Shown: positions 1 through 64,000 of the stretch, in pieces
Layout: every line of letters starts with the position of its first letter
How positions within the stretch are numbered: position 1 is the first letter of the stretch
Source: Megasphaera vaginalis (ex Bordigoni et al. 2020)
Lineage (GTDB): Bacteria > Bacillota > Negativicutes > Veillonellales > Megasphaeraceae
Assembly: GCF_900240295.1 (NCBI RefSeq)
Contig: NZ_OEQB01000005.1
Span: forward strand, 62,001-126,000
Direction of reading: 5' to 3'
Length of the DNA stretch: 64,000 nucleotides
The notes under the pieces: generated by a model
Databases searched by the model: none
Told to the model about the DNA's origin: nothing
The model's input: only the letters and a program-made list of their open reading frames with translations
Translations under genes and position numbers: made by a program

Positions 1-443
1 ACCATAAAACCGGCAATGGCTTTGGCGTGATTTTTTGTTTGATACCAATTGCTCAAATACCAAGCCATACAAGGGAAGAAGCTGGCTTCACAGATTCCCA
101 AGGCAAAACGGACAAGATAGAATTGCAGATCATTCTGTACAAATGCCGTCAATATGGAAACAATTCCCCAGGAAATCATGATCCGAGAAATCCAGCGACG
201 GGCGCCGAACTTCGTCATTAAAGCCCCGCCCGGCACTTCAAGCAAAAAATATCAAAAAAAGAAAATACCGGCGCCAAAACCGAAGACAGCACTGGAAAAT
301 CCCAGATCAGAGTTCATTTGCAACGCTGCAAAACCGATATTGACGCGATCCAAAATGGAAATAGCAAAGCAAAGGAACAAAAATGGAATCAGCCTATGCG
401 TAACCTTTTTTACTGTACTCCGTTCAATAGCGGATACATCCAT
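1..443 (-). pseudogene. MFS transporter (ACS/sugar-acid type), nonsense-disrupted and cut by the window edge
   Basis: The frame encodes the N-terminal part of a major facilitator of the anion:cation symporter type, with the family pattern LDRVNIGFAALQMN in the first helix, then LLEVPGG and GARRWISRIMISWG. The best start is the ATG at 443, which has GAGGAG eight bases upstream; a GTG at 452 is in frame but lies inside that ribosome site. After about 63 codons the frame meets TGA at 254-252, exactly where relatives have glycine in a FFxGYF segment. The same frame then stays open to base 1 with convincing transporter sequence. It follows the split transketolase genes on the same strand, so uptake of a sugar or sugar acid feeding them is likely. 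A G-to-T change (GGA to TGA), true or a sequencing error, explains the stop. Confidence 0.8.
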
Positions 444-473
444 TATGATCACTCCTCAAATTATCGTATATCT

Positions 474-1397
474 TTACCGAGTTAAAGGCGTTGAACCGTT
501 GCCACAATATTCTCGACAGTAATGCCATTTTTGGCAAGGAGCCGATTCGCCGAAACGATCCTGGATCCCGATACGTTTAACAATGCCTTTCCCCATTTCG
601 GCCGCTACCTCACAAACGGCGCTGCCCAAGCCGTTGATAATATTGTGATCTTCAACGGTAACCACTTTGCCGATCTTTTCAATGCATTCCTTTACAGCAT
701 CAACATCAAGCGGTTTGATTGTGTGCATGTCAAGCACCTTTGCGGAAATACCGAGCTTTCCCAGTTCCTCTGCCGCTTCAATGGCCAGACGAACCGTATC
801 ACCGTTGGCAATAAGGGCTACGTCTTTACCGTCTCGGATCAAATGGGCCTTGCCGATTTCCAGTTCGACACCCTCGTCATAAATGGCGGGAATGGCGTCG
901 CGTGTAAAACGCAGATAAACAGGACCATAACTTGCAGCGGCAGCCGCCGTTAACTGTTTGGCGGCGTAATAATCAGCCGGCATAATAACCGTCATATTCG
1001 GAATGGTACGAAGTACACCCATATCTTCAATCGACTGATGGCTGGCCCCGTCATTGGCAGGTGTCACGCCACCATGCGAGCAGGCGATTTTAACATTCAA
1101 GTTCGGATAACAGATCTCCTGACGGATCATTTCACACATGCGCAGCGATCCGAATACGGCGTACGTGACGACAAACGGAATTTTTCCCGTCGTTGCCAGT
1201 CCTGCCGCCACGCCTGCGGCATTCTGTTCAGCAATCCCGACATTAACATGCTGTTGCGGCAATTCTTTGGAAAATGGCGTCGTTTTGCAGGATTTAGCAA
1301 TATCAACGTCAACTACATAAATATCTTTATTTTTCCTGCCCAACGCGAGTATTTCTTCGCCAAACCCTTCGCGAGTCGCTTTTTTTACACCCATCAT
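474..1397 (-). CDS. transketolase, C-terminal half, with frameshifted tail
   Basis: This is the pyrimidine-binding and C-terminal half of a split transketolase, which works with the preceding N-terminal subunit to move two-carbon ketol units in the pentose phosphate pathway. Visible marks are the early DVDIAKS segment, VGIAEQNAAGVAAGLA with the catalytic glutamate, SHGGVTPANDGASHQ, and a C-terminal domain ending GIQDRFGESAP. The last 22 residues are unlike the family. In another frame the same DNA reads LLAKNGITVENIVATVQRL and stops at 484-482, which is the expected tail. A 14-base deletion between short GCTCCTT repeats near 534-541 would produce this. The start overlaps the stop of the N-terminal subunit gene by four bases. 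Only the last helix region is affected, so residual activity is possible. Confidence 0.85.
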   Translation of the reverse strand: MMGVKKATREGFGEEILALGRKNKDIYVVDVDIAKSCKTTPFSKELPQQHVNVGIAEQNAAGVAAGLATTGKIPFVVTYAVFGSLRMCEMIRQEICYPNLNVKIACSHGGVTPANDGASHQSIEDMGVLRTIPNMTVIMPADYYAAKQLTAAAAASYGPVYLRFTRDAIPAIYDEGVELEIGKAHLIRDGKDVALIANGDTVRLAIEAAEELGKLGISAKVLDMHTIKPLDVDAVKECIEKIGKVVTVEDHNIINGLGSAVCEVAAEMGKGIVKRIGIQDRFGESAPCQKWHYCREYCGNGSTPLTR

Positions 1398-2227
1398 TTT
1401 AACCCTCCTTCAAGTTCCGCCATTGCCTGCTTATATTCCTCATCATTCGGCGCCACGCCATGCCAGCTGCACTCATTTTCCATAAAGGATACGCCTTTCC
1501 CCTTCACGGTATGTGCAAAAATACAGTGCGGTTTTTTATTTTTTCGCATGCGAATCATTTCAAGCGTCTTGGTAATCTCTTCCATGCTATGCCCGTCAAT
1601 TTCATAAGTGTCAAACCCGAATGCCGCAAATTTTTGACCCAAATCAATATTGGGCATAACTTCATCAGTCGTGCCGTCAAGTTGCAAATTGTTGTTATCT
1701 ATAAAAACGATCAGGTTATCCAATTCATATTTGTGCGCTGTATTGGCGGCTTCCCAAATTTCCCCTTCTTGCGCTTCTCCGTCACCGATAACCACGAAAA
1801 CGCGATAATTTTTATTGTCCCGTTTCCCAGCCAATGCCATGCCGACGCCGCAAGCCAGCCCTTGGCCTAAAGAGCCTGTAGAAATATCGATTCCCGGACA
1901 TTTTTTCATATCCGGATGGCCCTGTAAAATACTCCCTTCCTTACGAAGCGTATGTAATTCCGACTCAGGAAAATATCCGCGTGAAGCCAAAGCCGCATAC
2001 TGAATCGGACAAACGTGCCCCTTAGAGAGGATAAAGCGGTCACGGTCTTCCCATTTGGGATTTTCCGGATCAATATCCATTTCGTCAAAATAACATGCTG
2101 CGACAAAATCAGCTGCCGACAGAGAGCCGCCCGGATGTCCCGATTGAGCCTCATAAATCATGGTTATCGCCTTTTTCCTCAAGTCGGCGGCAATGCCTTT
2201 CAACTCTTCCACACTTTTTCGTCTCAT
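1394..2227 (-). CDS. transketolase, N-terminal (thiamine diphosphate-binding) half
   Basis: The 277-residue product is the TPP-binding half of a two-gene transketolase. It has the GHPGGSLSAAD segment near residue 30, SKGHVCPIQYA, TGSLGQGLACGVGMA, and the TPP/Mg motif GDGEAQEGEIWEAANTA followed by DNNNLQLDG. The length matches other N-terminal subunits. It is the first gene of a minus-strand operon continuing into the C-terminal half and an MFS transporter, with a FadR-type regulator gene just upstream. Split transketolases beside a regulator and a transporter usually belong to a sugar or sugar-acid utilisation locus rather than being the only housekeeping copy; that is inference. No lesion is visible in this gene. 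Confidence 0.9.
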   Translation of the reverse strand: MRRKSVEELKGIAADLRKKAITMIYEAQSGHPGGSLSAADFVAACYFDEMDIDPENPKWEDRDRFILSKGHVCPIQYAALASRGYFPESELHTLRKEGSILQGHPDMKKCPGIDISTGSLGQGLACGVGMALAGKRDNKNYRVFVVIGDGEAQEGEIWEAANTAHKYELDNLIVFIDNNNLQLDGTTDEVMPNIDLGQKFAAFGFDTYEIDGHSMEEITKTLEMIRMRKNKKPHCIFAHTVKGKGVSFMENECSWHGVAPNDEEYKQAMAELEGGLK

Positions 2228-2333
2228 TATCTTTCACCCCATCTAAATCGAACTATACTGCTGAATGTAGTAACATCACGATCTTTTTATCATTATATGT
2301 TGAACGTAGGATGTTATCTTGTTTACGATTTCA

Positions 2334-2361
2334 ATTATACTCTCAAGAATCTCCATGTCAA
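2334..2361 (-). promoter_or_regulatory. sigma-70 promoter for the transketolase operon
   Basis: On the minus strand TTGACA (2361-2356) and TATAAT (2339-2334) are separated by 16 bases, giving two perfect consensus hexamers about 105 bases upstream of the transketolase N-terminal start. The leader between them and the gene is AT-rich and holds TAACATC/GATGTTA half-sites that could be operator elements for the neighbouring GntR-type regulator; the pairing is widely spaced and not conclusive. Confidence 0.7.
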
Positions 2362-2433
2362 TGCGTTTTGACGAATTCATTAATGCTTTATTTGCATTTT
2401 CTAACGAGAATTATCTCTTCCCATAATAAATAA

Positions 2434-2482
2434 TAGGAAAAAGCCGAACCTGCTTTTATTCACGCAGATCCGGCTTTTTCCT
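2434..2482 (-). terminator. intrinsic terminator after the GntR-type regulator
   Basis: Arms AGGAAAAAGCCG and CGGCTTTTTCCT can form a hairpin just past the stop codon of the regulator gene. On the minus strand it is followed by a moderately T-rich stretch. It separates the regulator transcript from the transketolase promoter. Confidence 0.65.
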
Positions 2483-2489
2483 ATATTCT

Positions 2490-3209
2490 CTACTCTTCTA
2501 ATGCGCCTTCGTCATAAAAATAACTTTTTTGAATTATTTTTTCGACGTCATTGAATACTCTCCCTTTAATAATGCAATACAGCTCTTGGTGGACGTCATA
2601 CAATTCCTCAAGCTTATGATTCCTGGTCATATGCCGAATCGTCTTATAGCGTATTTCTTTCGTCAATAACCGCGTTACAGCAGCGACTTTGGCAAACAGG
2701 CTGTTATGCGTGCCAATAGACAAGGCTTCATGAAAAGCATTGTCGGCCTCAAAGACAGCCTCAACGTCTTCCGTTTTCGTCATCTCTTTGAAATGCGCCA
2801 GCGCGGCTTTCAGCGCCTGTATGTCTTTATCCGTCGCTTCTATGATATTCAATCGTATAATGCCGATATCGATCCACTCACGCAATGCTTTCAACGCCCC
2901 GAGGGATTCGGAATCTTCCAAGATGATACCGTACAGCAACGGGTCAATCATGGAATCGGAGATGCCTTTCGTCACAAAGGTACCTTCAGGCCGTTTTATC
3001 TCCAAAACGCCGAACGAGACAAGGATCTTAATCGCCTCGCGGACCGAGTTCCGCGATACGCCGAACATATCGGCCAAATCCTGCTCCGGCGGGATTCTGT
3101 CACCCGGACGGATCGTCTTCTCGATTAAGGCCTGTGTCAGTCCGTCAACCACTTGTTGCACGACAGACTTATTTTTTATCGGTTTCAAATAAGGCCTGCT
3201 CTCCGTCAT
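2490..3209 (-). CDS. GntR-family (FadR/FCD subgroup) transcriptional regulator
   Basis: The 239-residue protein has an N-terminal winged helix-turn-helix of GntR type (residues about 12-80, with IRPGDRIPPEQDLADMFGVS and REAIKILVSFGVLEIKRPEGTFV). A C-terminal all-helical FCD ligand domain follows, with DNAFHEAL and a later histidine typical of the metal and ligand pocket. FCD regulators usually respond to sugar acids, hydroxy acids or related metabolites. It lies directly upstream of the transketolase/MFS operon on the same strand, with its own promoter and terminator, so it probably controls that operon and itself. The effector cannot be named from sequence. Confidence 0.9.
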   Translation of the reverse strand: MTESRPYLKPIKNKSVVQQVVDGLTQALIEKTIRPGDRIPPEQDLADMFGVSRNSVREAIKILVSFGVLEIKRPEGTFVTKGISDSMIDPLLYGIILEDSESLGALKALREWIDIGIIRLNIIEATDKDIQALKAALAHFKEMTKTEDVEAVFEADNAFHEALSIGTHNSLFAKVAAVTRLLTKEIRYKTIRHMTRNHKLEELYDVHQELYCIIKGRVFNDVEKIIQKSYFYDEGALEE

Positions 3210-3281
3210 AATCGTCTATGCCTTTCTTAAAATCATGTCTAATTTGACGACAATATAAAAATGCCTTGAATACACGGTGCC

Positions 3282-3325
3282 ATGCTAATTTATTTTAGCA
3301 TACACATAAACAAATGCCTTGTCAA
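3282..3325 (-). promoter_or_regulatory. promoter of the GntR regulator with overlapping palindrome
   Basis: On the minus strand TTGACA (3325-3320) and TATGCT (3302-3297) are spaced by 17 bases. The -10 hexamer lies inside a perfect inverted repeat, ATGCTAA (3282-3288) and TTAGCAT (3295-3301). A palindrome across the -10 and start region is the usual placement of a repressor operator, so autoregulation is the simplest reading. Confidence 0.65.
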
Positions 3326-3424
3326 TCGTTATGTGTTTTTTTTCACATAATTTACGCAAATACTGCAACGCCTGCCGGCAAGCGGTACGGCTACACCATC
3401 TGTCCCGACTTGGCGGCGTTTTTC

Positions 3425-3685
3425 TTATGACCTGTTTTTCAAACATTTGACGGCAGCAATCAAAATGACCGCTCCGACGATGCTGGTAAGCCACGATTCG
3501 ATCTCAAAAAAACCGTTGATCCCGACGATACCGAAATGAGCTAAAATAGCATTTAATCCCATACCGCCGACAATTCCTGAAAGAATATTGGCAATGCTGC
3601 CCATTTTTTCATCGACACCCATAATCTTGCTGCCTACCCAACCGGAAAAGGCGCCGATAATCAACCATGATATCCAACTCATCAT
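3425..3685 (-). CDS. GlsB/YeaQ/YmgE family small membrane protein
   Basis: This 86-residue protein has three hydrophobic segments and the family pattern of glycines: LIIGAFSGWVGSKIMG at the start, then NILSGIVGGMGLNAI and a final SIVGAVILIAAVK helix. Members are called transglycosylase-associated or general-stress membrane proteins and lack an established enzymatic activity. A good ribosome site (GGAGGCGAT) precedes the start. It stands alone between the regulator and the thioesterase remnant. Confidence 0.85.
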   Translation of the reverse strand: MMSWISWLIIGAFSGWVGSKIMGVDEKMGSIANILSGIVGGMGLNAILAHFGIVGINGFFEIESWLTSIVGAVILIAAVKCLKNRS

Positions 3686-3749
3686 ATCGCCTCCTGTACT
3701 GTAACCATGTAATGTTTTGATAACGCGGCCTAGGCCTACACCGCCTGAT

Positions 3750-4152
3750 TCATTTCTCTGCCATCAGCTTGGCTTCGGCTGTCGCCGCAACGGCGCCGGT
3801 CGCTTTATAAACGATGCCCTCCATCAAATACAGACGGTTGCGCTGACTTTTCAAACGGCCGACAACGCGGATTTCTTCACCGATCGGCACGGCTTCCCGG
3901 AATCGAATGTGCAAGTCGGCCGTATATGCCGGCATGCCTGTTTTCTTAAATACATATGTGCCCCATGACTTCGCCAAGAATCGTACTGATAAGGCCGCCA
4001 TGCATGCAGTTGTCATAGCTTTGATGCTGCCGTTGCGGTAAGAAAACGGCTGTGCACGTCTCGCCTTCCAACTGCATGTCAAGCTTCAAACCGATCGGAT
4101 TGTCTTTGCCGCAGGCAAAACACCAGGTATATTCGTTTTCTTTTTTATCCAT
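3750..4152 (-). pseudogene. PaaI-type hot-dog thioesterase, frameshifted
   Basis: Two overlapping reading frames together make one hot-dog thioesterase of about 133 residues. The first (4152 to about 3961) gives CFACGKDNPIGLKL and HGGLISTIL; the second (down to 3750) resumes with YVFKKTGMPAYTADLHIRF and ends AEAKLMAEK. They join at a run of four G residues on the minus strand (3964-3961), where one extra base explains the shift. The usual acidic residue after HGG...TIL is glycine here (ILGEVMG), though a glutamate follows. The start ATG at 4152 has GAGGGAAC upstream. The gene is either inactivated or the assembly has one extra base; read evidence would settle this. Confidence 0.8.
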
Positions 4153-4244
4153 CGTCCCGTTCCCTCATTTCTTCAACATACTTCTTCTGTTATTTAATTA
4201 TATCATAAATCTGTACGACTTAGTTGTTTCTTCTTCCTTTTATA

Positions 4245-4273
4245 TTGACAATTGTTTTCATAATTGTTATAGT
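4245..4273 (+). promoter_or_regulatory. promoter with Fur-box-like element for DUF3793-flavodoxin
   Basis: TTGACA (4245-4250) and TATAGT (4268-4273) are spaced by 17 bases. The stretch 4246-4260, TGACAATTGTTTTCA, matches 11 of 14 positions of the 7-1-7 Fur consensus TGATAATnATTATCA. It overlaps the -35 region, as iron-repressed promoters often do. Induction of flavodoxin under iron shortage would fit. Confidence 0.6.
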
Positions 4274-4310
4274 GAATGCAGAAGATGAAGGTTGCAAAGG
4301 GGGCCTGAAA

Positions 4311-4868
4311 GTGAATATGGATTCTCTGCTTATCTCTTACTGTTCACCTACGTTGGCCCGCTTAAAAATGGCTTCTCTTATCTGTTTGAAGCGGGAAGAC
4401 GCGGGCAGTGATTTTAAGAAAATTATTGATAGTTACAATCATAAATATAATCAAAAAGGATTGTATTTTCGCGTTCTTCATCACTGCTGCGCCCGGTCCT
4501 TGGTATATGTTTACCGCCCTGATATGGTTGCGGCGTATCTTTCGACGCCGACGGTTTCCCGTTTTCTGCAGTCCTACGGCTATCGCCGGGAAGACGCGTT
4601 ATCCGCCTATCTTGCCAGGCTCGAAAAACGATTCCGGAAAGAATCGGATTTCCCCCACGAAACGGGAATTTTTCTCGGTTACCCGCTGGAAGATGTCTGC
4701 GGCTTTATCTTGAACAAGGGAAACGGCGCCAAGCTTTGCGGCTGCTGGAAAGTATACGGCAACGCGGAGCAAGCGAAGCATCTTTTTAAGACCTTTAAAG
4801 CCTGTCGTCAGCATTACATCAACCGATTTGCTGTTGGCATAAATTTAGAGACGTTAATCGTCGCCTAA
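4311..4868 (+). CDS. DUF3793 family protein
   Basis: The 185-residue product belongs to the DUF3793 family found in anaerobic Firmicutes and often next to flavodoxin or iron-transport genes. Typical parts are SPTLARLKMASLI near the start, YRPDMVAAYLSTPTVSRFLQSYGY in the middle and HETGIFLGYPLEDVCGFI, followed by a cysteine-containing CGCWKVYGN segment. The GTG at 4311 is preferred because AGGGGG lies seven bases before it; the ATG at 4317 is an alternative, and a longer in-frame start at 4224 would lie upstream of the promoter elements. The flavodoxin gene follows after 12 bases, so the two are co-transcribed. Its biochemical role is not known. Confidence 0.8.
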   Translation: MNMDSLLISYCSPTLARLKMASLICLKREDAGSDFKKIIDSYNHKYNQKGLYFRVLHHCCARSLVYVYRPDMVAAYLSTPTVSRFLQSYGYRREDALSAYLARLEKRFRKESDFPHETGIFLGYPLEDVCGFILNKGNGAKLCGCWKVYGNAEQAKHLFKTFKACRQHYINRFAVGINLETLIVA

Positions 4869-4880
4869 GGAGGAATTATT

Positions 4881-5294
4881 ATGGTAACAATCGTATACTG
4901 GAGCGGTACGGGAAACACGGAAGCAATGGCGAAAGAAATTGAAGAGGCCGTAAAGAGCGCCGGGGCGGAAGTGGAAACCTTGCTTTTTGAAGATACGTCA
5001 GTCGATGCTGTGGCGGGTAAAGACGTTGTTTTGCTCGGCTGCCCCGCCATGGGTGCCGAAGAATTGGAAGAAACAATCGTCGAACCGTTTTTCACAGAAT
5101 TGGAAGGTAAATTAAGCGGCAAAAAAATCGGCCTTTTCGGCTCTTACGGCTGGGGCACAGGCGAATGGATGGACAACTGGAAGCAGCGCGCGGAAAATGC
5201 CGGCGCTACCGTCATCGGTACCGCCATTGTCAATGAAACGCCGGATAACGCCGAAGAATGCGTTGCTCTCGGCAAAGCGGCCGCGCAAGCATAA
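4881..5294 (+). CDS. flavodoxin
   Basis: This 137-residue short-chain flavodoxin carries FMN and shuttles electrons at low potential in place of ferredoxin. The phosphate-binding loop WSGTGNTEAMA lies at residues 8-18, the LLGCPAMGAEELEE loop and the GLFGSYGWGTGEWMD segment contact the flavin ring. It closely resembles the well-studied Megasphaera elsdenii flavodoxin in length and in each of these loops. The ribosome site is a strong AAGGAGG. The gene ends in a perfect hairpin terminator. The shared Fur-like promoter upstream suggests expression under iron limitation. Confidence 0.95.
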   Translation: MVTIVYWSGTGNTEAMAKEIEEAVKSAGAEVETLLFEDTSVDAVAGKDVVLLGCPAMGAEELEETIVEPFFTELEGKLSGKKIGLFGSYGWGTGEWMDNWKQRAENAGATVIGTAIVNETPDNAEECVALGKAAAQA

Positions 5295-5334
5295 GCGCCC
5301 AAGCATAAGCGCCTAAACAACAATCCCTTAAACG

Positions 5335-5370
5335 ATGAAGGGCATTACAGAAAACTGTAATGCCCTTCAT
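5335..5370 (+). terminator. hairpin terminator between flavodoxin and the convergent MFS gene
   Basis: Perfect 16-base arms ATGAAGGGCATTACAG and CTGTAATGCCCTTCAT enclose an AAAA loop, with TTTT after the plus-strand arm. It lies between two convergent genes and may serve both. Confidence 0.85.
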
Positions 5371-5387
5371 TTTGCTGAAAAACAGCT

Positions 5388-6641
5388 TTATGACTGCAAC
5401 GTCGCCGCCTGACGCCGTTTCGCCCTGATTTCCTCTGCTTTCACTCTGGCCCGAGGATCGGCGCGCGTTCCCAGCAGGCGGCCGTACGAAATATGATAAA
5501 CGCCCAAAGCGGCAAGCGCGATCACTGCCGTCAGAAAAAACATCCACGTAAAACCGGCGCTCTCCTTTATCTCCCCTAAAAGATAGGGGCCGATGCCGAG
5601 GCCGAGATCAAGGGCCACAAAATACGTCGAAGTCGCAACGCCGATACGATGAACCGGTACCATTTTGACGACGACGGCCTGCCCGTTGGACATATAGGTG
5701 CCGTACCCGAGACCGACAAAAACGGCGGACACCAGAACCATCCAGGAAGAGGCGGCCAGGCTCAGCAAGAGAATCCCCAACGCCAGGGAGACGAAACACG
5801 GATAGAGAACATAGTTTTCCCCTTTCCGATCAAAAAGGATGCCCAACGCCGGTCGCGTCAGCGTGATCACGGCGGCATAGACGACGAAGAAAAGCGTTCC
5901 CGCTTCGACCATATGAATTTCCCGCGTGTACGAGGCCATAAAGCCCAAAACTCCGGAATAAGCAAAACCGACGAGAACGGAAACGACGGTAATCGCATTG
6001 ACACGCGGCTCAATGTAGTCGGCAAGGGACCGCCCCTTGTTCTCCTCAACAGCGGCGCCGCCAAATGCCGGTTCCCGGTATTTCATCAGTAAGGCGCCGC
6101 CGATGCAAAATACGATCAGCGCGATACAAAGCCAGACGATCACGGTAAACGCCGTCAACGAAAGCAGCAAAATCCCGAGAAACGGGCCGACGGCAGCCGC
6201 CAGACTGGTACTTAGTCCATAATAATTGATGCCTTCGCCGCGCCGTTTTCCCGGTATGATGCCGGCAACAATCGTGCTCGTCGCCGTAGAGGTAACGCCA
6301 TAAGCAAAACCGTTCACAAAACGAACGGCGTCAAGCACGATTAAATTGGGGATATACAAATAAAAGGCCGTGGAAATAAGATATAAGAACAGGCCTGTAT
6401 GCAACACCTTCCGGCAGCCGTAAACACCGACAAATTTGCCGGCAAAGAGACGTGCCGCGACGGTGCCGATAATATAGATGCCGACGGCCAGGCCGGCCTC
6501 ACTCAGGCTGGCCTGCAACTCGTCCTTGGCAACGACGGCGATGATGACCATCAATAAATAATAAATCAAAAAAACCAACAAGTTGATGACCGTATCCAGA
6601 ATAAAGGACCGTGTCCACAATCGTTCTTTAGCGTCACTCAT
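5388..6641 (-). CDS. MFS transporter
   Basis: The 417-residue protein has twelve predicted membrane segments and MFS signatures: the loop after helix 2 (RLFAGKFVGVYGCRKVL), a GVTSTATSTIVAGIIPGKRRGEG stretch in the first half, and TRPALGILFDRKGE in the matching loop of the second half. It resembles the YfcJ/YhhS-like group of predicted drug or metabolite exporters, but the substrate cannot be read from sequence. A LysR regulator gene lies 79 bases upstream on the same strand and may be co-transcribed. Confidence 0.85.
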   Translation of the reverse strand: MSDAKERLWTRSFILDTVINLLVFLIYYLLMVIIAVVAKDELQASLSEAGLAVGIYIIGTVAARLFAGKFVGVYGCRKVLHTGLFLYLISTAFYLYIPNLIVLDAVRFVNGFAYGVTSTATSTIVAGIIPGKRRGEGINYYGLSTSLAAAVGPFLGILLLSLTAFTVIVWLCIALIVFCIGGALLMKYREPAFGGAAVEENKGRSLADYIEPRVNAITVVSVLVGFAYSGVLGFMASYTREIHMVEAGTLFFVVYAAVITLTRPALGILFDRKGENYVLYPCFVSLALGILLLSLAASSWMVLVSAVFVGLGYGTYMSNGQAVVVKMVPVHRIGVATSTYFVALDLGLGIGPYLLGEIKESAGFTWMFFLTAVIALAALGVYHISYGRLLGTRADPRARVKAEEIRAKRRQAATLQS

Positions 6642-6720
6642 TTCTTTTCCCTCCTATCGGATAGTGACGATTATAAAACGACAGTGACCGTCTGTATAAC
6701 AGAAAAAAAAGATCGTGTCA

Positions 6721-7635
6721 TCAGAAAATTCGATGAGACCGGGCCGGCAACCGGCTTCCCCGTTTCCGCATATATTCGATAAACAAGCGAATATACGTTT
6801 CTTTTTCCGTATGTTTACGATAGACAATGTAAGCCGTAAGCGTCAGCGGATCCGCCAGAGCGCGGCACTGACCGGCAAGCCCCATGACGGCGGCAAGTCG
6901 TTCGGAGACAAGGCAGCCGGCTTTGTTATTTCTGCAAAAATCCACGCTGGCGTAGGGATTGGACAGCTGTATTTCCGCGTGTGAACCGCTGGTCTCCGTA
7001 CCGGCAAAATACGTGCGCAGCCGTCGGTCCATGAAATACTTCGGCGGATACATGACCAGCTGCCGGTTCCACATGAATTCCTTCGATACGGCTCCGCCCG
7101 GCGCAACGTGCGGCGCAAAATAAACAAAGGAATCCGTCGCGAACGGGACCATTTCATAACCGTGCCAACGCGCGGCATCGTCGGCATAAACAGATGCCAT
7201 ATCAATTTTTCCGGCGTGCAGATCGGTCATCACTTCGCTCTCTTCCATATCGTAGACATTGATTGAAAGATCCTCGTGATGAGCGTGCAGGTAAGCGATG
7301 TGCGCATTCATGAGAATATCGCCCATGCTGCGCATTACGCCGACATGCAAAACGGGAAGACGCCGCGCATAAAGGCGCCGTACCCGCTCCGCTGCCGTTT
7401 CCAGCGAGGCGACAACCGCTTCGGCATCACGCAGAAAGCGCTCTCCTTCGACAGTCAGGGCGCTGCCGCGATTGTTGCGAATAATCAGGGGCACGCCGAG
7501 GATGTCTTCCAGTTTTTTAATTTGCGCGCTGAAAGCCGACTGCGTCACATTGGCCGCCTTGGCGGCTGACGTAAAATTCCGCAGCTGACCGTACAGAATA
7601 AAACTCTTCAATTCCTGGATACTCGGTAATTCCAT
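6721..7635 (-). CDS. LysR-family transcriptional regulator
   Basis: The N-terminal winged helix (IQELKSFILYGQLRNFTSAAKAANVTQSAFSAQIKKLEDILGVPLI) is typical of LysR proteins, and a periplasmic-binding-protein-like effector domain follows, giving about 304 residues. The ATG at 7635 is chosen because AGAGGA lies six bases upstream; the ATG at 7641 would abut that site and a longer frame begins at 7713. It precedes the MFS gene on the same strand and is divergent from the EIIA gene. The MFS gene is the natural target candidate. Confidence 0.9.
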   Translation of the reverse strand: MELPSIQELKSFILYGQLRNFTSAAKAANVTQSAFSAQIKKLEDILGVPLIIRNNRGSALTVEGERFLRDAEAVVASLETAAERVRRLYARRLPVLHVGVMRSMGDILMNAHIAYLHAHHEDLSINVYDMEESEVMTDLHAGKIDMASVYADDAARWHGYEMVPFATDSFVYFAPHVAPGGAVSKEFMWNRQLVMYPPKYFMDRRLRTYFAGTETSGSHAEIQLSNPYASVDFCRNNKAGCLVSERLAAVMGLAGQCRALADPLTLTAYIVYRKHTEKETYIRLFIEYMRKRGSRLPARSHRIF

Positions 7636-7818
7636 TGTCATTCCTCTTTCCCGCCATTCCGTTGAACGGCTCATACCTGCCTGACTTGGCAGCACCGGCG
7701 CCGCGCCTTGCACGGAAGGACTGCCGGCAGCGTTGCACCGCCAGCGTATCCTCCATTTGCACGGGGCGCGGCGTCTATGATAAAATAGACATAATTTTTA
7801 ATAAAGGATCGTGAAACC

Positions 7819-8277
7819 ATGAGCTCACCTGACGCGATAATCTTTGCTTCCCCCTTTTCAGGAGAACTGCACCCGATTACGGACGCACCTGATCCGGTTT
7901 TCGCCAAAAAAATGACGGGCGACGGTTTTTTCGTCTATCCCGCCGACGGCCGCGTGTTGGCGCCTGATGACGGCGCCGTTATTTACGCTGCCGAAACAGG
8001 CCACGCATTGGCCATGACCACCTCCGGCGGCGTCGAATACCTGATTCATCTCGGCGTCGATTCCGCCACAATACGCGACGTGTTTACCGTACATGTCAAA
8101 AACGGCAGCGTCGTCAGAAAAGGCGATTTGCTGATTACCGCCGACCTCGACGCCTTACGCGACAAGGCGCTATCCGACGCGTTCATCTGCGTTTTCACGT
8201 CGCTGTCCGACACCAGACCGGTACGCCTCATCGGCCCTGCCGAGATTACGGCGCTGGAAGCGGCCGTGTCCTTCTGA
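7819..8277 (+). CDS. PTS EIIA component, glucose (Crr) family
   Basis: The 152-residue protein is a free-standing EIIA of the glucose family, which takes phosphate from HPr and passes it to an EIIB domain. The two active-site histidines, H62 in ETGHALAM and H77 in LIHLGVDS, are 15 residues apart as in E. coli EIIAGlc (75 and 90). The GDGFFVYPADGRVLAPDDG segment and the C-terminal GSVVRKGDLLITADLD also match. There is no EIIBC beside it. The MurP-like EIIBC at 46168-47580 lacks an EIIA and is a possible partner. The following two genes are on the same strand with short gaps, but are not PTS genes. Confidence 0.9.
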   Translation: MSSPDAIIFASPFSGELHPITDAPDPVFAKKMTGDGFFVYPADGRVLAPDDGAVIYAAETGHALAMTTSGGVEYLIHLGVDSATIRDVFTVHVKNGSVVRKGDLLITADLDALRDKALSDAFICVFTSLSDTRPVRLIGPAEITALEAAVSF

Positions 8278-8297
8278 TTTTCCGTAGGAGGTCAGCT

Positions 8298-8687
8298 ATG
8301 TTAAAAAAAGGCGATATCCTGTTGATCGTCTTCCTTCTCCTCTGCTCCTTCATTCCGGAAGGGATTTTCCTTCTCAGCGGCGCAGACACGGCCATGGACA
8401 AAACCTATGCCGTCATTTACGTCGACGGGGAAATGTACAAAACGCTTCCCCTGTCGGAGCATACGGGAACCGATACCTTCACGATCCGTACGGAACGAGG
8501 GTTCAACACCGTCGTCGTCAAAGAGAACACGATCGGCATCGTAGAAGCCGACTGTCCCGACGGAGTCTGCATCAGTGAAGGTTTCATCTCCAAACCGGGG
8601 GCGACCAGCGTCTGCCTGCCCCACAAGGTGCTGATTCAAGTCCGCGCATCCGATAACAGCGACGCCGATGTCATTCGGGCCCGCTAG
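8298..8687 (+). CDS. NusG domain II-containing membrane-anchored protein
   Basis: The 129-residue product starts with one hydrophobic helix (residues about 7-28) followed by an extracytoplasmic beta domain of NusG-II type. That domain carries YAVIYVDGEMYKTLPL, ADCPDGVCISEGFISKPG and the closing LPHKVLIQV. The paired cysteines in CPDGVC and a later SVCLPHK are characteristic. Proteins of this type stand next to a Gx/HepS-like transporter gene in many Firmicutes, as here. The gene has AGGAGG upstream and ends ten bases before the next start. Its function is unknown; association with quinone or redox membrane modules is only a genomic trend. Confidence 0.85.
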   Translation: MLKKGDILLIVFLLLCSFIPEGIFLLSGADTAMDKTYAVIYVDGEMYKTLPLSEHTGTDTFTIRTERGFNTVVVKENTIGIVEADCPDGVCISEGFISKPGATSVCLPHKVLIQVRASDNSDADVIRAR

Positions 8688-8697
8688 AGGTATTTCC

Positions 8698-9222
8698 ATG
8701 AATAAATCATTTCACATCATTATTCTGGGGCTTTTCGTCGCCCAATCGCTCGTCCTGTATATCGTCGAAGGCATGCTCCCCGTTCCCTTCATCGCGCCCG
8801 GCGCAAAATTGGGTTTAGCGAATTTGATCACCGTCATCGCCCTTTACGTCTTGCCGCGCAAACGGGATGTCGTGCTGATTCTTCTCCTCCGGATTCTCAT
8901 TTCGACAGCCTTCGCCGGCGGCATCAACGCTTTCTTTTACAGCGTTGCCGGCGCCGCCTTCAGCTTTGCCGTCATGGCGCTGCTTCACAACCGTTCCTGC
9001 TTTTCCGTCATCGGCGTCAGTGCAGCTGGCGGCATCTTTCATAACCTCGGCCAACTCATCATCGCTTCGCTCATCGTCGAAAACGCCAAAATCATGCTTT
9101 ACCTGCCGATTCTCTCCGTCGCCGGCGTGGGTACGGGAATATTGATCGGCATTACGGCGGCTTTTGCCTTGTCCAAATTAAGACGGCTCCCCATTTATGA
9201 ACGAATGACGGCCCTATCATAA
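8698..9222 (+). CDS. Gx transporter family protein (heptaprenyl diphosphate synthase component I-like)
   Basis: This 174-residue membrane protein has five to six hydrophobic helices and the family pattern GLFVAQSLVLYIVEGMLPVPFIAPGAKLGLANLITVIALY, followed by AFSFAVMALLH and GGIFHNLGQLI. Databases name such proteins either Gx transporter family or component I of heptaprenyl diphosphate synthase. They look like small ECF-type substrate-binding membrane subunits, and the enzyme name is probably historical. The ATG at 8698 has AGAGG upstream. It forms an operon with the NusG-II gene. Confidence 0.85.
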   Translation: MNKSFHIIILGLFVAQSLVLYIVEGMLPVPFIAPGAKLGLANLITVIALYVLPRKRDVVLILLLRILISTAFAGGINAFFYSVAGAAFSFAVMALLHNRSCFSVIGVSAAGGIFHNLGQLIIASLIVENAKIMLYLPILSVAGVGTGILIGITAAFALSKLRRLPIYERMTALS

Positions 9223-9234
9223 CATCATAGCTGC

Positions 9235-9268
9235 ACGGCTTGCCGTTCGAACGGCAGGCCGTTTTTTT
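9235..9268 (+). terminator. intrinsic terminator after the Gx transporter gene
   Basis: A GC-rich stem (ACGGC-TTGCCGT paired with ACGGCAGGCCGT around a TCGA loop) is followed directly by seven T residues, 13 bases past the stop codon. Confidence 0.8.
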
Positions 9269-9322
9269 CGCGCCTGAAACGGCGAAAAGGAAAACAGCCG
9301 CTCCCCGCCGGCGAACGGGGCG

Positions 9323-10300
9323 TCAACGAAAAGGCAGTATTCCCATGGCAACGAGGATATAAAACAGGGGATATAAAACAAAAACATAAACGACGGTCGT
9401 CGTAATGAACGGCGCCATCGCCAAATTGACATTAAGACCGTAAAGCCGCGCCGTAATCAGCGAATTAATCGCGCACGGCGCCGCCATCATAATAATCAGC
9501 GTTCCCAACAGGACGGCATCGGAAAAAAACAAGGTCCCGACCAGATACAGCACCAAGGGCGTAATAATCATCTTGACCGGAATAATATCCAACGTCTGCC
9601 TGCAATAGGTCTGCAAATGAGTAAACTCGATCATATAGCCGATAGGCACGAGAGCCGCCCAAGCGCTGAAATGAATGAGGAACTGGAAAAAGTCCCCCAG
9701 AATCTGCGGCCGCGGTACGTCGAAAGAATAAAGAATCATGCCGACAATAATGCCGGCGACGGATAACTGATTCCAGTTAAGGAAGAGAGCCCGCCAATTC
9801 ATCGCTCCCAAGTTGACGGCGCCGCCATGCTCACTGCTGTACTTATAATAATAGGCCATCGGAAAGAGCACGAAAAGCATGACTAAATTTTGAAAAACGC
9901 CGACAATCTGAACATAGGCAAACGACAGTTCCCCATACAGGATAAATCCGCACAGACCGGCAAGAGAACCGATATTGGCCGGCATGGAAACGATGAGGTA
10001 ACTGCCCTGATCGGTTAACGACGAAAATTTTTTATGCCGCCCCGACAATTTCACCAGCCCCCACGGCAACAACACGTTCAAAAAGGAAAAAACCGGCAAC
10101 ATCGCCAGTTCCGCGCGCAGCGGCAGAATCCAGAAACTGAGGAGCGTGAGAATCGTCATGACGACGATAATATTGAAGCGGATCAGCACGTTGCATTGCC
10201 GGGACGACAGCCAATCTTTCTTTTTGCAGATATACCCGACAACCAGCGGTAAAATGATATCGATAAAGATAAACGAGATCTTAATCCCTATTCCTTCCAC
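9323..10300 (-). CDS. AEC-family transporter (auxin efflux carrier-like)
   Basis: The 325-residue protein has about ten membrane helices in two halves. The first begins IILPLVVGYICKKKDWLS, and the second holds LNWNQLSVAGIIVGMILYSFDVPRPQILGDFFQFL and a late MMAAPCAINSLITARLYGLN, the typical AEC crossover motif. AEC carriers move organic acids such as malate, malonate or lactate. The GTG at 10300 is chosen because AGAGGA lies six bases upstream; a longer frame to 10510 runs back through the exonuclease gene and its hairpin. The substrate is not determined. Confidence 0.85.
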   Translation of the reverse strand: MEGIGIKISFIFIDIILPLVVGYICKKKDWLSSRQCNVLIRFNIIVVMTILTLLSFWILPLRAELAMLPVFSFLNVLLPWGLVKLSGRHKKFSSLTDQGSYLIVSMPANIGSLAGLCGFILYGELSFAYVQIVGVFQNLVMLFVLFPMAYYYKYSSEHGGAVNLGAMNWRALFLNWNQLSVAGIIVGMILYSFDVPRPQILGDFFQFLIHFSAWAALVPIGYMIEFTHLQTYCRQTLDIIPVKMIITPLVLYLVGTLFFSDAVLLGTLIIMMAAPCAINSLITARLYGLNVNLAMAPFITTTVVYVFVLYPLFYILVAMGILPFR

Positions 10301-10327
10301 GACGGTTCCTCTTTTCCGAAAATAAAC

Positions 10328-10352
10328 GCACCTGCAGTCAAGCTGCAGGTGC
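10328..10352 (-). terminator. hairpin after the exonuclease gene
   Basis: Perfect 10-base arms GCACCTGCAG and CTGCAGGTGC with a five-base loop lie just past the exonuclease stop codon. The following minus-strand bases are only moderately T-rich, so termination strength is uncertain. Confidence 0.55.
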
Positions 10353-10356
10353 TCTG

Positions 10357-11025
10357 CTATCTGTGTTTTGCCGCCCTGAACGCATCGGCCAGGGAAACCG
10401 TAAGCGGTTCGGTCGGCTTCGTCGCGGCGATGATCGGTTCCATGATCTTGTGAAAGTCTTCTTTCTCTTTGGCCAGCACATAGAGCTTCGACGTATTGCG
10501 GGCATCCCAAAGCGCATCGTGCATCTGCCCGTCAAAAACGGCTCCCAAGGCGCTGACGGCTTTATCGAGAGAAATCGCTCGGTCAAGGCCGAGCAGATTA
10601 CAGTAGATCTGCTGAAAATTCTGCCAGTGATCAAGCATCCAGCGCACGTCCGGCAGCGACGTATCCACGTGCTTCAGGCGCATTTCCGCGTCCAGCTGCC
10701 GCCAGTCATTTTCACTCCAGGCATACATTTCATATCCATTGCTGCCGCCTTCGTTACACCAGGCGAGAAAACGGGCAAAGGCCTCGTCGAAATGCGGCGC
10801 CGTCGCAAGCATTTCCATCGTGATGCCGGTCAGTTCCCGGCAAGTCTCATTCATGACCGTCGCATATTCAGGCAAAACGTATTCCTTATATGACGAAATT
10901 TCCCTGCCGTCTTCAGCCAATTTTACGGCGCCGATTTCAATGATCTCTCCCTTGCAAAGACGTCGCGCCTCTTTCTCTTCCCTTCCGATCGGATTCATTT
11001 CAAAATCGACAAAAACAGCTTTCAT
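10357..11025 (-). CDS. DEDDh 3'-5' exonuclease
   Basis: The 222-residue protein has the DnaQ-like fold motifs: Exo I with D7 and E9 in VDFEMN, a conserved IIEIGAVKL strand, Exo II with D107 in SENDWRQLD, and Exo III H169/D174 in HDALWDARNT. It acts on nucleic-acid 3' ends with two metal ions. It resembles the KapD/Eri-1-like single-domain group rather than a polymerase proofreading subunit. The first 55 residues (acidic and basic loop after DFEMN) are slightly longer than usual. AAAGGAG precedes the start. It is transcribed away from the TPR lipoprotein gene. The cellular substrate is unknown. Confidence 0.88.
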   Translation of the reverse strand: MKAVFVDFEMNPIGREEKEARRLCKGEIIEIGAVKLAEDGREISSYKEYVLPEYATVMNETCRELTGITMEMLATAPHFDEAFARFLAWCNEGGSNGYEMYAWSENDWRQLDAEMRLKHVDTSLPDVRWMLDHWQNFQQIYCNLLGLDRAISLDKAVSALGAVFDGQMHDALWDARNTSKLYVLAKEKEDFHKIMEPIIAATKPTEPLTVSLADAFRAAKHR

Positions 11026-11184
11026 GGAAGAACTCCTTTCCCTCTTTCAGCCAAGTTCTCATGGCCTTTATTATAGCACAGACGACGGGAAGGACAAAGA
11101 AAATGGCGCAGTAAAAAAATCTTCTCCCGCCTCGTCGTGCAGTATAATGGGTGTGGTATAATAAAGCGAGGAAAAGGGTTGCTT

Positions 11185-11814
11185 ATGAGGGTACTTATGA
11201 CAATATTACTGACAACGGCGCTCGTCTCCCTGCTCACGGCCTGCGGGGCGGAACCGCAGCAGCAGGCACAGGAACAGCCGGCTGCCGCGCACGTGATCGC
11301 TCCCGAATCGGCGGCGGCAGCGCAAAAAGGCCAACAGGCTTACGAAGCGTTCCAATATGACGCGGCCATTGCGTACTATGACCGGGCCTTGGCCGAAGAT
11401 GACCGGAATGACGAAGCCCTGGCCGGCAAAGGTATCGCCCTGGCCATGCGCGGTAACGAAACCGGCAGTCAGCAGGACAAGGATGAGGCGTTGACGCTGA
11501 TCAAGGAGTCGCTCGCCCTGAACGCCGACAATACGGCCGCCTTTTATGATCTCGCCTTGGCCTATAAGATCAACGGCCAATATGAAGAGGCCGAAAGATG
11601 GTTCAAAAAGGTTATCGAAAAAGAGCCGGACAATACGTGGAGTTACTACGGTATCGCCACGATCTACGGGGATCTCGGCAAAGCCGACGCCGCCGTTTTC
11701 TATCTGGAAAAGGCGATCACCTACGGCGGTGACGCCGTCAAAGACGCCGCTCGCAGCCAACATCATTTCGACGCCGTTCGCAGCAACGCCGCTTTCCGAG
11801 AACTTATCCGTTAA
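11185..11814 (+). CDS. TPR-repeat lipoprotein
   Basis: The 209-residue product starts with a lipoprotein signal (MRVLMTILLTTALVSLLTAC, lipidated Cys 20), so it is probably anchored to a membrane facing the periplasm. Four tetratricopeptide-like repeats follow from about residue 50: AYEAFQYDAAIAYYDRALAED, then repeats around ALLADN, AERWFKKVIEKEPDN and AAVFYLEKAIT. TPR domains mediate protein contacts; no enzyme motif is present. The ATG at 11185 is chosen from the lipobox and the AGGAAAAGG ribosome site. The LUD-domain gene follows after 14 bases. Confidence 0.85.
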   Translation: MRVLMTILLTTALVSLLTACGAEPQQQAQEQPAAAHVIAPESAAAAQKGQQAYEAFQYDAAIAYYDRALAEDDRNDEALAGKGIALAMRGNETGSQQDKDEALTLIKESLALNADNTAAFYDLALAYKINGQYEEAERWFKKVIEKEPDNTWSYYGIATIYGDLGKADAAVFYLEKAITYGGDAVKDAARSQHHFDAVRSNAAFRELIR

Positions 11815-11828
11815 GGAGGCAATGTATT

Positions 11829-12473
11829 ATGGATCGATCAGATGTAACTCATGTCATGTACGACAAAAAGGGACCAGTCGTGGCTAAAAACTTTTCCAAA
11901 CGCGGCTTTGACGCCTACTACTGTCCGACGTGCGAAGAAGCCTTGCAAAAGGCCATCGCCCTGATTCCGCAGGACCATGTCATTTCCTGGGGCGGTTCGA
12001 CGTCTATCAACGAAATCGGCCTGCGCCCGTATGCCTTGGAAAATCACCGCGTCATTGACCGCGATACGGCAAAAACACCGGAAGAACGCATGGAAATTAT
12101 GCGCCAGGCGCTGCTTTGCGACACCTTTATCATGGGCACGAACGCCGCCGTAGAAGACGGGCAACTCTTCAATATCGACGGCAACGGCAACCGGCTGGCC
12201 GCCCTCGCTTACGGGCCGAAACAAGTCGTCGTCATCGTCGGCATGAACAAGGTCATGCCGACAGTCGAATCAGCCATGGCCAGGGCCCGCTCCGTAGCCG
12301 CTCCGATCAATGCCCAGCGTTTTGCCGGCTCAAAATTGCCGTGTTACCTTACCGGCATCTGTCATCATTGCACCAGCGCCGATTCGAACTGCGCCCAGCT
12401 CCTGCGTACACGCACCTGCCGTCCGGCAGGGCGGATCAAGATCATCCTCGTCGGCGAAAACCTCGGTTTTTGA
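11829..12473 (+). CDS. LUD-domain (LutC/YkgG-like) protein
   Basis: The 214-residue protein has the LUD fold shared by lactate-utilisation proteins. It has the ISWGGSTSINEIGL loop around residue 55, then DTFIMGTNAAVEDGQLFNIDGNGNRLAAL, and ends with a cysteine cluster (CYLTGICHHCTSADSNC) followed by ILVGENLGF. Unlike LutB it lacks the two ferredoxin-type 4Fe-4S motifs, but the final cysteines may bind a metal. A strong AAGGAGG lies upstream. LutA and LutB are not nearby, so the substrate is open. It is convergent with the next LysR gene, with a two-base gap. Confidence 0.85.
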   Translation: MDRSDVTHVMYDKKGPVVAKNFSKRGFDAYYCPTCEEALQKAIALIPQDHVISWGGSTSINEIGLRPYALENHRVIDRDTAKTPEERMEIMRQALLCDTFIMGTNAAVEDGQLFNIDGNGNRLAALAYGPKQVVVIVGMNKVMPTVESAMARARSVAAPINAQRFAGSKLPCYLTGICHHCTSADSNCAQLLRTRTCRPAGRIKIILVGENLGF

Positions 12474-12475
12474 GA

Positions 12476-13348
12476 TTACAAACCGTCGGCGACGCCGCTT
12501 TTTAAATAGTTGATGAAGGTCTTGGTCACCGGCGACGCTTCTTCTAGCGACGGGACGGCGACACCGAGGGTGATATATTGAGGCGGATCAAAGGAGCGTA
12601 CGGCTACCTTGCCGTGCCACGATGCCGTCATCAGCCGATTGTTGATGCCGAAACCGAGGCCGGCTTCAACCATGCGATACGTCGTATAATTGTCCACACT
12701 GGTAAACCGCGGCTCCATCGGCGATTGGACTTTGCGTAGCAAGTTGTCCGTGTCCGTATCCAGATCGGGCAACGTATTAATAAAGGTATCTTCTTTTAAG
12801 GCAGTCAAAGAGACTGCCTTTTTTTTTGCCTCTCGATGGTTCGGCGGCAGCCACAATACCATTTCATCTTGCCGCAGTGCCAGCCAATCTCCCTTGAACG
12901 GCCGGTATGTCGCTATGCAACATTGGATCCGCCTCTCTTCGAGCCAACGATACAAGTCTTTATTGCCGCCTTCTTCCAAATGGATCCGAACGTGGGGGTA
13001 CGTTTCCTGAAAAGAACGGATAACAGGCGGCAGCCAATTGGCGGCAACGCTGAAATACGTGCCGACTGCCAGTTCCCCAATCTCCAGTCCGCATATTTGC
13101 GCCCCCGTTTCCTCGACCTGTCTGCCCCAGTGAACGAATTCACGCAGCTTCGGCAGCAGCAACTCGCCTTCTTTCGTCAGCGTAACGCCTCGCGTACTGC
13201 GGCGCAAAACGGCGAAGCCCAACGCCCGCTCGATGCTGTTGACGGCGCGCAGCACCCCGGACGGCGTATACCCCAGCCGCACTGCCGCGGCCGATAAGCT
13301 TCCGGCGTCGATTACCTGCAACAAAAGCCGGCATTTTTCCGTGTCCAT
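12476..13348 (-). CDS. LysR-family transcriptional regulator
   Basis: This 290-residue regulator has a canonical N-terminal LysR helix-turn-helix (LLLQVIDAGSLSAAAVRLGYTPSGVLRAVNSIERALGF) and an effector domain starting near residue 90. AGGAGGGCCT precedes the ATG. It is divergent from the EamA-type exporter at 13467, with 118 bases between the starts, which is the usual LysR arrangement for a regulator and its target. Confidence 0.9.
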   Translation of the reverse strand: MDTEKCRLLLQVIDAGSLSAAAVRLGYTPSGVLRAVNSIERALGFAVLRRSTRGVTLTKEGELLLPKLREFVHWGRQVEETGAQICGLEIGELAVGTYFSVAANWLPPVIRSFQETYPHVRIHLEEGGNKDLYRWLEERRIQCCIATYRPFKGDWLALRQDEMVLWLPPNHREAKKKAVSLTALKEDTFINTLPDLDTDTDNLLRKVQSPMEPRFTSVDNYTTYRMVEAGLGFGINNRLMTASWHGKVAVRSFDPPQYITLGVAVPSLEEASPVTKTFINYLKSGVADGL

Positions 13349-13466
13349 AGGCCCTCCTCATTGTGATAGTTTATCATATTCATTGTGTAAAACAGTCTAT
13401 TCCTTCACATCCGATTTTATATTATCATACGACTCAGATATATGCTATCTTCAAGGAGGAGTCACG

Positions 13467-14408
13467 ATGAAACGAAGTCATGCCGAACTTTTATTGATGA
13501 CCGTCATTATCCTGCGCAGCACATCCTATTTGTGCTCCAAAGTCGGGTTAGATTCCCTGCCGCCTCTGGAATTGCTGGCAATTCGTTTTTCACTGGCCTT
13601 CGTCATTCTCGCCGTTATTTTCCGCAAACGGATAGAAATGACCTTAACCAGGCAAGTACTGCACAACGCCGTCATCATGGGCGGTCTTCTCTCGGCCTGC
13701 ATGTCTTGCGAACTGATCAGCCTGACGATGATCAATTCCTCGACGGCCGCCTTTCTGGAAAACACGGCCGTCGTCTGGGTTCTTCTGTTGGGAGCGCTGC
13801 GGCATCGCCGGCTCCCCAACAAACTGACGGGAGCTTGTACGCTCGCCATTTTCTGCGGTATCGCCCTGCTCACGCTCCGCGGCACGGCGTTTCAATTTTC
13901 CCTCGGCGAAGGAATCTGCCTCTGCGCTTCTCTCTTCTATGCCGTCTGGCTGCTGGCGACCAACACGCTCTCCCGCCAATCGGACCCGCTGGTCCTCGGC
14001 ATCGTGCAGTTTGGCGTTCTCGCCTGCTTTACCGGTATCGGCGCCGTTCTTTTTGAAACTCCCGTCTTGCCGGCACAACCGATTGAATGGGAAGTCATTC
14101 TGGTCCTGACCTTCGTCTGCACGATTTTCGGCTTTACCTTCCAGCCCGTCGCCCAGCGCTACACGACGGCGGAAAAAGCGGGGCTCTTCTCGGCCTTGAA
14201 TCCCCTCGTCGCTGCCATTCTCGGCTGGCTCGTCCTTCAGGAAGAAATGGGCTTGCCGCAAATCGCCGGCAGCACGCTGATCCTGACGGGCATCATTCTG
14301 CTCCAGACTGTCGGCAAAGAAAAAGAAGGGACGGCAAAAAACACAGCCACACCGAAACTGCCGAAGATCGGGACGGCAAAAGTCAACGGACAGCCTTCGG
14401 GCCAATAA
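13467..14408 (+). CDS. EamA/DMT-family transporter
   Basis: The 313-residue protein has ten predicted membrane helices in two EamA repeats, with the first-repeat pattern ELLAIRFSLAFVILAVIFRKR and the second-repeat end AEKAGLFSALNPLVAAILGWLVLQEEMGLPQIAGSTLILTGIILL. EamA proteins export amino acids or other metabolites. The ATG at 13467 has a consensus AAGGAGGA seven bases upstream. A polar tail of about 25 residues follows the last helix. The divergent LysR gene is the likely regulator. Confidence 0.88.
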   Translation: MKRSHAELLLMTVIILRSTSYLCSKVGLDSLPPLELLAIRFSLAFVILAVIFRKRIEMTLTRQVLHNAVIMGGLLSACMSCELISLTMINSSTAAFLENTAVVWVLLLGALRHRRLPNKLTGACTLAIFCGIALLTLRGTAFQFSLGEGICLCASLFYAVWLLATNTLSRQSDPLVLGIVQFGVLACFTGIGAVLFETPVLPAQPIEWEVILVLTFVCTIFGFTFQPVAQRYTTAEKAGLFSALNPLVAAILGWLVLQEEMGLPQIAGSTLILTGIILLQTVGKEKEGTAKNTATPKLPKIGTAKVNGQPSGQ

Positions 14409-14413
14409 AAAAG

Positions 14414-14456
14414 ACGGCGGCGCCGTGCAGAACAGCACGACGCCGCCGTTTTTTTA
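14414..14456. terminator. bidirectional terminator between EamA and gmhA
   Basis: The stem ACGGCGGCGCCGTGC / GCACGACGCCGCCGT (one mismatch, six-base loop) is followed by seven T residues on the plus strand and preceded by an A-run that serves the minus strand. It lies between convergent genes. Confidence 0.85.
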
Positions 14457-14459
14457 TTT

Positions 14460-15017
14460 TCAGTACTCTCTCTCGGCAATTTCACAAAGGATGTGTCCAA
14501 TAAGACTATGCATTTCCTGTACGCGCGCCGTCACCGAAGACGGCACGGCCAGGCAAACGTCACAGAGTTCCGCCAACTTACCGCCGCCGCTGCCGGTCAG
14601 GCCGACGACTTGCAGTCCTTTATCGCGGGCAACTGCAGCAGCGGCAAGGATATTGCCGCTGTTGCCTGACGTCGTAATGCCGACAAAAACATCGCCGGCG
14701 CACCCCAATCCTTCGACTTGACGGCTGAAAATGACGTCAAACCCATAGTCGTTGCCGACGGCCGTCAAAATGGACGTATCGACAGTCAAGGCGATGGCCG
14801 GCAAAGACGGCCGTTCTTTTTGGAAGCGACCGACGATTTCCGCCGCCCAATGCTGCGAATCGGCAGCGCTGCCGCCGTTACCGCAAAACAGAATCTTATG
14901 GCCCGTCGCCAACGCCTGGCGAACGATCTCACCGGCTTCTTCAATACGCGGCGCCAGTTCTCTCGTCGCCTGTAATACAGCCGCATGCTCAGTAATGCGT
15001 TCATTTGCAATCGTCAT
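14460..15017 (-). CDS. gmhA: phosphoheptose isomerase (SIS domain)
   Basis: The 185-residue product is a single SIS domain of GmhA type, converting sedoheptulose 7-phosphate to heptose 7-phosphate, the first step of ADP-heptose synthesis for LPS core. Recognisable parts are KILFCGNGGSAADSQHWAAEIVGRF, the serine-rich ITTSGNSGNI loop and a C-terminal VTARVQEMHSLIGHILCEIAE. The start at 15017 is the first ATG that gives the usual N-terminus (ITEHAAVLQ); the long upstream extension is the carbonic anhydrase gene in another frame. It overlaps the carbonic anhydrase end by 17 bases, so translation is probably coupled. No other heptose genes are near. Confidence 0.88.
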   Translation of the reverse strand: MTIANERITEHAAVLQATRELAPRIEEAGEIVRQALATGHKILFCGNGGSAADSQHWAAEIVGRFQKERPSLPAIALTVDTSILTAVGNDYGFDVIFSRQVEGLGCAGDVFVGITTSGNSGNILAAAAVARDKGLQVVGLTGSGGGKLAELCDVCLAVPSSVTARVQEMHSLIGHILCEIAEREY

Positions 15018-15582
15018 GCTTATCCTCTCTTCCTCTGTCAATGATGCGCAACGCCCCCGTTTCGGGATCCATGACGGCACCGTAAACGGTGACATAGTCC
15101 GGAAAATACGGCGATTGACGGAGACGCCGCACCGTTTCGGCAACGGCCCCTTCGACGCAATTGATCGAATCGGCCCATTTGACCAGTGACGGGCGAAGCT
15201 TGTCAAGCGCGGCCGCAGCCACACCGGCTGCAGCCATCTTTGCCAACAGGCTCGCCGCTGTTGTGGCGAGCATACCGCAGCCTTCATGACCGACGACGAT
15301 GATCGCTTCAACGCCCAATTCATAAACGGCAACGAGGAGACTCCCCATGACGCTGTCAAAGCCGTCGCCGACCGTATTGCCGGCAACCTTGACGATTTTT
15401 GCCTCGCCCCGGCGAATGCCCATCGCCGGCTCCAGAAGCTCGACAAGACGCGTATCCATGCAAGTTAGAATAACTACACGGCGCCGCGGCATCTTACCGA
15501 CTTTCCGCAGCGGCCGCTGTCCGCCGTCTCCGGCGAGAAACGCCGCATTGGCGGCTTCAATCTCCGCTAAAAGTTGTGCCAT
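15001..15582 (-). CDS. beta-class carbonic anhydrase
   Basis: The 193-residue enzyme interconverts CO2 and bicarbonate. Zinc ligands are C41, H99 and C102 (CMDTR and HEGCG), and D43 and R45 form the catalytic dyad. Other conserved parts are AKIVKVAGNTV and SLLVAVYELGVEAIIVVGH. It follows the GltD-like gene with nine bases between stop and start (AGGAGGCGGCT in front of the ATG) and runs into gmhA, making a three-gene operon with no obvious shared pathway. Supply of bicarbonate for biosynthesis is the likely role. Confidence 0.93.
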   Translation of the reverse strand: MAQLLAEIEAANAAFLAGDGGQRPLRKVGKMPRRRVVILTCMDTRLVELLEPAMGIRRGEAKIVKVAGNTVGDGFDSVMGSLLVAVYELGVEAIIVVGHEGCGMLATTAASLLAKMAAAGVAAAALDKLRPSLVKWADSINCVEGAVAETVRRLRQSPYFPDYVTVYGAVMDPETGALRIIDRGREDKHDDCK

Positions 15583-15591
15583 AGCCGCCTC

Positions 15592-16956
15592 CTACACCGA
15601 TTCCGCGCCGCTGTCCCGACGCTGCAAATAAGCGGCAATCCCAGCTGCCGCTTTCTTCCCTTCACGCATGGCGAGAACGACGGTCTGCGGCTTGTGAACG
15701 ATATCGCCGGCAGCAAAGACGCCGGGCCGGTCGGTCATGTTGGCATACGGTTCCGAAGACACGGCGATATATCCCTCATCGCTGGCATGGACGCCAAAAG
15801 TCCGTATCGCCGACAACTGCGGCCTGTTGCCGATAGCGGCGATTACCTTGTTGGCCTTAACGACGCCGAATTCACCGGTCGGCACCATCGTCGCATCTTC
15901 CAATATTTCTTGCCGCTCATATTGCAGGCCTTCGACGGTATCGACACCGATAATCGCCGTCGGATCCGAATAAAACTGGAAGTGAATGCCTTCTTCTTTG
16001 GCTTCCTCGTATTCGGACGGCAGGCACTTCATGTTTTTTTCTGCCCGCCGGTAAACGACAGTCACCTCGGCCTGAAGGCGCAAAGCCGTCCGCGCCGCAT
16101 CGATAGCCACATTGCCGGCACCGATGACCGCCACCGTATCGCCCTTCCGGATCGGAACATCGGCCAGCGTCGCTTCTCCCAACTGTACTTCCTGTACTTT
16201 TTGCAAAAACGACGCCGCGTCGACGACGCCGGGAATCGTGTAATTTTTCACGCCGAGCCCCCAGGAATCCATCGTGCCGACAGCAATGAAGACGGCGGCA
16301 AACCCGTCGGCAAAAAGATCGTCGATCGATTTGTCTTCGCCGATTTCCGTATTGTAAACGAAGGTGACGCCCAGCGCTTCCAAATGCGCCGCTTCCCGTA
16401 CGACAAATTCCTTATGCAGGCGAAAAGTCGGTATGCCGTAAAAAATCGTGCCGCCAGGCTGCGACGCCTGTTCGAACACGGTTACGCCGTACCCGGCTTT
16501 ACGCAAATCATACGCCGCCGCAAGTCCTGCGGGCCCGCTGCCGACAATCGCCACTGCAGCCGCAGCGGGATATTTTTTCTTCCCGTCGAGAAGTCCGTTA
16601 TCCAGAACCAGATCGGCGACAAATCGTTCCAATTTGCCGATCTGGATCGGCTTTTTAGCCCGATTCAGGACACATGCGCCTTCACACTGATTTTCACGGG
16701 GACACACCCGGCCGCAAATAGCGGGCAGATTGTTGCGATGATAAATGTATTCGGCAGCCGTGCCGAAATTCCCTTGTGCCAGAGCCTGAATAAACTGCGG
16801 TATTTCATTTTCGATAGGGCATCCCTGCCGGCACAGAGGCACCTTGCAATGTAAGCAACGCCTTGCTTCCGTTAATGCTTCCGGCAACGTATAATCCTGA
16901 TCGCGCATGATTTCGTCATGAAATGATGCCAACGGATTCGTAGATGTATCAGCCAT
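15592..16956 (-). CDS. GltD-like FAD/NAD(P)-dependent oxidoreductase with N-terminal iron-sulfur domain
   Basis: The 454-residue protein has the glutamate-synthase small-subunit architecture. An N-terminal 4Fe-4S domain carries CLHCKVPLCRQGCP and CGRVCPRENQCEGAC. An FAD-binding GSGPAGLAAAYDLRKAGY follows near residue 140, then a second nucleotide-binding fold (VIGAGNVAIDAARTALRL) and a C-terminal FAD contact GVFAAGDIV. It could act as GltD, or as the stand-alone GltA/SudA/NfnB-type enzyme. No GltB large subunit is adjacent, which favours the stand-alone reading. The start at 16956 is favoured by the spacing from AAAGGA; an ATG at 16962 is also possible. Its promoter overlaps the left 28-bp repeat. 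Confidence 0.87.
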   Translation of the reverse strand: MADTSTNPLASFHDEIMRDQDYTLPEALTEARRCLHCKVPLCRQGCPIENEIPQFIQALAQGNFGTAAEYIYHRNNLPAICGRVCPRENQCEGACVLNRAKKPIQIGKLERFVADLVLDNGLLDGKKKYPAAAAVAIVGSGPAGLAAAYDLRKAGYGVTVFEQASQPGGTIFYGIPTFRLHKEFVVREAAHLEALGVTFVYNTEIGEDKSIDDLFADGFAAVFIAVGTMDSWGLGVKNYTIPGVVDAASFLQKVQEVQLGEATLADVPIRKGDTVAVIGAGNVAIDAARTALRLQAEVTVVYRRAEKNMKCLPSEYEEAKEEGIHFQFYSDPTAIIGVDTVEGLQYERQEILEDATMVPTGEFGVVKANKVIAAIGNRPQLSAIRTFGVHASDEGYIAVSSEPYANMTDRPGVFAAGDIVHKPQTVVLAMREGKKAAAGIAAYLQRRDSGAESV

Positions 16957-17112
16957 TATCATTATATCCTTTCTTCGCCGTGCCGGTTTTAAGCGAAGGG
17001 AACGACTGCCGGTTTCCGGCCGCGCCTGCGCCGTCACAACGCGTGCAAAAGCCACCGCGGCCTGTCGGCACCCGTTCCCTTCGCCGGAAAGACACGGTAC
17101 CATATCTTCTTT

Positions 17113-17142
17113 ATCATATAGGTTAACACCGCATATAGTCAA
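17113..17142 (-). promoter_or_regulatory. promoter of the GltD-like gene, -35 inside the left 28-bp repeat
   Basis: TTGACT (17142-17137) with TATGAT (17118-17113, 18-base spacing) or TATATG (17120-17115, 16-base spacing) points toward the GltD-like gene on the minus strand. The -35 hexamer is the end of the 28-bp direct repeat. Confidence 0.5.
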
Positions 17143-17163
17143 GAATATTTCCGTATACGCGCC
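17136..17163 (+). repeat. 28-bp direct repeat, left copy
   Basis: The bases TAGTCAAGAATATTTCC followed by GTATACGCGCC are repeated without mismatch at 20698-20725, 3,562 bp away in the same orientation. Flanking bases differ immediately on both sides, so the identity is exactly 28 bp. The two copies bracket the adhesin gene. Confidence 0.95.
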
Positions 17164-18076
17164 ATTTACGCGTCTCCGTTGTCCGTTGTTCCTTGGGTTC
17201 CGCCGCCGCACCGTTTCTGGTCATCCCGTGACGCGCAATTTTCCGCCGGTACACGGTGAAAGCGAACTGCTTAAAACGCGCCCGGCAGACAACACCTTTC
17301 TCCGGCAGACGAAGTTTACTGCCTTGGCGTTTAGGCACTATCCTCGCGGGACCGACGTTTGCATAGCGTCTTTGCCGTTCGCCATAAAGGACGGAGAAGA
17401 GGACGGGCGTGATGGAAATCATGGGAAATACGGGGCAATTTGCATTTATTTATGATCTAAACTCATTTATATGCGATCTATTGCAAAAACAGTATCGGTA
17501 ATTTAAAAAAAAATGGGAAAACCTGTAATTTATAACAGGTCACAAATGCGACATATTTCTATACGATGGTAATAAAGAGATAGATGTTTTACGCAGGTGT
17601 TTTTCCGGGACAGCGAAAGGAGACGTGTATTTCCTTTCCCGTAAGGTAACCGTATCTTATGTTGTTTACGGAGAGGAGGCGTGTTATATGCAAAAGCACA
17701 GGAAACCAGCAGAAAAACAGCTCTTCAGGAAAAACCCGCAAAGGGAATAGCCGGCACGGGGAGCTCATCGCTGCGCTTGTACTGCCGACACTCTTTTCCG
17801 GAACCGGCAAAGGAACCGTCTGAACGGCGCCGGGAACCGTGAACAGAACGATGCGGCCAGCGCCGCAGAAGGCGCGTCTGCAATGTCGGCGCGACGGCGA
17901 AAACGAGGGGGACGCAAGCGCGACCTTCGCGTCGGATAAAGGGCAGGGCGTCCGAGTCAACACGCATGGGTGGCGGAAAAAGCAAGGCGCTGAGCAATGA
18001 AAACGCGGCTATGCAAAAAAAGGGGCCGCCAAAAATACGGAAATCGATACATAGGAAGATATGAGTAGGAGTCATC
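17164..18076 (+). pseudogene. long leader region with possible decayed adhesin fragment
   Basis: No intact gene is seen in these 913 bases. From about 17691 the plus strand begins ATG CAA AAG CAC with a ribosome-like GGAGAGGAGG upstream, but meets TAG after 20 codons. Other frames beyond it give alanine/glycine-rich stretches such as AASAAEGASAM and GDASATFASDKGQGV, similar in style to YadA head repeats. This suggests a broken earlier copy of the adhesin's 5' part. A perfect ACCTGT/ACAGGT inverted repeat lies at 17521-17540. Upstream of 17500 nothing is recognisable. Confidence 0.35.
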
Positions 18077-20437
18077 ATGACCAAGTATGGAAACACACAC
18101 AGAACCCTTTCCCTGCGCATTCTCTGCGTGCTGTTGTTAGGCACCTGCCTGTTGGGAGGACACGGCACGGTAAGCGCCATTGTTGACACCATGACTCCCA
18201 CTAATACTAATAAAAATATCAGCGTAAATACCAACAGCGGGTCGGTCGAACTCACCCTCAGCGGCTTAGCTACGGAGCCCTGGCAGACGGCCCTGGGAGA
18301 CGGCGCAGAGGCTACCGGGGGCCACGCTACCGCTATCGGAGCGGATGCAAAGGCCACAGCGCAGGGAAACACAGCCTTGGGAGACAATGCAAAGGCGGAG
18401 GGCACGAGCGCGGATGGCATGAGCGCTACGGCCATTGGCGCCGGCGCTTATGCAACCCGCGGAGGATCTTCTTTAGGGAATTACGCGTACGCCCGGGGAG
18501 ACAACAGTGTAGCTTTCGGATCTGGGGCAAAAACAGGGACAGAAAGCAGTCCCGCATCAGGAACGGAGGCCATCGCCATCGGCTACACGGCAAAGGCGCA
18601 GAAGAAATGGGCAATTGCCATCGGGAGCGGCGCAAACGCTGATGGAGAGAGCGCAACGGTTTTGGGATACAAGGCGAAAGCTAGTGGGAAGAATGCACTG
18701 GCGCTCGGATACAATGCGACAGCGAGTCTGGAGAACAGTGTGGCCATCGGCTACAATTCCTCGGTAGGCGCGGCGAATACCGTTTCCTTTGGCAGCTCTG
18801 GTGCGACCCGGCGCCTGATGTATGTGTCTGCCGGCGAATCTGATACGGATGCGGCTAATTTTGGACAGTTAATAAGATCCGCCGGTTTAAGCGGCAGCAA
18901 ATTACAATTTTACACGCAGGCGGCAAACAAAGCTTTTGAGGTAGATCTATCTTCACTGTCAGGCGCCGGCGGAGCAGTCATTGGTGGCGGCAGCGTCGCC
19001 TATACTGCGACCGGAAACGGCACCCTGAAGCTGAAGAACGGCGTCGGAAGCACCATCGCGTCCATTGCGGGCTTTACGGATAAATACACTACAGGCGTTG
19101 AACTGGTGGGAAACACGGTCACCTTCACCCGTAATGACGGCGGCACCTACAGCTTCGAGCTGCCTGCTTCCGCAGGCAGCGGCGGTATGGCTTCTCTGAA
19201 GTTTGCCGGGGACGACGGGCCGGTAATTACGAAAACGGATGGGCAGAAGATGGACATCCTCGGCGGTGCTGCACCGGCCGCCTTGTCAGAGAACAATATC
19301 GGAGTGGCGTCGGAAGACGGCGCCTTGAAAGTCAAGCTCGCCAAGGACATTCAGGGCATTTCCAGCCTCACCACCGAGAGCGGCGTGAAAATTGATGCCG
19401 CCGGACTCCATGCAGGGAATAAGAAAGTTACGGGAGTCGCAGACGGAACCGCCGATAGCGATGCCGTAAACTTTAAGCAGTTGAAAAATCTGGATAAGAA
19501 AATGACTGGCAATACTAACGCCATCGCCGCCAATAAAGCCGATATTGCCGCCAATAAAGCAGCCATCAACAGCATTAAAACGCAAGACGGCGTAGTTGCT
19601 CCCGCGGGAACGGCGAAAGCAACGGAATTTGTGAAAGGAACCACTGTCTATGATTATCTCCACGGCAATACCATTTCCCTGGGCAAAGACAGCGCGGCGA
19701 CAGGCATGAATTCCATCGCCATCGGCTTCGGCAATCAAGTAACCGGCAAGGGAAGCGGCGCCTTCGGCGATCCCACTACGATCACCGGCAATGGCAGCTA
19801 TTCGGTAGGAAACGGTAACACGATCAGCGGTGACAATACTTTCGTACTGGGTAGTAATGTGAATACCTCCGCCAAGAACGCCGTCGTTCTCGGGAATAAT
19901 TCCGAAGGCGCGGACAACGCCGTATCTGTCGGCGCGAAAGGAAGCGAACGGCAAATCAAGAACGTGGCGGACGGCACTGCCGACTCGGATGCCGTAACCG
20001 TACGCCAGTTAAATAAAGCCGCAGGGTTTGACGTGAATACCATCGACGCCGATTTGAAAGCCGCCAATAACCACATCAGCAGCCTGGACAACCGACTCAG
20101 CAAAGTAGGCGCAGGAGCCGCCGCGCTGGCAGCTCTCCATCCGATGGATCTGACAGACGACAAGTGGAGCGTGGCAGCCGGCCTGGGCCACTACAAGAAT
20201 GCGAATGCGGCAGCCGTAGGCCTGTTCTACCGTCCCAGTGAAGCCGTCCTCCTGAGCGTGGGAGGAGCCTTCGGCGGCGGAGAAAACATGCTGAACGCCG
20301 GCGTCAGCGTAGCCGTAGGAAGCGGCACGGTGAAAGGCACAAGCGGAACGATGGCCAAACGGGTGGCCGATTTGGAAGCGGACAACGAAAATCTGCGGCG
20401 AGAGTTGGAAGAAATCAAAGCGATGCTGAAGAAATAA
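18077..20437 (+). CDS. YadA-like trimeric autotransporter adhesin
   Basis: The 786-residue protein begins with an export signal (hydrophobic core at residues about 13-27, probable cleavage after VSA34). YadA-type head repeats at about 70-250 follow in short units such as ATAIGADAKA, SVAFGSGAK and ALALGYNATA, then a neck. The stalk region is beta-rich and coiled, a second set of head repeats lies near 540-620, and a final neck (ADGTADSDAVTVRQLNKA) precedes a membrane anchor at about 695-757. It would form a homotrimeric outer-membrane adhesin. Unusually, the anchor does not end the protein: 28 residues with perfect V/L/N/L/L/I/L heptads follow. The gene lies between two 28-bp direct repeats. 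Confidence 0.92.
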   Translation: MTKYGNTHRTLSLRILCVLLLGTCLLGGHGTVSAIVDTMTPTNTNKNISVNTNSGSVELTLSGLATEPWQTALGDGAEATGGHATAIGADAKATAQGNTALGDNAKAEGTSADGMSATAIGAGAYATRGGSSLGNYAYARGDNSVAFGSGAKTGTESSPASGTEAIAIGYTAKAQKKWAIAIGSGANADGESATVLGYKAKASGKNALALGYNATASLENSVAIGYNSSVGAANTVSFGSSGATRRLMYVSAGESDTDAANFGQLIRSAGLSGSKLQFYTQAANKAFEVDLSSLSGAGGAVIGGGSVAYTATGNGTLKLKNGVGSTIASIAGFTDKYTTGVELVGNTVTFTRNDGGTYSFELPASAGSGGMASLKFAGDDGPVITKTDGQKMDILGGAAPAALSENNIGVASEDGALKVKLAKDIQGISSLTTESGVKIDAAGLHAGNKKVTGVADGTADSDAVNFKQLKNLDKKMTGNTNAIAANKADIAANKAAINSIKTQDGVVAPAGTAKATEFVKGTTVYDYLHGNTISLGKDSAATGMNSIAIGFGNQVTGKGSGAFGDPTTITGNGSYSVGNGNTISGDNTFVLGSNVNTSAKNAVVLGNNSEGADNAVSVGAKGSERQIKNVADGTADSDAVTVRQLNKAAGFDVNTIDADLKAANNHISSLDNRLSKVGAGAAALAALHPMDLTDDKWSVAAGLGHYKNANAAAVGLFYRPSEAVLLSVGGAFGGGENMLNAGVSVAVGSGTVKGTSGTMAKRVADLEADNENLRRELEEIKAMLKK

Positions 20438-20520
20438 GAATCTATTTGCAGAAGAAAAAAAGGGGCAAAGCCTCTGATCTGCACCTGTTTCATTGAACGA
20501 ATTATGTAAACGATTCCTCG

Positions 20521-20557
20521 GGCCTGCGTTCGATATGCTATCGGACGCAGGCCTTTT
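20521..20557 (+). terminator. intrinsic terminator after the adhesin gene
   Basis: A long stem (GGCCTGCGT...ACGCAGGCC with CGATA/TATCG continuing inward) is followed by TTTT. It lies 84 bases past the adhesin stop codon. Confidence 0.75.
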
Positions 20558-20697
20558 CGGCCGCCCGAGCGCAATGACGATATCCGCTTGCCGTCAGGCA
20601 CGCCGGTCATGGCTTTATCCGCCAACGGAGATAGGGCCGCACGGAAGCCGGAGATTTCTTCACGCGGAATGCTTGCTTTCATAGGCAGTACCGCTCC

Positions 20698-20725
20698 TAG
20701 TCAAGAATATTTCCGTATACGCGCC
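20698..20725 (+). repeat. 28-bp direct repeat, right copy
   Basis: This is an exact copy of 17136-17163. Just below it on the minus strand, AGGAGCGG and an ATG at 20682 open about 45 codons (MKASIPREEISGFRAALS...) that do not continue into recognised protein, a possible remnant gene start inside the bracketed segment. Confidence 0.95.
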
Positions 20726-20801
20726 TGAAGGCGGAATATGACAACGTTGCGCGTAACCGTTCTCTCTTCAATTCCCCGTCGATTTTCAGCCAAAAAACCC
20801 A

Positions 20802-20856
20802 TTGCTATTTTGCTGAATTTCCCTATAATAAAAAGTATATGAAATTACTATACTTT
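20802..20856 (+). promoter_or_regulatory. promoter and operator-like palindrome for the flavodoxin lipoprotein operon
   Basis: TTGCTA (20802-20807) and TATAAT (20824-20829) are spaced by 16 bases. Immediately downstream, AAAGTATA (20832-20839) and TATACTTT (20849-20856) form a perfect inverted repeat covering the expected transcription start, the usual site of a repressor operator. Confidence 0.6.
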
Positions 20857-20881
20857 AGCAAATATACAAGGAGATGTTGTT

Positions 20882-21481
20882 ATGCGTAAATTACTCGTAT
20901 TCGCCTTTTCCCTTTGCCTGCTGGTCCTTTTCGCCGGCTGTGGCAATAACGAGGGGCAGCAAAAGCAGGCGGCAAATGACGTTCCGCTGCAGGGCAAAAC
21001 ATTGGTCGTCTATTTTTCCAACACCGGTCATACGAAAGCGTTGGCTGAGAAAGCTGCCGAAATTCTGCATGCCGACACGTACGAAATCCAGCCGGAAATT
21101 CCTTATACGGCAGAAGATCTCGACTACAACGACGAATCGCATCGCGCGACGAAAGAACAGCGCGATGATACGTTCCGCCCGGCAATAAAAAGCCCAAAAA
21201 TCGACAATTTCGCGCAGTACAAGAATATTGTCTTAGCTTACCCGATTTGGTGGGAACAGGCGCCGCGCATCGTAGACGCTTTTGTTGAAAGCTATGACTG
21301 GTCGGACAAAACCATCATTCCCATGTCAACTTCAGAAGGCAGTGAAATCGGGACAAGCGCGGATTATTTGAAGACGTTGGCTAAGGACAAAGGCACTTGG
21401 AAAGCCGGCAAAAACTTCGGCGACGGTTCCGTCAGCAAAGAAGATCTGGCCAAATGGCTGGCTGAAACGACAGCCAAATAA
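20882..21481 (+). CDS. flavodoxin-like lipoprotein
   Basis: The 199-residue protein has a lipoprotein signal ending LVLFAGC (Cys 20) and then a flavodoxin fold. The FMN phosphate loop VVYFSNTGHTKALAEKAA, a YPIWWEQAPRIVDAFVESYDW segment and the MSTSEGSEIGTS loop match the flavodoxin_4 group. It would be an FMN protein anchored outside the cytoplasm. AAGGAG precedes the start. The next gene, a DUF4405 membrane protein, follows after 11 bases, suggesting a membrane-to-flavodoxin electron path. The redox partner is unknown. Confidence 0.88.
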   Translation: MRKLLVFAFSLCLLVLFAGCGNNEGQQKQAANDVPLQGKTLVVYFSNTGHTKALAEKAAEILHADTYEIQPEIPYTAEDLDYNDESHRATKEQRDDTFRPAIKSPKIDNFAQYKNIVLAYPIWWEQAPRIVDAFVESYDWSDKTIIPMSTSEGSEIGTSADYLKTLAKDKGTWKAGKNFGDGSVSKEDLAKWLAETTAK

Positions 21482-21492
21482 GCGTTCGAAAA

Positions 21493-22155
21493 ATGAAAAA
21501 GCGAAATATCCTTTCTTCCCTATTGCTTGTTTCTTTTCTCATAACCTTCTGTTACCGCCTCTTACCGCCCATCGTTCATGAGATTACGGGCGTCGCCTTA
21601 GTCGTACTGACAGGCATGCATCTTTATTTCAATCGAAGCTGGCTCCGTTCTTTGGCCAAAGGACGCTATACGGCGAGACGTGTCCTCACGCTGACCGTCA
21701 ATGCCGCGCTGCTTTCCTGCTTCATCGCCATCGTCGTTACGGGAACGATCATTTCCCATCATTTGTTTACGGGAGTCTATCCGTTATCGCTGGCAAGAAA
21801 CTTGACAATACATCAACTTCACGTTTCTCGCCCTTATATGATGCTCATTCTGATCGGTATCCATCTCGGCCTGCATTGGCCCATGATCTGGCAGCAGTTG
21901 AAAACGCGCATGCATCTCGCTAACGAAGGCATCTGTCGTATTGCCGGTTATCTGGCTGTTGTCGCCTTCATAGCCCTCGGCGGCTGCAGCATATCGCTGA
22001 ACCAGATCGCCGGGCGCATAATGGGCAAACACGTCTTCACGACGCCTGCCATCGGGTACGGTCTCGGCGTCTTTATTGCGTTGCTGCTGGCGTTTATCGC
22101 CATGAACGCCGTAATCGGTTACGCCTTGCATAAGGCTTTGTCCAAAAAGGCATGA
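21493..22155 (+). CDS. DUF4405-type membrane protein (possible cytochrome b-like)
   Basis: The 220-residue protein has six hydrophobic helices. Histidines lie in or near membrane segments: VHEITGVALVVLTGMHLYF, IHQLHVSRPYMMLILIGIHLGLHW. DUF4405 proteins resemble cytochrome b561 or flavocytochrome membrane domains, and these histidines could bind haem; that is inferred. A cysteine lies in the fifth segment (GGCSIS). It is paired with the flavodoxin-like lipoprotein upstream and ends at a strong terminator. Confidence 0.8.
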   Translation: MKKRNILSSLLLVSFLITFCYRLLPPIVHEITGVALVVLTGMHLYFNRSWLRSLAKGRYTARRVLTLTVNAALLSCFIAIVVTGTIISHHLFTGVYPLSLARNLTIHQLHVSRPYMMLILIGIHLGLHWPMIWQQLKTRMHLANEGICRIAGYLAVVAFIALGGCSISLNQIAGRIMGKHVFTTPAIGYGLGVFIALLLAFIAMNAVIGYALHKALSKKA

Positions 22156-22188
22156 CCCTTTGCCTGACACAACATAGGAGAACCATTT

Positions 22189-22233
22189 GCGAAAGACCGG
22201 CGATCGGTAAAATACCGATCGCCGGTCTTTCGC
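22189..22233 (+). terminator. hairpin terminator with perfect 20-bp arms
   Basis: GCGAAAGACCGGCGATCGGT (22189-22208) and its exact complement (22214-22233) enclose an AAAAT loop, 33 bases past the DUF4405 stop. Only TTT lies within the second arm, so it is a strong hairpin with a short T-run. Confidence 0.7.
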
Positions 22234-22615
22234 TCGTCCTTACAATGCGCAGCGGGCAGCCTGTACAGCGGTGGTAAGCGCCTGGGCTGCCGCTACGCCG
22301 TCCGCCTCGACCCACCTCCCCCGTTCCGACTACCCCTCTCCCCGGGTCTGCCTATCTGCAATAAAACGCCTTTAACGTATCTCGCCCAACCAACAGCCTG
22401 ATGCGAATCTATCGAAAAGACTGCTTTGACAAAATAGAATCGGCCTATTCCGGACATAGCGTAATCCGTCACATCCGGGACAGACCAATGGGCCGTTATT
22501 ATTTAAAAAGACATTTGTTTGCGTTCATTGAACAATACAACGTTTTCCTTTATACTGGTAAAGACACTGTTCTCAAATAGTGATCAGATTATTTATCAGA
22601 GGGGGATGTACTAAC
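22234..22615. other. intergenic region before brnQ
   Basis: There is no intact gene. On the minus strand about 23 codons ending at 22239 read VEADGVAAAQALTTAVQAARCAL and then stop, possibly the tail of a lost gene. The last 100 bases are AT-rich and should contain the brnQ promoter, but no confident hexamer pair was found. Confidence 0.4.
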
Positions 22616-23962
22616 ATGTCAACACATTCAGGTTTCAACGCATTCATCATCGGCTTTGCCATGTTCGCCGTTTTCTTCGGCGCCGGCAATCTCGTTTTCC
22701 CGCCGCTCATCGGCCTTATGTCGGGAAGTTCCTGGGGCGTTTCCATTGTCGCCTTATCCATTTCGGCCATATTATTTCCCATCGCAACGATTATTGCCGT
22801 CGACAATATGGGCGGTACCTTAAGCGGTATCTGCGCCCCCGTAGCCAAATGGTTCACGAAAGCGTACATGATTTTATGGATTGTTTTTATCATGACCTGC
22901 GGCGTGCCGCGCCAGGCAGGCGTCGGCATCGAAAGCGGTATCCTCAGCATGTTCCCGACGGCACAGGGAAATGATACGATCCGCATTGCTTTGCTTGTTT
23001 TCTATTTTCTTGTCGTCATCGCCTTAACCTTACGCCCGTCAAAAATTGTCGACATTGTCGGTCAATACCTGACTCCGTTTCTGTTAATCTGCCTGGTCGT
23101 CATGATCGTCATCGCCATTGCACAGCCTCTCGGCACACCGTTGGCGCCGCAAATCGATAATGTGTTTGCCTATTCTTTTCTGCAAGGCTATCAAACCGGT
23201 GACGTTGCCGTCGGCATTGCCATCGCAGCAATGTTCATTGCTTCGATCAAGGATAAAGGGTATACGGATACGGCATCTCGCCACAAGATGACCTTAAAGG
23301 CCGCCGGCATCGCCTTTATCGGTCTGCTCATCGTTTACGGCGGTCTGCTCTACTTAGGCGCCACCGGCTCTTCTCTGTTCGACAGCAAAATGGATCAGAC
23401 AGCCTTGCTGAACGGCCTCGTCCATTCGCTGACCGGTTCTCTCGGCAACGTTATTTTAGGGCTCGGCATCTTTCTGGCGTGTCTGACGACAACGCTCGGC
23501 GTCGGTTCAACCATTGCCAACTTGACTGTTGAACTGACAAACGGCGGCATCCGTTTTCGTCCGGCCATGTTTACGGTCTGCCTCTTGGGATTTTTGATGG
23601 CTTGTGCCGGCGTACAGGACATTATCCGCTACACGTTCTGGATTTTCATCACTATTTATCCGATTTCTATCGTCCTCATGCTCCTCGGCGTCTTCCATAA
23701 CATGGTTCCCAACCACGGGGCCTGGAAAGGCGCCGTCACCATGTCGACGATAATCGGTCTCTACGAAGGGATGGCGCAGCTGAATAAGAGCCATATCACC
23801 GACTTACCCTTAGATACCCTGCAAGCCTTCTACGCTGCCTTGCCTTTTGCCGATAACGGGTTTGCCTGGTTTGTCCCGACGGCGATCGGCTTTATTATCG
23901 GCGCGTTGATTGTAAAGGCAACAGGCGGCAAAGCCTACCCCATGCTGTCAGATAAGCGCTGA
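22616..23962 (+). CDS. brnQ: branched-chain amino acid transport system II carrier protein
   Basis: The 448-residue protein has twelve predicted helices and the LIVCS-family features: an N-terminal GFAMFAVFFGAGNLVFPPLIGLMSG, ALTLRPSKIVDIVGQYLTPFLL, and FLACLTTTLGVGSTIANL. It imports leucine, isoleucine and valine with sodium or protons. The ATG at 22616 is preceded by GAGGGGGAT; a longer frame to 22580 has no ribosome site. It is convergent with the alpha/beta hydrolase gene with a three-base gap. Confidence 0.93.
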   Translation: MSTHSGFNAFIIGFAMFAVFFGAGNLVFPPLIGLMSGSSWGVSIVALSISAILFPIATIIAVDNMGGTLSGICAPVAKWFTKAYMILWIVFIMTCGVPRQAGVGIESGILSMFPTAQGNDTIRIALLVFYFLVVIALTLRPSKIVDIVGQYLTPFLLICLVVMIVIAIAQPLGTPLAPQIDNVFAYSFLQGYQTGDVAVGIAIAAMFIASIKDKGYTDTASRHKMTLKAAGIAFIGLLIVYGGLLYLGATGSSLFDSKMDQTALLNGLVHSLTGSLGNVILGLGIFLACLTTTLGVGSTIANLTVELTNGGIRFRPAMFTVCLLGFLMACAGVQDIIRYTFWIFITIYPISIVLMLLGVFHNMVPNHGAWKGAVTMSTIIGLYEGMAQLNKSHITDLPLDTLQAFYAALPFADNGFAWFVPTAIGFIIGALIVKATGGKAYPMLSDKR

Positions 23963-23965
23963 CCG

Positions 23966-24814
23966 TTACGTCAGCGAATACAATACCCGTTGAATCCAAG
24001 CGGCGAACATGGCGCTCACCGTCAGACGGCGGTCGTCGTACCCATGACCGGCAGGCAGCGTATCATAGTTCTGCAAAGCCTTCGTCTCATGAGCCGTCAG
24101 CTGATTCCACAAGGGTTCAATCATCTGTTCTGCCGGTGCAATATCATCTTGTGAAGCACCGATAAAATAAAGGTTGCGGTCTTTCACGTCTTCAAAGGCG
24201 TCCGAAATGGCCCAACCTTTTTTTGCGCACATTTTGGCGTCAGCCGCCAGCGCTTCGGCAGATTCCACGTTCATAACAGGCACACTTTCCCGAATCAGCT
24301 GATCCAAAGCCGCATCTCCGGCCTCAGCCCTGCCGGCCAGATCATACGGGGACATGACGGCAGTACCCTTGATCCACGATAAGCGCCGCGTCGCATTGAC
24401 GGAGATAAACCCGCCCATACTGTGCCCGATAAAAAACAGTTTATCCCTGTCGACGTGATAGGTCTTCGCCGTTGACTCTTCATGCATCCACGACGCCGTC
24501 CGAACCGCATCGTCAATAGCCCCGGAAAACGTGTACCGGCCGCCGCTTCCCCAGCAGCCGCGGTAATACGGACTGACTACGACCAGACCGGCGCGGCGTA
24601 AATTCTGGGCCAAATCAAAGGTAGATGTGTAGCCCGGAAATCCGTGAAGCAAGACAATGCCAGGATAGACATCAACGGCAGCACCTCCCGGAATTAATAC
24701 GGTGCCGAAAATGGACTCACCGTGATTTTCGAGAAAAAACCCCTCTGTTGACGCCGGCCTTTCCGGCAAGTGCTGCGGATCTTGTGAAATATACTGCAAA
24801 TCTAGTGACATCAA
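23966..24814 (-). CDS. alpha/beta hydrolase (serine peptidase/esterase type)
   Basis: The 282-residue cytoplasmic protein has an oxyanion-hole segment VLLHGFPGYTSTFD, a SPYYRGCWGSGGRYTFSGAIDDA loop, the nucleophile elbow GHSMGG at about residue 155, an acidic residue in IGASQDDIAP and a final histidine in LPAGHGYDDRR. These make a complete Ser-Asp-His triad. The overall look is that of dienelactone hydrolase or acylaminoacyl peptidase-like enzymes, but the substrate is not evident. It stands alone on its strand. Confidence 0.85.
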   Translation of the reverse strand: MMSLDLQYISQDPQHLPERPASTEGFFLENHGESIFGTVLIPGGAAVDVYPGIVLLHGFPGYTSTFDLAQNLRRAGLVVVSPYYRGCWGSGGRYTFSGAIDDAVRTASWMHEESTAKTYHVDRDKLFFIGHSMGGFISVNATRRLSWIKGTAVMSPYDLAGRAEAGDAALDQLIRESVPVMNVESAEALAADAKMCAKKGWAISDAFEDVKDRNLYFIGASQDDIAPAEQMIEPLWNQLTAHETKALQNYDTLPAGHGYDDRRLTVSAMFAAWIQRVLYSLT

Positions 24815-25260
24815 TACGTTCCCCCTAAATCAAAATTGGACTGAGAAAAACACAGTTCAACTATGATTATAAATGAAACGGCAGATTTTCCATAGTTTTT
24901 TATTACGTTACGCCAATAAACATTATTTTTTTCTCTATTACGTTCTTTTTATTCACAAGGTTCTTTAATTTGCAGCAGGAATTTATTTTGTATTTATTAA
25001 TTCTTATTTGGAATCTAAATGAATTCGTTATATTTATTTTATATTCAGCATACGTGCGCTGTTCTCTTGCATAATCCGCATCTTTCTTGACCTCTTCATT
25101 ATTCCGTGCTATGATTTCACGCATAAATCAATTCTTAAACAGAATTTAAATTATAAGTTATTAATTCTTTAAAAGAATTGTAACTTTTTTCTAACTGAAT
25201 GAGAAGGGAGGTAGGCTTACTGCTTACAACTTTCAGTACGCAAAGGAGAGCATACGTTTT
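24815..25260. promoter_or_regulatory. AT-rich leader of the acrylate operon with a large hairpin
   Basis: This 446-base AT-rich stretch precedes pct. At 25157-25186 AAGTTA-TT-AATTCTTT and AAAGAATT-G-TAACTT form a near-perfect stem around a single A, followed by TTTTTT. It is about 75 bases upstream of the pct start and could be an operator or an AU-rich terminator/attenuator. AAAGGAGAG serves as the pct ribosome site. An open frame on the minus strand (25124-24903) is AT-rich, lacks a ribosome site and is not accepted as a gene. Confidence 0.5.
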
Positions 25261-26814
25261 ATGAAGAAAGTGAAAATCATCACATCTTATGAGGCGGCCC
25301 GGCTGGTACAGGATAACGACACCTTCACCTCAATCGGCTTTGTCGGCAGCGCCCATCCGGAAGCACTGACTAAAGCGTTGGAACGGCGCTTCTTGGAAAC
25401 GGGACAACCGCGAAACATCACGTATATGTATGCCGGATCGCAAGGCAACCGAGACGGGCGCGGCGCAGAACATTTAGCCCACGAAGGGCTCATCAAACGG
25501 GCCATCATCGGCCATTGGGATACCATTCCCCAGATGGCCAAGCTGGCTGTCGAAAACAAGATTGAGGCCTATAATTTCTCGCAGGGAACGCTGTGTCATT
25601 GGTTTCGCGCCTTAGCCGGCGGCAAACTCGGCGTATTCACGGATATCGGTCTGGAAACGTATCTGGATCCGCGTCAGGACGGCGGCAAGCTCAACAGCCG
25701 CACGACAGAGGACTTGGTGCAATTACTGCAGATCAACGGTCAGGACCAGCTGTTTTATCCCTGTTTTCCGGTCAACATCGCATTCCTCCGCGGTACGTAC
25801 GCCGATGAGCACGGTAATATTACGATGGAAGAGGAAATCGTTCCCTTGGAAAACACATCCGTTGCCCAAGCCGTCAAAAACAGCGGCGGCATCGTCGTCG
25901 TTCAAGTCAAGCGGGTCGTCTCCGGCGGCGATCTCGATCCCCGCCTGGTGAAAATTCCCGGCATTTACGTGGACGCTGTCGTTGTTGCCGAAGAAAAGGA
26001 CCATCAACAAAGCTTTGACTGCGCTTACGACCCCACCTTGTCCGGCCAATGCCGAAATCCGTTCATCGCCGCCAACGCTATGATGCCCTTGAATGCAAAA
26101 AAAATAATCGGCAGAAGAGCGGCGCTCGAGCTGACAAACGGCGCCGTAGCTAATCTGGGTGTGGGCGCTCCCGAATACGTCGCCCTCGTTGCGGCGGAAG
26201 AAGGGATCGCCGACTCCATTACGCTGACCGTAGAAGGAGGCGCTATCGGCGGCGTACCGCAAGGCGGCGCCCGCTTCGGCGCTTCCATGAATCCGGAGGC
26301 CCTCATCGATCATCCGTATCAGTTCGACTTTTATGACGGCGGCGGCCTGACGATGGCCTTTCTCGGCTTGGCGCAGTGCGATCGGACAGGCAGCATTAAC
26401 GTCAGCAAATTCGGTACGCATATCGCCGGCTGCGGCGGTTTTCCCAATATCGCCCAAAAGACGAAGCAAGTATATTTCTGCGGCACCTTTACGGCCGGCG
26501 GCTTAAAAATTGCGATAAAAGACGGGGCCTTGCAGATTCTCCAAGAAGGAAAAATGAAGAAATTCGTCAAGAACGTCGACCAGATCACCTTCAGCGGCCC
26601 TTACGCCGCACGTCAGCAAAGGCGAGTATTTTATATTACGGAGCGCTGTGTGTTCGAACTGACCGCCGCCGGGCTCCATCTGCTTGAAGTAGCGCCCGGC
26701 ATTGACGTGAAACGCGATATTTTGGATCAAATGGAATTCACCCCCATCATCGATACATACAAAACGATGAATATAAAGATATTTGCAGAAGCCCTCATGG
26801 GACTAAAAAAATAA
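25261..26814 (+). CDS. pct: propionate (lactate) CoA-transferase
   Basis: The 517-residue enzyme transfers CoA from propionyl-CoA or acetyl-CoA to lactate, giving lactoyl-CoA for the acrylate pathway. It belongs to CoA-transferase family I with both halves fused. The catalytic glutamate is E325 in LTVEGGAIGGVPQGG, and the GVGAPEYVA loop precedes it. It matches the M. elsdenii Pct in length and through most of the sequence (for example FSQGTLCHWFRALAGGKLGVFTDIGLET). It heads a six-gene operon with the lactoyl-CoA dehydratase genes. Confidence 0.95.
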   Translation: MKKVKIITSYEAARLVQDNDTFTSIGFVGSAHPEALTKALERRFLETGQPRNITYMYAGSQGNRDGRGAEHLAHEGLIKRAIIGHWDTIPQMAKLAVENKIEAYNFSQGTLCHWFRALAGGKLGVFTDIGLETYLDPRQDGGKLNSRTTEDLVQLLQINGQDQLFYPCFPVNIAFLRGTYADEHGNITMEEEIVPLENTSVAQAVKNSGGIVVVQVKRVVSGGDLDPRLVKIPGIYVDAVVVAEEKDHQQSFDCAYDPTLSGQCRNPFIAANAMMPLNAKKIIGRRAALELTNGAVANLGVGAPEYVALVAAEEGIADSITLTVEGGAIGGVPQGGARFGASMNPEALIDHPYQFDFYDGGGLTMAFLGLAQCDRTGSINVSKFGTHIAGCGGFPNIAQKTKQVYFCGTFTAGGLKIAIKDGALQILQEGKMKKFVKNVDQITFSGPYAARQQRRVFYITERCVFELTAAGLHLLEVAPGIDVKRDILDQMEFTPIIDTYKTMNIKIFAEALMGLKK

Positions 26815-26826
26815 GGAGATTCCACC

Positions 26827-27606
26827 ATGTACACACTTGGCATTGATATCGGTTCTTCCTCTTCAAAGGCCGTCTTGCTCAAAGACGGCAAGACGATCAT
26901 CAGTGAAAAAGTAGTTGAAACCGGTACCGGTTCTGCCGGCCCGGAAAAGGTGCTGAAAGCGCTATTCGCCGAATCGAATCTGACCTTGGACGATATGAAC
27001 GGCGTCATTGCTACCGGCTACGGCCGCTTCAACGTCGCAGAAGCCGACGGCGAAGTCAGCGAAATCACCTGTCATGCCAAAGGCGCCTTGTTTGAAAGTC
27101 CGAAAACCACGACGATCCTGGATATCGGCGGCCAGGATGTAAAGGCGATCAAACTGAACGGGCAAGGACTGGTCATGCAATTTGCCATGAATGACAAATG
27201 CGCCGCCGGTACGGGCCGCTTTCTGGACGTCATGTCGCGAGTTCTCGAAATCCCCATGGCCGACATGGGCGCCTGGTACTTCAAATCTAAAACACCGGCA
27301 AGGGTCAGCAGCACCTGTACCGTTTTTGCCGAATCAGAAGTCATTTCCCTGCTGTCCAAAAATATCCCGAAAGAAGATATCGTCGCCGGCGTCCATTTTT
27401 CCATTGCCAGTAAGGCCTGTGCCCTTGTCCGTCGCGTCGGCGTCGGTACCGAACTGACCATGACCGGCGGCGGCGCCCGCGATGCCGGACTCGTCGACGC
27501 TATCGCCAAAGAACTGGGCATACCCGTAAGCGTCGCCCCTCATCCGCAAGTTGTCGGCGCTCTCGGCGCCGCCCTGATGGCCTATGAAAAGCAAGTCCGC
27601 GGCTAA
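26827..27606 (+). CDS. lcdC: lactoyl-CoA dehydratase activator (archerase, BadF/HgdC family ATPase)
   Basis: The 259-residue ATPase injects a high-energy electron into the dehydratase with ATP hydrolysis. The ASKHA fold is shown by the phosphate loops GIDIGSSSSKAVLL and LDIGGQDVKAIKL and by MTGGGARDAGL. A 4Fe-4S cluster is shared between two subunits through C125 (NDKCAAGTGRF) and C164 (SSTCTVFAES), near-identical in position to C127 and C166 of Acidaminococcus HgdC. It lies 12 bases after pct. The enzyme is expected to be highly oxygen-sensitive. Confidence 0.93.
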   Translation: MYTLGIDIGSSSSKAVLLKDGKTIISEKVVETGTGSAGPEKVLKALFAESNLTLDDMNGVIATGYGRFNVAEADGEVSEITCHAKGALFESPKTTTILDIGGQDVKAIKLNGQGLVMQFAMNDKCAAGTGRFLDVMSRVLEIPMADMGAWYFKSKTPARVSSTCTVFAESEVISLLSKNIPKEDIVAGVHFSIASKACALVRRVGVGTELTMTGGGARDAGLVDAIAKELGIPVSVAPHPQVVGALGAALMAYEKQVRG

Positions 27607-27646
27607 CACGGCTTTACAGTTTACTTACGAAAGGAAGTCAATCACT

Positions 27647-28096
27647 ATGAAAAAACCGTTACGCATGCATCACGTCGGAATCGTTCTTCCGACACTGCAA
27701 GATGCGAAAGAATTTATCAATCGCATGGGACTGGAAATCGATTATTCCGGTTACGTCCAAGCCTACCATGCCGATCTCATTTTCACGACAAAGGGAGAAA
27801 ACAGCAGTCCCATTGAATTCATCATTCCTCACGAAGGCGTTCTCTGTGAATTCAACCACGGTAAAGGCGGCATTGCCCATCTGGCCTTTGAAGTGGAAGA
27901 CGTCGAAGAAACGCGGCGCGAATACGAAGCGCAAGGCTATAAAATGTTGGAAAAAGCCGCAGTCCAAGGGACGGACGATATTATCGTCAATTTTATGCGC
28001 CCCAGCTACAACAACGGAATTCTCGTAGAATTCGTCCAGACCGTTGCCCCCATCAATCGTGAAACGGCAAACCCGTTCCAATCATTGCATCATTAA
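27647..28096 (+). CDS. VOC-fold protein, methylmalonyl-CoA epimerase-like (possible 2-hydroxyacyl-CoA epimerase)
   Basis: The 149-residue protein has two beta-alpha-beta-beta-beta units of the vicinal oxygen chelate fold. Metal ligands expected for methylmalonyl-CoA epimerase can be matched: H9 in MHHVGIVLP, E57 in SSPIEFIIP, H78 in KGGIAHLAFEVED and E128 in GILVEFVQ. Length and spacing fit that family. It sits between the dehydratase activator and the dehydratase alpha gene, in the same operon (40-base and 13-base gaps). Methylmalonyl-CoA is not an intermediate of the acrylate route, so it may epimerise lactoyl-CoA or an analogous thioester; this is inference. The ATG at 27647 has GAAAGGAAG upstream; a longer frame from 27584 overlaps the activator. 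Confidence 0.8.
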   Translation: MKKPLRMHHVGIVLPTLQDAKEFINRMGLEIDYSGYVQAYHADLIFTTKGENSSPIEFIIPHEGVLCEFNHGKGGIAHLAFEVEDVEETRREYEAQGYKMLEKAAVQGTDDIIVNFMRPSYNNGILVEFVQTVAPINRETANPFQSLHH

Positions 28097-28109
28097 AGGA
28101 GAGATTGTC

Positions 28110-29393
28110 ATGAGTGAAGATACCGCTGTAAATTTGGAAACCATGAGCGCCAAAGACGCCCTCGGCTACTTTCTGCCTAAGTTGGATGAAGACGCGCGCA
28201 ACGCGAAGAAAGAAGGGCGTCTCGTTTGCTGGTCCGCCTCCGTTGCCCCGCCAGAATTCTGCGTAGCCATGGATATCGCCATGGTTTATCCCGAAACGCA
28301 CGCCGCCGGCATCGGCGCCCGTCACGGCGCCCCTGATATGCTGGAAGTCGCCGAAAACAAAGGCTACAATCAGGATATCTGTTCCTATTGCCGCGTTAAT
28401 ATGGGCTATATGGAATTGCTGAAACAGCAGGCCATGACCGGCAAAACGCCGGAAAAACTGAAGAACTCCCCGGCTTCCGCCGTGCCCTTGCCGGACCTCA
28501 TCATTACATGCAACAACATTTGCAACACCTTGTTGAAGTGGTATGAAAATCTGGCCAAAGAACTGCATATCCCCCTGATCACCATCGATGTCCCTTTCAA
28601 CCATGAATACCCTGTCACACAGCACGCCAAAGACTACATCGTCGGGGAATTCAAACATGCTATCACCCAATTGGAAGCGATCTGCGGCCGTCCTTTTGAC
28701 TACGACAAATTCTTTGAAGTACAAAAGCAGACGCAGCGATCCATCGCCGCCTGGAATAAAATCGCGTCTTTCTTGCAATACAAACCGTCTCCGTTAAACG
28801 GTTTTGACCTCTTCAACTTCATGGGACTCGCCGTCGCCGCCCGTTCTCTCGACTATGCGGAAATTACGTTCACAAAATTAGTCAAGGAACTGGAAGAAAA
28901 AGTCGCCCAACAGAAATGGGCTTTCGGCGATAACGAAAAAAGCCGTATAACCTGGGAAGGCATCGCTGTCTGGATCGCCTTGGGACATACGTTCAAAGAG
29001 TTAAAGGGCAAGGGATCGCTGATGACCGGTTCCGCCTATCCCGGCATGTGGGATGTTTCTTACGAACCGGGCAATCTCGAATCGATGGCCGAAGCCTATA
29101 CGCGCACCTATATCAATTGTTGTCTCGAACGGCGCGGCGAAGTGCTGGAACAAGTCGTCTGTGACGGTAAATGCGACGGACTCATCATGCATCAGAACCG
29201 GAGCTGCAAAAACATGAGCCTCCTGAACAACGAAGGCGGTCAACGCGTGCAGAAAAATCTCGGCGTTCCCTATGTCATTTTTGACGGTGACCAGACCGAT
29301 CCGCGCAATTTCAACGAAGCGCAGTTTGATACGCGCGTCGAAGCCTTAGCCGAAATGATGGCCGATCAAAAAGCACAAGGAGGAAATCACTAA
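28110..29393 (+). CDS. lcdA: lactoyl-CoA dehydratase, alpha subunit
   Basis: The 427-residue subunit belongs to the 2-hydroxyacyl-CoA dehydratase (HgdA/FldB) family, which removes water from (R)-lactoyl-CoA to acryloyl-CoA by a ketyl radical route. Cluster-ligating cysteines appear in QDICSYCRVNMGYM, ITCNNICNTLLKWY and HQNRSCKNMS. The first domain starts GRLVCWSASVAPPEFCVAMDIAMVYPETHAA. The start at 28110 has AAAGGAGAG. Its stop overlaps the beta subunit start in TAATG, so the subunits are translationally coupled. Confidence 0.93.
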   Translation: MSEDTAVNLETMSAKDALGYFLPKLDEDARNAKKEGRLVCWSASVAPPEFCVAMDIAMVYPETHAAGIGARHGAPDMLEVAENKGYNQDICSYCRVNMGYMELLKQQAMTGKTPEKLKNSPASAVPLPDLIITCNNICNTLLKWYENLAKELHIPLITIDVPFNHEYPVTQHAKDYIVGEFKHAITQLEAICGRPFDYDKFFEVQKQTQRSIAAWNKIASFLQYKPSPLNGFDLFNFMGLAVAARSLDYAEITFTKLVKELEEKVAQQKWAFGDNEKSRITWEGIAVWIALGHTFKELKGKGSLMTGSAYPGMWDVSYEPGNLESMAEAYTRTYINCCLERRGEVLEQVVCDGKCDGLIMHQNRSCKNMSLLNNEGGQRVQKNLGVPYVIFDGDQTDPRNFNEAQFDTRVEALAEMMADQKAQGGNH

Positions 29394-30514
29394 TGAGCCA
29401 CATTGATGAACTTATCAGCAAATTGGAAACTATATCAAACCACCCGCAAGCTGCCGTCTTGTCCTATAAGCGGAATACCGGCAAAGGGCTCGTCGGCGTC
29501 ATGCCCTACTATGCCCCCGAAGAAATCGTCTATGCCGCCGGCTATCTCCCTGTCGGCATGTTCGGCGCGCAAAAGCCGGCAATCGCCGCCGCGCGAACCT
29601 ATCTGCCGCCCTTTGCCTGTTCGCTGATGCAGGCCGATATGGAATTACAACTCAACGGCACCTATGACTGCCTCGACGCCGTTCTCTTCTCCGTGCCTTG
29701 CGACACGCTCCGCTGCATGAGTCAAAAATGGCACGGCAAAGCGCCGGTCATCGTCTTTACACAGCCCCAGAACCGTAAGATCCGCGCCGCCGTCGACTTT
29801 TTGAAAGCCGAATACGCCCATGTCCGCCGCGAACTGGAACGGATTCTGCAAGTCAAGATCAGCGACTTGGCCTTGCAAAAGGCCATTCATATTTATAACG
29901 AAAACCGCCGCACAATGCGTGAATTCTGCGACGTTGCCGCGCAGTACCCGCAAATTTTCACACCGGCCAAACGCCATGCCGTTATCAAAGCCCGCTGGTT
30001 TATGGATAAAGCCGAACATACAGCGCTCCTGCGCCAACTCATCGATGCCGTAAAAAAAGAACCGGTACAGCCCTGGAAAGGAAAAAAGGTTATTCTTTCC
30101 GGCATCATGGCCGAACCGAATGAATTTCTCGATATCTTCAGCGAATTCAACATCGCCGTCGTCGCCGACGATCTGGCACAGGAATCCCGGCAATATCGCA
30201 ACGACGTTCCTGCCGGCATTGATCCGCTGGAACAGCTGGCACAATGGTGGCAAGATTTCGACGGCTGCCCGCTGGCGATGAATACCGACAAGCCGCGCGG
30301 CCAGATGATCATCGACATGGCCAAAAAATGCGACGCAGACGCCGTCGTCATCTGCATGATGCGTTTTTGTGATCCCGAAGAATTCGACTACCCCATTTAC
30401 AAAACCGAATTTGAAGAAGCGGGCCTTCGTTATACGGTAATCGACGTCGACCTCGAATCTCCGTCACTGGAACAGGTCCGTACCCGCCTTCAAGCCTTCT
30501 CGGAAATACTTTGA
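29393..30514 (+). CDS. lcdB: lactoyl-CoA dehydratase, beta subunit
   Basis: The 373-residue partner of the alpha subunit has the HgdB-type order: GVMPYYAPEEIVYAAGYLPVGMFG at the N-terminus, LPPFACSLMQADMEL and FSVPCDTLRCMSQKWHG with the first cluster cysteines, a middle domain LSGIMAEPNEFLDIF, and CMMRFCDPEEFDYP near the end. The subunits carry one 4Fe-4S cluster each in this family. AGGAGG lies before the ATG within the alpha coding end. Confidence 0.93.
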   Translation: MSHIDELISKLETISNHPQAAVLSYKRNTGKGLVGVMPYYAPEEIVYAAGYLPVGMFGAQKPAIAAARTYLPPFACSLMQADMELQLNGTYDCLDAVLFSVPCDTLRCMSQKWHGKAPVIVFTQPQNRKIRAAVDFLKAEYAHVRRELERILQVKISDLALQKAIHIYNENRRTMREFCDVAAQYPQIFTPAKRHAVIKARWFMDKAEHTALLRQLIDAVKKEPVQPWKGKKVILSGIMAEPNEFLDIFSEFNIAVVADDLAQESRQYRNDVPAGIDPLEQLAQWWQDFDGCPLAMNTDKPRGQMIIDMAKKCDADAVVICMMRFCDPEEFDYPIYKTEFEEAGLRYTVIDVDLESPSLEQVRTRLQAFSEIL

Positions 30515-30582
30515 CCGATGCGGCGTAAACCGGACATACCGGTGTATCTAAATTGACGCACATACGTAAGGAGGACTGTATT

Positions 30583-31722
30583 ATGGATTTTGCTGTAAGA
30601 GAACTGGATCAGGATATCGTAAAATTAGCCGCCGACTTTGCGGAAAAGCGCCTGGCGCCGACAGTCAAAGAACGGGACGAAAAAGAGGTTTTCGACCGCA
30701 AGCTGATCGACGAAATGGGCGAACTCGGCCTGCTCGGCATTCCTTATGAAGAGGAATACGGCGGCGTCGGCGCAGACTTTCTCAGCATGGCGATGGCATG
30801 CGAAGAAATTTCCAAGACAGACCCGTCTATCGGCCTGAGTTTCGAAGTGCACACAACGCTTTGCTCCTGGCCGATTTGGAAATTCGGGACGGAAGAACAG
30901 AAACAGAAATTTTTAAAACCCTTGGCAAGCGGTGAAAAACTGGGCGCCTTCGGCCTGACCGAACCGAATGCCGGTACCGATGCGCTGAACGGCTCTACGA
31001 CAGCCGTCAAAGACGGTGATTCTTATATTTTGAACGGTTCCAAGGTTTTCAATACGAATGGCGGCGAAGCGGAAATCACCGTTGTCTTCGCGGCTACGGA
31101 CAAGACCAAAGGCGCCAAAGGCATGAGCGCTTTTATCGTGGAAAAAGGAACGCCCGGCTTCACGTACGGCAAAAAAGAAGTGAAAATGGGAATTCACGGC
31201 TCCGTCCAACGCGAGTTAATCTTCCAAGATGTCAAAATTCCGGCAGCCCATCTCCTCGGCAAAGAAGGGGAAGGATTCAAAATCGCCATGATGACCCTTG
31301 ACGGCGGCCGCGTCGGCGTCGGCGCACAGGCGCTCGGCATTGCCGAAGGCGCCTTTCACCACGCGCTCACCTATGCCACCGAACGGGTGCAGTTCGGCAA
31401 ACCGATTGCGAAATTTCAAGCAGTCAGCTTTCTCCTGGCCGATATGAAAGCTAAGATTGAAGCCGCCCGTTATCTCGTTTACAAAGCGGCCTACAGTATG
31501 AATCAGGGAGGCTCGTACAGCATGGATGCCGCTATCGCCAAAAAGGTGGCCTCCGACGTGGCCATGCAGGTAACAACCGACGCCGTACAGATTTTCGGCG
31601 GCTACGGATTCACTCGGGAATATCCGGTTGAACGCTACATGCGCGACGCCAAGATCACGCAGATTTACGAAGGCACGACGCAAGTACAGCAAATGGTTAT
31701 CTCCGGCGCACTGCTTCGATAA
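30583..31722 (+). CDS. short-chain acyl-CoA dehydrogenase, probable acryloyl-CoA reductase
   Basis: The 379-residue flavoprotein has the acyl-CoA dehydrogenase layout: an alpha-helical N-domain, the middle-domain flavin contacts FGLTEPNAGTDALNGSTTA, the QALGIAEGAFHHALTYATERVQFGKPI segment and IFGGYGFTREYPVERYMRDAKITQIYEGTTQ with the catalytic base at about E363. As the last gene of the acrylate operon it should reduce acryloyl-CoA to propionyl-CoA, using electron-transfer flavoprotein whose genes are not in the window. A butyryl-CoA dehydrogenase role is also possible. The ATG at 30583 has AAGGAGG, and a strong terminator follows. Confidence 0.9.
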   Translation: MDFAVRELDQDIVKLAADFAEKRLAPTVKERDEKEVFDRKLIDEMGELGLLGIPYEEEYGGVGADFLSMAMACEEISKTDPSIGLSFEVHTTLCSWPIWKFGTEEQKQKFLKPLASGEKLGAFGLTEPNAGTDALNGSTTAVKDGDSYILNGSKVFNTNGGEAEITVVFAATDKTKGAKGMSAFIVEKGTPGFTYGKKEVKMGIHGSVQRELIFQDVKIPAAHLLGKEGEGFKIAMMTLDGGRVGVGAQALGIAEGAFHHALTYATERVQFGKPIAKFQAVSFLLADMKAKIEAARYLVYKAAYSMNQGGSYSMDAAIAKKVASDVAMQVTTDAVQIFGGYGFTREYPVERYMRDAKITQIYEGTTQVQQMVISGALLR

Positions 31723-31732
31723 GCGCGTCGGC

Positions 31733-31781
31733 AACAAAAGACCTATGGACACGACAGAACCCGTGCCATAGGTCTTTTGTT
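31733..31781 (+). terminator. terminator of the acrylate operon
   Basis: Perfect arms AACAAAAGACCTATGG and CCATAGGTCTTTTGTT with a CACG/CGTG extension enclose a short loop. The A/T-rich base of the stem supplies the U-tract. It lies 11 bases past the acyl-CoA dehydrogenase stop. Confidence 0.85.
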
Positions 31782-31960
31782 ACCGGCAACTATTTCTATT
31801 TTTCTTTACCTTTCGAGCAACACGGGCCACGTAAACTTGCCGCGTCAGACGCCGCTCCGACAGCATCGCGCCCCTGAAGTTGAACGAAACGGCCACAGCC
31901 TGCACGGCAGTAAAACGGATGCGCACCTGCTGCCGCCATTTTCGAAAAACCGATTTTCCG

Positions 31961-32557
31961 CTACTCGATCAGGCTGATATCGTATGCCCCTAAAGACGCT
32001 TTCAAAACGTCATCGGCCACCTCATGATTCCGGTCCATATACACTTCAACGAAATGCTTATCACGCCGTACCGCCACGTCGGAAACACCGGAAACGGCCA
32101 TGACGGCAGTACGCAAATCAGCAACAGCCGCATTCGACATGTAATCAAAAAACTGCAGCTTCATGACCTTGTAATCGAGGCGCTCTATCTTGAAAATAAC
32201 AGGCCGTGTCCCGTCAGAACAACAGGCGATCATGACATGTTCGTCCTTCATCCAGCCGCGCATGACAGCGCCGCCCTGCAGGCCCGTATAAATGTACCGT
32301 GAAATGGCATCCCATGCCTCCGAACAATGCGGTTTTACCGGACCGCCGGCAACGGTATTCTCGTCGGCAATACTCTGTTGTAACGAACGAATCCCCATAC
32401 GCCAGAAATCATCCTGCGTCCCGTACCGCTCAAAGAGGAACACATCGCCCACATTATAACAAGGACAGACGCCGGCATCAGGATCGGCGCAATAGGCCTC
32501 CTGCAAATTAGGGTATAACTTCTTGTCAATGACCGTAACCTTTACCTTGTACTGCAT
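31961..32557 (-). CDS. TIGR04076-like protein with C-terminal heavy-metal-associated-like region
   Basis: The 198-residue protein starts YKVKVTVIDKKLYPNLQEAY and continues with CPCYNVGDVFLFERYG and CSEAWDAISRYIYTGLQGG, the pattern of the small TIGR04076 family. From about residue 125 a second domain (RPVIFKIERLDYKVMKLQFFDYM...VSGVSDVAVRRDKHFVEVYMD) has the beta-alpha-beta rhythm of a heavy-metal-associated or ACT-like fold but no CxxC. Cysteines at CADPDAGVCPC and IACCSDG may bind metal. The ATG at 32557 has AAGGGGGCGG upstream. Function is unknown. Confidence 0.7.
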   Translation of the reverse strand: MQYKVKVTVIDKKLYPNLQEAYCADPDAGVCPCYNVGDVFLFERYGTQDDFWRMGIRSLQQSIADENTVAGGPVKPHCSEAWDAISRYIYTGLQGGAVMRGWMKDEHVMIACCSDGTRPVIFKIERLDYKVMKLQFFDYMSNAAVADLRTAVMAVSGVSDVAVRRDKHFVEVYMDRNHEVADDVLKASLGAYDISLIE

Positions 32558-32815
32558 CAGACCGCCCCCTTGTACGGAAACTCCCTTATTGCATTCAATA
32601 CGGTGCATTGGCCGCTTTTATCATAAGCTGCCAGACACGCTGTTTGCTACCTCTATTATCCTATTAAACCCGAAACAGTTCAAGTGCCTTGGAAGCGCAT
32701 GGCCGTCATATAGCTGCACGCCTGAAGCGATCAGACCGCTTCGCCGCCCGCTTAAATGATCATCGCTTCCCAACAGCCACGCCGCCAACCGCTCGGTAAG
32801 GCAGATGGCGGAAAG

Positions 32816-32857
32816 GAAAAACAGGGCCCGGCAGCCGCTGCCGACGCCAGGCCCTGT
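32816..32857 (-). terminator. terminator after pepT
   Basis: ACAGGGCC and GGCCCTGT form the base of a GC-rich stem with an inner GGCAG/CTGCC pairing, and the minus strand then has TTTTTCC. It lies about 32 bases past the pepT stop. The rest of the 330-base gap up to the TIGR04076-like gene shows nothing recognisable. Confidence 0.7.
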
Positions 32858-32888
32858 AAACCTGTTTCGCCCATCGCCCCGATACCGT

Positions 32889-34151
32889 TTACGCTCCTTG
32901 ATAAATCAATTCAATTAATTTCATCGTCATATCGTATGATTTCTTCAGACTTTGAACGGGCAGGAATTCGTATTTGGAATGGAAGTTCAACGCACCGGTA
33001 AAGTAATTCGGCGTCAAAATCCCCTTGGTAGAAATGAAGGAGCCGTCCGTACCGCCTCGCATGGCAATTGTCTTAGGCGTAATATGCAATTCCTTCATTG
33101 CCGCATAAATGTAGTCTATCGCCTTATGGTTTTCATCAGTAACGGCATCGGCAATATTCCCATACGTATCGCTTATTACGCATTCCACGGTTGCACGCGG
33201 TTCTCGGGATCGCAACGTTTCTACATGCCGTAAAATCCGCTCCTTCTTTTCTTCGTATTTGTCCTTATGATGATCTCTGATATTCAGATGAACTACCGCT
33301 TTGGATTGATTGGACTCTATCTGTTGACACCATATATACCCTTCTTTCCCTTCCGTGCACTCCGGCGTCTCCCTTCTGTCAAACATATTGACAAAATCAC
33401 ACGCCAATAATGTCGGGTTGACCAATACGCCTTTTGCACTCATCGGATGAGCCGAAACGCCGTAAATCGTCACTTCCGCCGAACCGGCATTAAACGTTTC
33501 ATATACAACTTCTCCCACTTCGCAGGAGTCTATCGTATACGCGAAATCGACAGGGAATTTTTCATAGTCCATATTCTTGGAGCCGAAAAGTCCGCACTCT
33601 TCATCGGGGACAAATGCAACATATATATCGCCATGATATATCGTCCGATCGGCGGACAACGTTTCCAAAGCCGTCATAATATTGGCGATGGCCGCTTTAT
33701 TATCTGCGCCGAGAACGCTCGTCCCATCGGAAGTAATGATATCCTGACCGACGTACGGCAGCAGTTCCGGATGTTCTTCCACCTTCATGACGATGTGGGC
33801 GTCCTGATTCAGGACAATGTCCTTTCCATCGTATGTTTCCGTTAGCTTAGGCCGTACCAGCGGGGAAAGATCGACATCTACCGTATCTACGTGCGCACAA
33901 AACCCGACAGCCGGAATGACGGCCGCGCTGCCGTCCGGCACATTGGCCGGCAATTTCCCAGTCAAAACGCCATACGGGCTGATTTCCAAATCAACAACAC
34001 CCAACGACGCGCATTCATCGCGCAAGGTCTTCACCATATCCCATTGCGACGCCGTGCTGGGCACTTTGCTCCCACCATTGAACTTACTTTGAGAGGGAAT
34101 TTGCACATATTTCCAAAAACGATTCCGTAACCTGTTTTCTATCGAATTCAT
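32889..34151 (-). CDS. pepT: peptidase T (tripeptide aminopeptidase)
   Basis: The 420-residue M20 metallopeptidase removes N-terminal residues from tripeptides. Zinc ligands and catalytic residues are seen in GFCAHVDTVD, TSVLGADNKAAIANI, FVPDEECGLFGS, the YTIDSCEVGEVVYETFNAG segment and ISTKGILTPNYFTGALNFHSKYEF near the end. Length matches the family. It follows the AbgT-type transporter gene by 22 bases with AGGAGAG, so the two form an operon suggesting import and cleavage of a peptide-like substrate. Confidence 0.95.
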   Translation of the reverse strand: MNSIENRLRNRFWKYVQIPSQSKFNGGSKVPSTASQWDMVKTLRDECASLGVVDLEISPYGVLTGKLPANVPDGSAAVIPAVGFCAHVDTVDVDLSPLVRPKLTETYDGKDIVLNQDAHIVMKVEEHPELLPYVGQDIITSDGTSVLGADNKAAIANIMTALETLSADRTIYHGDIYVAFVPDEECGLFGSKNMDYEKFPVDFAYTIDSCEVGEVVYETFNAGSAEVTIYGVSAHPMSAKGVLVNPTLLACDFVNMFDRRETPECTEGKEGYIWCQQIESNQSKAVVHLNIRDHHKDKYEEKKERILRHVETLRSREPRATVECVISDTYGNIADAVTDENHKAIDYIYAAMKELHITPKTIAMRGGTDGSFISTKGILTPNYFTGALNFHSKYEFLPVQSLKKSYDMTMKLIELIYQGA

Positions 34152-34173
34152 CTGTTTCTCTCCTATCCAATCC

Positions 34174-35739
34174 TTAGAACATGCTGCGCGGATAACTATA
34201 ATCGGCTTGGAATCCGAGAGGAATGCCTAAGCCCCAGAACAAATACAACATGATGGTTAAGACGATCAACAGCGCGATCGTATAGGGCAGCATCAGACTG
34301 CTCAACGTCCCGACGCCGGTGTTCTTGCAAAATTTCTGGCAATAAATAATGATCAGCGGATAAAAGGCAAACATCGGCGTGCAAACGTTGACAGCCGAAT
34401 CACTGACACGAAACGCGCATTGCGTCAATTCGGGCGCAATACCGACAGACATCAGCATGGGCACGAAGATGGGCGCCAAAATGGCCCACTTTGCCGAAGC
34501 CGAGGTAATAATCAAGTTCAGGAACGCAACAAATACAATGACGCCAAAAACTGTAACTTGCGGCGGCAAGGCCAAGGATTTCAAAAACTCCGCTCCCGAT
34601 ACGGCCAACAAGGCTCCCAAGTTAGAAGCGCCGAAGGCATACATGAATTGAGCCGCAAAAAAATAAAAGACGATAAGCTGAATCAAGGTCTTGGTTATTT
34701 CTTCCATGGAGTGCGTAAAATCCTGGGAGCTTCTGAACTTACCGCTAATCACGCCATACACGATACCGGTAACGGCAAAAAGCAAGAATATGATCGCAAC
34801 GATAGACTGCATAACAGGCGCTTTAAAACTGGCTATATTCCCGGCAGGATCCCGCAGAATGGAATTCTCCGGCAGCAAAGCGACTGCCAGACCCACCAAC
34901 ATAGCGATCAGAACGAAGCTGGCCACATAAAAAGCTTTATTTTCTCTTGGCGTGATTACCGTCAATTCTTCGCTCGAAAGATCCATATCTTCATTAAGCG
35001 GACACGCTTTCCGGCACCAAGGTTCCGTTATCTTTTCCGTAACCCACCAACAGGAAAGGATGACGGCAAACGTAGATCCGAAAGCAAAAAAGTAATTGCA
35101 TAACACATTAACTTCATAAGCCGGATCAATAATCTGAGCCGCCAATTGAGTAAATCCCTGTATAACGGGATCAATAGCCGAAGGCGTATAGTTTGCCGCA
35201 AACGCGCCGGCAATACCGGCAAAGGACGCCGCCACACCTGCCAGCGGGTGTTTTCCGGACGCGTAAAACAAATATGCCGCAATAGGGATAATAATCATGT
35301 ACCCGCTATCCGGCGCGATATGACTCAACATGCCTACGACGATGACAATGGGCGTCAGCAAAAATTTAGGCGTAACGGATAAAATCTTTTTGAGTCCCGT
35401 ATTAATGAACCCGGATCCGTCGGCAATGCCGATCCCTAAGGTCGCGACAATGACCATGCCCAGCGGCGGGAAAGACACGTAGTTTTGAACCATTTTCGTC
35501 ATTAACGTGACCAAGGCGGTTCCGCTTAACATATTATTAATTTCAATAACTTTACCGTTCGCCGGATTTACATAGGAAAACGTGACCTGCGATAACGCTG
35601 CCGAAATAATACACGTAATAAAAAAGGCGGCAATAAACAGCATCGTTATATCGGGAATTTTATTTCCTATCCGCTCGATCCAACCTAAAAACCCACCAAC
35701 TTCCGCCGTCTTCACACTTGTCGAATTACTGTCCGTCAT
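34174..35739 (-). CDS. AbgT-family transporter
   Basis: The 521-residue membrane protein belongs to the AbgT family (p-aminobenzoyl-glutamate importer AbgT, MtrF, YdaH). Characteristic segments are GWIERIGNKIPDITMLFIAAFF, SHIAPDSGYMIIIPIAAYLFYASGKHPLAGVAASFAG, FLNLIITSASAKWAILAPIFVPMLM and the paired helical hairpins near the end. Some members export sulfonamide drugs. Linkage to pepT favours uptake of an aminoacyl or glutamyl compound, but this is inferred. AAAGGATGATG precedes the start. Confidence 0.9.
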   Translation of the reverse strand: MTDSNSTSVKTAEVGGFLGWIERIGNKIPDITMLFIAAFFITCIISAALSQVTFSYVNPANGKVIEINNMLSGTALVTLMTKMVQNYVSFPPLGMVIVATLGIGIADGSGFINTGLKKILSVTPKFLLTPIVIVVGMLSHIAPDSGYMIIIPIAAYLFYASGKHPLAGVAASFAGIAGAFAANYTPSAIDPVIQGFTQLAAQIIDPAYEVNVLCNYFFAFGSTFAVILSCWWVTEKITEPWCRKACPLNEDMDLSSEELTVITPRENKAFYVASFVLIAMLVGLAVALLPENSILRDPAGNIASFKAPVMQSIVAIIFLLFAVTGIVYGVISGKFRSSQDFTHSMEEITKTLIQLIVFYFFAAQFMYAFGASNLGALLAVSGAEFLKSLALPPQVTVFGVIVFVAFLNLIITSASAKWAILAPIFVPMLMSVGIAPELTQCAFRVSDSAVNVCTPMFAFYPLIIIYCQKFCKNTGVGTLSSLMLPYTIALLIVLTIMLYLFWGLGIPLGFQADYSYPRSMF

Positions 35740-36096
35740 TCTTCATCATCCTTTCATGGAAATAGAGTGTCTTTCATGTACTGCTAAATATAATAAATGC
35801 CCATTTTTGCACAGGCCTTTTATATTGCCCTTGCATTTGTGAAAACAAGGTCCCGGCACACGCGTATCGTCCCTCCATCTTCGTAAAGCCGCCTGCTCAC
35901 CGCAAAGGCTTAGCCAACCAGAAAACCCGCCGACAGCAGGACGCTGCCGCGAAAACGGCGAAATGAAGAGTTTGCCTTTCAACTATAACGCAAACATATG
36001 TCCATTGTCAACGGATTTTGCGGCTGGGACGTGCGTTTTTGAAAAGACGGTCTTATCCTGAGGATATAAAACGCATCACGATTGCCTCTCAAGACG
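35740..36096. other. intergenic region upstream of abgT
   Basis: About 360 bases lie between the abgT start and the terminator of the dihydrolipoyl dehydrogenase gene. No convincing gene is visible in either strand. AT-rich sequence near 35780-35830 is the probable site of the abgT promoter, but no clear hexamer pair can be assigned. Confidence 0.4.
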
Positions 36097-36099
36097 AAA

Positions 36100-36140
36100 A
36101 AAAATACGGACAGCTCTCCTTGAGAACTGTCCGTATTTTT
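36100..36140 (-). terminator. terminator after the dihydrolipoyl dehydrogenase gene
   Basis: Arms AAAAATACGGACAG and CTGTCCGTATTTTT are perfectly complementary around a 13-base loop, with A- and T-runs on the outer sides, so it could work in both directions. It begins eight bases past the stop codon. Confidence 0.85.
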
Positions 36141-36147
36141 TTCTCCG

Positions 36148-37554
36148 TCATTTCTTCGGCGGCATGTGAATCGTTCTGTTCAATACATCCAACGCGGCTT
36201 CCCGCACTGCTTCCGTCACCGTCGGATGTGAATGAATGGTGGAAATCAATTCGTCTACCGTCGCTTCCAAACGAATCGCCAGCGCACCTTCGCTGATCAG
36301 ATCCGTTGCCCGCGGACCGATGATCTGCATTCCCAGGATCTTCTTGTACTTCGGCGTCGTCAATATCTTGACCAACCCTTCGCCGCCGTTCAGGATCATC
36401 GCCTTGCCGTTGCCCATGATCGGGAACGTGCCGACAAGATATTCAATTCCCTGCGCCTTTGCATCCTTTTCCGTCAAACCGACAACGGCCGCTTCCGGCG
36501 CAACGTATACACAAGTCGGATTCGTCGTTTCGTTATAGTAAACGCGATGGCCGCAAGCCGTTTCCGCCGCCACCTCTCCCATGGCCGACGCCGTATGCGC
36601 GAGCCGCACTTTATCGAAAACACAGTCCCCGATAGCGTACACATTGAAAATGTTCGTTTCCATACTGTCCGTCACGATAATTTGGCCCCGTATATGCTTG
36701 ATCCCGCAAGCGTCCAGATCAAGATCGGCCGTATTGGCCTTGCGCCCGGTCGCCACCAAAATCTTATCCGCTTGCAGCGTCAGTTCCGTACCGTCGGCGC
36801 GTTTACAACAAACGCGATTTCCTTCAATGGACTGTACGGGAGAGGCAACATGAAAGCGAACGCCTATTTTCTCCATATTCTTGACGGCGATATCCGTAAT
36901 ATCCGAATCCAGCATCGGCAAAACCTGTTCCGCCGCTTCGACAACGTCGACTTGCGTTCCGAATGCGGCGTAGGCACAGGCCAGTTCCATCCCGATAACG
37001 CCGCCGCCGATAACAATCATGGACGACGGCAGCTCTGTCAGTGCCAAGGCGCCGGTCGAATCGAGACAATACGGGGACTCCTTCAACCCCGGAATAGGCG
37101 GCACATCATTTATCGACCCCGTTGCGATAATAAACGCGTCGCCCTTCATCCGCTCCGTCGTGCCGTCAACTTTTTTCAGGGCCAATTTGCCGGGACCGGT
37201 GAAGGCTGCCGCCCCTTCGACGATATCAATGCCATAGCTTGCCAGTAGGGAGCGAATACTGTCTCCCATTTTTTTGGCAATATCATTTTTATGGTTCATG
37301 ACCTGTCCAAAATCGACGGACAGATTATCCGCTTTAATGCCGACGGCAGGTCCTTCCTTGCGCATCGTTTCCAGCAATTCGGCGCTGTGGAGCAGGCATT
37401 TCGTCGAAATGCAACCGATATTCACACAGGTCCCGCCAATACGCTCCCGTTCGATCAGGGTAACAGCCGAACCCATTTGCGCCGCGCGGATCGCCGCCAC
37501 ATAACCGCCAGGCCCGCCGCCGATAACAACAATTCGTCTTTTCGTATCACTCAT
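36148..37554 (-). CDS. lpd: dihydrolipoyl dehydrogenase (E3)
   Basis: The 468-residue flavoprotein reoxidises dihydrolipoyl groups with NAD. It has the FAD loop VVIGGGPGGYVAAIRAAQ, the redox disulfide C43/C48 in GGTCVNIGCISTKCLL, an NAD loop VIGGGVIGMELACAYAAFG, the FAD contact VYAIGDCV, and the C-terminal interface HSHPTVTEAV with the catalytic His and Glu. All catalytic residues are intact. The ATG at 37554 has GGAGGTGTTG. It follows the E2-like gene by 26 bases, but no E1 genes are near, so the usual 2-oxo acid dehydrogenase role is uncertain. Confidence 0.92.
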   Translation of the reverse strand: MSDTKRRIVVIGGGPGGYVAAIRAAQMGSAVTLIERERIGGTCVNIGCISTKCLLHSAELLETMRKEGPAVGIKADNLSVDFGQVMNHKNDIAKKMGDSIRSLLASYGIDIVEGAAAFTGPGKLALKKVDGTTERMKGDAFIIATGSINDVPPIPGLKESPYCLDSTGALALTELPSSMIVIGGGVIGMELACAYAAFGTQVDVVEAAEQVLPMLDSDITDIAVKNMEKIGVRFHVASPVQSIEGNRVCCKRADGTELTLQADKILVATGRKANTADLDLDACGIKHIRGQIIVTDSMETNIFNVYAIGDCVFDKVRLAHTASAMGEVAAETACGHRVYYNETTNPTCVYVAPEAAVVGLTEKDAKAQGIEYLVGTFPIMGNGKAMILNGGEGLVKILTTPKYKKILGMQIIGPRATDLISEGALAIRLEATVDELISTIHSHPTVTEAVREAALDVLNRTIHMPPKK

Positions 37555-37580
37555 GTCAACACCTCCAATTCCCGCCGTTC

Positions 37581-38780
37581 CTACGCTAAGAGAAGCCATG
37601 GATTTTCCAGCAATTCAGCGATCCGATCCAAGAACTTCGCCGCCATCATACCGTCAATAACGCGGGGATCCGCCGTCAGGGAAAGGTTCATCAACGGCTT
37701 GAAAATGATTTCTCCGCCAACGCTTCTGACTGGCGTATCCACAATGGCACAGACCCCGAGAATAGCCAATTCCGGCTGATTGATAATCGGACTGAACGAA
37801 GTAATGCCGTACGCGCCCAAATTCGTAATGGTAAAGGTGCCGCCGCTGATATCGTCGACACCGATCTGCTCATTGCGCACGGCGGCAACGAGCCGTGCTG
37901 CCTCGTTGGCAAGGTCCGTCAGTGTCCGCTGTTCACAATTCTTAACATTGGGAATAATCAGACCATCATCTTTGGCTACGGCCAATCCCATATTGATGTA
38001 ACGGTGCCGGGTCAGCATATTGTCTTCGAAGCTGGCGTTCACATCGGGAAAATCCTGCAAGGCCTTCGTCACGACATACATCAGTATATGATTGTACTGG
38101 ATCCGGACGGCGCCCTGCATACTCTCGTTCAACTTGCGACGCATCTCCTTGATTGCCGTCACATCGACGCTGTGATTATATGTAATAACCGGCGAAGTCT
38201 GCCATGAGGCCACCATGTTTTCGGCAATCGTCTGCCGCCGCGGCGCAACCTTCGTCTTATCTTCCGTCACCTTTTTCGCCGCTTTTACCGTATCTTCCGT
38301 CGCCTTCGCCATGGCCGCCTCCTTGACGTCCGCCTCCATGACACGCCGTCCGTGATAAAGGACATCGACATCGACATGCAGGTCCTTCGCCAACTTGGCT
38401 GCCATGGGCGACACTTTGCCGGGAATCGCTTCAATGCCCTGATATTCCCCCTGATCCGAGACCACGTCCGACGCCGCCACAGCGCCGTCATTCAACAAAA
38501 TGCCGCTGCGCTGCAACAGCGCCCCGATATCTTCGCCTTTTTCTCCGATAACGGCAAGCGGCGCCGAGGTTGCTGCCACTTCGCCGTCAGAAACAAGGAT
38601 TTTCAGCAAATACCCTGCTTCATCATCTCTCGCCTGAATAGTATTGGTCGCTCCCGCCGATTCGACAACGGCCAGCTCTTCGCCGGCACGCACCATATCG
38701 CCTTCGCCCTTGAGCCATGCGCCGATCTTTCCCTTTGTCACCGTCAGCCCCAACTGGGGCATCACTACGATTTTAGCCAT
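37581..38780 (-). CDS. 2-oxo acid dehydrogenase E2-like protein lacking the lipoyl lysine and the active-site histidine
   Basis: The 399-residue protein has the E2 layout: an N-terminal lipoyl-like domain (residues 1-80), a short subunit-binding domain (about 125-160, VSPMAAKLAKDLHVDVDVLYHGRRV) and a C-terminal acyltransferase domain (about 185-399, with FTITNLGAYGITSFSPIINQPELAILGVC). Two essential residues are missing. Where relatives have DK in the lipoyl hairpin, this reads ESAGATN, with glycine at 43. The HxxxDG motif reads DPRVIDG, with proline 372 in place of histidine. The rest is well kept and the frame is open. It is paired with an intact E3 and no E1. It may be a scaffold, a regulatory pseudoenzyme or an early pseudogene. 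GGGGAGG precedes the ATG at 38780. Confidence 0.88.
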   Translation of the reverse strand: MAKIVVMPQLGLTVTKGKIGAWLKGEGDMVRAGEELAVVESAGATNTIQARDDEAGYLLKILVSDGEVAATSAPLAVIGEKGEDIGALLQRSGILLNDGAVAASDVVSDQGEYQGIEAIPGKVSPMAAKLAKDLHVDVDVLYHGRRVMEADVKEAAMAKATEDTVKAAKKVTEDKTKVAPRRQTIAENMVASWQTSPVITYNHSVDVTAIKEMRRKLNESMQGAVRIQYNHILMYVVTKALQDFPDVNASFEDNMLTRHRYINMGLAVAKDDGLIIPNVKNCEQRTLTDLANEAARLVAAVRNEQIGVDDISGGTFTITNLGAYGITSFSPIINQPELAILGVCAIVDTPVRSVGGEIIFKPLMNLSLTADPRVIDGMMAAKFLDRIAELLENPWLLLA

Positions 38781-39097
38781 GTCTTGTCCTCCCCTCATCG
38801 GTATAAAAACGCCTGTTTATCCTCAGTGCCTGACCGGCAGATAACGGTCCGGCCAATTACGAAACGACGGCAGAAATAAGCAGCCCACAAGAAGGCCGGC
38901 TTCGCATCAACCTGTTGTACCGGACTGCCTCAATCAGAACCGGTTAATCATCCCGAATCATTCCATCGGCACAGCGCTGTCTTCATTTTAAGTTTTCCTC
39001 GTTTTTTATTGTAATTAAAATGAAATCGCAAATATTTTCTTATCTTATACGTCATATTTTATTCTATTTCTTTATGTTTTCATAGTCCTTTCTCAAT
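38781..39097. other. long AT-rich leader of the E2/E3 operon
   Basis: No gene is recognised. The right part (about 38990-39095) is very AT-rich and should hold the promoter, leaving a leader of roughly 200 bases. On the minus strand GAGGAAAACTTAAA precedes a 12-codon frame (MKTALCRWNDSG) and there is a GACCG/CGGTC hairpin nearer the gene. Neither can be given a function from sequence. Confidence 0.35.
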
Positions 39098-39137
39098 AAA
39101 AAAAGGCGACAGCGAGACTTGCCGTCACGCAATCGCC
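39098..39137 (-). terminator. terminator after the Bcr/CflA transporter gene
   Basis: On the minus strand GGCGA-TTGC-GTGACGGCAAGTC and GCTGTCGCC pair in an imperfect stem followed by seven T residues, about 92 bases past the stop codon. Confidence 0.65.
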
Positions 39138-39229
39138 CTCACGGTTCCCATAGAGTACTGACCGTCCTTTTCTTTTTTTACCGGCAACCCCGGCGTATCC
39201 GTATTGACAAGCGTCTGCTACGCCGATTG

Positions 39230-40435
39230 TCACGTCTTCAGTACACGGACGGTAGATGGCTGCCTTCCCTGCGGCATCCATGCCAATATCGTGCAGCAGA
39301 AGATACCGGCAACGATTACCGTAAGCATTGGCCAAGGCGTATGATTATTAATCAGACCGAGAAAAAACGTTGAAACAATGCCGCTGCCGTATTGCAGCGA
39401 TCCGATCAGCGCCGCTGCGGTTCCGGCCTTATCGCCGACATGGTCCAACGCCGCCGTTGAACAAGCGGCAATGATCCCGTTCATGGAAAACATCAGGATA
39501 ATTGCCCCGACAACACCGTAAACGCCTAACAGTGTTGTTTTCACGAAAAAGACCAGTAACACAACAGCCAGCGACGCTATGCCCGTAGAATATTTCAACA
39601 AAACATCCAGCGTATACAGGCGTAAGAGGTGGCGATTGAAAAAACTGACGACCATAACGCCGATAACATTTAAGCCGAACAGCAATCCGTAATATACCTC
39701 AGGTATGCCATAATATGTAATGTACATGAACGGCGTACCTGCTATTACCGCGTAGGCGGCCATGTAGAACATCGCTATGCATAAGGTGTATTTCATAAAC
39801 GTAAAATCTTTTATCAACATGCCGTATATGTTAAAAACATGGCGCATAGATGTACTTTGCCGCCTGTTTTCGGGCAAGGTTTCAGGAAGGACATGAATCA
39901 TCAAGCCAATCGCCGCGCCAATACAAGCAACGGCATAAAAAATTATTTGCCATGAGAACGTGACGACAATGATGCCGCCCAGCAAAGGTCCGGCAATCGG
40001 CGCAACGGCCATGATCATCGTCAATAACGACAGTTTATCGGCCGCTTCCTTTGCTGTACAGACATCTCTGATCATCGCCCGCGATAACATGGGACCGACA
40101 CAGGCGCCTGTCGCTTGAAATACACGCCAGCATACAAGCTCGGGCATGGATGTGGACATTGCGCAGCCGACAGTTCCTAAAACAAAAATAACGGAACCTG
40201 CGATTAAAGGCTTAATTCTCCCAATCTTATCGCTGATAGGCCCCCAAACCAGCTGCGCTATCATAAATCCCAGCAAATATCCTGTAATCGTAAACTCTGA
40301 ACCGGCCCCCAGCTCTCCGGCCATCACCGGCAAAGCCGGCAGATAGACATCTGTCGCGAGAGAATTGACTGCCATAAAAGCGCTTAGGACGATTAAAAAC
40401 ATAACTTCCGCTGTTTTAGACGTGAATTTTTCCAT
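39230..40435 (-). CDS. Bcr/CflA-family multidrug MFS exporter
   Basis: The 401-residue protein has twelve helices and the Bcr/CflA signatures: ATDVYLPALPVMAGELGAG in helix 1, AQLVWGPISDKIGRIKPLIAG in the loop after helix 2, and RVFQATGACVGPMLSRAMIRDVCTAKEAADKLSLLTMIMAVAPIAGPLLGG, typical of drug:H+ antiporters with 12 helices. It likely extrudes cationic or amphipathic drugs. A large nested inverted repeat lies just upstream. AGGATGATGATT precedes the start. Confidence 0.9.
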   Translation of the reverse strand: MEKFTSKTAEVMFLIVLSAFMAVNSLATDVYLPALPVMAGELGAGSEFTITGYLLGFMIAQLVWGPISDKIGRIKPLIAGSVIFVLGTVGCAMSTSMPELVCWRVFQATGACVGPMLSRAMIRDVCTAKEAADKLSLLTMIMAVAPIAGPLLGGIIVVTFSWQIIFYAVACIGAAIGLMIHVLPETLPENRRQSTSMRHVFNIYGMLIKDFTFMKYTLCIAMFYMAAYAVIAGTPFMYITYYGIPEVYYGLLFGLNVIGVMVVSFFNRHLLRLYTLDVLLKYSTGIASLAVVLLVFFVKTTLLGVYGVVGAIILMFSMNGIIAACSTAALDHVGDKAGTAAALIGSLQYGSGIVSTFFLGLINNHTPWPMLTVIVAGIFCCTILAWMPQGRQPSTVRVLKT

Positions 40436-40493
40436 ATAAATCTAATCATCATCCTTTCTGAATCCTTTCTGAAAACCAAAGGACCTTTCTCCT

Positions 40494-40576
40494 TTCAGGC
40501 GATAAAAATACTCTCTTTATTCATATTTCCGCCAAAGGCGGTCTTAAACAAAGAGAGTATCGCTTACGCCTGAAAA
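40494..40576. repeat. three-tier nested inverted repeat between aldo/keto reductase and MFS genes
   Basis: Three stacked stems share one axis. The outer pair is TTTCAGGCG with CGCCTGAAA, the middle one is ATACTCTCTTT with AAAGAGAGTAT, and the inner one is CCGCC-AAA-GGCGG. It begins 23 bases past the aldo/keto reductase stop and ends about 60 bases before the MFS start, so it may be a terminator, an attenuator for the exporter or a cruciform protein site. Confidence 0.7.
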
Positions 40577-40598
40577 GATTTTCTATCTTAGCGCGCCG

Positions 40599-41438
40599 TT
40601 AAACTCGCGACATGAACCACTCTACCGTTTCCGGATCTGCGTGGCTAAAGAAAAGGCTTTGAGCCCGATCCAAGGCATCAATGGCAGCCATATCGCCGTC
40701 AGACAAGGTGAAATCAAAGACGTTGAAATTCTCTTCCATCCTGTCCTTATGAACGGATTTGGGAATAACGACAACATCCCGTTGCAATAAAAACCGAAGC
40801 GCCACCTGAGCAACCGTCTTGTGATATCGTTGACCAATGTCCTGTAACGCCGGATTGGTGAAGAAATCATTTCTCCCTTCTGCAAAGGGCCCCCATGATT
40901 CGATCTGACATTGATATTTTTTCAAATATCGTTGCGCCACTTTTTGCTGCTGAAAAACATGGGTTTCTATTTGATTGACGGCCGGTTTTATTTGCGCGAA
41001 ATGCTGCATGTCAATAAATCTGTCCGGCGCGAAATTAGATACGCCGATCGCTCGGACCTGTCCTTTTTTTACGGCTTCTTCCATCGCTCTGTAGGTTCCG
41101 TAATAATCGCCAAAGGGCTGGTGAATGAGCAACAAATCGATATACGGACTTTGTAATTTCTCGAGTGACTCTTGAATGGAATTGCGGGCTTTTTCATACC
41201 CTGCATTCGTAATCCAAACCTTGGTCGTAATAAAAAACTCTTCCCGAGGTAACCCCGATGCGGCCAACGCCCGTCCCACACCGGATTCGTTCCGATAAGC
41301 CTGCGCCGTATCGATACTGCGATAGCCTATACGGATGGCATCTGCTACGGCCCTTTGCGTTTCTTCAGCCGGCGTTTGATATACCCCATACCCTAACTTC
41401 GGCATTTTAATTCCGTTATTCAGCGTTACATATTCCAT
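40599..41438 (-). CDS. aldo/keto reductase
   Basis: The 279-residue NADPH-dependent reductase has the family (beta/alpha)8 motifs: GYRSIDTAQAYRNE with catalytic Asp and Tyr, FFITTKVW with the lysine, LLLIHQP with the histidine, and the cofactor segment VVVIPKSVHKDRMEEN. All four catalytic residues are present. The ATG at 41438 has GAGGAGGAA upstream; the longer frame to 41462 is unlikely. It is divergent from a LysR gene over a short palindromic region, so LysR control is expected. Substrates are likely small aldehydes, not determined. Confidence 0.92.
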   Translation of the reverse strand: MEYVTLNNGIKMPKLGYGVYQTPAEETQRAVADAIRIGYRSIDTAQAYRNESGVGRALAASGLPREEFFITTKVWITNAGYEKARNSIQESLEKLQSPYIDLLLIHQPFGDYYGTYRAMEEAVKKGQVRAIGVSNFAPDRFIDMQHFAQIKPAVNQIETHVFQQQKVAQRYLKKYQCQIESWGPFAEGRNDFFTNPALQDIGQRYHKTVAQVALRFLLQRDVVVIPKSVHKDRMEENFNVFDFTLSDGDMAAIDALDRAQSLFFSHADPETVEWFMSRV

Positions 41439-41525
41439 GGCAAATTCCTCCTCTGAAAGCAACCCTTCGTTTCATGCTTGTATTTTACAACGGTCGATAC
41501 TGCGTGTACACTATACATAATGAAT

Positions 41526-41555
41526 TGTAGTTTTCATTTTATGAAACCTAAACTA
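41526..41555. promoter_or_regulatory. LysR operator-like palindrome between divergent genes
   Basis: TTTCAT-TTT-ATGAAA (41532-41546) is a perfect core palindrome, extended outward by an imperfect GTAGTTT...AAACTAC pairing. It lies 24 bases before the LysR start and between the LysR and aldo/keto reductase genes. The spacing and T-N11-A-like core fit a LysR binding site. Confidence 0.6.
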
Positions 41556-41569
41556 CGAGGAGGATAGGC

Positions 41570-42400
41570 ATGGTTAACTTAGAAGAACTGAAACAATTCG
41601 TTGCCTTTGCAGAACTGGGCACCCTTGCAAAGGTAGCGGAAGCATTCTTGATTTCGGCACCTTCCCTTTCGCGGAACATGCAGCACGTAGAAGAGAGTTT
41701 CGGCGTACCCTTATTTACCCGCAGCGTCAATAAGATCGCACTGAATGAAACCGGCAAAAAAGCGGTCCGCGCGGCACAGATAATTCTGCGCACAGCAGAA
41801 ACGGCAATCCAAGATGTACAGCGTTTCGATCAGGCGCAAAAGACAATTTATATTTCCGCTTGTGCCCCGATGCCCTTATGGAATATTCTCCCGCGCCTCT
41901 CTGCTATTTATCCGCAAAAAATCATCTCTCATCAGATAAGCCAAGTGGAAGATATCCTTTCGGAAATAAAGAACGGTCAAATCAATTTAGCAATTTTGCC
42001 TTTTCCGTTAGAAAACGGTAACTACAAGATAGAACCGTTGCTGACAGAAAAACTGTTTATCTCCGTCAGGCCTGACCACGAATTGGCCAACCGATCGGAA
42101 GTCTTCTTTGAAGAGATAAACGGTTATAATTTTTTGCTGCGCAGTGAAATCGGCTTCTGGGACAGTCTCTGCCGGGAATACATGCCTTCTTCAAAGTTTT
42201 TAGTTCAAAATAATCAATTTGAATTCGACGAATTGGTTCGCACCTCCTCTTTACCGCGGTTCATTACCAACTGTTCTGCCGATTTCCGGTCCATAAAAAA
42301 AGACAGGATTGCAATCCCTATCTCTAACCCTGAAGCAACCGTTACCTTTTATTTACACCATGTGGACCGGGAGACAGCACTCGAAAAAAATCACGGATAA
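41570..42400 (+). CDS. LysR-family transcriptional regulator
   Basis: The 276-residue protein has an N-terminal LysR DNA-binding domain (LEELKQFVAFAELGTLAKVAEAFLISAPSLSRNMQHVEESFGVPLF) and a shorter-than-usual effector domain. ACGAGGAGGATAGGC precedes the start. It is divergent from the aldo/keto reductase gene and probably regulates it and itself. The last helices are slightly truncated compared with the typical length of about 295 residues. Confidence 0.9.
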   Translation: MVNLEELKQFVAFAELGTLAKVAEAFLISAPSLSRNMQHVEESFGVPLFTRSVNKIALNETGKKAVRAAQIILRTAETAIQDVQRFDQAQKTIYISACAPMPLWNILPRLSAIYPQKIISHQISQVEDILSEIKNGQINLAILPFPLENGNYKIEPLLTEKLFISVRPDHELANRSEVFFEEINGYNFLLRSEIGFWDSLCREYMPSSKFLVQNNQFEFDELVRTSSLPRFITNCSADFRSIKKDRIAIPISNPEATVTFYLHHVDRETALEKNHG

Positions 42401-42565
42401 TAGCGGCGCGAAATACCGTTTAACGGCTGCCTTCCGTATCAACATCTATGCTTAACCTGCGCTAACAAGACTGTACTCTCTCCTCCCGTTACCGATGGTG
42501 AGATCAAAATTAAACCGAATCTTCCGCCTGCCTAAGACGGTCATATAGATAAACGGTTCATAAAT

Positions 42566-42594
42566 GTAGTAAAATAAACGTATCCTTTTACTAC
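42566..42594 (+). promoter_or_regulatory. 9-bp-arm inverted repeat upstream of a small ORF
   Basis: GTAGTAAAA (42566-42574) and TTTTACTAC (42586-42594) are perfect complements spaced by 11 bases, with GGGAGG and an ATG at 42606 just beyond. The layout is that of a regulator operator in front of a translated gene. The region 42401-42565 holds nothing else recognisable. Confidence 0.5.
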
Positions 42595-42605
42595 TGGGAG
42601 GCGAT

Positions 42606-42803
42606 ATGCAGCAAGACCGCCAACAGCCTGTGCAAGTACGACGGACCGTGCGCCGTGACGACCGGAGCAGGCTTATTGCCGCCGCTATCCTTGTCTTGGG
42701 CTACGCCCGCATGGGACAATTGGACGCGGCAACCACCCGTCGCACGCTGTCGCGAATACCAATACGCCGCAACGGTGAGGACATCGGCGATTTCTTTCGT
42801 TAG
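42606..42803 (+). CDS. small hypothetical protein or gene remnant
   Basis: The 65-codon frame starts with ATG behind GGGAGG, after a promoter-like inverted repeat. It reads MQQDRQQPVQVRRTVRRDDRS, then one short hydrophobic stretch (LIAAAILVLGYA) and an arginine-rich end. No family is recognised. Its composition is unusual and alternative frames look equally open, so it may be the start of a decayed gene. The following esterase gene begins 131 bases later. Confidence 0.3.
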   Translation: MQQDRQQPVQVRRTVRRDDRSRLIAAAILVLGYARMGQLDAATTRRTLSRIPIRRNGEDIGDFFR

Positions 42804-42934
42804 GGAGATCGCTGCCGGCCGGCGGCCGCAGCATGAAACGAAAACACCGAAGCAGCAACGATACGCGCGGCTGTTTCCATTATCTGTTAGAGCAATGTAT
42901 GGCCATATGGCAAAATTGCAGAAAAGAGGATTTT

Positions 42935-44800
42935 ATGCGCATAAAAACGAAAATCTATTTATTATTGTGCCTCCTTGGCGCGATGACGACCTGCAGCGTT
43001 GCAGCAGAGCCGGTAGTGATGATTCCCAATGTATATGGCGACGGAGAAAAAATTGAAGCCTTAGCCATCCAGTATCCCTTCAGCATTGATCATACTTCCG
43101 TTGCGGCAGATGCTTTCCAAGTTGCCGATCATCAAGTGGCCGACGTGTATACCAATGTAGAACCGAAAACAGGAAATAAACACGAAGACGGCAAGTATGT
43201 CATCGTCGATTTGGTCACTAAAAATACATTATCCCCCTTAGACAAGCAGGGGCCCAAAAAACCGAAAAAGGCAGAAAATGAGAAAGCGGACGCTCCGCTT
43301 CATTCCGACCGGACGGCGCCGGTACTCACGGCTTCCGTAGTACAAGTCAAAAATATCCGAGGGACAGACGGTACAATATATCCCGCCAGTACGGAAGTCA
43401 TGAAAGCAGAAACGGCGACAAGCTCTATTATTGATAAATTTATCATCAAACATTATACGGATAACGAAACAAAAAGCACGATCAGCTATACTGTGTTTTT
43501 GCCGGAAAACTATACGCCGCAGCAAAAATATCCTTTGGTTTTCTTTATCGCCGATGCGAGCGCCAATATTAACAACGACCGTACGCCTCTATTCCAAGGC
43601 AACGGCGCCACCATTTGGGCTACAGCGGAAGAACAACGGAAACATCAGGCGATCGTAGTCGCGCCGCAATACTCCGAAGACTTGGTCAACTCTTTGGGAA
43701 TGATGACTACAGATGAAAATAAATGGACACCAGGATTGACACTGGTTACCAATTTACTGAAAAACATTATTTCCACATATCCTGTCGATAAAGATCGCAT
43801 TTACGGTACAGGTCAATCCCAGGGCGGCATAGCCAACATTGCCATCAGCGACCGATACCCGGATCTATTCGCAGCTCAGTACCTCGTAGCTTGTCAGTGG
43901 AATACAGATGAGATGAACGCCTTGCTGCATAAGAATTTATGGATCCTTGTTTCAGAAGGAGACACCAAAGCGTATCCGAGTATGAACGAAGCTGTTTCCA
44001 AGTGGCGGCAGGCAGGCGGAAAGGTGGCGACTTCGCCATATTTGTGGGACAGCACTGCCGATGCCGCCACCTTCGCACAATACGTGGCGGACATGGAAGC
44101 CAAAGGGGCAACCATAAATTATTCCGTATTTAAAAACGGCAGTCATACCTATACCTGGTCTGTGGCTTATACCATTGAAGGCATCCGCGATTGGCTGTTC
44201 AATCAGACTAAATCGGGAAGACCCGTATCGGCGACCGCGTCCGGCAAATTCGAAGCTAAACGACAAAGGCAACTGGCGTTAAAAAAAGAAGCCAGACAGT
44301 ATTTCGAAACGGGAAAGAACTACTTTAACGGTGAAAACGGCGCACCCAAAGATGCCGTTAAGGCTTGGGCCGCCTTTACGAAAGCGGATAAGCAAGGCGA
44401 TAAAAAAGCGGCCCGTTATTTGGGATTATTATCGCTTAGCGACCGGAAAATGAAGGCAAGGACCAAACAAGCGTTTACGTATTTCATGAAAGGCGCCGAA
44501 AATGGAGATATTACCAGCATGTACTACCTTGGCCGCTGCTATGAAACCGGCACAGGCACCAAGCAAAATATTCAGCTGGCATACCATTGGTATAAAGAAG
44601 CCGCCAAACGCGAAGATATCATCGCAGCGCCAGCCATGGCGGCGCTAGCAAGTTTATATGAACGCGGACTGGGTGCAGAGCAAAATCTCCAAATAAGTGA
44701 AGAGCTGTATGAAAAAGCGGCGCGCGCCGGATATAAAGAAGCCGCCGACGGTTTACAGCGAGTGCGTGCCAGTCAAAGATCGCAGCGAGAACGGCAATAA
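42935..44800 (+). CDS. exported esterase (alpha/beta hydrolase) fused to Sel1 repeats
   Basis: The 621-residue protein starts with a signal peptide (MRIKTKIYLLLCLLGAMTTCSVAA, cleavage probably after AA). A beta-rich N-terminal domain of about 150 residues follows, then an alpha/beta hydrolase domain related to poly(3-hydroxybutyrate) depolymerase-type esterases. That domain has the nucleophile S295 in GTGQSQGG, an aspartate candidate in LWDSTADAA and a histidine in NGSHTYTW. From about residue 455 come Sel1/TPR-like repeats (AVKAWAAFTKADKQGDKKAARYLG, AFTYFMKGAENGDITSMYYLGRCYETGTG, and another). The start at 42935 is fixed by the signal peptide and AAAAGAGGA. It is probably periplasmic or surface-located. 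The substrate is unknown. Confidence 0.82.
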   Translation: MRIKTKIYLLLCLLGAMTTCSVAAEPVVMIPNVYGDGEKIEALAIQYPFSIDHTSVAADAFQVADHQVADVYTNVEPKTGNKHEDGKYVIVDLVTKNTLSPLDKQGPKKPKKAENEKADAPLHSDRTAPVLTASVVQVKNIRGTDGTIYPASTEVMKAETATSSIIDKFIIKHYTDNETKSTISYTVFLPENYTPQQKYPLVFFIADASANINNDRTPLFQGNGATIWATAEEQRKHQAIVVAPQYSEDLVNSLGMMTTDENKWTPGLTLVTNLLKNIISTYPVDKDRIYGTGQSQGGIANIAISDRYPDLFAAQYLVACQWNTDEMNALLHKNLWILVSEGDTKAYPSMNEAVSKWRQAGGKVATSPYLWDSTADAATFAQYVADMEAKGATINYSVFKNGSHTYTWSVAYTIEGIRDWLFNQTKSGRPVSATASGKFEAKRQRQLALKKEARQYFETGKNYFNGENGAPKDAVKAWAAFTKADKQGDKKAARYLGLLSLSDRKMKARTKQAFTYFMKGAENGDITSMYYLGRCYETGTGTKQNIQLAYHWYKEAAKREDIIAAPAMAALASLYERGLGAEQNLQISEELYEKAARAGYKEAADGLQRVRASQRSQRERQ

Positions 44801-44973
44801 AGGCCGTTAAAAAGAACACGCAGACAGGTGCCGTCCGATCGAACCCCTGCTCCACTGTGGTTTCACCCATTAAAACGGCAGCTCACAGGAACGCAAGGCT
44901 GTCCAGCAACGCGCAGTTATGCGCTAAAACAACCAGGTAACCAGCGTTTCTGCAGTGGCATTCCTTGCAGGTA

Positions 44974-45006
44974 CAAAAAAATGCCGGCAGAATATTCTGC
45001 CAGCAT
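44974..45006 (-). terminator. terminator after tRNA-Arg
   Basis: On the minus strand ATGCTGGCAGAAT and ATTCTGCCGGCAT pair with one mismatch and are followed by TTTTTTT, about 70 bases after the tRNA 3' end. The arms are at 44981-45006. Confidence 0.8.
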
Positions 45007-45074
45007 CTCTTTCATTACCAAGCAACGTTTAGCATGTCAATGCTTTTTAAACCGCATGGTCAATGTATTTTCAA

Positions 45075-45151
45075 TGGTGCGCCCAGAGGGAATCGAACCC
45101 ACGACACATGGTTTAGGAAACCACCGCTCTATCCTACTGAGCTATGGACGC
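45075..45151 (-). tRNA. tRNA-Arg (anticodon CCT)
   Basis: The 77-base minus-strand sequence folds as a tRNA. The acceptor stem GCGTCCA pairs with TGGGCGC, a D-arm with AGCTCAGTAGGATAGAGC follows, and the anticodon stem GTGGT/ACCAT has loop TTCCTAA (anticodon CCT, reading AGG). The T-arm is GTGGG-TTCGATT-CCCTC-like with the invariant TTCGA. The 3' CCA is encoded. It is flanked by its own terminator. Confidence 0.93.
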
Positions 45152-45269
45152 ATAAACAATGGTTACGTCTTATCATACCATGTATTGAACATGCTGTCAC
45201 GGAATAAATATCGCCATACTTGAGATATTTACGGTATCATAGAAAAACATAAAGGAGACTCCTTTCATC

Positions 45270-46178
45270 ATGATGGAATTGGAAAAATTGGCTACTGAGA
45301 AACGAAATGCTGAGACTGCCGAAATTGACAGTGTCTCCACGCTGGAAATGATCCGTCTCATCCATACGGAAGATCAAAAAGCGACAGCTGCGATCACGCC
45401 GCTCTTGCCACAGATAGCTGCCGCCGTCGACGTCATTGCCGAGCGGCTGCGCCGAGGCGGCCGCCTGTTTTACGTTGGCGCCGGCACATCCGGCCGCCTC
45501 GGTATTCTTGATGCTGCCGAATGCCCGCCGACATACGGCACGGCGCCGGAATTGGTACAAGGCCTGATCGCCGGCGGTCGGGCGGCCGTGTTCTGCGCGC
45601 AAGAAGGGGCGGAAGATGATAGCGACGGCGGCCGTCAGGATCTGGCAGCGTGCACCCTCACCGCCGCCGATGCCGTCGTCGGACTCAGCGCCTCCGGCAG
45701 AACACCTTACGTCATCGGCGCCCTGACCTATGCCAAAAACTGCGGCGCTGCCGTCATTTCCGTCGACTGCAGCAGCGATGCTCCTATCAGTCGTTGCAGC
45801 GATATCGACATTTGCGCCCTCGTCGGCGCCGAAGTTATTACCGGCTCGACGCGAATGAAGGCCGGTACGGCGCAGAAACTGATTCTCAATATGCTTTCTA
45901 CAGGAGTCATGGTCCGCCTGGGCAAAGTCTACGGCAATCTCATGGTTGACGTGAAGACGTCGAACAAAAAGCTGGAAGAAAGAGCTTGCCGTATCGTCAT
46001 GGAGGCGGCGTCCTGTTCCCGCGCGGCGGCGACGGAAGCATTGTCCGCCGCAAACGGTCACGCCAAAACGGCGATCGTCATGATTCTCCTCGGTCTTTCC
46101 GCCACCGCCGCAGCAGCGGCCTTGGAACGACACGGCGGGTATATTCGCAACGTACTGGAGGCCGGCTGTGGAACATAA
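45270..46178 (+). CDS. murQ: N-acetylmuramic acid 6-phosphate etherase
   Basis: The 302-residue SIS-domain enzyme removes the lactyl ether of MurNAc 6-phosphate to give GlcNAc 6-phosphate and D-lactate. Family marks are STLEMIRLIHTEDQKA, GGRLFYVGAGTSGRLGILDAAECPPTYG, the GLSASGRTPYVIGAL loop, and GSTRMKAGTAQKLILNMLSTG. It heads a three-gene operon with an EIIBC permease (11-base overlap) and MupG. The D-lactate released could feed the acrylate route in the same cell. AAAGGAG precedes the start. Confidence 0.95.
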   Translation: MMELEKLATEKRNAETAEIDSVSTLEMIRLIHTEDQKATAAITPLLPQIAAAVDVIAERLRRGGRLFYVGAGTSGRLGILDAAECPPTYGTAPELVQGLIAGGRAAVFCAQEGAEDDSDGGRQDLAACTLTAADAVVGLSASGRTPYVIGALTYAKNCGAAVISVDCSSDAPISRCSDIDICALVGAEVITGSTRMKAGTAQKLILNMLSTGVMVRLGKVYGNLMVDVKTSNKKLEERACRIVMEAASCSRAAATEALSAANGHAKTAIVMILLGLSATAAAAALERHGGYIRNVLEAGCGT

Positions 46179-47580
46179 AGAAAGGGCGGAAGCAATTTAC
46201 CGTATCATCGGCCCGAAAGACAATATTATCGAGCCGTACAACTGTATGACTCGGCTCCGTTTCCGCGTCAAAGAAGAGTCCTTTACAACGAAGGAACTGG
46301 AAATGATTGACGGCGTCAAAGGCATCAATAAAAGCGGCGACGAATGGCAGCTCATCTTCGGCCCGGGCACGGCGGCCAAGGTGACGGCTGAATTGAAAGC
46401 GCTCTTGGCAGCGATACCGGCAAAAGAGGCGACATCGCCGGCCGCAGATGCCGCGAAAAGCACTCCGTCCGTCGCAGCCCTTGCCGGTAGAGCCGGTTTC
46501 GGCAACGGCAAAGAGCTGCACGAAGCCATTCGCCGGAGAAACAGTACGCCCGGCAGAGACGTGCTGAAAAAAATATCTCATATTTTCGTTCCCATTATTC
46601 CCGCATTTATCGCCTGCGGCCTGATTACGGGGCTCGTCAACATTTTCGTTAAGGCCGATCCGTCGCTGACGACTTATCCGACAGTACAGCTCCTGGCCAT
46701 TGCCGGCAACGCCGCCTTCTGGGGACTGAATCTTTTCGTCGGCGTCCAGGCGGCCGACGAATTCGGCGGCACACCGATCCTCGGCGGAGTCATGGCGGCT
46801 GTCATCAGCCATCCCGGCCTCTCGTCCGTCACGCTTTTCGACACCTCCCTGATGCCCGGCCGAGGCGGCATCATCGCCGTCCTGCTCATCGCGTTCTTCG
46901 CGGCGACGCTGGAAAAGAGACTGCACCGCATCGTTCCCGATATGTTCGATCTGTTCCTGACGCCCTTGCTCGTCGTCGTCATTTCGACAGCTGTCGCCAT
47001 CGGCATTTGTCAGCCCGCCGGCGCCGTTCTCTCCGAAGCGATCGGCACGGCGGCGACGACAGCCATTGACAGCGGCGGCGCCGTGACGGGCTTCGTGCTG
47101 GGCGGAACATTTCTGCCCATGGTGATGGTCGGCATCCACCAGGGACTGACTCCGATTCACGCCGAACTGCTCAATCGCTACGGCGTCACGATTCTTCTGC
47201 CGGTCCTCGCCATGGCCGGCGCCGGACAGGTCGGAGCCGCCTTCGCCGTCTATGGGAAAACAAAAAACAATACCCTGAAAAAAACGATTCTCTCAGCCCT
47301 TCCTGTCGGCTTTATGGGCATTGGCGAGCCTTTAATTTACGGAGTCACCTTGCCTTTGGGCAAACCGTTTATCGGCGCCTGCATCGGCGGCGCATTCGGC
47401 GGCGCCGTACAGGCCGCCTACGGAATCGGCGCCGCCGCCATCGGCATTTCGGGCCTGCCGTTAGCTGCCGCTACGACAAACCTGAGCGTCTATGTAGCGG
47501 GCTTGTTGACAGCTTACGCCACCGGCTTTGTTGCCACTTGGCTGATCGGCTTCACCGACCCGCCTGAAAGCGAGGTATAG
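46168..47580 (+). CDS. PTS EIIBC permease, probable MurNAc type (MurP-like)
   Basis: The 470-residue protein has an EIIB domain of the glucose/sucrose family at residues 1-80, with the phosphorylated cysteine in IEPYNCMTRLRFRV. A linker and a ten-helix EIIC domain follow (PIIPAFIACGLITGLVNI, FLPMVMVGIHQGLTPIHAELL, GIGEPLIYGVTLPLGKPF). There is no EIIA domain, as in E. coli MurP, which borrows EIIAGlc. Its place between murQ and mupG argues for MurNAc or GlcNAc-MurNAc-type substrates. The stand-alone EIIA at 7819-8277 is a candidate phosphate donor. Confidence 0.88.
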   Translation: MEHKERAEAIYRIIGPKDNIIEPYNCMTRLRFRVKEESFTTKELEMIDGVKGINKSGDEWQLIFGPGTAAKVTAELKALLAAIPAKEATSPAADAAKSTPSVAALAGRAGFGNGKELHEAIRRRNSTPGRDVLKKISHIFVPIIPAFIACGLITGLVNIFVKADPSLTTYPTVQLLAIAGNAAFWGLNLFVGVQAADEFGGTPILGGVMAAVISHPGLSSVTLFDTSLMPGRGGIIAVLLIAFFAATLEKRLHRIVPDMFDLFLTPLLVVVISTAVAIGICQPAGAVLSEAIGTAATTAIDSGGAVTGFVLGGTFLPMVMVGIHQGLTPIHAELLNRYGVTILLPVLAMAGAGQVGAAFAVYGKTKNNTLKKTILSALPVGFMGIGEPLIYGVTLPLGKPFIGACIGGAFGGAVQAAYGIGAAAIGISGLPLAAATTNLSVYVAGLLTAYATGFVATWLIGFTDPPESEV

Positions 47581-47582
47581 CA

Positions 47583-48659
47583 ATGCGTACAGGACTTTCT
47601 CTTTATCCCGGTCTCGATAGTACCGCAACATTGGAAAAAACGCTGTCACTAGCTTGCACGTACGGGATAGACCGACTCTTTCTCTCTCTGCACATACCGG
47701 AAGCGGATACAACGAAACTCCGTTGCGATCTGCAAAAAATACTGCGCCGCGCCCGGGAAAACCGGCTGGACGTCATCGCCGACATCAGCCCGGAAACAGC
47801 CGCCTTCTTAGGGTTCGACGAAGTAACGCCGCAAGCCCTGCTTGCCTGCGGCATTACGACAGCTCGTCTGGATGCCGGGTTCACACCTGCCCAAACGACG
47901 TATTTCAGCAAATGCATGACCGTTCAGCTCAATGCCTCGACGATACGGGAAGACGATCTCCTTGCCCTCCGCGCCGCAGGCGCCGATTTTTCCCATATTG
48001 ACAGTCTGCACAACTTTTATCCTCGCCCTTTTACCGGCTTATCCCCTGCTTTTACGGCGCAACAAACGGCCTTACTGCATCGTTACGGTATCCACGTCGG
48101 CGCTTTTATTGCCGGTATGAACACCAAGCGGGCGCCGCTTTACGAAGGACTGCCGACAGTGGAAGATCATCGCTCTTGGGAAACGCTCCGCGCCGTACGT
48201 CATTTAAGCGCCCTTCAACTGGATACGGTTTTTATCGGTGACTCCGCCCCGACAGCAGAAGAGGTCAACACCTTAGGCAACGTCGCCCCTATGGATGCCG
48301 ACACCGTCGTCTTGCGCATCCAGATGCACAGCGACGCCCCTCACCTCCGTCGACTCCTTCAGCGCACCTTTACACTGCGTCCCGACAGATCCGCCTACGT
48401 TCTGCGCACGGCCGGCTGCCGCGCACTGACCGGCGACATTCCCATCCTGCCGGCAGGACCGCGCCGCAGGCGTCAACGCGGCGACATCACGATAGATAAT
48501 CAAGGCTTCGGCCGTTACATGGGAGAAGTCGAAATCGTCCTGACAGACCTCCCCGTTGAAGAACGGACGAATATTGTCGCTTCCGTCCTGGCCGAAGACT
48601 TGCCGCTTCTCGACGCGGCACCGTATAAAAAGAAAATCATCTTCCAATGGCAACACTAA
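47583..48659 (+). CDS. mupG: MupG-like 6-phospho-N-acetylmuramidase (DUF871)
   Basis: The 358-residue protein has an N-terminal TIM barrel starting GLSLYPGL and including LFLSLHIPE, ADISPETAAFLGF and SHIDSLHNFYPRPFTGLS. A C-terminal beta domain with GDITIDNQGFGRYMGEVEIVL follows. DUF871 proteins include MupG, which cleaves 6-phosphorylated MurNAc-GlcNAc to MurNAc 6-phosphate and GlcNAc in Staphylococcus aureus. The murQ-permease-mupG order here matches that pathway. Several serine/arginine substitutions in the second half are not assessable by eye. It ends at a strong terminator. Confidence 0.88.
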   Translation: MRTGLSLYPGLDSTATLEKTLSLACTYGIDRLFLSLHIPEADTTKLRCDLQKILRRARENRLDVIADISPETAAFLGFDEVTPQALLACGITTARLDAGFTPAQTTYFSKCMTVQLNASTIREDDLLALRAAGADFSHIDSLHNFYPRPFTGLSPAFTAQQTALLHRYGIHVGAFIAGMNTKRAPLYEGLPTVEDHRSWETLRAVRHLSALQLDTVFIGDSAPTAEEVNTLGNVAPMDADTVVLRIQMHSDAPHLRRLLQRTFTLRPDRSAYVLRTAGCRALTGDIPILPAGPRRRRQRGDITIDNQGFGRYMGEVEIVLTDLPVEERTNIVASVLAEDLPLLDAAPYKKKIIFQWQH

Positions 48660-48704
48660 AAAAACACCGTGATATCATATTCGCCTGATATCACGGTGTT
48701 TTTT
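48659..48704 (+). terminator. terminator of the MurQ operon
   Basis: AAAAACACCGTGATATCA and TGATATCACGGTGTTTTTT form a long perfect stem around a ten-base loop, immediately after the MupG stop. A-runs on the other side could also end transcription of the convergent DUF6485 gene. Confidence 0.88.
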
Positions 48705-48912
48705 ATTCGCTCTGCTGTACCGCTGCGGCAAAGTCGCTGAAATGGTCGTTTTTTCTTCCTTCACTGCCCGGCACGAGGTTGAAAAAACAATTCGGGATTT
48801 CTTTTAACCGCAAGTTCTTGGCAATACACGGCGTACAGCCTTGGTCCTGATTCTGCAGATGATACGGACAGACCGTATTGGTACACGTACAAAACGTTGC
48901 CCGATTCGCCAT
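48703..48912 (-). CDS. DUF6485 family cysteine-rich protein
   Basis: The 69-residue protein starts MANRATFCTCTNTVCPYHLQNQ and has further cysteines in GCTPC and NCFF, seven in all, in the pattern of the small DUF6485 family from anaerobes. The Cys/His set probably binds a metal ion. AGGAGG precedes the start. The pyridoxamine oxidase-like gene is upstream on the same strand, separated by a hairpin. Function is unknown. Confidence 0.8.
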   Translation of the reverse strand: MANRATFCTCTNTVCPYHLQNQDQGCTPCIAKNLRLKEIPNCFFNLVPGSEGRKNDHFSDFAAAVQQSE

Positions 48913-48936
48913 CGTTTCCTCCTTTATGGATTCTTA

Positions 48937-48972
48937 TTAAAAACAGGACACGCTCTGGCAGCGTATCCTGTT
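48937..48972 (-). terminator. hairpin after the PNPOx-like gene
   Basis: AACAGGA-C-ACGCT and AGCGT-A-TCCTGTT pair around a five-base loop; the minus strand then has TTTTTAATAAG. It lies 12 bases past the stop codon. Confidence 0.75.
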
Positions 48973-48984
48973 ATCACACATACT

Positions 48985-49365
48985 TTAAATTGTCCGTTTG
49001 CAAAGCGTCGGCGTGACGATCACGACGCGGGACATCCAGTCAAACCGCTGTTTCATCAAATCAAATTCCGGGCCTGCCGTTTTGAATTCCGCCGTACCTT
49101 CGAGGTATTCGCCCGTTCCCATACCCATGGCGCCTTGCACTTGTTTGGAAACGACAACTAATTTAACGTGATTATTTTCGTTAACATTTTTTTCCGTTTT
49201 GCGGAACCCGAAAGCGGGAATCAAGATGCGTTCATCATCTGTAACATGAAGATAATTATTCCACGTATTGACGATGTGGGCATCACCGTTCGCCCAAGAT
49301 ACGAACGATACCGACCCTTCATGCTTTAACAAGTCGTAAAACAATTCGTCTAAAACTTTTTCCAT
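48985..49365 (-). CDS. pyridoxamine 5'-phosphate oxidase-like FMN-binding protein
   Basis: The 126-residue protein has a split-barrel flavin-binding fold. It has an early hydrophobic strand SVSFVSWANGDAHIVNTW, RILIPAFGFRKTEKNVNENNHVKLVVVSK typical of this group, and GEYLEGTAEFKTAGPEFD. True PNPOx residues for the pyridoxal phosphate ring are not evident, so an FMN reductase or flavin-binding role is as likely. AGGATG precedes the start. Confidence 0.75.
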   Translation of the reverse strand: MEKVLDELFYDLLKHEGSVSFVSWANGDAHIVNTWNNYLHVTDDERILIPAFGFRKTEKNVNENNHVKLVVVSKQVQGAMGMGTGEYLEGTAEFKTAGPEFDLMKQRFDWMSRVVIVTPTLCKRTI

Positions 49366-49610
49366 TTTTCATCCTCCATTCTCATATACCAAGTTAACAC
49401 AGTCAGCTAACGAAGTGAACATTAACCTGATTGTGATTGATATTACCATCTCTGACATCGCTTAACAAGGGGAATTACAACAAAACAAAAAAATATTTAC
49501 CCCTGCGAAAAGACCGCCGGCCAGCATCGTATACGGATACAGATGGCGGAAAAACAGGCATACCGCGAATGGTCCTCACAAACGCCCTCCGCCGCCACAA
49601 ACATACGGCG

Positions 49611-50531
49611 CTACCCGGTCTGCGTCGTCAAATAAACGCCGCCTAAAACGATAACGGCACCAAACACTTCTGAAGGCAAGAGCGCATTGCCTAAAAGCAA
49701 ACTGATCAAAGCCGTAAAGATGACGACAAAGTTGGCAAAAACACCGACTTGCGCCGCCTTTATCGTTTGCAGCGCCCGGTTCCAGAATACAAACGCCAAA
49801 GCCGACGGAAAAATAATGATATAGGTCATACCGATAAGGGCATCTCGGGAGAGGGACGACGGCCACGGCGACAATAGCGCCGCCGGCGTCAGCGCAGCGG
49901 TAGCCAAAAAAACGGACAGCGCCGTCGCCGTAATCGGCGGAACGGCGCACGCCCTTTTGCCGTAGATCGTATAAAACGCCCAGAGCAGTCCGGACAGCAA
50001 CATCAAGGCATCCCCGAAATTATAGGAAAAGGACAGTATCTGCCAGACCGCGCCCTTCGTCACAACGGTCAACACGCCGATAAAAGAAATGATGAGGCCT
50101 GCAGTTTGACGCCTTGTCAGCCGTTCCTTCAACAGGAGGGCGGAACCGATAAAAATAAAAAGCGGATTCAGCGTATTGATCACGGCAGCATGAAATGATG
50201 TCGTATACTCCAACGCCGTATACAGAAAAAAATTATAACCGAAGGAACCGGCCAGGGCCAAAATCAGCAACTGCGGCCACTGCGGCAAAAAAGAGCGCCA
50301 CGCCGGCCTTTCCAGCCACTGCGCCAGCGGCAGCAGAAGGACGAGGGCAAAAAGCCAGCGCAAATAGGTCAGCTGAAACGGCGTCACTTCAGTAACGACG
50401 TATTTCCCCCAGACAAAATTCCCCGCCCAAAACAGAGTCGCCAGGAGCAATAATATATAGGACTGCGTAAATATCTCCTCCTTTATCTGCGCCGCTGTCA
50501 ACTCGGAGCGGCACGATAAATACCGGTTCAT
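49611..50531 (-). CDS. EamA/DMT-family transporter with unclear start
   Basis: The 306-residue frame encodes a ten-helix EamA exporter (LLATLFWAGNFVWGKYVV near the start, INTLNPLFIFIGSALLLKERLTRRQTAGLIISFIGV in repeat 1 and LLLGNALLPSEVFGAVIVLGGVYLT at the end). The first ATG, at 50531, has no ribosome site and adds about 20 polar residues. A strong AAAGGAGGAG lies farther in, eight bases before ACG at 50468-50466, after which QSYILLLLATLFWAG looks like a normal family N-terminus. An ACG start, or a mutated ATG, is therefore likely; the coordinates here use the ATG. Confidence 0.85.
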   Translation of the reverse strand: MNRYLSCRSELTAAQIKEEIFTQSYILLLLATLFWAGNFVWGKYVVTEVTPFQLTYLRWLFALVLLLPLAQWLERPAWRSFLPQWPQLLILALAGSFGYNFFLYTALEYTTSFHAAVINTLNPLFIFIGSALLLKERLTRRQTAGLIISFIGVLTVVTKGAVWQILSFSYNFGDALMLLSGLLWAFYTIYGKRACAVPPITATALSVFLATAALTPAALLSPWPSSLSRDALIGMTYIIIFPSALAFVFWNRALQTIKAAQVGVFANFVVIFTALISLLLGNALLPSEVFGAVIVLGGVYLTTQTG

Positions 50532-50644
50532 ATCTTAATGAAACGGATATTTCCGCATCCATCTTACTGGAAGCGGCGCGCTGTGTCAATCGGCAACTGC
50601 CGATACGCAAAATGCTCATCTGCCCGACAATCCCCGTGCCGCAC

Positions 50645-50686
50645 AATGGCGGCCTGCCTGATTGGTATATCAGGCAGGCCGCCATT
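50645..50686 (-). terminator. hairpin downstream of glnB
   Basis: Perfect 18-base arms, AATGGCGGCCTGCCTGAT and its complement, surround a six-base loop, 35 bases past the glnB stop. No T-run follows on the minus strand, so it may stabilise the transcript end or terminate inefficiently. Confidence 0.6.
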
Positions 50687-50720
50687 GCCTCCTTTTGCTC
50701 CCCTTTACATACTGTACCGT

Positions 50721-51092
50721 TTATTCATCAACGACCTCGTCGTCAATAATCGCTCTGGACCCCCGAGTCCCTGTCCGTATCCGCATACAATCGTCGATCG
50801 TGTAAACAAATATCTTGCCGTCTCCAACCCTTCCGGTCTGCAGCGTTTGCCGCGCCGTTTCCAAAACGTCTTCGACCGGCACCTCACAGACGACGGTTTC
50901 CAGCTTGATCATCGGCAGTAAATTGACGCTGTATTCCTGTCCCCGATACACTTCGGTGTGTCCTTTCTGCAAGCCGCAGCCAAAAACCTGGCTCACTGTC
51001 ATCCCCTGAACGCCGATGGCATTCAAGGCCCCTTTCAACTCTTCCAATTTTTCAGGCCGTGCAATAATGTCGATTTTAGTCATTTTACTCAT
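50721..51092 (-). CDS. glnB: PII nitrogen regulatory protein
   Basis: The 123-residue trimeric signal protein binds ATP/ADP and 2-oxoglutarate and controls AmtB. It has KIDIIARPEKLEELKGALNAIGVQGMTVSQVFGCGLQKG at the start, a T-loop YRGQEYSVNLLPMIKLE with a tyrosine at the usual uridylylation region, and TGRVGDGKIFVYTIDDCMRIRTG with the B and C loops. It lies 32 bases after amtB, forming the widespread amtB-glnK/B pair. Two start codons, at 51092 and 51083, are possible. Confidence 0.93.
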   Translation of the reverse strand: MSKMTKIDIIARPEKLEELKGALNAIGVQGMTVSQVFGCGLQKGHTEVYRGQEYSVNLLPMIKLETVVCEVPVEDVLETARQTLQTGRVGDGKIFVYTIDDCMRIRTGTRGSRAIIDDEVVDE

Positions 51093-51124
51093 AAACTGCC
51101 AACCTCCTTCAGCGCATATCGTCG

Positions 51125-52438
51125 CTACGCATTTGGACCGCTGTGTACGGCATGTGCCAAAGGCGCCGATACAGGACCTGCCGCCTTGAGCAACGGAGCG
51201 TTGGCGGCAAAAATAGATTGGTTGTACGCATGTTCTCCATGTTCGCCGATATCCATCCCGGTAATTTCTTCCGTTTCTTCTGCCCGCACGGTTGTAACCA
51301 AGGTAACCAGATAAAAAATGACGGCAGAACCGATAACAGCCAGCGCATACGCTACGACAACGGAAATCAATTGTGCAACAAGAGTATCCGCGCTGCCGTA
51401 AAACAAGCCGTCGGCGCCGGCGGGATTAACGGCCGTTGAACTCCAAAGGCCTGTCGCGATCGCCCCCCACGTACCGCCAATACCGTGTACGCCGAAGGCA
51501 TCCAGAGAATCGTCATAACCGGCCTTCGTCTTCAGCACCGCTACGGCCAAATAACAGATAATCCCACCGCAGAGCCCGATAATTACACTCGGAAAGGGCG
51601 CGACAAAACCGGCGGCCGGGGTAATGGCGACCAAGCCGGCCACACAACCGGAGGCCGCGCCGAAGACGGTCGGCTTGCCATGATGAAGCCATTCACAAAG
51701 GACCCACGATACGGCCGCCACAGCAGCCGACGCCTGCGTCGTAATGAACGCATTGGCAGCCAATTCATTGGCGCCCAGGGCAGATCCGGCATTAAATCCG
51801 AACCAGCCGAACCAAAGGATCGACGCCCCCAGGACGACCATCGGCAAATGATGGGGCAACATCGGAACTTTGCCGTAGCCATGCCGTTTACCGAGTAACA
51901 AGCAAAGCGTCAGACCGGAAACGCCCGAAAGGATATGAATGACCAGCCCGCCGGCAAAATCCAGCGCTCCCAACTTGGCCAAAAAACCGCCGCCCCATAC
52001 CCAATGGGCCATGGGATTATAAATGAAGATCGTCCACAACAGCGTAAAAAGCGCATACGCCCCGAATTTAATCCGTTCGGCAAAAGCGCCGGTAATCAAA
52101 GCCGGTGTAATCACGGCAAACATACACTGAAAAGAAACGAAAGCCAATTCCGGAATTCCCGCATCGGCGATAACGTTACCGGCGACATTGGCTAATCCCA
52201 ACTTATCCAGATCGCCGATAAGCCCGTTAATATCATTACCGAAAACCAGCGTATACCCTAACATAATCCATTCTGCTGAAACCATGGCGACGATAAAAAA
52301 GCTGTGCATGATTGTGCTTAATACATTTTTACTGCGAACCATGCCGCCATAAAAGAAAGCCAGTCCCGGCGTCATGAAGAAGACCAAGGCCGCACTGATA
52401 AGCACCCATGCCGTATTGCCGGTATCGATTATACCCAT
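51125..52438 (-). CDS. amtB: ammonium transporter
   Basis: The 437-residue protein has eleven helices and the Amt/Rh family hallmarks: FFMTPGLAFFYGGMVRSKNVLS, AEWIMLGYTLVFG, the pore region ALITGAFAERIKFGAYALFTLLW and DFAGGLVIHILSGVSGL, WFGWFGFNAGSAL, and DDSLDAFGVHGIGGTWGAIATG with the twin pore histidines. It conducts ammonium/ammonia. The start at 52438 has AGAGAGGGAATGAAC; an ATG at 52444 overlaps that site. A hydrophilic C-terminal tail of about 50 residues follows the last helix. A terminator-like hairpin lies in the leader. Confidence 0.95.
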   Translation of the reverse strand: MGIIDTGNTAWVLISAALVFFMTPGLAFFYGGMVRSKNVLSTIMHSFFIVAMVSAEWIMLGYTLVFGNDINGLIGDLDKLGLANVAGNVIADAGIPELAFVSFQCMFAVITPALITGAFAERIKFGAYALFTLLWTIFIYNPMAHWVWGGGFLAKLGALDFAGGLVIHILSGVSGLTLCLLLGKRHGYGKVPMLPHHLPMVVLGASILWFGWFGFNAGSALGANELAANAFITTQASAAVAAVSWVLCEWLHHGKPTVFGAASGCVAGLVAITPAAGFVAPFPSVIIGLCGGIICYLAVAVLKTKAGYDDSLDAFGVHGIGGTWGAIATGLWSSTAVNPAGADGLFYGSADTLVAQLISVVVAYALAVIGSAVIFYLVTLVTTVRAEETEEITGMDIGEHGEHAYNQSIFAANAPLLKAAGPVSAPLAHAVHSGPNA

Positions 52439-52525
52439 GTTCATTCCCTCTCTCTGCTTGGAATATAAGAAACGTTCTCTCTTATGACCAAAACGCGGCC
52501 TGCAGCTGCCGACGCCGTAATCATA

Positions 52526-52574
52526 CAAAAAATGTCTTGTTGATTACGGCATCACGCCATAATCAACAAGACAT
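52526..52574 (-). terminator. terminator in the amtB leader, possible attenuator
   Basis: On the minus strand ATGTCTTGTTGATTA and TAATCAACAAGACAT form a perfect stem around GGC-GTGAT-GCC, followed by TTTTTT. It lies about 90 bases upstream of amtB and below a consensus-like promoter, so it may act as an attenuator. It could instead be the late terminator of nagZ, which ends 180 bases farther up. A GGTGGAG site and a three-codon frame (ATG TCT TGT TGA) sit on its 5' arm. Confidence 0.7.
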
Positions 52575-52620
52575 CGTCGTCTCCACCTATTTACTTTGAG
52601 TTAGTACTAACTTACTATGG

Positions 52621-52649
52621 AGTATACTATGCTATTTTTCATTCGTCAA
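52621..52649 (-). promoter_or_regulatory. probable amtB-glnB promoter
   Basis: TTGACG (52649-52644) and TATACT (52626-52621) are spaced by 17 bases on the minus strand. An AGTTAGTACTAACT palindrome follows just after the expected start of transcription. The remainder of the interval between nagZ and amtB shows no gene. Confidence 0.6.
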
Positions 52650-52753
52650 TCGTTTTATTTAATTAATTTAAGTTCTTTGCAGATCAAATCCTTCTTTTAT
52701 AATTCCGTACCATGAAATTCAATGTACATTTAACAACACCGAATGACATTCCC

Positions 52754-53923
52754 TCATTCGACCAGTTTGACCAGCTTCATGCGGACGATGCGTTTAACCG
52801 ATGCATCAAGTCGCTGCCGGGAAATTTGACCGCTTTTAACGGCTTTCATCATGCCGTTATAGGCCTCTTCCATGTGGGCGTACTCATGACAGACCAAGAG
52901 TATATCGGCGCCGGCCGTAAAAGATTGAACGGCCATTTCGGCAAAGGAGTAATGATTGGCAACGGCCCCCATTTCAAGATCATCCGTAATAATGATGCCG
53001 TTAAACCGTTCCTCCTTGCGCAAAAGATCGGTAAGAATGCGCGGCGACAAGCTGGCTGGATACTGCGGATCCAAAGCAAGGTATTTGGCATGGGAAACCA
53101 TGACCATGAAATCACTCGCTGCAAACTGCGGTATCAACGCTTCAAACGGCTTCAAATCCGTCGCCTTCAGCGTGTCGTAATCGGCAGTAATCGTATTCCC
53201 TTCGACATGCAGATCCGATTCGGTGCGGCCGATGCCGGGAAAATGCTTCAGCGAAAAAATAAGGCCTTCGCCTTTATAGGCCCAAGCAACGGCTCCGGCA
53301 AAATCACTGACCCGCTGCGGATCTGAAGTGCTGAAAGACCGGCCGTTAGCCAGACCGAGATCCGCGTCGGGAGCAAAATTGACGTTGAAGCCGATGTCAT
53401 TCAATTCCCTTGCTGAACGCTTGGCATAGGCTGCCGCTTCGCTCACGTCACCGCGGCCGAGATCCGCTGCAGCCGGTACCGTCACCAGTTCCCGTTGCAG
53501 CCGCGCTACGGCGCCACCTTCTTGATCAACAGCCAGGAAAAGAGGCAATGTCTGTTTTTCTCGTGCCGCTGCCTGCAGTTGTCTGTTGAGTTCTGTTACC
53601 TGTGCTTTCGTCTGCATATTGCGATCGAAGAGGATGATGCCGCCGAACTTAAACTCATTCAAGATAAATTTCGAATCGCTATTGAGTTCACCGCCGTGAA
53701 TACCGACAATAAAAAGCTGGCCAACCTTTTCATCAAGCGGCATGTCCGCTACGATCCGATCGACGCGCTGATCGAGAGTCAGCGACGTATCCGTCACGGA
53801 CGACCTGGTTTCACCGCCGGCGCCACTGCCGCCGAAAGGCAGCGCACAGCCCGTCAAAGCGGCGGACACAAAAAAGGACAACGTCACCGCTCTGACAATT
53901 TTTTTCACTTGAAAAATTTTCAC
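52754..53923 (-). CDS. nagZ: beta-N-acetylhexosaminidase, lipoprotein (NagZ, GH3)
   Basis: The 389-residue glycosidase removes terminal GlcNAc from peptidoglycan fragments. A lipoprotein signal ends SAALTGC (Cys 26), placing it outside the cytoplasm as in Bacillus subtilis NagZ rather than as in the soluble enterobacterial form. GH3 marks are AVDQEGGAVARLQ, NDIGFNVNFAPDADLGL, SLKHFPGIGRTESDLH with the His/Asp pair, and IITDDLEMGAV with the nucleophile aspartate. It follows three zinc-ribbon genes by 21 bases. With the MurQ operon it could supply imported MurNAc. Confidence 0.92.
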   Translation of the reverse strand: MKIFQVKKIVRAVTLSFFVSAALTGCALPFGGSGAGGETRSSVTDTSLTLDQRVDRIVADMPLDEKVGQLFIVGIHGGELNSDSKFILNEFKFGGIILFDRNMQTKAQVTELNRQLQAAAREKQTLPLFLAVDQEGGAVARLQRELVTVPAAADLGRGDVSEAAAYAKRSARELNDIGFNVNFAPDADLGLANGRSFSTSDPQRVSDFAGAVAWAYKGEGLIFSLKHFPGIGRTESDLHVEGNTITADYDTLKATDLKPFEALIPQFAASDFMVMVSHAKYLALDPQYPASLSPRILTDLLRKEERFNGIIITDDLEMGAVANHYSFAEMAVQSFTAGADILLVCHEYAHMEEAYNGMMKAVKSGQISRQRLDASVKRIVRMKLVKLVE

Positions 53924-53944
53924 AATATACCTCTTTTGCCGTTT

Positions 53945-54583
53945 TTATTCGTACGTCGTAGAAATAACCCGACCGTCACTGTCCGCCATGAGCCACAAGT
54001 TCCCCTGCCTGACCATGGTAACATTACCACTGATAATCTGTTTCTTAATCCGGCTGCCTTCGCTGTCACGGGCTTCCAATTGATACGCGAAAATGACCCG
54101 ATCAGGCGCGACTGACGTTGGTTTGGCATCCAAAATCTTACTGGAAAGGGTAGATGCATACCCGTCCTTCCACGCCTCATACGTTCCCAGATCAGACTGT
54201 TTCTGCGATGTCATCAGCGCGTAAGCTTGTATAAAATCATGATTGGTTATCGCTTCATGATACGTTGACAACGACTTGCGCGCTTCATCGGCAATGACTA
54301 CGTTCGGATCGACAGGCGGCGGTGCCGGCGCCGCTTCTTCCTTCTGCATTCCCCAGCGTGAATCAACGCTATACGTATAAACACCGTATGCGCCGCCGAT
54401 AAGCAGAACGGCAATGATTCCGGCAACAGCCAACAGCTTCCATTTCTTTCCTGCTGATTCAATCGCCACCGCAGCATCTGCAGGGGCCGCAACAGCGCCG
54501 GACGCTCTCGCTAAAGCCGCACCGCACTTTGCACAAAACTTGGCTTCTTCTTTATTTTTTGTGCCACAATTTGGACAAAACAT
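53945..54583 (-). CDS. zinc-ribbon membrane protein 1 (NTF2/TcaA-like exterior domain)
   Basis: The 212-residue protein begins with a zinc ribbon (MFCPNCGTKNKEEAKFCAKCGAAL). One membrane helix follows at about residues 48-72 (WKLLAVAGIIAVLLIGGAYGV), then a proline-rich link and an exterior domain of about 110 residues with HEAITNHDFIQAYALMTSQKQSDLGTYEAWKDGY, a pattern of NTF2-like folds. It ends GNLWLMADSDGRVISTTYE. It is the third of three similar genes and is directly upstream of nagZ. No enzyme motif is seen. A sensor or envelope-stress role is possible. Confidence 0.78.
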   Translation of the reverse strand: MFCPNCGTKNKEEAKFCAKCGAALARASGAVAAPADAAVAIESAGKKWKLLAVAGIIAVLLIGGAYGVYTYSVDSRWGMQKEEAAPAPPPVDPNVVIADEARKSLSTYHEAITNHDFIQAYALMTSQKQSDLGTYEAWKDGYASTLSSKILDAKPTSVAPDRVIFAYQLEARDSEGSRIKKQIISGNVTMVRQGNLWLMADSDGRVISTTYE

Positions 54584-54613
54584 GATCGTATCTCCTCTAC
54601 TGACTTCATGGCG

Positions 54614-55339
54614 TTATAAATTATATTTCGTTTTAAAGGCATTCAATTTTGCATAGTAATCGCCATAATATTGATCGCCAGTGGCAAACTTACTGCTGTC
54701 ACCATTCAATCCCTGATACATCATATTGGCTCGAACGCGCTGGATCTCTATCAGGGCTTTGACTTCGCTTTTGGCCGTATTATCGTTACCGGCCATAATG
54801 GTATCAAGTTCATCAACAGGCGCCAATAATTCTTTATAGAAACTGCTTCGCTTCATATTGAAATACGCGCTGTCATAGGTTCCGGAGTTCAGTTTATCGG
54901 CCATATCTTTGAGCATTTCTTCATTATGCTGCAAACGCCCCAATGCATTGCTGAGTCCGGCACGAACTTTAGCATGCTGTTCCTGCATCTTCTTTTCAGC
55001 TGCCGCTTTTTCGGCGGCTTTTCTATCGTCTTCCGCCTTCTGCGCAGCCCGTGCTTCTGCTTCCGCTTCCGCCTGTGCCGCTGCGACCTTTTGGTTCTGA
55101 TAATACGTATAACCGCCGGCACAACAGCCTAATACGGCGGCAACAGCAACGGCAATGACCAGCAAATTTTTCTTATTTCGTTCAAAAAATGACGATCTTG
55201 CCACAAACGCTACCGGCTGTTCGCACGACAGTTTCTCCGGCTCAACTGTAGATTTTCCGTTGAGACCCATCCCGCATTCAGGACAAAATTTGACATGATC
55301 GGCAATTTTTTTGCCGCATTCGGGGCAAAACCTCGTCAT
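54614..55339 (-). CDS. zinc-ribbon membrane protein 2 (coiled-coil exterior domain)
   Basis: The 241-residue protein starts with a zinc ribbon (MTRFCPECGKKIADHVKFCPECGMGL), then a membrane helix at about 55-75 (LLVIAVAVAAVLGCCAGGYTYY). A long alanine/lysine/glutamate-rich coiled coil follows (AAAQAEAEAEARAAQKAED and on) before a C-terminal helical domain ending YYAKLNAFKTKYNL. It is the middle gene of the zinc-ribbon trio, 30 bases from the next. No family beyond the zinc ribbon is recognised. Confidence 0.75.
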   Translation of the reverse strand: MTRFCPECGKKIADHVKFCPECGMGLNGKSTVEPEKLSCEQPVAFVARSSFFERNKKNLLVIAVAVAAVLGCCAGGYTYYQNQKVAAAQAEAEAEARAAQKAEDDRKAAEKAAAEKKMQEQHAKVRAGLSNALGRLQHNEEMLKDMADKLNSGTYDSAYFNMKRSSFYKELLAPVDELDTIMAGNDNTAKSEVKALIEIQRVRANMMYQGLNGDSSKFATGDQYYGDYYAKLNAFKTKYNL

Positions 55340-55364
55340 AATGCGCCTCCGCTTCTATTTAAGG

Positions 55365-56012
55365 TCAATTAATTTTTTCGCACTGTATCTGTACGGAAAT
55401 ATCCGTAGGCCTGTCTTGCTTTACGATGCCGACACATATTCCCTGCGCCGTCACAAAATCGCCGATCTTGACTTTATTCGCTTCAGCGGCTTTATCGGCA
55501 GGAATATCGACGAGAAGGGTATACGATTTTCCGCCGACAGTCTTCGTATAAAGCGCTAAGGCAAAATTGCTCGAATTATGGAATTGATTCTTAGCAATCA
55601 GTTTGCCTGTAATTTTTATCTTCTTATTCTTATATTTTTGTTCGGCCGTTCCCTGGTCGCGGATATAGTCTTCAATAACGGTCTGCGATTTCACGACTTC
55701 CACACTTGATGAACCGCTGTTATCTCTACTGAGAAGAAAACCCGCTGCCGCCAAAATAATGATAATAACGCCAACAATAATACCGATCACTTTCCCCTTA
55801 CTCATCCCTTGGGCAGCCCCCATCTGTCCCGCCACGGCAGCGGCGGCACCCTTTATTTTCGTACCGCATTCAGTACAAAACACCGCATCTTCATCCACTA
55901 CCTTGCCGCACTTCGGGCATTTGTGTACAACCGGCTGAGAAGCGCCGCATTCTGTACAGAACTTCGTTTCATCTGGTAATTGAGCCCCGCATTTAACACA
56001 TGCTTTCGACAT
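55365..56012 (-). CDS. zinc-ribbon membrane protein 3 (tRNA_anti-like OB domain)
   Basis: The 215-residue protein has two zinc ribbons in the first 55 residues (CVKCGAQ...CTECG and CPKCGKV...CTECG) and a membrane helix at about 75-97 (VIGIIVGVIIIILAAAGFLL). The exterior domain from about 110 (VIEDYIRDQGTAEQKYKNKKIKITGKL, IGDFVTAQGICVGI) resembles the OB-fold tRNA_anti-like lipoprotein group. It opens a minus-strand run of three zinc-ribbon genes and nagZ with gaps of 25, 30 and 21 bases. The ligand is unknown. Confidence 0.8.
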   Translation of the reverse strand: MSKACVKCGAQLPDETKFCTECGASQPVVHKCPKCGKVVDEDAVFCTECGTKIKGAAAAVAGQMGAAQGMSKGKVIGIIVGVIIIILAAAGFLLSRDNSGSSSVEVVKSQTVIEDYIRDQGTAEQKYKNKKIKITGKLIAKNQFHNSSNFALALYTKTVGGKSYTLLVDIPADKAAEANKVKIGDFVTAQGICVGIVKQDRPTDISVQIQCEKIN

Positions 56013-56184
56013 AATACACCCTCCATGATTATTTAATGATGATACTACCCAGACCTCGTCATATATTTATGATTATTATATCATTTTTATATATATGTTA
56101 CATTACAAATACATTACAAAGCTATCTTTGCAGACCCTTTTTCAACCATTATTTTTTACTGCCGACATAAACGGTTCGTTCCAT

Positions 56185-56451
56185 TTAAACTTTACGCTCT
56201 GACAAATACACCTGTTCGCCGCTATAGTTAAAGAACGCAGACGTTTCATACAGCCCCTTCCTTTCGCTTCTCCATTGTCGGCGAACGACGTCGCTGTCTG
56301 CGCGCAGTATATCATTTTCTTCTGCGTACTGCCCGTATTGACGGAAACCATATTTATTTTCTGTCTCAGCAAAAGATACCTCTCCCGCCAATAAACGCCG
56401 CGTATCCGTAAGAAGCATGTCCCCAATCAAAACTTGATTCTTTTCAGTCAT
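56185..56451 (-). CDS. small hypothetical protein
   Basis: The 88-residue frame (MTEKNQVLIGDMLLTDTRRLLAGEVSF at the start, polar throughout, ending SGEQVYLSERKV) is not recognised. AAAGGA directly abuts the ATG, so initiation would be weak. A second frame (56426-56142) overlaps it and looks less protein-like. It lies between the zinc-ribbon genes and the divergent MarR gene, in AT-rich sequence, and may be a remnant. Confidence 0.4.
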   Translation of the reverse strand: MTEKNQVLIGDMLLTDTRRLLAGEVSFAETENKYGFRQYGQYAEENDILRADSDVVRRQWRSERKGLYETSAFFNYSGEQVYLSERKV

Positions 56452-56502
56452 TCCTTTATACTCAATTAGTCAAATATTTTTACTTTTTTTGAGGAAAGCT
56501 AA

Positions 56503-56994
56503 ATGAATACACAACAGCCTACAGATTCTTTACTCTCCAGACAGCGCCTTTACGCCCGCTTGCGAGATCATCAATTTTCCCTGTACGAAGACTATGCCCG
56601 CAAGCACGGCCTGCAAAGCAAGTCGCTCTTGATCCTCTTATGGATCTATCGCCATCGGCAGGGCATTTCCCAGGAAACGATCGTCAAACATACGTATTCG
56701 ACGAAGCAAGTCGTCAACGCGACGATCAAGATGTTTCTGAAAAAAGACTATGTCCGCATCACCGTAAGCCTTGCGGACAAGCGAAAAAAAATCATTACCT
56801 TGACGCCAAAAGGACATCACTTCGCCGCTTCCGTTATCGACCCGATGGATGAGGCAGAAAGCAAGGCCTTGACGCGGCTCGCGCCGGCGAAGCAAGCGGC
56901 GCTGCTCCGACTGACGCAAGACTTCACCTTTTTATTAACGGATGAGTTGACGGCGCTACAGCGCGAAAGAAAGGACTGCCATGATCGAATTTAG
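56503..56994 (+). CDS. MarR-family transcriptional regulator
   Basis: The 163-residue protein has the winged helix-turn-helix of MarR proteins (SLLILLWIYRHRQGISQETIVKHTYSTKQVVNATIKMFLKKDYVRITVSLADKRKKIITLTPKG) between dimerisation helices. GAGGAAAGC precedes the ATG. Its end overlaps the start of the ABC ATPase gene by 14 bases, so it is part of the transporter operon and probably controls it. Confidence 0.9.
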   Translation: MNTQQPTDSLLSRQRLYARLRDHQFSLYEDYARKHGLQSKSLLILLWIYRHRQGISQETIVKHTYSTKQVVNATIKMFLKKDYVRITVSLADKRKKIITLTPKGHHFAASVIDPMDEAESKALTRLAPAKQAALLRLTQDFTFLLTDELTALQRERKDCHDRI

Positions 56995-57715
56995 AGACGT
57001 TTCCAAGACATACGGAAACACAACCGTTCTCTCCTTACCGAGCTTGACGATTAACGACGGCGATTTCTTCGTTCTCGTCGGCCCCAGCGGCAGCGGCAAG
57101 ACGACGACGCTGAAACTGATCAATCGTCTGCTTGATCCGAGTCGCGGCGAAATCACCATTGACGGAAAAAAAGTCAGCGACTATCCGCTCCGCGAACTAC
57201 GACTCCATATGGGGTACGTTTTACAGCAAATCGCCCTTTTTCCCAATCTTACGGTAGAGGAAAATATCGGTCTTGTCCCAACCATGAAGGGGTGGACAAA
57301 AGCCGAGCGGCTTGCACAAACAACGGACTGGTTAGAAAAAGCGGGATTATCTCCCGCCCTATACAGCCGCCGTTATCCCCGTGAACTTTCCGGCGGAGAG
57401 CAACAACGTGTCGGCATTATTCGCGCCCTCATCGGCAAACCGAAGATCGTCTTGATGGACGAGCCTTTCAGCGCCTTAGACCCGCTTTCACGCCGCCAAC
57501 TGCAGAACCTGGTCAAAGCGCTGCACCGCGAGCTGGGTCTGACGATTGTCTTCGTCACCCATGATCTGGCAGAAGCCGCGTACTTAGGCAATCATCTGGC
57601 CATTATGGAATCCGGAAGAATCGTCCAGATCGGAACGCCTGACGAACTCCGCAATAACCCGAAGAATACCTTCGTTTCCCGTTTTTTCCATCCTGGAGGT
57701 TCCGATGCTGAATAA
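56981..57715 (+). CDS. ABC transporter ATPase, osmoprotectant (OpuCA/ProV-like) family
   Basis: The 244-residue ATPase has Walker [18 protein letters not shown]-loop [24 protein letters not shown], signature [17 protein letters not shown], Walker [13 protein letters not shown] and H-loop VTHDL. The [20 protein letters not shown] stretch is typical of glycine betaine/choline and related importers. It lacks the C-terminal CBS domains of full OpuCA. It overlaps the permease gene by 11 bases. Confidence 0.92.
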
Positions 57716-59213
57716 CCTGCTGATTACCTTCACAGCACGGCAGAACACCTGGCTACCGGCATTAGGGCAGCATATACAACTTTCTCTCAGCGCACTGCTG
57801 CTCGCCACTATCATCGCCGTCCCGCTGGGAATCGTGCTCTCCGGTCAAAAACGGCCGGCAGAAGCGGTCTTGCAGCTTTCCGGTATTATGCAAACGATTC
57901 CGTCATTGGCGCTCTTGGGCCTCATGATCCCCTTTTTCGGTATCGGCGCCATTCCCGCACTAATCGCCCTCATCGTCTATGCACTCTTTCCGATCCTGCA
58001 AGGCACGCTGACAGGTTTGCAGGAAATCCCGCCGGAACTGCATGAAGCCGCTGAAGCCTTGGGTCTGAACAGGCGAGAAAAATTGAAAACCTATGAACTG
58101 GCGCTGGCCATGCCTGTAATCACCGCCGGCATTCGTACGGCAGCCGTCATGATCATCGGCACCGCCACGCTGGCAGCATTGATCGGCGCCGGCGGTCTCG
58201 GCACCTTCATCCTTCTGGGAATCGACCGCAGCAACGACGCGCTCATTCTCATCGGCGCCGTCACGTCAGCTCTGTTGGCGGTTCTCTTCAGCTACGCGAT
58301 TCACACGTTGGAACGGCGTTCGCTCCGAACGGTTCTGCTGACGTTGGGAATCGTTTCCCTGGGACTCGTTATTTCCTTCGTTCCCTTGATTCCGAAGCAT
58401 GACAAGATCGTCATTGCCGGCAAGCTTGGCCCCGAACCGGAAATCCTGATCAATATGTACGGTGAACTGATTCGGAAAAACACGGATCTGGAAGTGGAGT
58501 TGAAGCCGAACTTCGGCAAGACAACCTTTCTTTATGAAGCGCTGAAAGCGGGAACCATTGATATTTACCCCGAATTTACAGGCACGGTGACAGCCAGTCT
58601 CCTGAAAACGCCGCCATCGGTAACGAACGACGCGCGACTGGTCTACGAGGCGGCCCGCGACGGCATCAAGGCGCAGGATAATTTAGCCTATCTCGAGCCG
58701 GCAGCGTATGAAAACACCTACGCCATTGCCGTCCCCCGCATCTATGCGGCCGCCAATCAACTGCAAACGATTTCCGATCTTGCTGCCGTAGAAAAAACGG
58801 CACAGGCCGGCTTCACCCTGGAATTTAACGACCGAGATGACGGCAATCGCGGCCTTGTCTCTCTGTATGGACTCAACCTGCGCGTCAATACGATGGAACC
58901 GGCTCTCCGTTATCAGGCAATAGCGCAAGGAACCATCCAGATCACCGACGCCTACTCAACGGACAGTGAACTGAAACAATACGATTTGGTCGTATTGGCT
59001 GACGACAAACATCTCTTTCCACCTTATCAGGGGGCCCCGCTCATGCGCCAGGAGACACTTGACAACCATTCTGAACTGCAGGCCGCGCTGGAAAAACTAG
59101 CAGGGCGTATGACAGCGGAAGAGATGCGCGCCATGAACTACGACGTGCGAGTCAACGGCCGCAGCGCCCACGACGTCGCTGTCGAATATCTGAAACGTCA
59201 CCACTTGATCTGA
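57705..59213 (+). CDS. ABC permease fused to substrate-binding domain (OpuC/EgtU-like)
   Basis: The 502-residue protein joins a six-helix permease (residues 1-215, with [42 protein letters not shown] and [33 protein letters not shown], the EAA loop). A binding-protein domain of the OpuAC type starts at about 230 ([40 protein letters not shown], and a final [20 protein letters not shown]). Such fusions import choline, betaine or carnitine, and in Streptococcus the EgtU type imports ergothioneine. The substrate is not decided by sequence inspection. The single fused chain explains why no separate binding protein is present. Confidence 0.9.
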
Positions 59214-59244
59214 CCCCATGACCAAACGAGAAAGGAAAAACACG

Positions 59245-59803
59245 ATGTCATTGATGAAAGCAGCCGTCCTCTATCAGGCAGGCGGACCGGAACAACCGAA
59301 ATGGGAACCTGTTCCCATTCTGCCGTCCGCTCCAACGGATCTTTAGTCCAAGTCAAAGTCTTCGGCGTTAATCACTCTGAAATCTTTACGTGCCAAGGCC
59401 TCTTACCGACGGTAACCTTGCCACGCATCTTAAGCATCGAGTGCGTCGTCATCATCGCCGCCTGTACTGCCCCGTCGGCACTAAAGTCACGTTCACCGGA
59501 AAAACTAGCCCTTCCGGAAAGTCTCGATTACGATTAAAGGATCAGCGATCAAAACGACCGCGTGCCGTTGCCGTCGACTACAGATTAGAAACTCGTTGTC
59601 CCCAAGACGATCAGAGATTCCTTTGCTCATTTGCGGCCGGACGGCATTCTCTGGAAAGTCGGCTTATTAGGCGGCTAGCAGTATGTAGAAGACTTCGACT
59701 CAATCAGGAATGCTCCCGATCAAACGTACCGCTTCCTCCCACTCCGGCAACGAAATTCCTGCAGAACTTATTCGACTACACCAACCCCTATCACGTTACA
59801 TAA
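59245..59803 (+). pseudogene. decayed zinc-type alcohol dehydrogenase/quinone oxidoreductase
   Basis: The remains of one medium-chain dehydrogenase are spread over several frames. They begin at ATG 59245 (AAAGGAAAAACACG upstream) with MKAAVLYQAGGPEQPKWEPVP, stop at TAG 59344, then continue in another frame as SLVQVKVFGVNHSEIFTCQG and LPRILSIECVVIIAACTAP. Near the end NFLQNLFDYTNPYHVT resembles the C-terminal region of these enzymes. At least three frame changes and internal stops are present. The sequence from 59804 to 60178 has further weak traces (for example ANNEEHCRVIVTV near 59910) but no gene. Inactivation is old compared with the single lesions at 0-4 kb. Confidence 0.8.
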
Positions 59804-60178
59804 GGCCAGAACGAATCTCTTCCCTTACCCACAGCCAAGATACCTCCGCTACATAGAATATAAAAACGGTTTCGGTAAAACCATCCTCGTCCTTTGAGTT
59901 CAAAAGCAAACAATGAGGAACACTGCCGCGTTATCGTCACAGTTCGTATTCGTAAAACACATCTCTCGATAAGTGTCTTAGACGGTATCATGGCTCGGAT
60001 TAACGCCATAATATAAGAGCGCTGTAGTTATATTGTTCCGAAAATGTAATTGCACAACATCCCCTTTAAAGCCATTATCTGTTCTCCTATCCTCATGCTT
60101 ATCCTCAGTATTCCCATCTCAGTCGATAAAAAAGCAAGCACCACGTCAGCTGACGACCGGTGCTTGCCCGTAAATTAT

Positions 60179-61369
60179 CTATATTTTTTTCATCACTCCG
60201 TGCAAACGCCAGCCGGCCAGAAGACAACAACCGAGACCAATGGCGACGAGAACGAGGATATTGAGCGGCAAGTGAGCCGCATACCCTGCCGTAAATAGCT
60301 GCCGCATGGCATTGGAAAGCCAAGCAATAGGGAAAAAGTACGAAACCGTCTGCAGTACTTGTCCCATCGATTCCTGCGGCCATGTATAGCCCGACATGAT
60401 GAAAGCCGGTACGGGATACAAGACGGCGAGACGAATAAACTGCAATTCGTTTTGGCACAATAGAGAAATAAACAGACTGAAGCCGATAAAGGCGAAGGCA
60501 AAGGCGCCGGCCAAGCCGTAGACTTGATAGAGAGGTGCCTTCAGTGGCAACTGCCAACCGAAGTGGGCCGCCAAGAGAATGACGCTGAAAGCAAGGAGCG
60601 CCATGACCCAATAGGTGATCAATTTAGCGGCAAAGAGAAGATGGCCACGACGGCGATCGGTCAGCGCTACGTCGCCCTCCGAAGAAGCTACGCGCTCTTC
60701 CCATTCGCGCAGTTCATAATGGACCGATGAACCGAGGGTAAAGAAGATCCCCTGCTGGAAGGCCGCCATAGCTAACCCTATGAGGAAGAAGAGCATGTAC
60801 CCCTGCGTCGGGTTATTGAGCACACGCGTTTCATATGTAACGGGATTGATTCGTTTCGCCAGGCGGCTTTCATCCATTCCCAAGCGCAGCGCCCCTTGTT
60901 GCGCGGCGATCTTGTTGGAAAAATCAGCCGTAATATTCTGCGCCGCACTGCTCGTAATATTCGTCAAAATGATATTCGACCCATTGACGACGAAGAGCGG
61001 CGTCGACGTATCCCCCGTTTTTACTTTTTTAGAGAAATCGGCTGGAATATAGACGGCAGCGTAGGCCGTTTTGTTCTGAAGAGCAACATCCATTTCTTCT
61101 TCCGAATTTACATTACCAACAATCGTAAAGGCATCGCTCGAGTCGTAAGCCCGCACGAGGGAGCGGCTGAACGACGTTTGATCCTGATCGTAAATGATGA
61201 GAGGAATGTTCTTGACGATATTCGGCGTATACAGAATACCGAAGAGGACGAGGTACGCAATGGCGGCGCCAAAAAGGAACAGGACACGCATCGGTGAATC
61301 GACAAAAAATTGATGGATTTCTCTTTTAATAAGCTGCCCCAATTCGGGCAGACATGGAGTTAGATTCAT
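60179..61369 (-). CDS. ABC-2 type permease (YhhJ/YbhR-like)
   Basis: The 396-residue membrane protein has one N-terminal helix, a large exterior loop (PLIIYDQDQTSFSRSLVRAYDSSDAFTIVGNVNSEEEMD) and five C-terminal helices with LSPVP-like FIMSGYTWPQESMGQVLQTVSYFFPIAWL, the ABC-2 exporter pattern. It overlaps the next permease gene by four bases. With the HlyD adaptor it forms the membrane part of a drug or metabolite exporter. No ATPase gene is visible in the window for it. Confidence 0.87.
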   Translation of the reverse strand: MNLTPCLPELGQLIKREIHQFFVDSPMRVLFLFGAAIAYLVLFGILYTPNIVKNIPLIIYDQDQTSFSRSLVRAYDSSDAFTIVGNVNSEEEMDVALQNKTAYAAVYIPADFSKKVKTGDTSTPLFVVNGSNIILTNITSSAAQNITADFSNKIAAQQGALRLGMDESRLAKRINPVTYETRVLNNPTQGYMLFFLIGLAMAAFQQGIFFTLGSSVHYELREWEERVASSEGDVALTDRRRGHLLFAAKLITYWVMALLAFSVILLAAHFGWQLPLKAPLYQVYGLAGAFAFAFIGFSLFISLLCQNELQFIRLAVLYPVPAFIMSGYTWPQESMGQVLQTVSYFFPIAWLSNAMRQLFTAGYAAHLPLNILVLVAIGLGCCLLAGWRLHGVMKKI

Positions 61370-62529
61370 GAGACACTTTCTTTCTGCTCAGCATCGAATG
61401 CTCGCATCCGCCGTTTCTGGAAAATCAGCGTCGCCAAAACGAGGCAGACAATACCGATACCGATCATATAGGCACAGTTGCTCCAGAGCATCGGACTCAT
61501 TCCGTTCAGGGACAAATCGCGCAGCGTATCACCAACATAGGCCATTGGCATGGTCAGCGACAAGACGTGAGCCACGGTATTCATGTCGAAACTTGGCCAA
61601 GACAGACCGCTGTATAAAAGGCCCGGCATGATATAGACCATCGGCAGCTGCATGGAACTGCCGCGGTTGGAAGCACAAGCCGAAAAGAGCATGAGCACGG
61701 AAATGAGGAAGGTCAGGAAGGAGGCAATCAAGACGCCTACTTCCAGCCAATTGCCCCGCATCGGCACATGAAAGCCATACACGGCAACGAGGAAAGAAAT
61801 AAAAAAGGAAACCATACCTAAGGCCCAAATGGGCAGCCAGTTTGCCAGTACGATGCAGACGGCTTTCGTCTGTCGGCTGTAACGGCGTCGCAGGATCTCA
61901 CCGATCAATATCGGTCCGACAATGCCCATCATGCTGACTTGCATTCCGTTGAGGAGCAGGCCGGAGAGCATGAACTGCGTATAGCCATTAGTCGGGTTAT
62001 TCAAAATGCGAATGCCGAAGTGGACAGGATATACCATATTCAGCGCGACGTCAGGCACGACGTTCAAGCCTTCGACCAGCTTCTGACCGACAGCCACGGT
62101 ATAACTCCGGTTGATTTCCTGAGCCGAAGCCAAGGCGGCATTACTGAACATATTATTTACCGAGTTTACCGTTACCAATACGTTGCTCTGTTTACCGCTG
62201 CGGATATCTTTCGAAAACCCTTTGGGAATCTCCAGCGTCACTAACGCGTCATATTGGTGAATTGCTTCTTCCAGCTGTCCTTCGCTGACGATCTGATCGA
62301 CGACAGTGAAGCGTTCGGAATCGCTGTACATCTGTATCAACTTCCGACTGGCATTACTCTGATCCCGATCATAAATAGCCAAGGGGATGTGATTGACGGA
62401 ATTTTCCATGTACACGAACCCGAAGAGGACCGTAAAGCCCAAAGGCACTAAGAGGATGAGCAGCGCCAACGGATAGCGGCCGCGCCATAAATCATGCCAA
62501 GCATCGCAAAGTATGCTTTTTATCTTCAT
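61366..62529 (-). CDS. ABC-2 type permease (YbhS-like)
   Basis: The 387-residue paralogue has the same layout, with an N-terminal helix, exterior loop (HIPLAIYDRDQSNASRKLIQMYSDSERFTVVDQIVSEGQLEEA) and C-terminal helices including MPGLLYSGLSWPSFDMNTVAHVLSLTMPMAYVGDTLRDL. It sits between the adaptor and the other permease with four-base overlaps on both sides. The two permeases probably form a heterodimer; the ATPase must be encoded elsewhere or beyond the window. Confidence 0.87.
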   Translation of the reverse strand: MKIKSILCDAWHDLWRGRYPLALLILLVPLGFTVLFGFVYMENSVNHIPLAIYDRDQSNASRKLIQMYSDSERFTVVDQIVSEGQLEEAIHQYDALVTLEIPKGFSKDIRSGKQSNVLVTVNSVNNMFSNAALASAQEINRSYTVAVGQKLVEGLNVVPDVALNMVYPVHFGIRILNNPTNGYTQFMLSGLLLNGMQVSMMGIVGPILIGEILRRRYSRQTKAVCIVLANWLPIWALGMVSFFISFLVAVYGFHVPMRGNWLEVGVLIASFLTFLISVLMLFSACASNRGSSMQLPMVYIMPGLLYSGLSWPSFDMNTVAHVLSLTMPMAYVGDTLRDLSLNGMSPMLWSNCAYMIGIGIVCLVLATLIFQKRRMRAFDAEQKESVS

Positions 62530-63569
62530 AATGAACCTTCATCTACCTTAAAGCGCATGCCCGGACGAAGCACTTCCGAATTGACTTGAACCTTGACATT
62601 GAAACTGATTACGTCCGTATCGTCGCCTCGTTCACTCGTAGCACGCTGCGTCGCAAATTCTGCTTTCTTGCTGATATTGACAATTTCGCCTTCGACAGTC
62701 GTTGTACCGTCACGACCGACTAAAGTTACGTTTTGGTTCAGCTTGATCTTCGCCAACGCCGTTTCCGGAACTTTGAAATCGACCCAGTTGTCCGTCGGAT
62801 CCTGTACGGCTACAATCGGTGTTCCCTGCGAGATCATCGACCCTTCTTCGATGTATTTCGTCGTAATGATACCGTCATAAGGCGCTCTGATTTCCGTTTC
62901 GCTCAAGGCAACATTGATTTGATCCAGTTTCGCCTGAGCCGAGACGATCTTTTGGGCGACAGCCGCTTCGTTGGCCTTGTTGACATCGGTCTGCTGCAAG
63001 GCTGCCGTCGCTTTTCCGGCACCGGCTACGGCTTGGTTGTACGTTTCCTGCGCGACTTTATACTTCGTCGAAATCGCATCGAAGCTCTGCGCCGAAACGG
63101 CGCCTTCATCAACGAGTTGTGCATAGCGATCGTAATCGGCCTTAGCGTTGTCTAAATTGGCCTGCGCCTGGCTGACCTGCGTATTGGCAGCCGTCACATC
63201 GGACCCTGTCGTCCCTTCCTGCATGGACGTTACCGATTGGGCCTGCGTTAACTGGGCCTGCAAGGCCATGATTTCCGCTTCGATCTGACTTTTTTGCGTC
63301 ATCAAATCCCGCTGATCAATAACGGCCATCAACTGACCAGCCTTGACTTGGTCGCCCTCTTTAACCAAAAGCCGGACAACACGACCGGGCACCTTGGCGT
63401 TGACGTCGATTTCTTTGGCATCGGCGCGCCCCCACGTATCAAACTTGACGGTATCTGATGAACCGCAGCCGGCCAACAAGCCTACCAAGAGCAGACTCGA
63501 CAAGGCCGCCGCCATGATCTTCCGCCAGCCAAAGGGCGATTTTCCCGTATTTTTCTTCGTAGTATACAT
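62526..63569 (-). CDS. HlyD-family periplasmic adaptor lipoprotein
   Basis: The 347-residue membrane fusion protein starts with a signal ending LLVGLLAGC (Cys 35). A barrel-sandwich hybrid half (VNAKVPGRVVRLLVKEGDQVKAGQLMAVID), a coiled-coil hairpin of about 120 residues, the second half (ETEIRAPYDGIITTKYIEEGSMISQG) and a beta-barrel (VDFKVPETALAKIKLNQNVTLVG) follow. It links inner-membrane ABC permeases to an outer-membrane channel in a Gram-negative envelope. GGAGGAAGTTCGAA precedes the ATG at 63569. The order regulator-adaptor-permease-permease is typical of TetR-controlled efflux. Confidence 0.9.
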   Translation of the reverse strand: MYTTKKNTGKSPFGWRKIMAAALSSLLLVGLLAGCGSSDTVKFDTWGRADAKEIDVNAKVPGRVVRLLVKEGDQVKAGQLMAVIDQRDLMTQKSQIEAEIMALQAQLTQAQSVTSMQEGTTGSDVTAANTQVSQAQANLDNAKADYDRYAQLVDEGAVSAQSFDAISTKYKVAQETYNQAVAGAGKATAALQQTDVNKANEAAVAQKIVSAQAKLDQINVALSETEIRAPYDGIITTKYIEEGSMISQGTPIVAVQDPTDNWVDFKVPETALAKIKLNQNVTLVGRDGTTTVEGEIVNISKKAEFATQRATSERGDDTDVISFNVKVQVNSEVLRPGMRFKVDEGSL

Positions 63570-63599
63570 TTCGAACTTCCTCCAACTCGATGATTTCGT

Positions 63600-64000
63600 T
63601 TACCTGACGGTAACGCGCGTAATGAGATCTTGCGTAACGTCGTGAATTTGCTGATGCAGCGCCTCAATGCGGGCGGTGATCACTGCGATCTCCGCCTCTT
63701 TGACGCCATACACGGGCAGCACCATGCGCAAAAAGAGGCCATAACTCAGCTTCGTCTGTACTTTCCGCGTAAAATAATACGACGTAATATAGCTTCGCAT
63801 CATACCGTGAATCAATAAGGTGCGCGCAAAGTAATCTTCATAGGCTAATGACGGCAGCAATTCCGCAAATAACTGCTGTGATAAATGGGAAATGCTGTCG
63901 ATTCGGTGCTCAAAAGCTTCTAACATCGCATACCCTTCGAAAAATGAATCGCGTACGTTCTTATTCGACTTGATCGCTTCAATTTCAATCAAAAAAATAA
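63600..64000 (-). CDS. TetR-family regulator, C-terminal part (continues past the window)
   Basis: The frame is open to base 64000 and encodes 133 residues that look like a TetR ligand-binding domain: all-helical, with EGYAMLEAFEHRIDSISHLSQQLFAELLPSLAYEDYFARTLLIHGMMRSYITSYYF. The N-terminal DNA-binding part lies outside. A TTG at 63992 is only a chance start. It is the first gene of the exporter operon, 30 bases before hlyD, and probably represses it. Confidence 0.75.
   Translation of the reverse strand, partial: IFLIEIEAIKSNKNVRDSFFEGYAMLEAFEHRIDSISHLSQQLFAELLPSLAYEDYFARTLLIHGMMRSYITSYYFTRKVQTKLSYGLFLRMVLPVYGVKEAEIAVITARIEALHQQIHDVTQDLITRVTVR

Follow-up and report, generated by a model that had tools for sequence, protein, structure and literature searches.

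Perfect 28-bp direct repeats around a YadA-type adhesin gene of Megasphaera vaginalis, most likely an insertion scar

Gene content of the adhesin locus

The window analyzed here, a stretch of 64,000 nucleotides from Megasphaera vaginalis, carries an intact gene for a YadA-type trimeric autotransporter adhesin of 786 amino acids (positions 18077 to 20437, plus strand), recognized by the Pfam families YadA_head, YadA_stalk, and YadA_anchor and by NCBIfam. The head, the stalk, and the C-terminal anchor lie in a single open frame (Pfam E-values of 7e-22, 9e-16, and 9.7e-10, respectively), and the layout of the protein is a signal peptide, head repeats, a coiled stalk, the membrane anchor, and a short C-terminal coiled coil. 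The signal peptide, YadA head, stalk, and anchor are shared with YadA-family adhesins of other Negativicutes, such as that of Veillonella parvula. Unlike other adhesins of this genome, the protein starts without an extended signal peptide region and, unlike the giant adhesin of contig C3 (2,974 amino acids; L138:6317-15241), which has an SLH-like C terminus after the anchor, it ends in a short coiled coil.

Two 28-bp sequences enclose the gene, at 17136 to 17163 on the left and at 20698 to 20725 on the right (plus strand; TAGTCAAGAATATTTCCGTATACGCGCC in both cases). Between them lie about 900 bp of left-hand sequence, the adhesin gene, a strong terminator-like hairpin, and about 140 bp of right-hand sequence. 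The hairpin, which has a 15-pair stem and is followed by a run of T, is located 3′ of the adhesin gene (20521 to 20553, plus strand), and the folding of the region from 20430 to 20560 had a z-score of −4.0, a value reached by none of 200 shuffles. The left inner part (17164 to 18076) is composed of an AT-rich stretch and of frame-broken sequence, has no family match, and gave no DNA match in congeners. The initial annotation had the repeats flanking the adhesin together with a decayed fragment. The adhesin is there and intact; the fragment (about 17690 to 18060) is frame-broken DNA whose identity is unproven, as it matched nothing in Pfam, in NCBIfam, in tblastn searches, or in the relatives examined. 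In the right inner part, a 41-codon open stretch beginning with MKASIPREEISGF (20560 to 20682, minus strand) was negative in the homolog search. It was rejected as a gene remnant: the hits in other genomes were weak, and those inspected lay antisense to argS, with one antisense to a mutY-like gene, which is coincidence. The absence of an integrase or transposase noted previously was borne out both for the insert and for the neighboring genes, and inverted repeats at the ends of the insert did not exceed those of shuffled sequences.

The left flank is occupied by a gene for a GltD-like NAD(P)-binding oxidoreductase of 456 amino acids (15592 to 16962, minus strand; Fer4_20 and Pyr_redox_2), and the right flank by a gene for a lipoprotein-like flavodoxin of 199 amino acids (20882 to 21481, plus strand; Flavodoxin_4, found by Pfam and NCBIfam). 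A sigma-70-like promoter, TTGACT-18-TATGAT, precedes the GltD-like gene (17113 to 17142, minus strand) and agrees with the consensus at 10 of 12 positions. Its −35 element, TTGACT (17142 to 17137, minus strand), is within the left repeat copy, as the initial annotation had claimed, and its −10 element, TATGAT (17118 to 17113), is outside the repeat, beyond the 18-bp spacer. For the flavodoxin gene, a sequence match points to a sigma-70-like promoter site, TTGCTA-16-TATAAT (20802 to 20829, plus strand), whose −35-like hexamer begins 76 bp after the end of the right repeat copy. When the insert and one repeat copy are removed from the sequence, what remains is a divergent intergenic region of 357 bp with both promoters intact.

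Two structures were observed near these genes. The leader of the GltD-like gene (16960 to 17107, minus strand) folds into a very long hairpin (minimum free energy of −70.9 kcal/mol; z-score of −4.2; 0 of 200 shuffles) for which Rfam held no matching family. This leader is located between the promoter and the gene, the place taken by tRNA-Arg(CCT) in most congeners. On the other side of the locus, a perfect 21-bp inverted repeat with a 3-nt loop (22189 to 22233), 3′ of a DUF4405 gene, is probably a terminator.

The composition of the segment resembles that of its surroundings. The third-position skew (−0.25) and GC3 (0.63) of the adhesin gene are the same as those of the neighboring genes, and the tetranucleotide makeup of the segment is ordinary, with 33 of 211 windows deviating as much or more; therefore, the insert is not obviously recent or foreign. 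By these measures nothing marks it as such, though the repeats are still identical, and the adhesin segment would either be a long-time resident or have come from a close relative. Searches for similar DNA on phages and plasmids were negative, as were searches of viral contigs for the exact flanks and for close relatives of the adhesin, and the YadA proteins of plasmids are distant from this adhesin (less than 60% identity). The most atypical tetranucleotide composition and the strongest GC skew (−0.24) of contig C5 were found at 185000 to 197000 (L061).

A repeat found twice in the genome

The two copies are identical at 28 of 28 positions, have the same (direct) orientation, and start 3,562 bp apart; on all these points, and on their positions, the initial annotation was exact. 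Such a repeat appeared in none of 100 shuffles of the window, and the base composition predicts about 4e-7 exact 28-bp pairs by chance for the whole contig. Base rates for exact direct repeats were obtained from three contigs of this genome, amounting to 887 kb. In the 214-kb contig that holds the locus, the 28-bp pair is the sole exact direct repeat of at least 20 bp and is therefore not a product of chance. The two further contigs (673 kb) contained such repeats at distances of up to 15 kb; most of these were paralogous-looking sequences with a constant offset, and others formed part of one intergenic repeat array. Against this background, the 28-bp pair is clearly exceptional.

Allowing up to three mismatches, the 28-mer has exactly two copies in the genome (2.2 Mb in 17 contigs) and is absent from 60 other genomes of the order. 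The possibility that it is an ordinary, widespread genomic repeat was thereby discarded. Flanking repeats are not a general trait of the adhesin genes of this genome either, since the adhesin loci of contigs C2 and C4 have none. The giant adhesin gene of contig C3 is bordered on either side by an intergenic repeat array (L138:4600-6300 and 15530-15930), which is a different repeat from the 28-mer and is adjoined by an IS200-like transposase gene (L138:4038-4496). The match between the two copies continues weakly over 8 bp to the left (ACCGCATA and ACCGCTCC; 92% over 36 nt), and local alignment of the flank revealed no significant extension in that direction. The left copy forms a modest hairpin (z-score of −1.9), and the right copy forms none.

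The location of the copies raises the question of a regulatory role, in which the 28-mer would serve as an operator or as an element upstream of a promoter, with selection preserving its identity ahead of two redox genes, those of the GltD-like protein and the flavodoxin. We consider this quite unlikely. The overlap of the left copy with a −35 element, the proximity of the right copy to the −35-like hexamer of the flavodoxin gene, and the palindromic cores of the 28-mer (AATATT and the 8-bp CGTATACG) are compatible with such a role, but the copies sit at differing positions relative to the two promoters, and no third copy exists genome-wide even with three mismatches. Moreover, partial matches in the 887 kb were only slightly more numerous than those of shuffled 28-mers and formed no family of related sites, and operators rarely need 28 identical bases.

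Possible recombination at the repeats

The repeats might instead be the products of site-specific recombination, as attL and attR of an integrative element or as dif-like Xer sites, with an integrase of the element's own that was lost or never present. This explanation appears unlikely. The 28-mer has the length of dif (28 bp; PMC5357621) and contains the 8-bp palindrome mentioned above. On the minus strand, its first 11 bp match the XerC arm of Escherichia coli at 8 of 11 positions and the XerD arm at 3 of 11, a lopsidedness resembling that described for some phages that integrate via Xer (PMC5357621). The whole-site match to E. coli dif is nevertheless slight, with a shuffle P of 0.017 for the best among four comparisons and of about 0.07 once corrected. 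The dif site of Bacillus subtilis gave nothing, with at most 4 of 11 positions per arm; the dif sequences of these two species served as yardsticks. A dif site is expected to be conserved among congeners, from which the 28-mer is absent; consensus scans of 15 congeneric genomes yielded no conserved dif site. The GC skew is negative across the whole 214-kb contig, and the locus is thus not terminus-like. With a weak alignment, no XerD arm, no skew switch of a terminus, and no counterpart in congeners, the 28-mer was rejected as dif.

The recombinases encoded in this genome may also weigh against site-specific integration. The matches to PF00589 look like integrases of phages or other elements and are all on other contigs, with no XerC- or XerD-like protein apparent in this draft assembly. 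The target is not a tRNA gene, and the nearest tRNA is 24 kb from the repeats. An integrase-borne genomic island was accordingly dismissed, there being no integrase in the insert or its neighbors and no attachment to a tRNA. The segment resembles the IMEX elements found at dif, such as the TLC phage, in its 28-bp direct repeats, in lacking its own integrase, and in its partial likeness to the XerC arm. It differs from them in that the XerD arm is missing, nothing suggests a terminus, no host XerC/D was found, and the site is not shared by congeners. Within this genome, which is 99% complete, the PF00589 matches are located on contigs C1, C6, and C7 (L106-L109). In a further scenario, which we judge very improbable, the adhesin would be a recombinase-less cassette that leaves and reenters its 28-bp site by means of a host recombinase not previously associated with sites of this kind, for example the orphan-looking tyrosine recombinase of contig C7, giving reversible variation of adhesion in a diderm Firmicute.

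Homologous recombination between the copies could also act as an excision switch that removes the adhesin in some cells, with phase-like loss of adhesion. The geometry is suited to a clean deletion in which the GltD-like promoter is retained, and there is a precedent in the wzy locus of Salmonella Typhimurium, where 113-bp repeats enclose a 2.6-kb segment (PMC12074656). The same source quotes minimal homologies of 23 to 27 bp for the RecA/RecBC pathway and of 44 to 90 bp for the RecF pathway and states that wider spacing of the repeats lowers the rate of recombination. The 28-bp repeats are at the threshold of the former and below that of the latter, the distance between them would further reduce the rate, no recombinase was found nearby, and a lost segment has no apparent route back. 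We thus doubt the existence of such a switch and give it a low probability. Since 28 bp is near the quoted minimum, the repeats permit occasional deletion but hardly constitute a switch, and phase-like variation is not supported.

The comparison with the wzy locus of strains DT8/DT30 is instructive. Both cases involve a single gene for a surface structure, in a segment of 2.6 to 3.6 kb between perfect direct repeats, with no recombinase assigned and with a deletion that leaves one repeat copy. At wzy, excision is reversible and the repeats measure 113 bp; those of the adhesin locus are four times shorter, near the RecA minimum, and known from sequence alone. Active repeats would offer a simple way of losing a surface adhesin with the neighboring promoter unharmed, which the evidence does not favor.

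Probable insertion with target duplication and comparison with congeners

The repeat pair is real and specific and is most likely an ordinary insertion scar, not a working on/off switch. With moderate confidence, we interpret the 28-bp repeats as the scar of one past insertion accompanied by a 28-bp target duplication. A piece of about 3.5 kb, carrying the gene for the YadA-type adhesin along with decayed DNA, would have inserted where the promoters of the GltD-like gene and the flavodoxin gene diverge; the 28-bp target sequence would have come to lie on either side of it, through staggered breakage or through repair-associated copying. As the duplicated target would comprise the −35 element of the GltD-like promoter and the part upstream of it, this promoter would have stayed intact, and that of the flavodoxin gene would have been untouched. 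Both flanking promoters being spared, the insertion would therefore have been tolerated. The repeats would afterwards persist as a passive scar, between which RecA-dependent or slippage recombination may occasionally delete the adhesin precisely and leave one copy, in a rare and one-way event. From this anatomy we infer an ancestral empty site with one copy, a mechanism of the repair type, and a potential for deletion.

An insertion scar fits the unique and perfect repeats, the self-contained insert, and the preservation of both promoters with one copy. The repeat itself is target-like, with only two copies in the genome and none in 60 other genomes of the order, and the insert has no inverted repeats at its ends. 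Of the two interpretations offered by the initial annotation, the insertion scar agrees with this anatomy and phase-like variation does not hold, given repeats near the RecA minimum, no recombinase in the vicinity, and no route back. In the same way, the proposal that the segment could be gained or lost cleanly is correct for the geometry, which keeps the GltD-like promoter, whereas any loss would be rare and in one direction.

Insertion with long target duplication has been reported in Helicobacter pylori (Nobusato 2000, as described in PMC1643837 and PMC3031569). As in that case, which concerns restriction-modification genes, the segment has no recombinase of its own, is located between otherwise ordinary genes, and is bounded by perfect direct copies of a sequence that exceeds the usual target duplications of transposons in length. 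The cargo here is an adhesin instead of a restriction-modification system; the H. pylori class was defined by comparison with empty-site strains, whereas the present likeness comes from the anatomy of a single genome. If the repeats are an insertion scar, the adhesin would join the kinds of genes that arrive with long target duplication, and the locus would provide a clean, PCR-testable marker for the presence or absence of an adhesion gene in this lineage.

The GltD-like gene is found in 11 congeners with 60 to 67% protein identity, in none of them adjoined by the gene of a closely related adhesin. Congeners have neither a syntenic equivalent of the flavodoxin gene nor the gltD-flavodoxin junction, and a scan of genome contigs for the flavodoxin retrieved distant flavodoxins only. 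Judging from gene order, the gltD-flavodoxin neighborhood is specific to this lineage, because no congener has this flavodoxin or a close adhesin relative beside the GltD-like gene. As counterpoints to the insertion scar, no empty site was seen among the congeners, and their lack of a syntenic flavodoxin means that the gltD-flavodoxin arrangement is not shown to be the ancestral state.

In 9 of the 11 congeners, tRNA-Arg(CCT) is found immediately upstream of the GltD-like gene, whereas in this genome the tRNA (45075 to 45151, minus strand) is 28 kb distant, a displacement that indicates, on the basis of synteny, a lineage-specific rearrangement. The repeat could then be a junction duplication left by the separation of the two genes rather than by insertion of the adhesin. 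We find this improbable, as the repeat brackets the adhesin segment only and the intervening DNA is ordinary (genes for CoA transferase, acyl-CoA dehydratase-type subunits, a peptidase, and further metabolic functions). A distinct YadA adhesin gene (L072:14095-16494) lies immediately upstream of tRNA-Arg and the GltD-like gene in one congener, oriented oppositely to that of the window. Adhesins may have landed beside the GltD-like gene at least twice.

Follow-up and report, generated by a model that had tools for sequence, protein, structure and literature searches.

The closest described system is the lap gene cluster of Coprococcus catus GD/7, in which lapB, a homologue of methylmalonyl-CoA epimerase (MCE), was proposed to encode a lactoyl-CoA epimerase (accessible text of Sheridan et al., 2022; PMC8914356). 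According to the same portions of that study, lapB was induced by approximately 12 log2 units on lactate and was among the most lactate-induced genes of C. catus, lapB homologues were noted in Megasphaera elsdenii, and Anaerotignum propionicum, which is without lapB, cannot use L-lactate. The proposal has been repeated in a review (PMC11406415), and a literature search that included alternative enzyme names found no enzyme assay of a lactoyl-CoA epimerase. The initial annotation of the locus studied here, from Megasphaera vaginalis, which suggested this function for the VOC gene and knew of no described lactoyl-CoA epimerase, was thus right in direction and out of date as to novelty, since its hypothesis is already published. 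Compared with the accessible text of Sheridan et al. (2022), what is new here is the racemase-gap argument, which was not met in that text, the wider linkage, the resemblance of the ligand set to that of glyoxalase and, in sister species, a form of the protein with two fused domains. A lactoyl-CoA epimerase would meet the same need as the lactate racemase LarA, the interconversion of lactate isomers, but LarA is of an unrelated family, acts on free lactate and works with a nickel-pincer cofactor and transient oxidation.

Operon organization and forms of the VOC gene

The window, as the whole stretch of 64,000 nucleotides analysed is called here, contains the VOC gene as the third of six same-strand genes at 25261-31722, in the order pct, activase, VOC, LcdA, LcdB and acyl-CoA dehydrogenase (Table 1). 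The location between the dehydratase activator and the dehydratase alpha subunit, as initially annotated, was confirmed, and translation of the VOC reading frame gave zero internal stops. Pct of the window was 65-78% identical to the same-place gene of sister species, and LcdA was 82-88% identical to the VOC-gene neighbour in intact sister-species copies. The best NCBIfam models of both dehydratase subunits were 2-hydroxyisocaproyl-CoA ones, under cut-off, and the acyl-CoA dehydrogenase scored 481 bits against the acryloyl-CoA reductase model, under its cut-off of 640. The inverted repeat that follows the sixth gene was missed by a pattern scan with a loop limit of 8 bases and, as read from the sequence, is probably the operon terminator. 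Upstream of the operon, at 18077-20437 of the window, a large protein with a YadA-type repeat and anchor-like features was judged by eye to resemble a trimeric autotransporter adhesin.

Table 1. Features of the operon that carries the VOC gene (positions in the window)
Feature	Position	Strand	Basis
CoA-transferase, propionate CoA-transferase type (Pct), 517 aa	25261..26814	+	Pfam CoA_trans 107 bits
2-hydroxyacyl-CoA dehydratase activase (LcdC/HgdC type), 259 aa	26827..27606	+	TIGR00241 CoA_E_activ 257 bits, cut-off 125 passed
Shine-Dalgarno-like GAAAGGAAG ahead of the VOC gene	27629..27637	+	read from sequence
VOC-fold protein, 149 aa, putative lactoyl-CoA epimerase (LapB type)	27647..28096	+	Pfam Glyoxalase_4 70.9 bits, cut-off 27
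2-hydroxyacyl-CoA (lactoyl-CoA) dehydratase subunit alpha (LcdA), HGD-D	28110..29393, ATG start 28110	+	Pfam HGD-D 228 bits
2-hydroxyacyl-CoA (lactoyl-CoA) dehydratase subunit beta (LcdB), HGD-D	29393..30514	+	Pfam HGD-D 299 bits
acyl-CoA dehydrogenase, acryloyl-CoA reductase candidate (AcrC-like)	30583..31722, ATG start 30583	+	best model NF042972
inverted repeat, 16-base arms, end TTTTGTT	31733..31781	+	read from sequence

In the accessible description of C. catus (PMC8914356), the lap genes are ordered pct, epimerase, three dehydratase components and lactate permease. Locus L040 has its genes in this order, and its VOC protein shares 71% identity with that of the window; it is through this locus and the published description that the window protein is assigned to the LapB type. 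Both systems have an MCE homologue within a pct/lactoyl-CoA dehydratase cluster, and the proposed reaction is identical. They differ in that the VOC gene of the window is placed after the activase, not before it, and in that the window operon is without a lactate permease; the one lactate permease homologue of the genome lies outside the operon (contig C1).

A further difference was found within the genus. In nine of the ten LapB-bearing genomes, two VOC units are fused in one open reading frame of approximately 300 amino acids, located between pct and activase, whereas the window species has a single unit after the activase, which falls outside the duplicated clade in the tree (100/99). The fused genes of sister Megasphaera have a short linker (L042:6531-7440, L160:8302-9213 and L159:7712-8626), and each half is 66-71% identical to the window protein; the neighbours (pct, activase, LcdA, LcdB and acyl-CoA dehydrogenase) are the same. 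Since MCE-type VOC enzymes are dimers, the fused pair may be a single-chain dimer, the halves of which could have diverged in role. In Clostridium sp. ZS2-4 (L056:8001-8878, the same locus as L154), two separate tandem VOC copies lie upstream of pct, apparently through an independent duplication, and a small leader-like peptide and an ABC-type exporter are found beyond them. The pct and lcdA matches of Anaeroglobus geminatus F0357 are fragmented (L051:5939-7488 and 9265-10544), which suggests frameshifts or assembly errors.

Fold and active site of the VOC protein

The AlphaFold2 model of the VOC protein (pLDDT 91) had Bacillus halodurans BH1468 (3oa4) as its top match among solved structures, with a Z score of 17.9. 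Other matches were the MCEs of Mycobacterium tuberculosis (Z 17.6) and Streptomyces coelicolor (17.2-17.6), and weaker ones were Clostridium glyoxalases (15.2-15.5) and human MCEE (13.9-14.7). In the alignment, H9, E57 and H78 were invariant across 52 relatives, and E128 was conserved in all rows that cover it within the groups counted. The statement that all four metal-ligand positions of MCE are kept therefore stands for the positions themselves (H9, E57, H78 and E128) but not for the exact residues of every MCE, given that Gln60 of the S. coelicolor enzyme aligns to Glu57 in the profile alignment to solved MCEs. In the same alignment, Glu43 of S. coelicolor MCE, which is the mutated residue in the deposited complexes 6xbs and 6xbr, aligns to Leu44, and human MCEE shares with the window protein the hydrophobic/Glu pair at the Leu44 and Glu57 positions.

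The catalytic glutamates of P. shermanii MCE are Glu48 and Glu141. The catalytic pair of MCE is likewise given as Glu/Glu in a review (PMC8142540). With Leu44 in place of the E43/E48 base of actinobacterial MCE, the P. shermanii pair is not kept as such in the window protein, and its second base differs accordingly from that of the actinobacterial enzymes. Asp43 was considered as a substitute for the E43/E48 base and was dropped, because E43 aligns to Leu44 and position 43 is variable (D, E, N or Y). In bacterial glyoxalase I, glutamate ligands act as acid/base and the reaction proceeds via the enediolate of a lactoyl thioester. By analogy with that enzyme, Glu57 and Glu128, both of them ligands, are likely the acid/base pair of the window protein.

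Genomic linkage and the lactate racemase gap

Conserved linkage, which the initial annotation had set as a test of its proposal, was found. Within the order, family searches detected the VOC gene in all ten genomes with an LcdA orthologue and in none of the 51 without one (Fisher p ~1e-11, uncorrected for relatedness, as the genomes counted are related and do not represent independent events). A locus scan with one genome per species yielded 79 loci. In the final table, 38 loci had VOC proteins that matched at 60% identity or more; among these, L154 repeats L056, and L075 and L094 belong by context to a neighbouring group. In the fetched flanks of these 38 loci, Pct was present in 34, LcdA in 27 and a lactate permease (LctP) in 15, and the dehydratase and/or the permease was found in 32. 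Homologues at 60-71% identity occurred in the same locus type in Bacillota, Fusobacteriota and one Desulfovibrio MAG, so that a chance occurrence of the VOC gene is remote. Anaerotignum sp. MB30-C6 and Tyzzerella An114 have pct, VOC and lactate permease in this order, and in A. lactatifermentans the VOC gene is followed by a lactate permease, in each case with no dehydratase nearby; such loci link the VOC protein to both lactate and CoA transfer irrespective of the dehydratase. As counter-examples, the genomes G063 and G404 have LcdA at 68-69% identity and no VOC gene by family searches; a true LarA is present in G063 (549 bits, cut-off 460), and only a sub-threshold homologue in G404 (301 bits).

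More distant relatives, at 52-57% identity, lie mostly beside a distant CoA-transferase with no dehydratase, which indicates that the wider family is not lactate-specific. A sister group (L075-L089, e.g. L075:7998-8393 and L082; 52-62% identity to the window protein), mostly from Lachnospiraceae, has a distant CoA-transferase together with genes that appear by eye to encode a thiolase and a 3-hydroxyacyl-CoA dehydrogenase, but lacks a dehydratase; the acyl-CoA that it epimerises may be a different one. Alphaproteobacterial relatives (34-40% identity) sit in acyl-carrier-protein loci on plasmids and were set aside as uninformative on lactate. A protein of approximately 500 amino acids with an N-terminus like DISYISKWCN was observed beside lap-type loci of different genera (L063:10559-12043, L064:4337-5827, L068:5968-7491 and L154:3908-5410); the one member tested had no Pfam match, and the protein is possibly a shared regulator of lactate use.

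Family searches also revealed that the sole LarA-superfamily racemase of the window genome (contig C6) scores 614 bits as LarAH10 (cut-off 540) and 280 bits as lactate racemase LarA (cut-off 460), while a second, weak Lar_N match is an iron-sulfur protein by its family matches. The LarAH10-type gene shares 76% identity with its counterpart in the sister genome G014, and the LarAH10 enzyme of M. elsdenii had no activity on lactate (PMC11770544); the gene (C6:37114) was therefore rejected as a free-lactate racemase. It lies beside a GlcD-type FAD dehydrogenase, a GntR-like regulator and a GntP-type permease (L158:7091-9984), and this is a 2-hydroxyacid or gluconate locus, not a lactate racemase locus. 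Two other genomes with both the VOC gene and LcdA (G017 and G417) gave no LarA match at all, and thus a canonical lactate racemase was not found by these searches in at least three LapB-bearing genomes. In the sister genomes G014 and G015 a true LarA coexists with LapB, indicating that LapB is not always the sole route and may be redundant there. According to Hino and Kuroda (1993), as cited in the accessible text of PMC12342382, M. elsdenii has free lactate racemase activity.

Alternative assignments and the proposed reaction

MCE is the closest functional family model for the VOC protein (about 50 bits), and the shared fold (Z about 17.5) and ligand positions would fit an ordinary enzyme of this kind located by chance in the operon. 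Its 50.4 bits against the MCE equivalog TIGR03081 miss the cut-off of 114.95, however, and methylmalonyl-CoA mutase (TIGR00641) was matched neither in the genome, which is 99% complete, nor in any of the 14 others of the genus; across the order it occurs in 41 of 61 genomes. Next to the mutase stands the order's MCE-like gene (28% identical), as seen in Veillonella-type genomes, where the related VOC gene, 27-29% identical, directly adjoins it (one case is G033:C8:33742, where the mutase occupies 30687-32243). In addition, phylogenetic analysis separated lactate-linked from MCE-like proteins with 100/100 support and placed the window protein in a 42-row clade with proteins of lap-type clusters (95/92). 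Compared with MCE (TIGR03081; PDB 6wf6, 1jc4 and 3rmu), the window protein has the same fold and metal-ligand positions and, putatively, the same acyl-CoA substrate class and alpha-proton chemistry, but it differs in identity (approximately 20-25%), in falling under the family cut-off, in having no mutase partner in its genome, and in residues, with Leu44 at the E43/E48 position, NFxRP instead of xFxHP, and Thr109 where MCE has Ser or Ala. By its genome context the protein is not a methylmalonyl-CoA epimerase, and we regard a chance placement of such an enzyme as extremely unlikely. Detoxification in the manner of glyoxalase I, or a VOC protein that serves the dehydratase structurally or as a regulator, would agree with the VOC fold, with a His-Glu-His-Glu ligand set like that of bacterial glyoxalase I and with the Clostridium glyoxalases among the structural matches (3hdp, Z 15.5). 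The strict linkage to pct, dehydratase or lactate permease makes these roles very unlikely, the score against the glyoxalase I (GloA) model NF050074 is far under its cut-off (21.6 versus 165 bits), and the loci with no dehydratase nearby argue against a helper of the dehydratase only.

A different question is whether the enzyme is a broader 2-hydroxyacyl-CoA epimerase, with its main substrate being, for example, 2-hydroxybutyryl-CoA or another alpha-hydroxy thioester from the same CoA-transferase. The 52-57% relatives that occur with CoA-transferases and without lactoyl-CoA dehydratase point in this direction, as do the 2-hydroxyisocaproyl-CoA models that, under cut-off, best match the dehydratase subunits. 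We nevertheless hold it to be unlikely, considering that the close family (at least 60% identity) repeatedly adjoins LctP-type lactate permeases (15 of 38 loci) and considering the strong induction of C. catus lapB by lactate in the accessible text of Sheridan et al. (2022).

The initial proposal of a lactoyl-CoA epimerase rather than an MCE is favoured by the conserved linkage, the missing mutase and canonical lactate racemase in the family searches, the adjacency to lactate permeases in related loci and a fold like that of MCE in which the metal-ligand positions are intact. We consider it quite likely that the VOC gene encodes a metal-dependent enzyme with this putative function. Pct would convert D- or L-lactate into its CoA thioester, (R)- or (S)-lactoyl-CoA. 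The VOC enzyme would bind this alpha-hydroxy thioester at a divalent metal that H9, E57, H78 and E128 coordinate. The acidified alpha-proton would then be removed to give an enediolate, which would take up a proton on its opposite face; E57 and E128 are the likely acid/base residues. In this way the enzyme would turn (S)- into (R)-lactoyl-CoA, the isomer that lactoyl-CoA dehydratase prefers; LcdAB, activated by LcdC, would convert this to acryloyl-CoA, and the acyl-CoA dehydrogenase would yield propionyl-CoA.

For the family as a whole, we lean towards the view that LapB proteins are widespread (Bacillota, Fusobacteriota and scattered others) and interconvert L- and D-lactate at the level of the CoA thioester by a metal-dependent, glyoxalase-like enediolate mechanism, in which the bases E57 and E128 replace E43/E48 of actinobacterial MCE. 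LapB would be the sole lactate-isomer switch where a canonical racemase is missing, as here, and would take the form of a fused pseudo-dimer in part of Megasphaera. The use of both lactate isomers by acrylate-pathway bacteria bears on lactate disposal in the rumen and gut, and the same question bears on the engineering of propionate or acrylate production. If the proposed function is true, lactate racemisation would be possible on the CoA ester without a nickel-pincer cofactor, and the presence of LapB would predict L-lactate use where LarA is missing.
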